Below, piece by piece: positions 1 to 29,784 of a stretch of DNA of 29,784 nt (its first letter is position 1; each line of letters starts with the position of its first letter). Source of the DNA: a virus; the IMG/VR virus record IMGVR_UViG_3300020601_001232, positions 1 to 29,784 of that record; one strand, 5' to 3'. The notes below the pieces were generated by a model. It saw nothing but the letters and a program-made list of their open reading frames with translations. It did no database searches and had not been told where the DNA came from. The translations under genes and the position numbers were made by a program.

Positions 1-636
1 ATAATAAGCCATGTTACTAGTTCTAGGAGAGTAGAACCTAGCCTTCTCTAACATTTGTTTTCTAACGTTGTACCCATATATATTTCCACCCGATGTTCCA
101 GATGGTAAATTAATATTAAACTCTTGAACTTGGTGAGCCGCTTTAAATACTCCTCCAATGTTTTTTATTGATCCATATGTAAGTTGTTCTATTCCGCTTG
201 CAGTTCCATCTATTTGGATTAGCGCCTGCCTGTATAATACTCCATCTTCTTCAAATTGGCTAGATTCCGGCAAATCAGAAAAATTATATTCATGATCTGG
301 ATAGCAGCCGTCAGGAGAGCCATATCTAGAATGTAATTCACTAAAACTGTAAGTTGTTGAATCTCCCCAATCAATAGTAAAATGAGTTGAGACGTTGCCA
401 ACATCTATACCTCTAACGAAAAAATTAACGTAATTTCTTGGGTCTGCCTCCCCACTAGGGATAGCATATAAAAATGCGGCTTTGTGATCTCCACTGTTTA
501 TAACGGGCATATCAAGCCAATGGCTAGGTCGCACCCAAGGTGTTGGTTGATTTTCCTGATATCCAATAGAATCATCATACGGCTCTATAACCGATATCTT
601 ACCTATACTATTATTGCCTACTTTAATAACTGCCAT
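1..636 (-). CDS. BspA-like/LRR surface protein, third paralogue (C-terminus outside window)
   Basis: This is an incomplete gene: it starts at the ATG at 636 and stays open for 212 codons to the window edge. The start is supported by an AAGGGAT ribosome site just upstream. The protein begins MAVIKVGNNSIGKISVIEPY, matching the N-termini of the two genes upstream (IKVGN, then ISVI-x-PY). It also shares their W-V-R-P-S-x-W-L-D-M-P block and the IDWGD motif of a PKD-like beta fold. The visible part ends before the leucine-rich repeats that the paralogues carry. It is probably the third copy of a tandem family of virion surface or receptor-binding proteins. The role is inferred from position and homology to its neighbours; the C-terminal architecture is not visible. 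Confidence 0.8.
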   Translation of the reverse strand, partial: MAVIKVGNNSIGKISVIEPYDDSIGYQENQPTPWVRPSHWLDMPVINSGDHKAAFLYAIPSGEADPRNYVNFFVRGIDVGNVSTHFTIDWGDSTTYSFSELHSRYGSPDGCYPDHEYNFSDLPESSQFEEDGVLYRQALIQIDGTASGIEQLTYGSIKNIGGVFKAAHQVQEFNINLPSGTSGGNIYGYNVRKQMLEKARFYSPRTSNMAYY

Positions 637-645
637 TTGTATCCC

Positions 646-2724
646 TTATGTTGTAACTGTCCAACCCTTACTAGTGGCGACCCCTAAAGTGTCTGAATGA
701 AGTTCTGCCACTCCGTAGTTGTTTCTAATATCAATTGTCTGACCAACAACACCACTAGATAGATTTCCTATGATGTGCGCAAGAGCGCCACTACCTAGAT
801 GGCAACCATAATAACTATGACTAACCTCCACATTGTATACGTCAGACCACCTAACATATTGACAGCTACTTAACCAGCTTGTTAAATTAGAAATACCAGA
901 CATATTTATTGCCGGAACGCTATTAAGTGCATAACACCTGTTAAACAGACCTATAAGATTCGTCTCTGGGCAAACCGTAAGACCTTCAAAATATTTAATA
1001 TTAGAACACTCATAGAATAAAGTCGTATTGTTAATAATGCCTGAGATATTTATGTGCGGCACGCTTGTCAAGCTATCGCAATTCCTAAACATGTTGGTGG
1101 CTGTCGGCGGACATGTAGAATGGTCCTCAAAAATCCCGGAGGGGAATTTTTCTAAATCATAGCACCTCCAAAAAGCGCCGTAAGAATCACCAAGTTGATC
1201 TACTCGATGCTTGTTCGTAAAACCTTTAAATTTTTTTAATCTATAACAGTTCTCAAACATCTGTTTTATTGTAGTAGCGCTAGAAATATCATAAACAGGA
1301 GCATTTTCAAGATTAGAGCTTGCACGAAACATTCCGGTAAAATTAGTAACACCAGAAGTATTTAAATAGGGAGCGTCTTTTAGTCTACCGCAGGAATAGA
1401 AAGCGTTAACCAGAGAAGTCGGACGTGTATTTTCTGGGTCTTCAAAAGAAACGGTTTTTAAGTGATCACAATCATAAGCCAAAGAACTAAAATCAATCGG
1501 GCTATTAAAAGCCCCAAACTCAAGACCCTTTAAGGAGTGGCAGGAAGAGAAAGCCGAAGCGAGCGATTGCGTATTTGGTAGATTTATCTTTGGTATATAA
1601 TTTAAATTTACACAATTAGTAAACATGCTTGAAGAAGTGGTCACGCCAGACATCTGATCAAAAAAATCTTCAGGTATATACTTTAATTTAACACAATCGT
1701 TAAAAATTGCATTAATATTTGTGGCACTAGAGAAATCTAACCCAGAAGGAATTGAACGTATACTTTGACATTTTGAAAATAAACTGCTAAGATTTTCACC
1801 ATTAGAATAATCTAGCTCTGGAATTGTTGTTAAAGATTTGCAGTAATAAAACATTGATGAAAAATTGATTACATTAGAAGTATCGTAGCTTGGAATTTCC
1901 CTTAGCTTGTAATTATTCGAAAACATTGATTGAAAAGCAGTCGCGCTAGAAGTGTCAATATATGGAGCGCTTTGTAACTCCCAACAATCAGTAAACATGT
2001 TACCAAAATTAGTATTGCCACTAAATAAGCCGCTTGAGAAAACAACCTCTCTTAGATTATTGGCATCGTGAAATAGATTATCTGCGCCAGTAATTGAGTT
2101 AGGGCTTAATATGGTACATTTATGAAGATGTTTTGGTTTACCGCTATTGTAGTAGTAAAGCATATATTCAACATTATCTAAGTTTTGAGAAGCAATTTGA
2201 ACTTCTAATATATTACCACCACCATCTAATCTATTACCATAGCTGTTTCTGCCGGTATAATCAGTACCCCTCCAGCCATTTCCCTTTAGGTTCATACTGT
2301 AAAGTCCGCTATGATGAACCATTTGCACAAGAGCCTGACGACAAACCCGACCCTGATAAATAAATTCTGTATCAGCAGAAAGATTCTCGTAGTCATAATC
2401 GTGTTTAGCCTGAGTTTGTGTAGATGTTCCACTTATTACTTCTGATGTGCCATCACCCCAGTCAATGCTAGAGTACGTTGGGAAATTATTATAGTAAACA
2501 TAATAACCCTGAACATAAAAATCAACACCTATTGATGTTCCGCTTTCAACAAAAAGAAGAATATCTGACCTGCTATCTGACTCGCTTATAGAAGGCATAT
2601 CTAGCCACTCAGAAGGACGAACCCAAGGCTCGCTGGGTAATTCGGCATCAACATACACATCCTCATACGGCTGTATAACCGAAATCTTGCCGACGTTTGT
2701 ATTTCCTACTTTTAAATTTGCCAT
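646..2724 (-). CDS. BspA-like leucine-rich-repeat surface protein, second paralogue
   Basis: The protein is 692 aa. Residues 1-60 hold the shared IKVGN/ISVI-x-PY and W-V-R-P-S-E-W-L-D-M-P blocks, and a S-I-D-W-G-D-G-T stretch near residue 85 resembles a PKD-type beta sandwich. From about residue 190 to 640 it is built of roughly 23-residue repeats of the form MF-x-x-C-x-x-L-x-x-IP-x-x-DTS-x-x-T-x-x, the BspA/DUF285 type of leucine-rich repeat (examples: DTSNVINFSSMFYYC, DISSATTIKQMFENC). The C-terminus (VVGQTIDIRNNYGVAELHSD) is nearly the same as in the next gene upstream. BspA-like repeats are known from bacterial and protist surface adhesins; a host-recognition or adhesion role on the virion is inferred from the fibre neighbourhood. 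No signal peptide is visible, as expected for a virion protein. It starts 10 bases after the upstream stop. Confidence 0.85.
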   Translation of the reverse strand: MANLKVGNTNVGKISVIQPYEDVYVDAELPSEPWVRPSEWLDMPSISESDSRSDILLFVESGTSIGVDFYVQGYYVYYNNFPTYSSIDWGDGTSEVISGTSTQTQAKHDYDYENLSADTEFIYQGRVCRQALVQMVHHSGLYSMNLKGNGWRGTDYTGRNSYGNRLDGGGNILEVQIASQNLDNVEYMLYYYNSGKPKHLHKCTILSPNSITGADNLFHDANNLREVVFSSGLFSGNTNFGNMFTDCWELQSAPYIDTSSATAFQSMFSNNYKLREIPSYDTSNVINFSSMFYYCKSLTTIPELDYSNGENLSSLFSKCQSIRSIPSGLDFSSATNINAIFNDCVKLKYIPEDFFDQMSGVTTSSSMFTNCVNLNYIPKINLPNTQSLASAFSSCHSLKGLEFGAFNSPIDFSSLAYDCDHLKTVSFEDPENTRPTSLVNAFYSCGRLKDAPYLNTSGVTNFTGMFRASSNLENAPVYDISSATTIKQMFENCYRLKKFKGFTNKHRVDQLGDSYGAFWRCYDLEKFPSGIFEDHSTCPPTATNMFRNCDSLTSVPHINISGIINNTTLFYECSNIKYFEGLTVCPETNLIGLFNRCYALNSVPAINMSGISNLTSWLSSCQYVRWSDVYNVEVSHSYYGCHLGSGALAHIIGNLSSGVVGQTIDIRNNYGVAELHSDTLGVATSKGWTVTT

Positions 2725-2733
2725 TATTTGTAC

Positions 2734-4767
2734 CTATGTAGTAACAGTCCAGCCTTTTGAAGTTGCGATAGCGATGGTGTCGGGGTGAAGCTCTGACACG
2801 CCATAATTTTGTGAAATCGTAATCGTCTGACCTGTAACGCCACTTGCAAGATTGTTAAATATATTTTCTATAGCGCCACTTCCCAGTAAGCAGTTAAAAT
2901 AAGATATGGAACATTCCGTGTTTTTTAGATCGCTCCAATTCAAAGACACGCAACCGTAAAAAGCGTTATTCAGACTTTTAACACCAGACACATCCCAGTC
3001 TGGAATCGTTGTTATATACTGGTTCGCAAAAAGCAGCCCATAAAAATACGTGCCAGAACCAAACTGAATATTTTCAAAAACTCTAAAATCGACATCGTTG
3101 TAAAACGGAGAGTAATTTGAAGTATTTGTACAGCCAGCAAGATTAATGTTCTTTGCCTCTCTTATGTTGCAATTTTGGAACATAGAGTTTGTTTTAGATG
3201 GGCATGAGTTATAGTCCTGAAACAGACCGGAAGGCATAGATGTTAAAGAATGACAGTTAGCAAATGCGTTCGCGGCATCATTTATTTTATTATTAATGTT
3301 CAAAAAGTTAACATGTTTTATTTTTTTACAATTAGTGTATATATTTAATAAATCTGAAGCACTGGACATGTCTATATCTTGAGCCTCTTCGAGAACTTGG
3401 CAATTATTGTACATGTATCTTACGTCAGTCGCATTTCCAGTGTAAAAGCTAGGAGCCTTTATTAAATTATGATTTTCAAGAAATAATGCAAAAAAGTTAG
3501 TGACACCGGTTGGTAAATTATTACCGGTAACTTCTCGAAGCTCGCTACAGTTCTGTATTGCGTAATACATATCAGTGACAGAAGAAATATCTTCCAAATG
3601 TAAAGTTTTTAAGCTTTTACAGGAAGTGAACGCATTTCTCATGCTAGTCGCATTAGGCGCATAAATAGGTGGAGCCTTTTTTAATTTTGAACAGTTAATA
3701 AAAGAGTTATATAAGGTGGTAGCCCCACTTAAATTTACATCAGTTGGCAGATATAGTAATTCTTTACAGCTATTGAACATATTAAACGCATCATATAATC
3801 CAGTGGGCCAAGAGACGCCGTGAGGAACATATTTTATATTAGTATGCATAAACGCATGTGATAAAGTGGTCGCGTTAGAATAGTCCAAGTCGGGGAATTT
3901 TTCTAAAGAATAGCACTCGTAAGCAAAAATAAGAAAATTCGTACAACTAGATGTATCTATGTCTGGTATCTCTTTTATACTGCGACAACGGCCAAAAGTC
4001 TCTTGTAATGAAGTGGCGGACGACGTGTCAAAGAAAGGAATTTGTTGTAATCTGTGGCAGTTATCAAACATTAAGCTAAGATTTGTTTTACCGGTAGTGC
4101 TGCCACTAGGAATATATGCGACCTTCATATTAGAAAGACCTCTAAAAAACCCGTTTGGAACACGAAGCTCATCGCAATCCGCAATAACCCTCTCTAAAAA
4201 CCTACTACCACCACCACCATTATCAAAAATCCCAAATGAAGGAGCTTTAATATAAATATCTACTATGTTGTTAGATTGACCGTTAATGTAAAAAGAATCT
4301 TTAGACGGATCTCTACCGCCCATTGAAGAGATGCCAAAATAATCCATACCGCTGGCATTATGAAGTTGAATAAGAGCCTGCCTAGCAATTCCGCCATTGA
4401 ATTCTATTTCACTGTATTGCGGCAGATTAGAGTAACTTATATCATGAGAATAGTGATCGGCTAACCCCGGAGAGCCGTAAGCTAGGGAAGTAGATCCATC
4501 TCCCCAGTCTATAGTAGTATGAAGTCCAGAGTCACCCCGAAGCTGTATGGCTATCTTTTTATTCTCAACCCCGCTTTCAACCATCATAAGCATCGCTATC
4601 TTATTGTCACCACTGTTGTACGTGGGCATATCTAACCAATCTTGAGGGCGAGACCAGACCGGCTCTTCGCTAGCGACAGAAAAACTTTCTCCACCTATAT
4701 CGGCGCTACTATAAGGTTCAATTATAGATATAGCATTTACTTCGGCATTACCTAATTTTATACTCAT
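2734..4767 (-). CDS. BspA-like leucine-rich-repeat surface protein, first paralogue
   Basis: I take the ATG at 4767 (MSIKLGNAEVNAISIIEPY) as the start because it matches the N-termini of both paralogues; an in-frame TTG at 4782 only adds five residues. The result is 677 aa. The ATG overlaps the stop of the 1044-aa fibre gene by one base (TAATG) with no clear ribosome site, so translation is probably coupled. Domains: N-terminal attachment-like segment, a T-I-D-W-G-D-G-S PKD-like stretch, then about 18-20 BspA/DUF285 repeats (for example DTSSATSLQETFGRC, DTSSCTNFLIFAYEC) and a conserved C-terminal cap (GQTITISQNYGVSELHPD). It differs from its paralogue mostly inside the repeats while both ends are conserved, which fits a variable binding surface on a common frame. 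Virion location is inferred. Confidence 0.85.
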   Translation of the reverse strand: MSIKLGNAEVNAISIIEPYSSADIGGESFSVASEEPVWSRPQDWLDMPTYNSGDNKIAMLMMVESGVENKKIAIQLRGDSGLHTTIDWGDGSTSLAYGSPGLADHYSHDISYSNLPQYSEIEFNGGIARQALIQLHNASGMDYFGISSMGGRDPSKDSFYINGQSNNIVDIYIKAPSFGIFDNGGGGSRFLERVIADCDELRVPNGFFRGLSNMKVAYIPSGSTTGKTNLSLMFDNCHRLQQIPFFDTSSATSLQETFGRCRSIKEIPDIDTSSCTNFLIFAYECYSLEKFPDLDYSNATTLSHAFMHTNIKYVPHGVSWPTGLYDAFNMFNSCKELLYLPTDVNLSGATTLYNSFINCSKLKKAPPIYAPNATSMRNAFTSCKSLKTLHLEDISSVTDMYYAIQNCSELREVTGNNLPTGVTNFFALFLENHNLIKAPSFYTGNATDVRYMYNNCQVLEEAQDIDMSSASDLLNIYTNCKKIKHVNFLNINNKINDAANAFANCHSLTSMPSGLFQDYNSCPSKTNSMFQNCNIREAKNINLAGCTNTSNYSPFYNDVDFRVFENIQFGSGTYFYGLLFANQYITTIPDWDVSGVKSLNNAFYGCVSLNWSDLKNTECSISYFNCLLGSGAIENIFNNLASGVTGQTITISQNYGVSELHPDTIAIATSKGWTVTT

Positions 4768-7700
4768 TATAAGATAATCCAATTAGAGTTAGTTGACTGT
4801 AGTGTTATAGATTGGTATTGCGTACTCAATGAGAATGAGGTTTGACCGTCTATAGTTTGCCCACCAACACCACTAACCGTTACGGCGCCAGCACTAATAT
4901 TCTTTATATTATACACGATTCCGCCGTTGCCAACCGCAGAGGGAAGTGTCAAATTTAAACCAGCTGTAGCATGTATTGTATAGTCTGTAGTTAATATTGT
5001 TGTGTCTACATTTACAGTCCTAATTGGCTGGACGACTGGCCCTTCGATATCTGGATCAGTAATAATATAAAACGTGGCGGCGTCTGGTGTTATAGCGTCA
5101 TATTCTGCTTGTGTAAGTTGTTTAATGTGATATATTTCATCACTAGTAATTACGCGCTTTCCACTGGCAATAATATTACCACCAAGAGTTACATCTACAC
5201 CGTCGTAGGTAAATGTATTGTTACCACTTAAACTTCCAGAGTCATCGAAAAAAGATACGCCGCTTGGAGTTCCAGTTGGGTTTACACTAGCAAGTAATCC
5301 AGAAACCGTAGCAATATCAGAATCTGCTTGGTCAACCCTAGCTTCAAAATACCCCGATATGGCAGCGTCTTCGGATGCGTCTGTGATAATGTAGAACGTA
5401 GCAGAATCAGGTGTGATAGCGTCATACTCAGCTTGCGTCAACTGCTTGATATGGAATATCTCATCGCTGGTTATTATTCTTTCACCGCTAGAAAAAATAG
5501 TACCGTCTAGAGATATGTTTTCGCCATCGTAAATTAATGTGCTATTCCCGGTTAAGCTTGCGTCGTTAGCGAAAAATGTCATTCCACTTGGAGTTCCAGT
5601 TGGCGTTAAGCCAGAAACAGTGATGATGTCTAGATTTAGCTGATCTGTTACGGACTCAAAATAACCGGATATTGCCGTATCTTGACCCTCTAAATAGCCA
5701 GAGACAGAGGGCGCATCTGTAATTATATAAAAAGTTGCTGAATCTGGAGTTATTGCATCGTACTCAGCTTGTGTTATTTGTTCTATATGATAGATGTCAT
5801 CACTGGTGATTACGCGCTTCCCACTTGCGGTTATGTTGCCAGTAACAGAGACATTAGACCCGTCATAAACAAGAGTGTCATTGCCTGTTAAAATACCATC
5901 GTCGCCAAAGAAAGATATACCACTGACAACGCCAGTTGGGTCTGATGCACCACTAATAGAAACAATATTTGTAGCACTGTCATAAGAAACAAAAGTTCCG
6001 CCTACGCCACTAAATGAAACTGTCTCGCCAGCATATATATTCTCTGAATTATTACCATCGCTAACCGTCCAGTGATCGTATAGTAATCCAGAAACAGTAT
6101 CAAGATTTATATCTGTAGAATTTGCGCGAGACTCGAAATACCCAGAGTTAGCTGTAATATTTGAAGTATTGTCATTTATATTAGACTGGAGATTGCCACT
6201 AGAGGTAGTTATTAAATTAGTTAGGGTGTTTGCTATATTTTCATCGTCATTAAGGGCGGCAGCAATCTCATTGAGAGTATCGAGTGTTTCTGGTGCGCCA
6301 CTTACAATTAGGGCATAAACATCTCCACTAATAGATGAAATATCTACACCAAAACTTCCGCCAGCATTATTTGTATATGTAAGAATACCATTGCTGTATC
6401 CTAAACTAACACCGCTAGTGTCAAACGTTGACAAGCTAGAAAGATCGGCAGTAAAACTTCCTCCATAGCTATTATTATATGTTAGTATATTACTTGTGAA
6501 ATCAAAACTTTCACCGCTAGGGGTTAACAATCCAGATACGGTATTTAGATTGTTGTCAGTGTTGTTCGCTCTAGACTCAAAGTAGCCTGAGTTTGCTAGT
6601 ATCTCAGAATCCGCAAAGTCAACTCTAGACTCAAAGTAACCAGAAGTGGTGGTTAGAGACGAATTTGAATCACTGATTTTAGACTCAAAGTAACCTGAGT
6701 TTGCTAGTATCTCAGAATCCGCAGAATCAACTCTAGACTCAAAGTAACCTGAGTTTGCTAGTATCTCAGAATCCGCAGAATCAACTCTAGACTCAAAGTA
6801 CCCAGAAGTTGAAGATAAATCAGAGGAAACTTGAGATATTTCAAACTGTAGATTACCACTCGTTTGATCTATATAACCTCTCGCCCAGCCACTAACAGCC
6901 GTCGCGCTATGATCTAAGCTATCTATATATGTTTGAAAATAACCACTATTAGTGATAATGTTTTGGGTGTTTTGGTCTATTAGAGCGCCACTGGCAAATG
7001 GCAGAGCGGCTGTGGTTTGAACTGTTGTATCAGCAAATCTAATAGCATGGAATCTACCGCTGGGTGAAATAATATTGCCAATCGTTTCAAAATCACCGTA
7101 CTGATTTATGCTAGCAAGCTCATCTGTGGAAACGCTCCAAGTTTGTAGATCAGCTGCATGACCAATACTGGCTTCCACATCTAAAACATTGCTAGATATA
7201 GTAGTGTTTTTTATTGTGGTGATTTGAGAAGTGTTGATATCTAGTGTGTCAACACGTATAGAGCCACCATCTTTTGTTAGGTCTAATATTGTTTGGTATC
7301 TATGGTCTACTTTCAATCCTTCATCTAGGCCATCACCTATACTTAGTATTGAATAGCCATTTCCTTTAAGTTCAACAAAGCCATCACAGGCGGATATATA
7401 GCCATAGAATGGCTCGATTATATCTGAGTTAGAGTTTTTGAATCCTATCTTCCAAAATGGATCAAGGCTTTCGTCTACATAAAAAGAAGCAACTCTACTA
7501 GTAATATCAGTTGAATATGCTTGCCAGTAATCACCGGTATCACTTCTTTTAAACGTAAAAGGTGTTGGGAAAACAACTGAGTCGCCTTCATCTTTGTATA
7601 CAAGTTTATCTGCTGGTACTACGGAGAATACAACGCTAGTGCCTTGTAAATTAATCAAACCGTCAGAATTAGAACTTTCAAATACAGAATCTCTACTAAG

Positions 7701-7901
7701 ACTGTTGTCGCTAGCTCTGTACGTTCCAAGGCCTATTTCAAATCTATCAAAATTTTGAATACAGTAATAGGTTAAATTTCCATCACCAATGGAGTCAGCA
7801 AAAGTTTGAAAACCACCAAAAGTAGCGCCGCTAAGAGTTAAACTCCCAGTACCGCTAGTAATAGTAGTTTCCTTTACTCTATCTGCTAGGATTAATGCCA
7901 T
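4767..7901 (-). CDS. Large tail-fibre-like protein (1044 aa)
   Basis: The N-terminus (MALILADRVKETTITSGTG, then GDGNLTYYCIQ and GLGTYRASDNSLSRDSV) is a module widespread at the start of phage fibre proteins. Residues about 340-480 hold tandem copies of SGYFESRVDSADSEILAN with Ser/Asp-rich heptad-like spacing, probably a trimeric stalk. Residues about 640-960 hold three copies of a 105-115-residue module: SG-x-x-FF...SLxGN-x-T-x-x-YDG, then KRVITSDEIYHIKQLTQAEY and ITPDxATFYIITD. The last 80 residues form a beta-rich cap (TTILTTDYTIHATAGLNLTL). It is followed directly by the first BspA-like gene, so the two may work in one appendage. A GTGTATAAT element precedes the gene. The exact attachment point (tail or head) cannot be told from sequence. 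Confidence 0.82.
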   Translation of the reverse strand: MALILADRVKETTITSGTGSLTLSGATFGGFQTFADSIGDGNLTYYCIQNFDRFEIGLGTYRASDNSLSRDSVFESSNSDGLINLQGTSVVFSVVPADKLVYKDEGDSVVFPTPFTFKRSDTGDYWQAYSTDITSRVASFYVDESLDPFWKIGFKNSNSDIIEPFYGYISACDGFVELKGNGYSILSIGDGLDEGLKVDHRYQTILDLTKDGGSIRVDTLDINTSQITTIKNTTISSNVLDVEASIGHAADLQTWSVSTDELASINQYGDFETIGNIISPSGRFHAIRFADTTVQTTAALPFASGALIDQNTQNIITNSGYFQTYIDSLDHSATAVSGWARGYIDQTSGNLQFEISQVSSDLSSTSGYFESRVDSADSEILANSGYFESRVDSADSEILANSGYFESKISDSNSSLTTTSGYFESRVDFADSEILANSGYFESRANNTDNNLNTVSGLLTPSGESFDFTSNILTYNNSYGGSFTADLSSLSTFDTSGVSLGYSNGILTYTNNAGGSFGVDISSISGDVYALIVSGAPETLDTLNEIAAALNDDENIANTLTNLITTSSGNLQSNINDNTSNITANSGYFESRANSTDINLDTVSGLLYDHWTVSDGNNSENIYAGETVSFSGVGGTFVSYDSATNIVSISGASDPTGVVSGISFFGDDGILTGNDTLVYDGSNVSVTGNITASGKRVITSDDIYHIEQITQAEYDAITPDSATFYIITDAPSVSGYLEGQDTAISGYFESVTDQLNLDIITVSGLTPTGTPSGMTFFANDASLTGNSTLIYDGENISLDGTIFSSGERIITSDEIFHIKQLTQAEYDAITPDSATFYIITDASEDAAISGYFEARVDQADSDIATVSGLLASVNPTGTPSGVSFFDDSGSLSGNNTFTYDGVDVTLGGNIIASGKRVITSDEIYHIKQLTQAEYDAITPDAATFYIITDPDIEGPVVQPIRTVNVDTTILTTDYTIHATAGLNLTLPSAVGNGGIVYNIKNISAGAVTVSGVGGQTIDGQTSFSLSTQYQSITLQSTNSNWIIL
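5040..5945 (-). repeat. Three tandem copies of a fibre module
   Basis: Three coding modules about 325 bases apart each contain TQAEYDAITPD and FYIITD. They are centred near 5090, 5410 and 5750. Protein identity is high, while the DNA has many synonymous changes (tcatattctgcttgtg versus tcatactcagcttgcg), so the copies are old enough to have diverged under protein-level selection. Confidence 0.85.
6560..6805 (-). repeat. Near-identical stalk repeats in the 1044-aa fibre
   Basis: Repeats with a 54-57-base period encode ESRVDSADSEILANSGYF. The blocks near 6570-6620, 6680-6735 and 6735-6790 are almost identical in DNA as well as in protein, unlike the older module repeats in the same gene. Recent duplication or ongoing expansion and contraction of the stalk is a plausible reading. 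Confidence 0.85.
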
Positions 7902-7947
7902 ACTAATATTCCGTCGTTTTCATGAATTATTTAGACTGTGATGTATT

Positions 7948-7960
7948 ATATTATACACAT
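7948..7960 (-). promoter_or_regulatory. Putative phage late-type promoter (GTGTATAAT element)
   Basis: On the minus strand the segment reads ATGTGTATAATATAATACAT (7960 to 7941), with TATAAT at 7955-7950, about 50 bases before the fibre start at 7901. There is no good -35 (TTTAAA is the best at 17 bp). The same GTGTATA core recurs before other leftward genes. Confidence 0.5.
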
Positions 7961-7987
7961 TGATGAGGTTTATTTAAATTAGTATTG

Positions 7988-8911
7988 TTATGGACCGACT
8001 GGGTTAATCGGGTTCGGGTCGGGAGGCAGCGTGGTAGTTGGTTCACCTCCACCATCACAGCACGCACAAGATGCTGAACTTGCGAGTCCAGAAAAAGTCC
8101 AAGCAGGAGGAGCGCCACAGCTACCCGTTGCGTTGGGGTTGTCTGCTCCACCCGGACCGCTGAAACTACCCATACAAGTACTCGCACTTCCCGTCCATCT
8201 AGATAGCGAGTTAGCAGGCTCGTTAGAGTCGCAAGTTATGGTAGATGACCAAGAGTCGCCACATCCGAAGTTCCCATTGTCGCTATATGAATAAGTTCCA
8301 TTACACCCTCCGTCGTAAGGGCTAATAGTATCCGAAGCCGAATCGCTAGCACTGAAATCGCAGTCATCTCCAGTGCCAAAGATCGAAACGGACCAGCTTA
8401 GAGTCTGTGGGCATGGACATTCACAAGACGGTGACGCCGTGGTGGTGGGCGATTCTGTTGTAGGAGACCCGGTTGTACTAGTCGTTGTAGGCGATTCTGT
8501 TGTAGGAGACCCGGTTGTACTAGTCGTTGTAGGGGGTTCCGTTGTAGGCGATTCTGTTGTAGGCGGTTCCGTCGTAGGCGATTCTGTTGTAGGAGACCCG
8601 GTTGTACTGGTCGTTGTGGGCGGTTCCGTTGTAGGCGATTCTGTTGTAGGCGGTTGCGTTGTAGGAATCTCGGTAGTACTGGTCGTTGTTGGAGGTTGAG
8701 TTGTGGGAATCTCGGTTGTGCTAGTCGTCGTAGGAAGCCCAGTTGTAGGAATCTCAGTGGTAGTTGTTGGAGGTTGAGTCGTTGGAGGTTGAGTCGTTGG
8801 AGGTTGAGTCGTTGGAGGTTGAGACGTAGTGGTAGTGGGTCGGCTAGTGGTACTAGTCGTTGTCGGAGGAGCAGTAGCGCATAAACAATCACACTCAGGC
8901 GGTCTTCCCAT
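7988..8911 (-). CDS. Mucin-like Thr/Pro-rich protein with Cys-rich flanks (307 aa)
   Basis: Three parts are visible. Residues 1-12 carry a C-D-C-L-C cluster (C7, C9, C11). Residues 13-161 are low-complexity Thr/Pro/Ser repeats such as PTTQPPTT, PTTTSTTEIPTT and PTTESPTTEPPTT, over half Thr and with almost no hydrophobic residues: the composition of a mucin-type O-glycosylation domain. Residues 162-307 start with C-E-C-P-C and continue as a Cys/Gly/Ser/Asp-rich domain with further cysteines (for example C-A-C-C near residue 287) and a Pro-rich tail. There is no signal peptide or membrane segment. The gene starts 1 nt after the stop of the glycosyltransferase gene, with GGGAAG as ribosome site, so the two are co-translated. 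I infer a rigid, glycosylated virion stalk displaying a disulfide-rich head. It might instead be an unglycosylated linker; no database family is recognised. Confidence 0.75.
   Translation of the reverse strand: MGRPPECDCLCATAPPTTTSTTSRPTTTTSQPPTTQPPTTQPPTTQPPTTTTEIPTTGLPTTTSTTEIPTTQPPTTTSTTEIPTTQPPTTESPTTEPPTTTSTTGSPTTESPTTEPPTTESPTTEPPTTTSTTGSPTTESPTTTSTTGSPTTESPTTTASPSCECPCPQTLSWSVSIFGTGDDCDFSASDSASDTISPYDGGCNGTYSYSDNGNFGCGDSWSSTITCDSNEPANSLSRWTGSASTCMGSFSGPGGADNPNATGSCGAPPAWTFSGLASSASCACCDGGGEPTTTLPPDPNPINPVGP
8429..8875 (-). repeat. Mucin-like PTT/STT coding repeat tract
   Basis: The tract encodes residues 13-161 of the mucin-like protein. It is built from 12-, 15- and 24-base units (PPTTQ, ESPTTEP, TTSTTGSPTT). 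Synonymous changes are present, but several units are identical in DNA, so slippage or recombination could change its length. All frames stay open through it. Confidence 0.9.
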
Positions 8912-8912
8912 T

Positions 8913-9959
8913 TTACTTCCCGTATATTTTTTCTGCCTCTTCTACGTATTCAGAAAATAAATCTTTATCAAAATTAGATTTTTGAACAAACTCCTGCTGT
9001 ATTGGAGAAAGATCTAAACCAAGTTCTGTGAATTCTAATACGTAGTTTCTAACCTTGTTTCTAATTGTCAGCTCGTACTTTACTCCATCAGGTCTTTGAA
9101 ACCTGTGTAGCCACTTTAAAAATGGTAGGCATATAGCTTTTCTTCCATTTTTCCTATACTTTTCGTGAATATAGCACTCCTCTCCACCAAAGCCTCTACA
9201 GTGATCGTTAAATCTAAGCCAATGCTCCTTGGCTGTAAAAAACAAGCCAAGCCCCTGAGAGAATATTTCAAATGATTTAACATCTTCAAACCCAAGAGGG
9301 TTCATTCCAGCTCTTTTTAAAGCTGCTTCGTGGCCGTAATACGGTATGTTCTCAGAGTAAATTGTAGAGCAGTAGTCGCACTCCTTTTTTTCTTTTTGGT
9401 CTACAAGACCTACAAACTTGCATTTGTCGTCCTTGTTTAATATTGAGAGATTGTTGTGGTCACATCTGCACGACCAAGCATTTCCCCATCGACCCCACAT
9501 TTGGCCGCCCCATTCATCGTTAAAATGAGTTGCTATATTTTCCATGTTGTCATACACTAGAGGCCCTTGATAAAGATTTTTTGGTTTTGGGAATCTCTCT
9601 GTAAATTTAATAAGTTTATCTAGCGTTTCAACAACTGGACAAAGGAATACATGGCAATCCATAACAAGTACAAATTCAGTGTTGGCCTCGTCAATTATCT
9701 TGTTTCTAGCAACGGAAGTGCCGTGAATCTCAGGTAGGTTGACAATTTTGAATTTATCACCTAAACCAGTTGAACATTTAAAGTTAGTAACAGATTTTGC
9801 GTGTTCGCTTTCGGGGTCATTTTCAACAACTAAGAATTCTATTCTATCTAATAAATCTTTCCTGTTATTAAATGTCAACTCTTTTATTATATCCTGAATA
9901 CTGAAGTATACACCATTGAAATCATTGTGATGGGCCATACCTATAGTTATCTTGCTCAT
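8913..9959 (-). CDS. GT-A fold glycosyltransferase, polypeptide GalNAc-transferase-like motifs (348 aa)
   Basis: The N-terminal half has the order of a GT2/GT27 nucleotide-sugar domain: ITIGMAHHND at residues 4-13, FLVVENDPESEH at 42-53, HGTSVARNKIIDEA at 79-92, then FVLVMDCHVFL at 96-106, where D101-x-H103 is a metal site of the type found in polypeptide GalNAc-transferases (D-S-H) rather than the common D-x-D. GFGGEECYIHEKYRKNG (256-272) resembles the acceptor/catalytic GGE block, and W283-x-H285 could give the third metal ligand. Residues 163-197 form an unusual Cys-rich insertion (C164, C166, C180, C194, C197), possibly a zinc site. The start is set by AAGGAAAAAAATG. It is coupled to the mucin-like gene, its most likely substrate. 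Fold assignment is fairly safe; donor sugar and acceptor are inferred. Confidence 0.8.
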   Translation of the reverse strand: MSKITIGMAHHNDFNGVYFSIQDIIKELTFNNRKDLLDRIEFLVVENDPESEHAKSVTNFKCSTGLGDKFKIVNLPEIHGTSVARNKIIDEANTEFVLVMDCHVFLCPVVETLDKLIKFTERFPKPKNLYQGPLVYDNMENIATHFNDEWGGQMWGRWGNAWSCRCDHNNLSILNKDDKCKFVGLVDQKEKKECDYCSTIYSENIPYYGHEAALKRAGMNPLGFEDVKSFEIFSQGLGLFFTAKEHWLRFNDHCRGFGGEECYIHEKYRKNGRKAICLPFLKWLHRFQRPDGVKYELTIRNKVRNYVLEFTELGLDLSPIQQEFVQKSNFDKDLFSEYVEEAEKIYGK

Positions 9960-9995
9960 TTTTTTCCTTTAATTTCCTTGTCCTAAGTAATTAGT

Positions 9996-12900
9996 TTAAC
10001 ATCTCCTAGTTATTGTTTTGCTTATCACATCTCCGGGTTCGCCGGGAATACAGCCACAACAACTTTGAACCGTAAATATTGTGTCTCCTTCATCTGGTGT
10101 CGCTCCAACTTCTTCTTTGTAAATGCTATCTAGGTCGTCTTGTCCTAATACCGTAGTACATTCACAGTTCGCGCTAGTTGTTTCCGAGCGAGGGTTAGAA
10201 TAGAAATATGAAGCTGTTCCAGCAATCCAAACGGAATTATCGTATGTAAACGTTTGTTCTTTTACAACATCTAGTCCAGAGCATAGAGGTTCGGTTAGCT
10301 CAATTGGACAGCTAGTTGAAGTTAGTCCAAGTTGAATACCACTTATAATTCCAGCCTCGTGAACCATTGTAAACACTGTATCACTATAGTTCTGGCCGAT
10401 TAATCTTGGTCCTCCGGGATAAGACTCGCCACTAGCAAATAATATTGGATTTACAAAGTTTCCGCGTGTGTTTACGTCGTCGTAAGTTACAAGATAATCA
10501 ATGCTATCACCTTTGCTTGTAGCCAAACCGCCATCATGTGTGCCGTAAAATTTATAAGATTCTGGAACACATATTTTATTTGACCCACCCTCGTTGTATT
10601 TTTGTATTCTATTACCGAAATAATCATCTGGGTGTTGACTGCTCGACTCTTGCGTTATCTTGATTCCAGATTGAGTTCCAAATCTAGACTGAACATTCAA
10701 TATTTCTAATATTTGATTTAGATTTGTGGTGTCAGAGCAGTATCCATTTTGATAAGGCTCCATGTGATTACCCCTAATCCAAACAACACCATTTCTCTCT
10801 TGGAAGTCCATAACAGCCTGTAGAAATCTAGTATTGTTAAACATGTTGCGAAGCTCGGTCATTGACCCACAACTGTTATGATAACCAAGTACTAAAACTC
10901 CAGAAGCAAAATCTAGTTCTCCGTTTTCAGCATTTTCGGGCCAAGTTGGAACTAGACACTCTTCAACAAAGCAAACGAAATCGCCAGAAGTAATTGATCC
11001 AAAGTTAGAGTTACCGACTATAGTTTGATCGTCCGTTTCTATACCCATGAAGCTATTACCCCACGCGCAAGGCATTATTTCTGGCCCTATAATACCGGGG
11101 ATACAGCCGCAGCCACCGCCCGGATTTGCCGGTTGCTCAACAAAGCAGAAATCTTCATTAATACAGTCATCGTCGCTTAGTACTTGGAATCCACAGGAAG
11201 AACCATCTTCTCGGCAGTAAAATCCAGCGTACCTAGTTCTATTTGTAGCTCTAGTTATAATATTATAAAAGTCTAGGTCTGGGGAAGAAGAGTCCCCATT
11301 AACACTAGATATCAAAACATTTTTAATACCTGAATTTAATACGTTAGTTACGACGCGATTTAAATTATCTGCGTAGCCGACATAGGGACTTAAACTACAA
11401 CTTTCTATTATTGGATCTACGGTGTTGCAGCTAATCCAAATTGGCCTATATTCATTTTCGTATTGCAAGACCTGACCGTAAGAGCCAGCGTTGATTGTCA
11501 GATCTCTATCTCTATTGACGACGTAATAAAATTCACCATCGTCACATGCGCTTCCATTAAATATTTTTTGTAAAAATAACCCCGACGTAGGTGCGCAAAA
11601 ATCATCTGGAGGAGATATGGTCTCTCTGAAAAAGCCCTCTACATATATTGGTTTATCTCTAAGTTTTATAGAACGACCTATGCTTACGTCTCTACCAAAA
11701 GTCGCATCACCCGTCACGGTAAGTGTTTCGTCAATTTCCACGCTTTCTTTTAGAAACGCTCTACCTGAAACCTCGATGGTTTTGGCGGCAGTAACATCGC
11801 AGTGGAAGAACGATTGACCAGAAACAGCCAGTGTACCACTTATATCTACATCGCTATGGAAAGCAGCGTCCCCAGAAGCCTCTAGCGCTCCGCTAATCTG
11901 TACATCGCTATGGAAAGCGGCGTTCCCAGAAGCCTCTAGTGTGCCACTAACAGCTACGTTTCTGTGGAAAGACGCATCGCCCGAAACTTCTAGTGTACCA
12001 CTAACGTCTACATCGCTATGGAATGTAGCGTCACCAGAAACCTCTAAGGTTCCACTGACATCCATGTTTTTATGGAAAGTTGCGTCACCAGAAACTTCTA
12101 AAGTACCACTGATATATACATCCTTATAAAAGAATGAATCGCCAGATACTTCTAGGGTGTTCTTGATATCTACATTATCATGGAAAAATGCGTCACCAGA
12201 AACTTCTAGCGTGTCTTTTATATCAACATTACTATGAAAAGCTGCATCGCCAGTGACTTCTAGGAAATCATCAACTAACGCTCTGCCGTGGAAAAACGCA
12301 TCCCCTGTAACTTCAACATCTCTATTTACGTATAAATTGTTATGTAAGTATGTATTTCCAGTAACAGCTAGCTCATCGTCAATATCTACGCCGCTATGGA
12401 AATAAGCATCGCCTGTAACGGCTAGTTCATCATCAATAAATACGTTTGAGCGGAAGAACGCCTCTCCCGTAACTTCTAATGTCTGGTTAATATCAACGTT
12501 TGAATGGAAAAAAGCATCGCCCGTGACTTCTAGAACCTGTTCGACATAAGCATTTGCGTGAAAATATGCATTACCAGTAGAGTGTAGCGTTTGACCAACA
12601 TGTAGATTTCCTGTAACAAATGCATCGTCAGCAACAAATAAGTTATCTCGTATATAAGCATTGTTTTCGACCGTTAAATGTCTACCAACGTAAGCATGAC
12701 TATACAAAAATGACTGGTCGTAAACCTTTAATTGATACTCAACATCAACACCGCTATGGAAAAGTCCTACACCGGTGACTTCCAGAGTTTCATCTATGTC
12801 AACATTTGAGCGGAAGAACGCATCGCCAGTAACCTCTAGAGTCTGCTCTATATCGACGTTGCTATAAAAGAACGCATCACCAGTAACCTCTAGAGTCTGC

Positions 12901-14345
12901 TCTATATCGACGTTACTATAAAAGAACGCATCTCCAGACACTTCTAGCGTTTCGCCAACATCAAGGTTGCTATGTAAAACTGCGTCACCAGAAACTTCTA
13001 GCGTTTCGCCAACATCAAGGTTGCTATGTAAAACGGCATCGCCAGAAACTTCCAGTGTTTCCCCAATATCTACGCTACTGTGGAAGAAAGCATCGCCAGA
13101 AACCTCTAGTGTTTCTTTTATGTCAACATTATTGTGGAAAAAAGAGTCACCAGAAACCTGTAGCGTATGACCTATATCCACCCCGCTGTGAAAAACAGCA
13201 TATCCTGAAACTTCTACCGTACCACTAATGGAAACATTTTTATGGAAAGCCGCATCGCCGGAAACCTCTAAGGACTCTCCAATATCTAAATTAGAGTGAA
13301 GAATAGAATCTCCAGAAACCTCTAATTTTTGACCTACAGAAAGATTGCTATAAACAACCGTATCGCCAGAAACCTCTAGGGTTTCATCAATATCCACGCC
13401 GCTATGAAAGAAAGCGTTGTCAAAAACTTCAAGAACGTGATCTATATCTACATTGCTGTGAAAAACGGAATCGCCAGATACGGCTAGTGTTTCACCAACT
13501 TGTATTGATTTAAAAAAACCGTCCCATCTTAAATCGTAACTTCCAAAATCTAGACCATGTACATGTGGAAATATATTGACTGTGGATTGTATTTTTGCTG
13601 AGTCTGGGAATAATAGCACATCGTTTACAGAACTCCAAGCTCTGTTTGTATTGCCTAAGCTACTACCCCTGTGTTCTGTTGGAGAAACGTCCCCGGAAAC
13701 CTGAAGGGTTCCATAGTTATGTATTTCATTTGTTCCTACGGCAAGTTTTAGCTCTTCTAAGTCTCCACGTAAAAGAGGTGATCCAGACCCTTCTAAACAT
13801 TCGCTATCACATGCGTCAGGGTGCGCACCTAGAAAAAACTGATAACTATCGTTTTCACCTATATAGTAACCAGCACCAAGCCCGATACCAATATTGTAGC
13901 TTCCACGTCTGTTATGGTAAAGAGAATTAACGCCAATGGCAACATTTCCGTCACCTTCAACGCCGCCCATCAAAGACCCAAAGCCAACACCAACGTTACA
14001 GTCGCCGTCTAAGTTACAAGATATAGAGTACGAACCTACAGCTGTATTCTTCTGTCCATAAATATTTCCGTTTAAAGCAGAATACCCAAAGGCGCTATTA
14101 TCTGCGCCACTTTCATAGACAAGATATGTTTTATCTAAAGCTAATTCGCCAGCGCTTGTTTGTCTAAGGTCTACACTTTTTAAGTTCCTAGTTACAATTA
14201 TACTGCTTTCTAGGAATTTATAGTGAGAGTCAACAAGGTCTGTGAAAGCATCCCTTATGTCTTTTGGCGATATTTGTTGCGAAGAGTTGTCTGGAAAGTA
14301 ATAGTTTATACGTTGTAGAAATTCGTTCTGTGAATACTCAGCCAT
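9996..14345 (-). CDS. Giant repeat fibre (1449 aa) with YadA-like N-terminal region
   Basis: Residues 1-60 (MAEYSQNEFLQRINYYFPDN) look like a virion attachment domain. Residues about 85-175 have NSAFGYSALNG, NTAVGSYSIS, NVGVGFGSLMGG, NVAIGVNSLYHN and NIGIGLGAGYYI, the spacing of the head repeats of YadA-type trimeric adhesins. Residues about 280-895 are some 34 copies of an 18-residue unit (consensus T-L-E-V-S-G-D-A-F-F-H-S-N-V-D-I-x-E), one beta-helix-like turn each. The remaining 550 residues are non-repetitive, Cys-containing and include two CGCIPG motifs (near residue 1105 and at the C-terminus); I do not recognise this domain. A GNH motif near residue 1210 is not enough to call an enzyme. 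It starts just after the preceding small structural gene. Probable role: long side or tail fibre; inferred. Confidence 0.82.
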   Translation of the reverse strand: MAEYSQNEFLQRINYYFPDNSSQQISPKDIRDAFTDLVDSHYKFLESSIIVTRNLKSVDLRQTSAGELALDKTYLVYESGADNSAFGYSALNGNIYGQKNTAVGSYSISCNLDGDCNVGVGFGSLMGGVEGDGNVAIGVNSLYHNRRGSYNIGIGLGAGYYIGENDSYQFFLGAHPDACDSECLEGSGSPLLRGDLEELKLAVGTNEIHNYGTLQVSGDVSPTEHRGSSLGNTNRAWSSVNDVLLFPDSAKIQSTVNIFPHVHGLDFGSYDLRWDGFFKSIQVGETLAVSGDSVFHSNVDIDHVLEVFDNAFFHSGVDIDETLEVSGDTVVYSNLSVGQKLEVSGDSILHSNLDIGESLEVSGDAAFHKNVSISGTVEVSGYAVFHSGVDIGHTLQVSGDSFFHNNVDIKETLEVSGDAFFHSSVDIGETLEVSGDAVLHSNLDVGETLEVSGDAVLHSNLDVGETLEVSGDAFFYSNVDIEQTLEVTGDAFFYSNVDIEQTLEVTGDAFFRSNVDIDETLEVTGVGLFHSGVDVEYQLKVYDQSFLYSHAYVGRHLTVENNAYIRDNLFVADDAFVTGNLHVGQTLHSTGNAYFHANAYVEQVLEVTGDAFFHSNVDINQTLEVTGEAFFRSNVFIDDELAVTGDAYFHSGVDIDDELAVTGNTYLHNNLYVNRDVEVTGDAFFHGRALVDDFLEVTGDAAFHSNVDIKDTLEVSGDAFFHDNVDIKNTLEVSGDSFFYKDVYISGTLEVSGDATFHKNMDVSGTLEVSGDATFHSDVDVSGTLEVSGDASFHRNVAVSGTLEASGNAAFHSDVQISGALEASGDAAFHSDVDISGTLAVSGQSFFHCDVTAAKTIEVSGRAFLKESVEIDETLTVTGDATFGRDVSIGRSIKLRDKPIYVEGFFRETISPPDDFCAPTSGLFLQKIFNGSACDDGEFYYVVNRDRDLTINAGSYGQVLQYENEYRPIWISCNTVDPIIESCSLSPYVGYADNLNRVVTNVLNSGIKNVLISSVNGDSSSPDLDFYNIITRATNRTRYAGFYCREDGSSCGFQVLSDDDCINEDFCFVEQPANPGGGCGCIPGIIGPEIMPCAWGNSFMGIETDDQTIVGNSNFGSITSGDFVCFVEECLVPTWPENAENGELDFASGVLVLGYHNSCGSMTELRNMFNNTRFLQAVMDFQERNGVVWIRGNHMEPYQNGYCSDTTNLNQILEILNVQSRFGTQSGIKITQESSSQHPDDYFGNRIQKYNEGGSNKICVPESYKFYGTHDGGLATSKGDSIDYLVTYDDVNTRGNFVNPILFASGESYPGGPRLIGQNYSDTVFTMVHEAGIISGIQLGLTSTSCPIELTEPLCSGLDVVKEQTFTYDNSVWIAGTASYFYSNPRSETTSANCECTTVLGQDDLDSIYKEEVGATPDEGDTIFTVQSCCGCIPGEPGDVISKTITRRC
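11665..13500 (-). repeat. About 34 tandem 54-bp coding repeats in the giant fibre
   Basis: The period is 54 bases (18 codons). Most copies read roughly 'LEVSGDAFFHSNVDI', with variants VTGDA, HSGVDI and YSNVDI. Adjacent copies near 12830-12930 and 12960-13040 are almost identical in DNA, pointing to local recent duplication. Copies at the edges are more diverged. It is coding throughout and is not a CRISPR array. Confidence 0.9.
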
Positions 14346-14353
14346 TTTAAACC

Positions 14354-14821
14354 CTAGTCAAACTTAATTTGTAAATTCGTAACGTCAAACTTAACTGTGT
14401 CGCCTTTATAAATTATCCTTGGGTTGCTTAACTGAGAATACATAAGAAGATTGCCGGAACCAAAGTCTTCATGGTCTGTTATCGCTATACCGGAGACAGG
14501 CCCCCAGTCTACTAAAGCTGTATTGAAAACAATTGATCCTGAGTTTTTAATTAAACCGCTACCGGCGTCATGGTCTTCGATAGAATAAACCCAAGAATCG
14601 TCACCGTTTATTGCGGGATCACCTAATTCAACTCTAGAATAGCCAGTTAAAACGTTATCTATCCCACTTGGTATCTCTGGGATTGTTTCGCCAGTATCGC
14701 TTTCGGATGGAACGTCGCTACATAAAGCAATAACAATATTTCTAGGCTTTGGGAAAGAGTATCCCTTGAATATGTGATGTAGTAAACCAGACTCTAAATA
14801 GTCCGACAAAGCAGTAGTCAT
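14354..14821 (-). CDS. Small virion structural protein (155 aa)
   Basis: This is a beta-rich protein that starts MTTALSDYLESGLLHHIFKG, followed by F-P-K-P-R-N-I-V-I-A-L-C-S-D-V-P. It resembles small proteins often found next to capsid or fibre genes in aquatic phages (pattern: TALSNYLE...LLNHVF...P-x-x-VYVALxT). Residues about 63-75 (GYSRVELGDPA) and the C-terminal Y-K-G-D-T-V-K-F-D-V fit that family. The ATG has a GGAGC ribosome site 7 nt upstream. It is the first gene after the capsid terminator and has its own -10 element. Its place (head-tail connector, fibre adaptor or decoration) is not decided by the sequence. Confidence 0.65.
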   Translation of the reverse strand: MTTALSDYLESGLLHHIFKGYSFPKPRNIVIALCSDVPSESDTGETIPEIPSGIDNVLTGYSRVELGDPAINGDDSWVYSIEDHDAGSGLIKNSGSIVFNTALVDWGPVSGIAITDHEDFGSGNLLMYSQLSNPRIIYKGDTVKFDVTNLQIKFD

Positions 14822-14860
14822 TATAAGCTCCTATTTCCTGATACATAGACCATTTGCTCT

Positions 14861-14870
14861 ATTATACACT
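14861..14870 (-). promoter_or_regulatory. Putative late-type promoter directly behind the capsid terminator
   Basis: On the minus strand, AGTGTATAAT starts at the last base of the terminator T-run, with TATAAT at 14866-14861. The -35 position would lie inside the terminator stem, so a classical -35 is absent. It would start the fibre transcript about 35 bases before the ATG at 14821. Confidence 0.5.
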
Positions 14871-14905
14871 AAAAAAGGGTTCCCCCCAAAAAAAGAGAGG
14901 AACCC
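14871..14905 (-). terminator. Rho-independent terminator after the major capsid gene
   Basis: On the minus strand GGGTTCC (14905-14899) and GGAACCC (14883-14877) form a 7-bp stem with a 15-nt loop, followed at once by six T (14876-14871). It lies 30 bases beyond the capsid stop at 14935 and separates the head transcript from the appendage transcript. Confidence 0.88.
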
Positions 14906-14934
14906 ATAAGTTTTTCATATCGGTTGTTTAAAAC

Positions 14935-15942
14935 CTAGAATGAACCCAAAAGGATTCTTCTGTTGTCTAGAACGCCAAAACCAAGTTCAGCAAATCCATA
15001 GTAGCCAGCGCGCTGTTGTCTGTGAAGAGTTGGATCTTCAAAGACTTGAACAGCTTGCTTCATTGGCATAACAAAGCTGTCGTTAGCACCTTGGTCAAGA
15101 CCAACTACCAACTCAGCATCGCCACTAGCCAATCCGCCACTAAGTGAACTTGTGAAGAAGTCTTGGTATTCTTGACCTTCTCCGAGTTCATCTAGATCGT
15201 GAAGAGCTACACCAAAGATATTGGTGATTGGAGCGCCACCTTCACCTGCGTTGTAGATCTGAGTTCTAACAACGTCAGAAACTTGATCGAATCCCCAGTT
15301 ACGCACGTCTTCGAGTGCCTCTGGAGAAACGTAAATATCAGTCAAGCGACCGCGATTAGCGGAACCTGTGTTACCGCCAGCGTTACGACGCATAACAGTT
15401 TGCATCAAGCTAACAAGTCTCTTGGAGAACATGCCAGCAGTTGCATCGCCGTCGTAAACCAAAATGTTGCGATCAACACCGGCAGCAAGAAGGGTGTGCC
15501 ATCCGTCGTCATTCATTTTCTTGACGAAGCCAGCTTCCAAAACTTGCATAGCGCGACCGACGATATCCCAGCGAGCCTCACGAGCAAAACGAAGCAAGTA
15601 ATCAATGCTGCTTGTGATGCTGTAGGTTGGAATCATAACGTAATCACCTTCGACTGATCTCTCAGGCACGCGACCGTGACCGGGATTAGTGAAAGCAACA
15701 TGCTCACCTTCAAGTCCGGGACTAATAAGGTCCAACGGATATTCGGTGCTTCCGCCCGGCTCTACTTGAATCGTTTCAAAGATATTGCCGAGAATATTAC
15801 CAACCAAAACGCCTTTGCGAAGTGGAAGTTCTAGAGCCTTTGCGAACTCTCTTTGAGCAGCAAACGCTACATTTTGGTCATTGTCACCTGAACGGCGAAG
15901 CAATGTGATAAACTCTTCACTTGGTCTTTCTTTATATGACAT
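14935..15942 (-). CDS. Major capsid protein, HK97-fold type (335 aa)
   Basis: This is called from position (after portal, protease-scaffold and decoration-like gene), length, the strongest ribosome site in the window (AAGGAGAT, 8 nt before ATG) and sequence features. These are a long N-terminal arm, a region with SITSSIDYLLRFAREARWDIV (residues about 103-123, the type of spine helix seen in HK97-fold capsids), and a C-terminal region F-V-M-P-M-K-Q-A-V-Q-V-F-E-D-P with a closing domain G-Y-Y-G-F-A-E-L-G-F-G-V. No separate delta domain is evident, consistent with a scaffold supplied by the upstream gene. The gene is followed by a strong terminator, and its codon use looks more GC-rich than that of its fibre neighbours, as expected for the most highly expressed protein. 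Confidence 0.85.
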   Translation of the reverse strand: MSYKERPSEEFITLLRRSGDNDQNVAFAAQREFAKALELPLRKGVLVGNILGNIFETIQVEPGGSTEYPLDLISPGLEGEHVAFTNPGHGRVPERSVEGDYVMIPTYSITSSIDYLLRFAREARWDIVGRAMQVLEAGFVKKMNDDGWHTLLAAGVDRNILVYDGDATAGMFSKRLVSLMQTVMRRNAGGNTGSANRGRLTDIYVSPEALEDVRNWGFDQVSDVVRTQIYNAGEGGAPITNIFGVALHDLDELGEGQEYQDFFTSSLSGGLASGDAELVVGLDQGANDSFVMPMKQAVQVFEDPTLHRQQRAGYYGFAELGFGVLDNRRILLGSF

Positions 15943-15966
15943 TGTATTTATCTCCTTTGTATTTTA

Positions 15967-16440
15967 TTAACCGAGGCTTGGAAGGTTGACGTAAACTTTT
16001 ACATAGTCATCAGCGTCTTTAGCGCTCATGAAACGACCAACAGCTTGACCTGAAGTCGCAACGTTGGTTAGGTTTCCGGCGTTACTTGCGGAAGCGTAAG
16101 CAACTTGACCGGGAACAACAGTTACCGAATCAAGATTGTTAGTAACAACCCAACCACGAGTTAGAACAGTAACCTTGCCACCTTTTTGAACTTCATCTTT
16201 ATATTGATTAAGATGTGTTCTGGTTAGATCTTTGTTTACAACGTCGTTAAGTAGGATTCCAACTGGAACAGTACTGGTTGTAGCGGAGTCATATTTGACT
16301 TTGTTTCCACCTTGGTCCATTGCTGCGCCAGCTGCACTTGCAGCGTCTAGTAAAACAACGCCACCACGATTAGCAACCCCTTCATTGTAGAAGAAGCTGA
16401 TATCTGTTGATTCTTCATATCTATCTGATTTAAGAGCCAT
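15967..16440 (-). CDS. Head decoration-like protein (157 aa)
   Basis: A small Ala/Gly/Val-rich beta protein encoded immediately before the major capsid gene, with an AGGAGA ribosome site. The segment V-A-N-R-G-G-V-V-L-L-D, then VPVGILLNDVVNKDLTR, V-L-T-R-G-W-V-V-T-N and a closing VGRFMSAKDADDYVKVYVN has the pattern of capsid-stabilising or decoration proteins that pair with HK97-fold capsids in many phages (parallel to lambda gpD in position, not in sequence). It has no cysteine and no membrane segment. The call rests on pattern and gene order. Confidence 0.65.
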   Translation of the reverse strand: MALKSDRYEESTDISFFYNEGVANRGGVVLLDAASAAGAAMDQGGNKVKYDSATTSTVPVGILLNDVVNKDLTRTHLNQYKDEVQKGGKVTVLTRGWVVTNNLDSVTVVPGQVAYASASNAGNLTNVATSGQAVGRFMSAKDADDYVKVYVNLPSLG

Positions 16441-16461
16441 AGTTTAATCTCCTGTGAATAA

Positions 16462-17166
16462 TTATTTTTGTGAGAATACGTTATTAGAAAGCCAGTCTGC
16501 AATGCCTGCGCGAGTAGACTCAAGTTGATCGTCAGCACTTTCTGTTACAAGGGAAGCTTCTGAAGTTTCAACGTCTTCAAATGCTTCAGGTGTAATTTCA
16601 GCTTCTGCTTCTTCATCTTCAGCTTTAGCTTCTTTTTCTTTTTTCTTCTTTTCGATTGCTTCCTTCATTTCAGGAGGCATACCAGCTTCAGCTTCTTTTT
16701 CTTTTTTCTTCATGTCGCCGTGTTTATCATCCTTTGGCTTTTTTCCATACATGGCAACGACAAGATCAAAAGCTTCATCAGCAAGTCCGTCGAAAGCAGC
16801 TAGAGCAGCGTCTACATCGTCTGACTCAAAGCCAGCTTCAACTAGAGCGGCTTTACGCTTCTCCATTTTTTCTTTCTTCTTCATTTCTTCCATATGCTCT
16901 TTAGCAGATGCTAGATCTTCTTGAGATTTAGCAAGAGCGTCTTCTAGTTCAGCAACACGAGCTTGAGTGCTTTTAATGCTTTCCTCAAGTTCAGCAATAC
17001 TTGAATCTTTTTCTTCAATGGTGCTTTCAAAAGCCTCTAGCTTGGAAGCAAATTCTTTATCTTTTGCTTCTTCGATTTGAGCTTTGATGGCATCATTTTC
17101 GGCTTTAGCGGCAGTAAGTTGAGTGCGAACCTCTTCCAACTGCTTCTCTAGCAAATTATCAGACAT
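16462..17166 (-). CDS. Nested in-frame scaffold protein (234 aa)
   Basis: Codon 257 of the protease-scaffold gene is an ATG (17166-17164) preceded by AGGAGAT at 17179-17173, six bases upstream: a better ribosome site than the one of the full-length gene. The site falls exactly at the boundary between the protease signature block and the coiled-coil scaffold (MSDNLLEKQLEEVRTQL). This is the arrangement of lambda C/Nu3 and similar phages, where an internal start makes scaffold in excess over protease. The sequence shows the site and the domain boundary; the two products and their ratio are inferred. Confidence 0.75.
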   Translation of the reverse strand: MSDNLLEKQLEEVRTQLTAAKAENDAIKAQIEEAKDKEFASKLEAFESTIEEKDSSIAELEESIKSTQARVAELEDALAKSQEDLASAKEHMEEMKKKEKMEKRKAALVEAGFESDDVDAALAAFDGLADEAFDLVVAMYGKKPKDDKHGDMKKKEKEAEAGMPPEMKEAIEKKKKEKEAKAEDEEAEAEITPEAFEDVETSEASLVTESADDQLESTRAGIADWLSNNVFSQK

Positions 17167-17934
17167 ATTAAAATCTCCTATGTCGAAAACGGGATTGTCA
17201 TCTAAGTTAAATGCTACACTTTTTAAAATAACACTTCTTGGGTTAGCGGGCTTAGATACCAAACCCTTTCCAGAAAATGATATATTATTTAATGCGCGTC
17301 CTAATTTATAACCGTCGTATTCGCCGGTTCCACCATATGATCTAAGGTGCTTTGTCAAAAAGGCGGACTCTTCATCTCTAGCTAGAACTTTTTTAGTTCC
17401 ATCTTGACCAATCAGAGCATAATCAAATCCAGCGAATAGGCACTCCATTGAAACGTACCACTTACCTTCTTCGATTTCGGAGATTATTTTCTCCATCCTT
17501 TCTCTATTCTCTTCACCAGTCCAGCTATTATAAAGGACAGCTTGAGTAATGATGTCAAAATCTTCAGGCATTTCATCATCATTTCCAACAGCCTTTCCGT
17601 CTTTTGTTAAGACGTAGCTACCAGTAATATGTCCGATGATATCATTTTCATCGTGCATAAAATTAAACTGTTTATCCTCTGGTGTGTTTCTAGCTGCCCA
17701 AGTTGCCTCTGGCATGAACACGTCATCATTCTTATTCCAGCCACAAGAAACCAATACAGACTCTAGATAGTATAGGTCTATTTGGTCTTTGTTTTCAGCG
17801 ATAGCTTTTGCGATAACCTCTTCGGGCATATCGCTTTTAACTACAGCTTCAGAACAATACGCAACACTAGCGGTACTCTTAACGAGTTCGCCAATGCCGT
17901 CTTTTATTTCTTGTTGATATACTTTTATTGTCAT
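16462..17934 (-). CDS. Prohead protease fused to scaffold (490 aa)
   Basis: The N-terminal 245 residues follow the plan of phage capsid maturation proteases of the assemblin/S78 type: NFMHDENDIIGHI with probable catalytic H94, KWYVSMECLF with probable nucleophile S162, and a closing block K-G-L-V-S-K-P-A-N-P-R-S-V-I (residues 223-236) equal to the 'ISLV-PANP' signature. The rest, from residue 257, is a Glu/Lys/Ala-rich coiled coil (about 260-360) and charged low-complexity region ending in N-N-V-F-S-Q-K, typical of a scaffold. The protease would process scaffold and capsid inside the prohead. A strong internal start at 17166 makes the scaffold alone. The ribosome site of the full-length form is GAGGTGACTT. 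The catalytic residues are assigned by motif, not alignment. Confidence 0.8.
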   Translation of the reverse strand: MTIKVYQQEIKDGIGELVKSTASVAYCSEAVVKSDMPEEVIAKAIAENKDQIDLYYLESVLVSCGWNKNDDVFMPEATWAARNTPEDKQFNFMHDENDIIGHITGSYVLTKDGKAVGNDDEMPEDFDIITQAVLYNSWTGEENRERMEKIISEIEEGKWYVSMECLFAGFDYALIGQDGTKKVLARDEESAFLTKHLRSYGGTGEYDGYKLGRALNNISFSGKGLVSKPANPRSVILKSVAFNLDDNPVFDIGDFNMSDNLLEKQLEEVRTQLTAAKAENDAIKAQIEEAKDKEFASKLEAFESTIEEKDSSIAELEESIKSTQARVAELEDALAKSQEDLASAKEHMEEMKKKEKMEKRKAALVEAGFESDDVDAALAAFDGLADEAFDLVVAMYGKKPKDDKHGDMKKKEKEAEAGMPPEMKEAIEKKKKEKEAKAEDEEAEAEITPEAFEDVETSEASLVTESADDQLESTRAGIADWLSNNVFSQK

Positions 17935-17953
17935 AAGTCACCTCTACAGAAAG

Positions 17954-17963
17954 TATACACTAA
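17954..17963 (-). promoter_or_regulatory. Putative late-type promoter before protease-scaffold
   Basis: On the minus strand this reads AGTGTATACT, with TATACT at 17959-17954, 20 bases before the ATG at 17934, in a gap preceded by a T/A-rich stretch. No -35 is seen. It shares AGTGTATA with the element behind the capsid terminator. The short leader makes it one of the weaker sites. Confidence 0.38.
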
Positions 17964-17986
17964 AATTTATATTTTTAAAAAAACAG

Positions 17987-20005
17987 CTATTTTTGGGCTA
18001 AGACATAATCAATAAACGCAGCTATAGCAGACCTTTTGTATTCTTCCATAGTCATGTATTCTGTAGTGATTTTATTATCTTTTAGGTGTTTATTAAATAC
18101 TTGTGGCATTTTTTTATTTCCATACAGCGCTTCTTTAAACGTAGCTTCAGTCAATTCAGACATTGGTTTAATATTTAAGAGTATGTCTAATTTTATCTTT
18201 TCTAGGTCAGCTACTTCAGCCTTGGTCAAAGATCTCATGTTCTTTTTATTAGCTATGGACAAGAAAGCCTTATTTAGATTTTCAGAAATATTATCATAAG
18301 ATTTATTAGCCCAAAGTATAAGTTCTGCTACGCCGGGTTTAGATTTTGGAGTTTCTTTTCTTTGCTGCCTTGGTCCTTCATCTAATTTATTTGGTGGTCT
18401 ACCATTTGGATTAATTGGTTTTTGGCTTTCTTTTCTCTCTGCCACCTTTTCGTTTATCTCTGCTTGTTTGTCCATTTTTTCCATCTCAAACTCCTTGTTG
18501 GGATTGTGGAATGGACTTGCTTTTTCCGGCAGTTTATCTGCATTTCTAGCCTTGTCCTCTCTTTTTAGGCGCATCTTTTCGACAGAAGGAACTTCTTTAA
18601 ATCTCTCAAGAATGGTCTCATGGGATATGATATCTCTGTCAGCAAGCTGTATCAATAGATTCTTTTCAGATGCTTCGTCAGATAAGCTCATTTGATCGTA
18701 AACTATGTAAGCTGGCTTTCTAAAGCCCATAGCTCTACGAACAATCTCTATCTCTCTTTCCCAGAATTTAGTTAGTTGATCTCTACCATACTGTAATCTC
18801 TCAACGAGTGTTTTTAGAGATATAAAATTATTAGTAAATCCACCACTTTGACCCGCCATGCCAGTGAGGGTTGGAGGAACACCAAGTCCAGCGTAAATGC
18901 TATTTAGTACAGAGGTGTATTTCTCTGAGCCTAAGAATTTATAAACTTGACTATTAGACTCGGTATAAGAAAGTTCTGGACCCCAAACCAACTCCATTGT
19001 GCCACCACCAACATTACTAGCTAATATATTTCTCAATTTATTGATAGCAGTTTTGTTAGGTAGGATTTTATGATCTAGATTACCTAGTGTCCAAAGGCGG
19101 ATATTGGAAATCGCTCCATCTAGAGCGGACATGTCAGCTAGCCTCATTTTTTCTAGCATAACGATGTCGTCGAGAATAGCATAGACAAGAGGGTTCGCCC
19201 ACCTTTGCCAGTCATCTTTCTTGTAGTAAGATATAGACAGTCTTTCTTTGTCTAATTGTATTTTCTTTTCACCACGTTTAATAGCTTCCTTGACATTTGG
19301 CGGCAATGTGTCACTTACATGTGCTGGTATAGAGCCTTCTTTGAAGTTGTCTAAAAAAGCGCCAGAGTCTATTTCAAAATTCCTAACACCTAAGAACATA
19401 TTGATATTTCCATCCTTCATGTCAATATTTAAAGGATTGAAGAAATTGTATCGCCAAGGTATTTGATTTCTTTCTATTTCTGGTAACTCTACAGTTATAT
19501 CATTAGCCATAGATTTAATGTATTTAGTTATGTCTGGGGTAATATTGGCATAACTCTTGTATACAATGGCTTGGCCGGTTCTGTATAGGTTATTTAGGAA
19601 TCTTTCTGAGCGCTCTTTACCATCAATCTTCTTAAACCACTGTTTAAAGAACTTCTCTACACTTTCATTCTCGTGGACAATATTTATGCCCTGACAACCA
19701 AAGTCACCCATTAAATCAATTATATTGCGAATGATTCCAACTTTATCGTATGCGTCCATACACATCTTGATAATTTTCTTTTGCTTGGTTGGAACCTGCT
19801 CTTCTGGCCTGAAAGCGTAGTAATCATTGTAACCAAATGATGGTCTTACCGATCTATTTGGCTCAATGTCTATAAAATCTCTATAAAAATGAGATGCTTT
19901 TGACACACCTTCATACGCATCTAGAGACTCAGAAAATTGTTCAAAGGCATCTTTTTTACTCTGCTGGTTGCCTTCATCCCATGTAATCATATGATTGTCG
20001 TTCAT
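17987..20005 (-). CDS. Portal protein (672 aa)
   Basis: The start chosen is the ATG at 20005 (MNDNHMITWDEGNQ) because GGAGA lies six bases upstream; an in-frame TTG at 20020 lies ahead of that site. The middle of the protein has the portal pattern: NIIDLMGDFGCQGINIVHEN (residues about 95-115), W-R-Y-N-F-F-N-P-L-N near 190, and the hallmark stretch VLNSIYAGLGVPPTLTGMAG followed by F-I-S-L-K-T-L-V-E-R-L-Q-Y-G-R-D-Q (about 385-430). Residues about 500-560 are charged and disordered with NPNGRPPNK; the last 110 are helical. The portal forms the dodecameric DNA gate, docks the terminase encoded just upstream and nucleates the head. Confidence 0.88.
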   Translation of the reverse strand: MNDNHMITWDEGNQQSKKDAFEQFSESLDAYEGVSKASHFYRDFIDIEPNRSVRPSFGYNDYYAFRPEEQVPTKQKKIIKMCMDAYDKVGIIRNIIDLMGDFGCQGINIVHENESVEKFFKQWFKKIDGKERSERFLNNLYRTGQAIVYKSYANITPDITKYIKSMANDITVELPEIERNQIPWRYNFFNPLNIDMKDGNINMFLGVRNFEIDSGAFLDNFKEGSIPAHVSDTLPPNVKEAIKRGEKKIQLDKERLSISYYKKDDWQRWANPLVYAILDDIVMLEKMRLADMSALDGAISNIRLWTLGNLDHKILPNKTAINKLRNILASNVGGGTMELVWGPELSYTESNSQVYKFLGSEKYTSVLNSIYAGLGVPPTLTGMAGQSGGFTNNFISLKTLVERLQYGRDQLTKFWEREIEIVRRAMGFRKPAYIVYDQMSLSDEASEKNLLIQLADRDIISHETILERFKEVPSVEKMRLKREDKARNADKLPEKASPFHNPNKEFEMEKMDKQAEINEKVAERKESQKPINPNGRPPNKLDEGPRQQRKETPKSKPGVAELILWANKSYDNISENLNKAFLSIANKKNMRSLTKAEVADLEKIKLDILLNIKPMSELTEATFKEALYGNKKMPQVFNKHLKDNKITTEYMTMEEYKRSAIAAFIDYVLAQK

Positions 20006-20044
20006 CGTTTCTCCAAGCAATTGAAATGTAATTGGAATACATTT

Positions 20045-20056
20045 ATATTATACACG
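20045..20056 (-). promoter_or_regulatory. Putative late-type promoter before the portal gene
   Basis: On the minus strand this reads CGTGTATAATATAAAT, with TATAAT at 20052-20047, 42 bases before the portal ATG and touching the terminase stop. No -35 hexamer at 16-18 bp. The TATAAT-ATAAAT layout recalls the TATAAATA late promoters of T4-type phages. Confidence 0.5.
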
Positions 20057-22051
20057 TTAATAGACATCTTTCATAGAATTAGTAAACCAACTTGGGCCAG
20101 TGTACATATTTTTCTCTTTATCCTTGGATTTAGTGCCTGTAGCAAAGCCTCCATAGAAAGTATATTCTTCCTGCTCTGGCGTTCTATCTATTATTCTAGC
20201 CGCCATGTTAGCCATTAATAGAGATGAATACCTGTCTTTTCTCTGCTTGCCTTTCCTTCCTGTACCTACAACGGTCTCTGGTGTGTCCCATTTATCTCGA
20301 CCGGAAGCGGTTTGGGTCATTTGAATCATTGCTAGTTCATCTTTAAGTTCTTCTATCTCCATAACACATTGTTCTAAGGTGTCGAACAGCCTGCCTTTCA
20401 TGGCGTCTTCTGTGCTAGATATGCCCAAACTAACAGAGTCGAATCTTGGGAAAAGCAACGCCCTATCTTCAAAGTCTTTCCTCATTCCATGATTTGCCTC
20501 TGCTAGCCACTCATGTTTCGCAAACTGACACATCTCAAGTATATGTAAGCCTTGTTCTCCGTCCGTATCCTTTGGTTTGTCATCGTCTATAACCGGCCAT
20601 ATTGGTAACTCACCTTCTTTTATTTTATCTTTATCGTGTAAACCCTCCATTACAGCTATACCACCACCCTGAGCGTCTAACGCTATATGATGACAAGGAA
20701 ATAATTTCATTAAATCTCTAATTTTTCTAACACAATATCCATAAAAATCTGTCTCTCTGGAGAAACCTCTTTTGACTTTTTCTTTATGTTCAGATCTATT
20801 GGTTGTCCAGCAATGCACTATTCTCCTGTGGCCGTTATGTAATTCCAACACAACAATACTAAAATTATCAACCTCAGATGCGGGGTCAATACCAAAGACA
20901 TATTTTTTCTCTTTATCGCCCATTAGCTTTGCTTCAAATACTATGGGGTTCTTGTTTATGTCTAAAATAGCCTTTGTTTCGTCTGTCTGTTCGTTTGCCA
21001 CGCATTGTTCAATTAGCGTTCTCTTGAAGAAGCCCTGAGAATCGCGTGTAAAGCACGCACCGAATTCCATTTGATAGATACCAGCGTGGACTGTAGCCTT
21101 CGATCTGGCGACCTGTGAGGCGTCCATAAAGCCCTCTGGTAAAAGTTCGTATGGAATACGAATTATAGAATAGTCTTTCCAGTTAAAGTCCTTTGGTGGG
21201 TCTTCTCCAAATATATCTCTAAGTCTATTTAGTTTACCTTGACTTTTGATTATAGCTTTCCATTTTTTCCAATAATCGGCAAAATGGTTAAAGTCATAAT
21301 AGGCAGTACCGCTTAATATGATTTGGTTGTCTTTCTTTTCTATCACATCGTTTGTTTTTTCTTCTATCTCTATTCCAAGCTCTTTGGCTTTTTTTCTAGA
21401 AGCAATTTTCTTGACATTCTCAATAGGATCTGAGCTAACGGCAGCAAAACCGGCAACAACTGTCTCGAAAATATCTCGCGGGATAGAAGCAAACTCGTCA
21501 GATATAATATCGTTAGCACGCTGCCCTCTAATTTTCTGTCCGTCTCCAAGAGGAAGACAAGTAATACGGGATTTATTAATCCGCATAACACAACGGTCCA
21601 CATCCCTACGTGGTCCACTATTCGCATCACACATACTCCTTAAAATGGGCGCGTTGTTCCAAATTGTTTCCATGTACTCAAAAAGAACCTTAGATTGACG
21701 AAAAGCTGCGCCCACAACAACAACCTTTCTGTCTGGTAATATAAGCGCTCTAATCATTGAGTATAATGATAGTATAAATGACTTACCAAAACCACGACTA
21801 GCTATGAGCATTGGGAATTTTCTATTCCACATCTCGCATAAAAATAAGGCTTGTGATGGTAGTATGTTAATATTGAATATATGTTTACATAAAAAAGAGA
21901 AATACTCCGGCCTTGTCATTAGCCATATTAGTCTTAGGTGGTAGTCTTCATCATTAAAGCTAACCATTTCAAATGGATTAATTAAATCCTCTTTTTTAAC
22001 ATCATCTAAATTAAGCCAAGCTTCGTCTATGTTTTTTAAATTATTGCTCAT
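20057..22051 (-). CDS. terL: Terminase large subunit (664 aa)
   Basis: The packaging motor and headful or site nuclease. ATPase domain: Walker A S-R-G-F-G-K-S at residues 85-91, Walker B I-I-S-D-E at 182-186 with D185/E186, and coupling motif L-S-G-T-A near 246-250. Residues 216-242 form a Lys/Glu-rich insertion. The RNase H-type nuclease follows: F-G-I-D-P at 386-390 (D389) and H-I-A-L-D-A-Q-G at 455-462 (D459), with a likely third acid in the C-terminal region. The ATG overlaps the ClpP-like gene by four bases (ATGA). It is the last gene of the 27261-20057 operon and precedes the portal, the usual order. 664 aa is within the family range. Confidence 0.95.
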   Translation of the reverse strand: MSNNLKNIDEAWLNLDDVKKEDLINPFEMVSFNDEDYHLRLIWLMTRPEYFSFLCKHIFNINILPSQALFLCEMWNRKFPMLIASRGFGKSFILSLYSMIRALILPDRKVVVVGAAFRQSKVLFEYMETIWNNAPILRSMCDANSGPRRDVDRCVMRINKSRITCLPLGDGQKIRGQRANDIISDEFASIPRDIFETVVAGFAAVSSDPIENVKKIASRKKAKELGIEIEEKTNDVIEKKDNQIILSGTAYYDFNHFADYWKKWKAIIKSQGKLNRLRDIFGEDPPKDFNWKDYSIIRIPYELLPEGFMDASQVARSKATVHAGIYQMEFGACFTRDSQGFFKRTLIEQCVANEQTDETKAILDINKNPIVFEAKLMGDKEKKYVFGIDPASEVDNFSIVVLELHNGHRRIVHCWTTNRSEHKEKVKRGFSRETDFYGYCVRKIRDLMKLFPCHHIALDAQGGGIAVMEGLHDKDKIKEGELPIWPVIDDDKPKDTDGEQGLHILEMCQFAKHEWLAEANHGMRKDFEDRALLFPRFDSVSLGISSTEDAMKGRLFDTLEQCVMEIEELKDELAMIQMTQTASGRDKWDTPETVVGTGRKGKQRKDRYSSLLMANMAARIIDRTPEQEEYTFYGGFATGTKSKDKEKNMYTGPSWFTNSMKDVY

Positions 22052-22662
22052 TTATAAATCCCATCTACAAATCCGTAGTAAACAGCTTCTTCGGCATCTA
22101 AATACCAGTCACCGTCTTTCATTTTCCTTTTGATGTACTGTCTAGTTTTAGACACGTTATATTCTCTTTCTATAAAAAATTCACCAAACTTACAGCATTG
22201 CTCCGCATAAATTGTTATCATCTTCTCAGCATTGTTTTTATCTATAACCGAGTAGTTCTGAGAGCTTAGAAAATCGCCGGATAGATCAGTTGAACCAAAG
22301 TGGCACATAAATATGGCATTAGGTGTTATAAGCCTCCTTCGAGCCGCCTGAATTATCACAGTACCCATAGAGCATAATTGACCGTAGGCTATAAAGGTTG
22401 TTTTACATTTACAGTTTTTTATAGCATCGTATATACCCATTCCAGAATACCAACAACCACCAACCGTCTGCATATGTATTGTTATTGGCTCTTTACTTAA
22501 ATTTTTTAGTATATTTATGTTCTTCACAAAGTTTTGTAGCATCCTGTGGTCAACACCGGCTCTGTCTCCAGAGTCATCAAATTCATTTAAGTATATCTCT
22601 CTATTTTTCACATCTACATTGTAGCTGTGGACTTCAGTAACGATATCTCTAGCTGATGACAT
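22048..22662 (-). CDS. ClpP-like serine protease (204 aa)
   Basis: ClpP/crotonase fold. The expected triad is complete: S98 in Q-L-C-S-M-G, H121 in F-M-C-H-F-G and D185 in G-D-W-Y-L-D-A-E-E-A, and the typical ending EEAVYYGFVDGIYK is present. An N-terminal extension of about 20 residues precedes the fold. It overlaps the ERCC4-nuclease stop by one base (TAATG). Many phages use ClpP-like proteases as prohead proteases, but here a separate assemblin-type protease is fused to the scaffold, so this enzyme may have another target, or may pair with a host Clp ATPase. It contains no ATPase-docking feature I can judge. Activity is well supported by motifs, role is open. Confidence 0.88.
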   Translation of the reverse strand: MSSARDIVTEVHSYNVDVKNREIYLNEFDDSGDRAGVDHRMLQNFVKNINILKNLSKEPITIHMQTVGGCWYSGMGIYDAIKNCKCKTTFIAYGQLCSMGTVIIQAARRRLITPNAIFMCHFGSTDLSGDFLSSQNYSVIDKNNAEKMITIYAEQCCKFGEFFIEREYNVSKTRQYIKRKMKDGDWYLDAEEAVYYGFVDGIYK

Positions 22663-23165
22663 TATTTTATTCCCGAAGAGTATTTTTCATTAATCCTTTT
22701 TAATATGCTCAAAACCGTCCACTTAGCATCTCTTTTTGATCCACAAAATATTACATGGATATCATGGTTTATTTGTAATTCCATTAAAAATCTTAACATG
22801 TATTTATTAGATATCTTGAGCTTTTTTATTTCGCTTTCTGGTATATCTGATCCTTCTGGAAAATCCATCAATTGTTGTAGGGAAAATTCTAAGACTAGAA
22901 ATTTATGTGGGAATTCTTTCATCCTCTCTATTTCAGCCATAAACCTCCTGCTACCAAAGCCAACGTTATTGGCTAATTCGACAGCACTAGCTTTTCTTTC
23001 TATACATATTTTGTCTTCTAATCCTTCAATGCTATAATCACCAGTGTCTAGTTTTCTAGATACCATACCTTTACATATATGGTATTTAGTTCTAGAAGCT
23101 TCAAAGGTATATCCCTTTTGCTCTCTAGTATCTTTTATTATAGTAAATGGTCGTATTTTACCCAT
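22662..23165 (-). CDS. ERCC4-type (XPF/Mus81-fold) nuclease (167 aa)
   Basis: The active-site layout of the ERCC4 family is clear: I-I-K-D-T-R-E at residues 9-15, L-D-T-G-D-Y-S-I at 39-46 and I-C-I-E-R-K-A-S at 53-60, giving the D...GDY...ERK signature. The family cuts branched or flap DNA. The protein is a stand-alone nuclease domain without the helix-hairpin-helix tail usual in XPF/Mus81. It overlaps the HNH gene by eight bases and the ClpP-like gene by one, so it is made with them. Resolving replication or recombination branches before packaging is a likely role, inferred from its position beside the terminase. Confidence 0.88.
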   Translation of the reverse strand: MGKIRPFTIIKDTREQKGYTFEASRTKYHICKGMVSRKLDTGDYSIEGLEDKICIERKASAVELANNVGFGSRRFMAEIERMKEFPHKFLVLEFSLQQLMDFPEGSDIPESEIKKLKISNKYMLRFLMELQINHDIHVIFCGSKRDAKWTVLSILKRINEKYSSGIK

Positions 23166-23427
23166 TGTTTTTTCTCACTATACTTTGAAATAGGGATTGA
23201 TAATATGTCTCGTGTCCAGTCACTTTCTTGTGGCAGAAATAACACAAAGTTATTCCGTTATCAACGTCAAATCTCAAAGTGGAAGCGCTTGCCCATTTTC
23301 TTATGTGGTGGGCATTTAAATATTTCTTTTTAGAGCAACCCGGCATTTGGCATTTTCTTTTATCTCTTGAGAATACTTTGTTTCGCCAATCTCTATAGAG
23401 GGGGTCGTCAAAATCTCTCCTGCTCAT
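23158..23427 (-). CDS. HNH endonuclease (89 aa)
   Basis: A compact HNH domain: C26-x4-C31, the A-H-H motif at residues 39-41, N57 in V-D-N-G-I-T-L-C, and C62-x2-C65 for the structural zinc, followed by a His-rich end. The start overlaps the GDP-mannose dehydratase stop (ATGA). In HK97-like and other phages, small HNH proteins encoded next to the terminase are required for terminase cutting and head maturation; the location two genes from the terminase supports that role over a homing endonuclease. Small size and integration into the overlapping operon also argue against a selfish element. Confidence 0.88.
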   Translation of the reverse strand: MSRRDFDDPLYRDWRNKVFSRDKRKCQMPGCSKKKYLNAHHIRKWASASTLRFDVDNGITLCYFCHKKVTGHETYYQSLFQSIVRKNNG

Positions 23428-24500
23428 GAGAGATCACTCATTACCATCATTTTAACGAGGTCTTCAAATGAGTGTTTGGGGGTCCATCCAAGCTTCTCTC
23501 TTGCTTTTGTGCAATCACCTCTAAGGTAGTCAACTTCAGCTGGTCTGTAAAATTCGGGGTCTTCAACTACAAAGTCAGCCCAATTTTGTATACCGAGTGA
23601 AGAAAAGGCTATGGTTATAAAGTCTTCAACTGTATGTGTTTCTCCGGTACATATAACGTAGTCATCTGGGTTATCTTGTTGTAGCATCATCCACATACCT
23701 TCGCAGTAATCGCCAGCAAAACCCCAGTCCCTATATGTTTTAAGATTTCCAAGTCTTAGTTTTGGGAATTGTAAGCCTTGCGATCTATCTTTACGTCCTA
23801 TGATATAGATTTCATCGGTGTCATTTACTAGCTCTGCTGGTTTAACGCCATTGGTATTACACCACTTGATAAAATCACCCAACCACTTTGTTATTTTTCT
23901 GGTTACAAAATCCTCTCCCCTCCTTGGTCCTTCGTGATTAAATAGTATGCCAGCGCTAGCATGAAGCCCATAACCTTCTCTATAAAGCCTAACCATGTGA
24001 TGAGCTGCGCATTTTGAGATGGCATATGGGCTTTGTGGCATAAATTTAGTTTCTTCATTTTGGTATTTGCTTTCTGAAGTCATGCCAATTTCTATGTCGT
24101 AATTTTTCCCAAACATTTCACTTGAGCTAGCTTGATAGAATTTGGTTTTTATCATGCCAAATTCTACCATACATTGTAAGATATTAAGGCAGCCTTTGCC
24201 AGTAATATCCCAAGTCAAGGCTGGTTGTTTAAATGATACAGCGACGTGGCTTTGAGCGGCTAAATTATAAATTTCATTTACGTCCCCGTGTGCTTTAAGT
24301 ATATTAATGATTGAGTGTACATCAGTTATATCGCCCTGAAGCAAACTGAATCGTTCATGATTAAGAATATGTTTAATTCTAAGTGTGTTGTCTGTGCTGC
24401 TTCTTCTTGAAACACCTATAACATTATAACCTTTTTCTAGCAATAGGTCCGCTAGATGGCTGCCGTCTTGACCTGTTACTCCGAAAATTATAGCTTTCAT
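23424..24500 (-). CDS. gmd: GDP-mannose 4,6-dehydratase (358 aa)
   Basis: Converts GDP-D-mannose to GDP-4-dehydro-6-deoxy-D-mannose, precursor of GDP-fucose, GDP-rhamnose and perosamine. NAD(P) site G-V-T-G-Q-D-G at residues 7-13; catalytic elements A-S-S-S-E-M-F-G at 124-131 and the Y-x-x-x-K pair Y159/K163; family block FNHEGPRRGEDFVTRKI at 187-203. Length and all landmarks are those of a full, active extended short-chain dehydrogenase. AAGGAAG precedes the ATG. No reductase, epimerase or aminotransferase for the next step is in the window, so the product must be used by host enzymes or by phage genes elsewhere. It lies with the glycosyltransferase at 24538 inside the packaging operon. Confidence 0.95.
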   Translation of the reverse strand: MKAIIFGVTGQDGSHLADLLLEKGYNVIGVSRRSSTDNTLRIKHILNHERFSLLQGDITDVHSIINILKAHGDVNEIYNLAAQSHVAVSFKQPALTWDITGKGCLNILQCMVEFGMIKTKFYQASSSEMFGKNYDIEIGMTSESKYQNEETKFMPQSPYAISKCAAHHMVRLYREGYGLHASAGILFNHEGPRRGEDFVTRKITKWLGDFIKWCNTNGVKPAELVNDTDEIYIIGRKDRSQGLQFPKLRLGNLKTYRDWGFAGDYCEGMWMMLQQDNPDDYVICTGETHTVEDFITIAFSSLGIQNWADFVVEDPEFYRPAEVDYLRGDCTKAREKLGWTPKHSFEDLVKMMVMSDLS

Positions 24501-24537
24501 ATTCTTCCTTTGACCTTAATGTTAATTGTCCGAAATG

Positions 24538-25182
24538 TTATCTTTGACTATTTATGATATTTTCATGTGGACATAGCTTTGATGGATACCAAGTACTATG
24601 TCTCACGTCATTTCCTGTACATATGGTAGAGTTAACTGTTTTTGAGGCACCGTACCACTCTGGCAGGAACCTGATTACATTTTTTCTCTCCATAAATATG
24701 TTGATATTTTCTGGATACTCAAAATTTTTTAAAACCCTGTCCAGCCACCAAGGTCCATATACATTCCCTTGTGAAACGCTGTGTCTTGGTATCTCGTCGT
24801 ACAACCTTTTTGATATAGGGCTATTCTTACCAGAAGCCATTAAACCATTCTGTGTTGTTCCGCAGTAATCTATCGTAAAAAAATCAATGTTTTTAAAATC
24901 ATAACCCCATGTGTCAATTGGTTTCATGCAATCAAAATCTACATCAAAATAAAATCCGCCAAATAAACTCAATAATTTATATCTAAATACATCACACAGG
25001 AAGGCAGGGTGTACATTTAGTGATAAATAATCATCTGAATCTATACGCTTTATCCTTGAGTTGTCCCATAGTATATACTGGTACTCTGGATTTTTTCTTT
25101 GCCACGATTTTGTGTGCGGCCTCCAGATCTCAGGAATTTGCGTATTGCCTATCCATATTTGGTGTATCAATTTTGGTATCAT
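24538..25182 (-). CDS. DXD-type glycosyltransferase, GT32-like (214 aa)
   Basis: The start MIPKLIHQIWIGNTQIPEIW and the segment L-L-S-L-F-G-G-F-Y-F-D-V-D-F-D-C (residues 70-85, metal-binding D80-x-D82) are the signature of sugar-transferring enzymes with a DXD motif (Gly_transf_sug / Och1-like, GT32). Such enzymes modify polysaccharides or glycoproteins using a nucleotide sugar. It is one third shorter than typical family members but keeps the core. Its ATG overlaps the stop of the upstream gene (TAATG) and the dehydratase gene follows 37 bases later, so sugar supply and transfer are co-expressed. Acceptor unknown: host surface glycan or the phage's own fibres. Confidence 0.85.
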   Translation of the reverse strand: MIPKLIHQIWIGNTQIPEIWRPHTKSWQRKNPEYQYILWDNSRIKRIDSDDYLSLNVHPAFLCDVFRYKLLSLFGGFYFDVDFDCMKPIDTWGYDFKNIDFFTIDYCGTTQNGLMASGKNSPISKRLYDEIPRHSVSQGNVYGPWWLDRVLKNFEYPENINIFMERKNVIRFLPEWYGASKTVNSTICTGNDVRHSTWYPSKLCPHENIINSQR

Positions 25183-26003
25183 TAATCTTTTACCGTGTCT
25201 GGGGTGAGGAATGGCTGATCCACCATCTCATCTGTGTATTTATGGAATTTAGATAGTCGCTCCTTCTCTTTTTCCATTGACATCCTCATTTTCTCCATCA
25301 TCGCCCCATACTCTCTTGTTATCTGAGGGTTTGTAGCCAAGTGGGAGAGCCAGCTAGTGAAATTATGCTTGCTATCTTCAAGTCGCTTTACTCTTTGCTC
25401 TCTGGTGGCTTTCATTTCTTTTAACATTGAGTTTTTCTTTGTTTGTAACTCTCTGTAGTCCTTGTTTAAAGACTCCTGAGAAGCCTTGTAAGAAGCTACT
25501 TGGCGCTCCATGTTGAATATCAAGTCACCGTCTTGAGCCTCTCTGGTGAGCATCCTCTCGGCCTCTAGCATGGTTTCTAGCCTTGAGATCTCATGAATGT
25601 TATTCTTGTTGCCCTCAAGAGACCTGTTCATGAGCATTTCTAGCTTGATAAGGTCAACTATCTGCATTTCCTCGGTAGGAGTAACATCGTCTTTGAATTG
25701 AGAAACCACTCTAGACCAGTGGTATTTAAATAATTGTAGTTCTTCATCTGTGAATTGCTTTCTAAGCTCATTCCAGTATGGACGTATTGTTAGTTCATAT
25801 TCGGCTTGTCTTTGTGGGTTATGATCGCCAAGCCAAGATGGAGACTTAAAATCGCCCTTAGCAATCTTGCGCTGTATAAATTCAAGCACGCTATTAGGGT
25901 CTCTGTTAAGCTCCTGAGCTATTTTTTCATAGCCAGCTTCTAGATTGTCCTTTATGTAAGATTCCTCTTCTTTGGAAATCCTACCTTTCTTCAAAGTATC
26001 CAT
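25182..26003 (-). CDS. Helix-turn-helix plus coiled-coil protein, candidate small terminase (273 aa)
   Basis: Residues 5-50 (GRISKEEESYIKDNLEAGYE, then KIAQELNRDPNSVLEFIQRK) form a SANT/helix-turn-helix type DNA-binding unit. Residues 60-110 are helical with several Trp and Tyr. Residues about 125-255 are a long Glu/Lys/Arg-rich coiled coil. DNA binding at the N-terminus plus a coiled-coil oligomerisation region in an operon ending with the large terminase is the plan of small terminase subunits. The distance of five genes from the large subunit is greater than usual. It overlaps the sigma-like gene by 23 bases. It could instead be a transcription co-factor for that sigma protein. Confidence 0.6.
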   Translation of the reverse strand: MDTLKKGRISKEEESYIKDNLEAGYEKIAQELNRDPNSVLEFIQRKIAKGDFKSPSWLGDHNPQRQAEYELTIRPYWNELRKQFTDEELQLFKYHWSRVVSQFKDDVTPTEEMQIVDLIKLEMLMNRSLEGNKNNIHEISRLETMLEAERMLTREAQDGDLIFNMERQVASYKASQESLNKDYRELQTKKNSMLKEMKATREQRVKRLEDSKHNFTSWLSHLATNPQITREYGAMMEKMRMSMEKEKERLSKFHKYTDEMVDQPFLTPDTVKD

Positions 26004-26496
26004 GATTTTCCAGTATCTCCTGAATATTCGCTATTAGTTCCTCGCGACGAGACTTTGGTATGTATACGTCGTTCTGCATCTTTAAATAATCCAAGCGCAT
26101 AGATGCCGGTAATTTCTTGTCGATAACCTTTATGGCATCTGTTCTATCTATATCGTCTAACCAATTTAACTTTATATCAATCCAATTTTGGATATTGTTT
26201 GCGTTTTGAAGTTGAGCTGGCTGATAAACCTTTAGTCTATTAGGGTCGTTGGCAGCAGTATAGTGATTATCCCTAACAAAGTTACACAATCTATTGTTTA
26301 AGTTAACCGCTAGGAAATTCTCAAGAGGGCGCATTTCATCATACCTCTCTAGAGCCTCTATACATATAATAAAAGCCTCCTGTATCATATCTGCCCTCTC
26401 GTACCCGTAAAAGGTATATTTGGGAGCAGATCGCTCGCAAACTCTGTTAATTGTATTTACTACCTCGTCGTATTCCATGTTGGAAGGTATTTTCAT
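25981..26496 (-). CDS. Sigma-factor-like protein (171 aa)
   Basis: Residues 31-80 carry a clear sigma70 region 2 pattern: Y-E-R-A-D-M-I-Q-E-A-F-I, I-E-A-L-E-R-Y-D, then FLAVNLNNRLCNFVRDNHY, the part that binds the RNA polymerase clamp and the -10 element. The C-terminal 25 residues (YIPKSRREELIANIQEILEN) are helical and too short for a complete region 4. A region-2-only factor of this size recalls the late sigma gp55 of T4, which reads a -10 element without a -35. The leftward genes of this window have such -10 elements. The ATGA overlap with the upstream gene indicates coupling. The fold is well supported; control of late genes is inferred. Confidence 0.75.
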   Translation of the reverse strand: MKIPSNMEYDEVVNTINRVCERSAPKYTFYGYERADMIQEAFIICIEALERYDEMRPLENFLAVNLNNRLCNFVRDNHYTAANDPNRLKVYQPAQLQNANNIQNWIDIKLNWLDDIDRTDAIKVIDKKLPASMRLDYLKMQNDVYIPKSRREELIANIQEILENHGYFEER

Positions 26497-27143
26497 TTTT
26501 CACCCCACATTAATGCTCGCCACTTCTTTCCGTCATACCCCTCGAAGCATTTATCCTTCTTATTGTACCTAATCATTCCCTGAATAGGTTTCCGGGTATT
26601 TTCTAAGATAATAGACCATAGCTCTTGTTGGTCTATTGATTGAATTGTATCATTTAGACGGCCCAGTAGCGTGTTATTCTGTAACTCGACGGGCGAGGGG
26701 CAGCCACCAACTTCTGTGGCTATGATTGTGTTTTTGAGTGCAAATAGTTCTCTATAGTCTTCAGGTATATATGTTGATATGAATAATTTTTTATCATCAT
26801 CAAATTCTATTTTAGAGTTTGTAAGTCCAGTATGGCAGGATAGTGGTAGGGTTCTATCTAGAGTAAATACCCTGCCCTGTTTGGAAATACTACCTATACC
26901 CCTTTCTACGAGGTCGGTATTCGTGGGTGAGCGCTTGGCCGTCTTGTATTGGGTTACTTCGTAAAAGAATTGCTCACCCGGCTGGAAATTGTCCAGTATA
27001 CATCTGCCTTCGATCCTAGAGGCTATGTATTGTAACGGACACGGCACATCGTCTAGATCTGCCATGTGTGAGAGAGTAATCTCGTTGTCCTTTGTGATTC
27101 CGCAGCAATAATAATTATTCACTGCTTTCGGGTTCTTTTTCAT
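26493..27143 (-). CDS. Unknown protein with fibre-type C-terminal motif (216 aa)
   Basis: I do not recognise the family. It is a globular protein with scattered cysteines (Y-C-C-G-I near residue 13, C35, C48, C103, C147, C199). The last 30 residues, Q-G-M-I-R-Y-N-K-K-D, then C-F-E-G-Y-D-G-K-K-W, match a short motif (G-x-I-R-Y-N...FEGY-x-G-x-x-W) common in phage fibre and other virion surface proteins. That makes a structural role possible even though the gene is second in an operon for transcription and packaging. The start lies inside the preceding 48-aa gene (29-base overlap) and the stop overlaps the sigma-like start (ATGA). Confidence 0.7.
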   Translation of the reverse strand: MKKNPKAVNNYYCCGITKDNEITLSHMADLDDVPCPLQYIASRIEGRCILDNFQPGEQFFYEVTQYKTAKRSPTNTDLVERGIGSISKQGRVFTLDRTLPLSCHTGLTNSKIEFDDDKKLFISTYIPEDYRELFALKNTIIATEVGGCPSPVELQNNTLLGRLNDTIQSIDQQELWSIILENTRKPIQGMIRYNKKDKCFEGYDGKKWRALMWGEK

Positions 27144-27261
27144 CCAATAATTCCTGAAGTGGCTTGTCTTCCTTCTTTAATTCCTCGGCTGTCTCTTTTT
27201 TGAGGGCCGCCGTTGCCTTGCAGCAAAGCTGGGCTTCACAGGTTTTAATCTTCTTGCTCAT
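27115..27261 (-). CDS. Small charged protein, first gene of the leftward operon (48 aa)
   Basis: The ATG is at 27261 with AGGAATTGAA before it. The protein starts MSKKIKTCEAQLCCKATAAL (C8, C13, C14) and continues as a Lys/Glu helix ending in E-P-E-S-S-E. It overlaps the next gene by 29 bases, so its reading would bring ribosomes to that start. A GTGTATATAAT element lies 35 bases upstream. No family recognised. Support comes from the ribosome site, the overlap layout and the promoter. Confidence 0.6.
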   Translation of the reverse strand: MSKKIKTCEAQLCCKATAALKKETAEELKKEDKPLQELLDEKEPESSE

Positions 27262-27293
27262 TTCAATTCCTATGTGACTATAGTTCGTTTACT

Positions 27294-27306
27294 ATATTAT
27301 ATACAC
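27294..27306 (-). promoter_or_regulatory. Putative promoter of the 27261-20057 operon
   Basis: On the minus strand this reads TGTGTATATAATATAG, with TATAAT at 27301-27296. It shares GTGTATA with the other leftward sites, but also has a partial -35 (ATGATA) 17 bp upstream. It may therefore be read by host polymerase as well, which the gene for a sigma factor would need. Confidence 0.5.
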
Positions 27307-27359
27307 AAAACAGATATTTATCATAAAATTCTTGAAATTTCAGCACTATTGGGGTATTA

Positions 27360-27539
27360 ATGGTATCAGAATATCTTTACACGGATATCAAGAATTTAAA
27401 TCTATATACAAAGCTGGACAATAAATCTCGGCCCTTAGTGTTCCCGCAGGGCATCTGGTATAAAAAATTTAAAGGATGGTTAGGAGTTGGACTCAGGTGT
27501 TACCCGCGCCTGATACATTTGGCAGACGGTCGGTTTTAG
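27360..27539 (+). CDS. Small basic aromatic protein (59 aa), unknown
   Basis: The ATG at 27360 follows GGGG by five bases. The protein starts MVSEYLYTDIKNLNLYTKLD and contains R-P-L-V-F-P-Q-G-I-W-Y-K-K-F-K-G-W near residues 24-40. It is rich in Lys, Arg, Tyr and Trp and has no low-complexity stretch, so it looks like a real compact protein. It is the first rightward gene after the divergent promoter region. No family recognised and no clear promoter of its own. Confidence 0.5.
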   Translation: MVSEYLYTDIKNLNLYTKLDNKSRPLVFPQGIWYKKFKGWLGVGLRCYPRLIHLADGRF

Positions 27540-27560
27540 TAATAAAAAATTAAGTAAGAA

Positions 27561-27669
27561 TTTGCTTAGTTGTGAGTTGTTAGCTCTCACCCACAGGATC
27601 AAATCCAAGCAAGCGTCTGGTTGGTGGCTCACTAATTGATATCTCATGTCCCATCAGGTACTTGCTTGG
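27561..27669 (+). promoter_or_regulatory. Candidate structured leader RNA before the DUF1289 gene
   Basis: The segment 27540-27721 has no convincing gene but has pairing segments. CCAAGCAAG (27605-27613) matches CTTGCTTGG (27661-27669) perfectly, with an inner CTGGT/ATCAG helix. A GTGAG/CTCAC hairpin lies at 27572-27590. TTTGCTT (27561-27567) can pair with AAGCAAG (27607-27613) instead, so two folds exclude each other. This could be a regulatory leader; no known riboswitch or tRNA is recognised. Confidence 0.3.
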
Positions 27670-27721
27670 TAGGATAAAAGCTAGGGGTTTATACAGAGGG
27701 CAAAATTATAAGGATGTATAT

Positions 27722-27922
27722 ATGATTAAATCACCATGTACTGGGCATTGTAGGGTCAAGGAGGGGCATTGTACGGGCTGTTTTAGGACGGTCGAGGAAA
27801 TATCTAATTGGAGGAGTATGAGTGAGCAAGAAAAAAGAGAAGCTTGTTTCAAGATATGTAATAGACGATCAAGTGTGCAAACATTGCGGGACGAAGGTGT
27901 TTCTGATGATGAGCAAAACTAA
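27722..27922 (+). CDS. DUF1289 family protein (66 aa)
   Basis: The start is the ATG at 27722, eight bases after AAGGA. M-I-K-S-P-C-T-G-H-C, then G-H-C-T-G-C-F-R-T-V-E-E-I-S-N-W, is the DUF1289 signature: four cysteines (C6, C10, C17, C20), Arg-Thr, an acidic pair and W30, then M-S-E-Q-E-K-R. The family is common in Proteobacteria, where the cysteines probably hold a metal or Fe-S centre; its function is not established. An upstream in-frame TTG at 27662 would add 20 residues but lacks a ribosome site. The tail after residue 50 overlaps the next gene in another frame. A host-derived gene kept by the phage is likely. Confidence 0.75.
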   Translation: MIKSPCTGHCRVKEGHCTGCFRTVEEISNWRSMSEQEKREACFKICNRRSSVQTLRDEGVSDDEQN

Positions 27923-27971
27923 ATTCAAATGCGTCCTTTGCCGCGCTGTAAAAACGGATAGAAAGGGCTGA
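27822..27971 (+). CDS. Zinc-ribbon protein in overlapping frame (49 aa)
   Basis: A GTG start at 27822 sits seven bases after a strong GGAGG site (27810-27814) that lies inside the DUF1289 gene. The product starts (V/M)SKKKEKLVSRYVIDD and has C19-x2-C22 and C37-x2-C40, a standard zinc ribbon (V-C-K-H-C-G and K-C-V-L-C-R). The overlap with the DUF1289 frame is 101 bases. The zinc-ribbon spacing and the ribosome site both argue that this is a real gene, too short for most gene finders. It may bind nucleic acid or RNA polymerase, as many small phage zinc ribbons do; inferred. Confidence 0.6.
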   Translation: MSKKKEKLVSRYVIDDQVCKHCGTKVFLMMSKTKFKCVLCRAVKTDRKG

Positions 27972-28008
27972 TGCTGGAGGTTTGGGTAATACATATACAT
28001 ATATTTGG

Positions 28009-28146
28009 ATGATTGTGTCTAAACCACCCCTGCCAAAATGGCAGTCGGACGACAAAGTGGCAGTCAAGATAAAACCCCACCCTACTCCGGCACTCTTGTC
28101 AATACCAAAAATTAACATTTCTGCAAAAAATATATTTCCAAAATAA
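28009..28146 (+). CDS. Possible small protein (45 aa), weak support
   Basis: The open frame from ATG 28009 gives MIVSKPPLPKWQSDDKVAVK and ends in N-I-F-P-K. It is rich in Pro and Lys and looks protein-like, but it has no ribosome site at the right distance; the nearest GGAGG is 28 bases upstream. It fills the gap between the zinc-ribbon gene and the first strong promoter. The frame could also be open by chance. Confidence 0.35.
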   Translation: MIVSKPPLPKWQSDDKVAVKIKPHPTPALLSIPKINISAKNIFPK

Positions 28147-28170
28147 TCCTAGAATATGTCAACTGACCTA

Positions 28171-28198
28171 TTGACTTTTGCCGATAAGTATGTATAAT
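28171..28198 (+). promoter_or_regulatory. Sigma70-type promoter, rightward 1
   Basis: TTGACT (28171-28176), 16-bp spacer, TATAAT (28193-28198). The spacer contains CCGATA. A run of A/T (28120-28150) upstream could act as an UP element. The -10 ends 40 bases before the ATG at 28239. Confidence 0.82.
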
Positions 28199-28238
28199 GG
28201 GAGACATACAAGAGACAACAACAACTAAGGTAAACATC

Positions 28239-28355
28239 ATGAGAGTAATCCCACACCCAACACAGAACGGCTACTGGACAATCGCGGTCGATGGTAGCAT
28301 TTATGGCTGTTATGATCGCAGAGAATTAGCGATTGCCGTACTACTAACAATGTAA
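28239..28355 (+). CDS. Small phage protein (38 aa), unknown
   Basis: The ATG is eight bases after AAGG in the common leader design of this region. The protein starts MRVIPHPTQNGYWTIAVDGS and ends in a helix (R-R-E-L-A-I-A-V-L-L-T-M). A promoter dedicated to this gene lies 40 bases upstream, and another promoter follows its stop, so it is a one-gene unit. No family recognised; an early host-takeover role is inferred from context only. Confidence 0.6.
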   Translation: MRVIPHPTQNGYWTIAVDGSIYGCYDRRELAIAVLLTM

Positions 28356-28385
28356 AAATAATTCTAAAATAACTCAAGATACCTC

Positions 28386-28413
28386 TTGACAAATCCGATA
28401 ACTATAGTATAAT
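28386..28413 (+). promoter_or_regulatory. Sigma70-type promoter, rightward 2
   Basis: TTGACA (28386-28391), 16-bp spacer with CCGATA, TATAAT (28408-28413): a near-consensus promoter, 39 bases before the next ATG. ATTCTAAAAT at 28361-28370 is shared with the upstream flank of the promoter at 29468. Confidence 0.87.
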
Positions 28414-28452
28414 TAAGACATACAACAAACAACACTTACTAAGGTAAACAAC

Positions 28453-28602
28453 ATGACTAAGAAATTCCTAACCGCCAAAGAAACCGAAGGCATGACTCTT
28501 GAGCAGTTCCAAGCTGCGATGCGAGAAGGTAAGATTGAGATTCGCAAGAGCGAACCCACTTGGGAAACCGTTACAATGAACGGAAAATATTCTTGCGATT
28601 GA
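28453..28602 (+). CDS. Small charged protein (49 aa), unknown
   Basis: The ATG follows AAGGTAAACAAC (AAGG at spacing 8). MTKKFLTAKETEGMTLEQFQ, then A-A-M-R-E-G-K-I-E-I-R-K-S, reads as a soluble helical protein with mixed charge, and the end T-W-E-T-V-T-M-N-G-K-Y may form a beta hairpin. It is a one-gene unit between promoter 2 and the inverted-repeat promoter. Family not recognised. Confidence 0.6.
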   Translation: MTKKFLTAKETEGMTLEQFQAAMREGKIEIRKSEPTWETVTMNGKYSCD

Positions 28603-28611
28603 TCGCGAGAA

Positions 28612-28644
28612 GTGACCTAACGTGTCACACCTATAGACGATAAT
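28612..28644 (+). promoter_or_regulatory. Promoter with GTGAC-GTCAC operator over the -35
   Basis: GTGACCTAACGTGTCAC (28612-28628) is an inverted repeat with 5-base arms. Sixteen bases after its CTAACG comes GATAAT (28639-28644), 38 bases before the next ATG. The same 17 bases recur at 29698 with a -10 at the same distance, so the arrangement is a real, repeated element, probably an operator-controlled or activator-dependent promoter. Confidence 0.65.
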
Positions 28645-28682
28645 AATAGTATAACAAACACAACACTTTTAAGGTTTTAAGA

Positions 28683-28850
28683 ATGAATAACAATAACAAC
28701 AACAACGAATACAACGTAGACGCACAAGCAATCCGCGAAATGATGGAACAATGCGACAAGCAACAAATCATTGATATTCTGGTTGCTACACTAGAGAATG
28801 AAGCACGATTGAGAAGTGAGCTAGATAGTCTCACCGGTACTCTTCGGTAG
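28683..28850 (+). CDS. Asn-rich-start helical protein (55 aa), unknown
   Basis: The ATG follows AAGGTTTTAAGA (AAGG at spacing 8). Seven Asn follow the Met, then a helix of about 45 residues (A-I-R-E-M-M-E-Q-C-D-K-Q-Q-I-I-D-I-L-V-A and R-L-R-S-E-L-D-S-L) with heptad-like hydrophobics, suggesting a coiled-coil dimer. It is likely first in a transcript with the two acidic genes that follow, since no further promoter is visible before them. Family not recognised. Confidence 0.6.
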   Translation: MNNNNNNNEYNVDAQAIREMMEQCDKQQIIDILVATLENEARLRSELDSLTGTLR

Positions 28851-28873
28851 TCTTACCCTATCCAATCCCCTAT
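28848..28873 (+). repeat. Post-stop direct repeat, copy 1
   Basis: This 26-base segment begins with the TAG stop of the 55-aa gene (TAGTCTTACCC, ATCCAA, CC). It recurs at 29307-29332, again starting with a TAG stop, with four mismatches. No stem is visible. Confidence 0.8.
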
Positions 28874-28875
28874 AG

Positions 28876-28902
28876 CACACACACACACACACACACACAC
28901 AC
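28876..28902 (+). repeat. CA dinucleotide microsatellite, 13.5 units
   Basis: A perfect CA tract of 27 bases lies between the 55-aa and the 51-aa genes, ending 12 bases before the ATG at 28915. It is non-coding, long for a phage genome, and prone to slippage. Confidence 0.95.
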
Positions 28903-28914
28903 GCAGGCAACACA

Positions 28915-29070
28915 ATGAACAACGAAACAACATTAGAAGAATGGACAATCAATCACGGCGAATGGGAAGAACCAACCCTAGAGTATACGCAAGCATGGAC
29001 GGAATGGATAGAACTACGTGATCCCGCTTGGCTGGAAAAAATCGTAGATGATCGCGGCGAAGAATTCTAA
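28915..29070 (+). CDS. Acidic Trp-rich protein (51 aa), unknown
   Basis: The ATG lies eight bases after AGG that adjoins the CA tract, a weak ribosome site. The protein is strongly acidic with five Trp (W10, W17, W28, W31, W39). Residues 10-17, W-T-I-N-H-G-E-W, recur as W-T-H-N-H-G-E-W in the next gene. Small acidic phage proteins often act as DNA mimics or bind host enzymes; for this one that is only a suggestion. It is probably co-transcribed with its neighbours. Confidence 0.6.
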   Translation: MNNETTLEEWTINHGEWEEPTLEYTQAWTEWIELRDPAWLEKIVDDRGEEF

Positions 29071-29099
29071 TCTCACCAACACACACAAAAGGTTTTAAT

Positions 29100-29309
29100 A
29101 TGTTTATTTGTTCAGTATGTGAACACAGATATGATGATCGTAACAACAACATCATCGTACCAACATGCGATCTATGCGCGGAAGTAATGCTCGAAGATCA
29201 ATACGATGACCATGACCACGTAAGCGAAGAAGCAATGGCAGACGCGCTACACTGGGAGCGCGCGGAGGTGCGCGATTGGACACACAACCACGGCGAATGG
29301 AATAGCTAG
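29100..29309 (+). CDS. Acidic zinc-ribbon protein (69 aa)
   Basis: The ATG follows AAAGG by seven bases. C4-x2-C7 and C23-x2-C26 (F-I-C-S-V-C and T-C-D-L-C) form a zinc ribbon; the second half is very acidic (D-Q-Y-D-D-H-D-H, S-E-E-A-M-A-D-A) and ends W60-T-H-N-H-G-E-W67, the motif shared with the 51-aa protein. It may bind a host transcription or replication protein. The stop codon opens a repeat that also follows the 55-aa gene. Confidence 0.72.
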   Translation: MFICSVCEHRYDDRNNNIIVPTCDLCAEVMLEDQYDDHDHVSEEAMADALHWERAEVRDWTHNHGEWNS

Positions 29310-29332
29310 TCTTACCCCATCCAAACCGCTAG
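29307..29332 (+). repeat. Post-stop direct repeat, copy 2
   Basis: Second copy of the element at 28848-28873; it begins with the TAG stop of the zinc-ribbon gene. Confidence 0.8.
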
Positions 29333-29334
29333 GG

Positions 29335-29364
29335 CGACGTAAACCGTTGGTACATAAGGACTTA
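29335..29364 (+). repeat. 30-bp direct repeat, copy 1
   Basis: Begins CGACGTAAACC and ends GACTTA. It pairs with an equally long copy at 29387, 52 bases further on; the ends are conserved and the middle is diverged. It lies in a non-coding, locally GC-rich stretch. Confidence 0.75.
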
Positions 29365-29386
29365 GGGCAGGCGGGGCAGGCCGGAT

Positions 29387-29416
29387 CGACGTAAACCCTT
29401 ATACAGTAACGACTTA
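29387..29416 (+). repeat. 30-bp direct repeat, copy 2
   Basis: Same ends as copy 1 (CGACGTAAACC and GACTTA) at identical spacing. Between the copies is a G-rich segment (GGGCAGGCGGGGCAGGCCGG). Binding sites for a phage protein, or a replication element, are possible. Confidence 0.75.
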
Positions 29417-29467
29417 CGACGATTAAAATTATTTCCTACAAAATTCTAAAATTAGGGTGTAGACCTA

Positions 29468-29495
29468 TTGACTTTTCTGCCGATATATGTATAAT
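29468..29495 (+). promoter_or_regulatory. Sigma70-type promoter, rightward 3
   Basis: TTGACT (29468-29473), 16-bp spacer, TATAAT (29490-29495), with CCGATA in the spacer. ACCTATTGACTTTT is shared with promoter 1. The -10 ends 39 bases before the ATG at 29535, which rules out an in-frame ATG at 29487 that lies across the promoter. Confidence 0.85.
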
Positions 29496-29534
29496 AGAGG
29501 CACAACAGTAAACAACACCTATAAGGAATTAAAA

Positions 29535-29693
29535 ATGAAAATTGTAGATACAAACAAAACCGGCGACTACCTTCTAGTTCAACCAAAAAAATTCAACCCG
29601 TCTTTACGAATCACAACCAAAGCTGGATCAATCCTTTGCGAAGGCAAACGAGACTACGTTCTAGCAAAATGGAAAACTTTTAAGAATACCTAA
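29535..29693 (+). CDS. Small basic protein (52 aa), unknown
   Basis: The ATG follows AAGGAATTAAAA (AAGG at spacing 8). MKIVDTNKTGDYLLVQPKKF, then P-S-L-R-I-T-T-K-A-G-S-I-L-C, suggests a small beta-barrel-like protein; the end is basic (G-K-R-D-Y-V-L-A-K-W-K). An earlier in-frame ATG overlaps the promoter -10 and is rejected. It is a one-gene unit flanked by promoter 3 and the second inverted-repeat promoter. No family recognised. Confidence 0.62.
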   Translation: MKIVDTNKTGDYLLVQPKKFNPSLRITTKAGSILCEGKRDYVLAKWKTFKNT

Positions 29694-29697
29694 AAAA

Positions 29698-29730
29698 GTG
29701 ACCTAACGTGTCACAGGGGTATGGTATAAT
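29698..29730 (+). promoter_or_regulatory. Second promoter with GTGAC-GTCAC operator
   Basis: GTGACCTAACGTGTCAC (29698-29714) is identical to the copy at 28612. TATAAT (29725-29730) lies 16 bases after CTAACG, the same geometry. It begins five bases after a stop codon and drives the gene that starts at 29780. Confidence 0.7.
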
Positions 29731-29779
29731 ACAGCATAACAAAAAACAAACTTCATAACACTTTTAAGGAATTTCAACT

Positions 29780-29784
29780 ATGAA
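29780..29784 (+). CDS. Start of a further small gene (cut by window edge)
   Basis: ATG at 29780, ten bases after AAGG and 49 bases after the -10 of the preceding promoter. The leader ending CACTTTTAAGG matches that of the 55-aa gene. Only the start codon is visible, so nothing can be said of the product. Confidence 0.5.

Follow-up and report, generated by a model that had tools for sequence, protein, structure and literature searches.

The window (i.e., the whole 29,784-nucleotide stretch of DNA analyzed, which comes from an aquatic phage that is uncultured) carries two adjacent genes on its minus strand, which encode a 348-amino-acid (aa) GT-A glycosyltransferase (positions 8913 to 9959) and a 307-aa mucin-like protein rich in Thr, Pro, and Ser (7988 to 8911). 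The former was assigned as GT27-like (i.e., polypeptide GalNAc-transferase-like) from its open reading frame (ORF), Pfam, an AF2 model, Foldseek and VIA comparisons, and a profile match; the latter is a candidate, and probable, acceptor on the basis of its ORF, its composition, and its membership in a family of Thr-rich proteins (A2). An earlier note on this DNA had placed the end of the enzyme gene 1 nucleotide before its Thr-rich neighbor, and both ORFs lie as it described. Read on the minus strand, the enzyme gene ends with GGG AAG TAA (stop codon at 8915 to 8913), followed by a single A (8912) and the ATG of the 307-aa gene (from 8911). Since a Shine-Dalgarno-like GGGAAG (8916 to 8921, minus strand) lies within the last codons of the enzyme gene, translational coupling with the downstream gene is plausible.

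The Thr tract spans residues 15 to 159 of the 307-aa protein (8435 to 8869, minus strand) and contains 69 Thr, 33 Pro, and 16 Ser residues (i.e., 81% T/S/P over 145 aa), with 23 PTT and 6 STT triplets. It is preceded by a Cys cluster (C7/C9/C11) and followed by a C-terminal module with 12 Cys residues (8057 to 8425, minus strand), which sequence comparison also finds in the downstream protein of locus L011; about 150 residues of PTT/STT repeats between Cys clusters had been noticed earlier, in agreement with this layout. The composition is that of a mucin-like domain, and glycosylation of the tract is a prediction. A scan of the entire 29.8 kb for 15-residue windows with 8 or more Thr yields 48, every one of them inside the tract. 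The four Thr codons are all in use (ACA, 25; ACG, 17; ACT, 15; ACC, 12), which indicates that the amino acid is kept, rather than one DNA repeat. The tract DNA also contains tandem repeats of 15, 42, 72, and 87 nucleotides, which probably drive changes in its length. The tract is neither a product of chance nor mere DNA slippage. ORFs on the plus strand opposite the tract (8373 to 8699 and others) were rejected as shadows of the repeat. The A2 family, found in seven phages, shares an N-terminal MG(R/K)P..C motif and a Thr tract.

The pair is flanked by genes for fiber-like proteins, all on the minus strand. Domain matches and homologues identify a 1,449-aa fiber-like protein with bactofilin-like beta-helix repeats upstream (9996 to 14345), and domain matches identify a 1,044-aa tail fiber-like protein (Phage_tail_C) downstream (4767 to 7901). 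Beyond the tail fiber gene lie two large proteins with DUF285 repeats (646 to 4782, minus strand), which are known from Mycoplasma. A 335-aa protein (14935 to 15942, minus strand) is 82 to 96% identical across many aquatic viral contigs and has no match in INPHARED, PHROGs, or Pfam; it probably represents a major virion protein in a group of uncultured phages. The structural cluster also includes a GDP-mannose 4,6-dehydratase gene (23424 to 24500, minus strand; PF16363, E = 3e-111), an odd case of a core sugar-nucleotide gene next to the terminase. It is present in 35 of the 36 related loci that extend far enough upstream, with or without the GT27-like enzyme, and we therefore rejected it as a specific donor supplier for the pair. 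A second transferase-like gene of the DXD type (24538 to 25182, minus strand) was recognized by a domain match to Gly_transf_sug; when this gene was taken as a control, it was otherwise found only in identical copies (L305 and L306).

Motifs and predicted fold of the enzyme

An alignment of 36 viral relatives shows that D101, H103, G258-G259-E260-E261, and H285 are invariant, and D101, H103, and H285 are also invariant in 31 viral and bacterial members. The D101-C102-H103 metal motif (9651 to 9659, minus strand), to which the earlier note had drawn attention, has the DxH form. G258 to E261 (9177 to 9188, minus strand) corresponds to the WGGE motif of GT27, and H285 in WLHRF (9105 to 9107, minus strand) is a putative third metal ligand by analogy with the C-terminal His of GT27. 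According to an eLife survey of GT-A enzymes (PMC7185993), GT27 and GT60 have DxH in place of DxD and have Ser/Thr polypeptide O-glycosylation in common, and the C-terminal His of GT27 binds metal. The alignment also reveals a Cys insert (C164-x-C166 ... C194-x-x-C197; 9369 to 9470, minus strand), which is typical of the clade of the window, is missing from distant members, and may form a zinc knuckle.

The single sequence matched PF00535 (i.e., the general GT2 family) in Pfam above the cut-off (E = 7e-6); PF00535 together with DxD would mark a GT2 enzyme, and the 348-aa enzyme has DxH at the DxD position. A single-sequence phmmer search found no match in the PDB, and Pfam does not call GT27. 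The structural comparison proposed in the earlier note was made with an AF2 model built from the 36-relative alignment (mean pLDDT, 93.6), and the predicted fold is nearest to GT27. The best 50 Foldseek matches of this model in the PDB are all GT27 polypeptide GalNAc-transferases (best E = 6.9e-13). In VIA-align, GT27 chains occupy ranks 1 to 29 (Z = 23.8 to 19.8; best match, root mean square deviation of 2.9 over 263 residues), and the next family, GlfT2, follows at 18.4; because these Z values are of the same order, they indicate nearest kinship rather than identity. The model aligns to residues 135 to 417 of GalNAc-T2, and the protein stops after the catalytic domain, so that the C-terminal ricin-type lectin domain is absent.

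A profile of a wider set including bacterial members (A3) matched human GalNAc-T10 over both catalytic halves (E = 5e-4) and other GT27 chains weakly, while its non-GT27 matches in the PDB covered mainly the N-terminal donor half. The alignment with GalNAc-T10 pairs DCH with the DSH of LDSH and GGEE with GGEQ; the His residues of WLHRF and VGHIYR are paired as well, at most one alignment column off in the printed match. Among the 36 members, PF11397 (GT60) gave no match at E values up to 1; a search of the bacterial genomes with PF11397 gave no match either, but its controls behaved likewise, so that this search is uninformative. Given kinship in predicted fold and motifs and the missing lectin domain, we label the enzyme GT27-like without assigning it to GT27 itself.

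We also considered that the enzyme alters the surface polysaccharide or lipopolysaccharide of the host, as serotype-converting phage glycosyltransferases do, with genes for receptor binding and receptor alteration traveling together. The assignment by Pfam to GT2 in general is compatible with this idea, and the dehydratase and Gly_transf_sug genes suggest that the phage group handles sugars more widely. The dehydratase, however, is there whether or not the GT27-like enzyme is, and the fold points to GT27 first, with DxH and the C-terminal His. The earlier note had held that a structural match to transferases acting only on lipids or polysaccharides would speak against a polypeptide acceptor, and the predicted structure does not point there first. 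Together with the distribution of Thr tracts described below, these features make an action on host polysaccharides unlikely.

Thr tracts beside the enzyme in viral loci

We collected 49 close and 93 wider viral loci and scored Thr tracts as 8 Thr in 15 residues. A tract is encoded by the gene directly upstream of the enzyme gene (gene -1) in 65 of 91 loci and by the gene directly downstream (gene +1) in 12 of 84. At a distance of two to three genes the rate drops to 0 to 8%, and further out it is zero; in enzyme-free control contigs, 16 of 689 ORFs contain a tract. The clade of the window has its tract gene downstream (i.e., the MG[RK]P...C family), and several upstream homologues of the 1,449-aa fiber-like protein (in L003 to L012) carry Thr tracts themselves. 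On the enzyme tree, almost every lineage has an adjacent tract, and about eight changes are seen. Of 13 large phage records, 10 contain a run of seven Thr codons, and comparison with locus ranges places it beside the enzyme gene in 8 of these 10; in a 174-kb phage record, the only such run is beside the enzyme gene. The same adjacent pair, which the earlier note had proposed to look for in other phage genomes, thus recurs with many unrelated partners, and it recurs in bacteria too.

Fiber regions are recombinogenic and the contigs are metagenomic fragments, so that the adjacency might reflect coincidental hitchhiking in variable fiber clusters rich in repeats and glycosyltransferases. After dereplication at 70% identity, a mucin-like gene adjoins the enzyme gene in 28 of 44 viral loci, while 5,000 shuffles within the same loci averaged 5.6 and did not exceed 13. 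The pattern is repeated in bacterial genomes, in which 13 of 68 loci have an adjacent tract gene (expected, 2.2; maximum, 8; this permutation undercounts because many partners are short). Coincidence is already contradicted by these counts, and we regard it as highly improbable.

When the tracts were masked, 41 viral and bacterial partners fell into 22 groups without detectable similarity; it is therefore the tract, not one conserved protein, that stays with the enzyme. This association across unrelated partners, which in bacteria extends beyond fiber clusters, also argues against the modification of host polysaccharides. A tblastn search of INPHARED with three family members found no cultured-phage relatives. 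The idea that the carriers are cyanophages was dropped, as a Photo_RC gene is absent from five large relatives.

Relatives in bacterial genomes

The same profile retrieved 97 relatives from GTDB genomes, of which 80 were kept. The carriers span Alphaproteobacteria, Desulfobulbaceae, Planctomycetes, Actinobacteria, and others. Bacterial Thr tracts peak within 1 kb upstream of the enzyme gene (1.5 and 0.95 per kb) and fall to almost none at more than 4 kb from it; in 38 loci, a tract lies within 3 kb. The partners seen in Alphaproteobacteria and Desulfobulbaceae are 60 to 140 aa long and are often arranged two to four in tandem, and in them a Thr-rich tail follows an RR...(W)TKP.V..V..PAHA leader; three of the six bacterial partners examined passed the NCBIfam cut-off for a Tat signal. 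Such tandem short Tat-signal proteins, with Thr-rich or related tails, were observed in L102, L112, L117, L159, L162, and L173, and they are apparently undescribed mini-mucins. Since these partners often contain little beyond an export signal and a Thr tail, the tract is the obvious candidate acceptor. Export by Tat takes place once a protein has folded in the cytoplasm, and glycosylation there before export would be a natural reading.

We searched nine whole bacterial genomes for runs of seven Thr codons, with contig identity deduced from coordinates. The runs that match the coordinates of the enzyme locus number 7 of 7 in L173, 16 of 17 in L159, and 19 of 22 in L150, and five of the nine genomes have no such run at the enzyme locus. 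Enzyme homologues occur in the cultured Oricola indica and Labrys, and O. indica JL-62 carries the pair (L163). In L117 (6981 to 8834), an HPr-kinase-like stretch precedes the glycosyltransferase domain (PF07475, E = 1.4e-4, below the cut-off). In L037, L045, L106, and their relatives (freshwater phages and Planctomycetes), the enzyme continues at its C terminus into a methyltransferase-like domain; the match to Methyltransf_24/RMNT_CmcI is significant in L045 and L106 and weak in L037. These fusions hint at methylated sugars.

Enzymes without tracts and tracts without enzymes

The earlier note had counted related genomes carrying the enzyme without a Thr-rich neighbor against its proposal. 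Such a situation was found for a minority only (i.e., for 19 of the 63 phage enzymes left after dereplication, no adjacent gene encodes a tract), and of these 19, five have a tract two genes away and others lie at contig ends. No Thr-rich neighbor was seen in the clade of L055 to L060 or in L029 and L068, where Cys-rich proteins adjoin the enzyme, and for L055 to L060 the absence is a true one. In L055 to L060, L068, L071, and L072, the enzyme gene lies beside genes for Cys-rich proteins (GSCCYT/GSCCF...) without Thr tracts.

Only 4 of about 44 phage loci picked by a PTTTTTT tract, some of them short, contain the enzyme, and a GT2 domain occurs in only 4 of 86 neighbors of the remaining loci; the tract alone therefore does not predict the enzyme, and tracts of this kind could also be plain linkers. 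When a small sample of contigs was chosen by the conserved 335-aa gene, 6 of 11 contigs with the enzyme contained a tract versus 1 of 10 without it, a co-occurrence that is suggestive only. The Thr/Pro tract might accordingly be a flexible or extended linker, with the enzyme directed at another site (e.g., the Cys-rich modules or another virion protein), as most phage Thr tracts have no enzyme nearby and one enzyme clade adjoins GSCCYT... proteins. The tract is nevertheless the sole feature common to the 22 partner groups, and some bacterial partners are almost nothing but a signal and a Thr tail. We thus consider a linker with a different target improbable.

Comparison with known glycosylation systems

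GT27 enzymes of animals put the first sugar on mucins. The phage enzyme has the GT-A fold, DxH, GGE, the C-terminal His, and a Thr/Pro-rich mucin-like candidate acceptor in common with them, but its sequence identity to GT27 is only about 12% and it has neither a lectin domain nor a Golgi anchor. The present family also differs in being prokaryotic and viral and in the zinc knuckle-like insert of the clade of the window. GT60 (PF11397) enzymes resemble it in DxH and in the use of Ser/Thr polypeptide acceptors (PMC7185993), while PF11397 matches are absent from the 36 members.

Glycans on virions are established in mycobacteriophages, Che8 among them, according to two papers (PMC11256854 and PMC12619734, both citing Freeman 2023), and phage-encoded glycosyltransferases are thought there to glycosylate virion proteins. 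The reported glycans are on the C termini of capsid and tail tube proteins and not on a mucin-like protein. The three Che8 glycosyltransferases (gp108, gp109, and gp110) have DDD or other motifs and no DxH, and hhalign comparisons with the present family gave short segments and no significant match (E = 0.05 to 0.51). Che8 gp108 is a glycosyltransferase-methyltransferase fusion, an architecture also seen in L045 and L106. Direct O-glycosylation in the bacterial cytoplasm (e.g., of flagellin by FlmG; PMC7591256), compared here by description, likewise involves a soluble glycosyltransferase and a cytoplasmic protein acceptor before assembly or export, but the type of acceptor is different.

The open-access literature yielded no paper joining Thr-rich proteins of phages or bacteria with GT27-like enzymes. 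Since Che8 virions already carry glycans (PMC11256854), the claim of a new kind of virion modification made in the earlier note was too strong. Its reading of an enzyme paired with a mucin-like substrate gains from the GT27-like fold, the metal triad, and the recurrent association with Thr tracts. The novelty appears to lie in the mucin-like acceptor and in the GT27-like enzyme.

Proposed function and implications

We propose, with a probability of roughly three in four, that the pair consists of a GT27-like O-glycosyltransferase and its dedicated mucin-like acceptor, and that a fiber protein is modified in the cytoplasm. The enzyme would be soluble and metal-dependent and would act as a polypeptide O-glycosyltransferase of the GT-A fold. 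In the cytoplasm of the infected cell, a nucleotide sugar would serve as the donor, and the enzyme would attach the sugar to Thr (and Ser) residues in the Pro-rich tract of its neighbor, a co-translated putative fiber or appendage protein. GalNAc is suggested as the donor sugar by analogy with GT27. The tracts carried by the upstream fiber protein of sister phages would probably be modified too. Once glycosylated, the tract of the 307-aa protein may form a stalk between Cys-rich domains that is stiff, hydrated, and resistant to proteases. We infer the transfer to the tract and the role as a stalk or shield; the position of the Thr-rich protein in the virion is suggested by its place between fiber-like genes and by the tracts in fiber homologues.

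We also lean, with less confidence, toward a wider reading, in which the family is a prokaryotic counterpart of mucin-type O-glycosylation. GT27-like enzymes would here have dedicated mucin-like acceptors (i.e., fibers in many uncultured phages and, in bacteria, mini-mucins that are glycosylated in the cytoplasm and exported by Tat), possibly with a link to the evolutionary origin of the mucin enzymes of eukaryotes. The pairs probably form a dedicated sugar-coating system for surface proteins, of a type that appears to be undescribed in prokaryotes. Because cultured strains carry homologues and O. indica JL-62 the pair itself, the idea is testable now. If it is true, the family would offer a Thr-glycosyltransferase that is soluble, lacks a lectin domain, can be expressed in bacteria, and comes with its own acceptor, as well as a route to asking about the origin of the animal mucin enzymes. 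Mucin-type O-glycosylation would then not be restricted to eukaryotes: bacteria would make cheap mucins, and phages would build sugar-coated appendages with an enzyme of their own, which would matter for how aquatic viruses adsorb, resist proteases, and are shielded.
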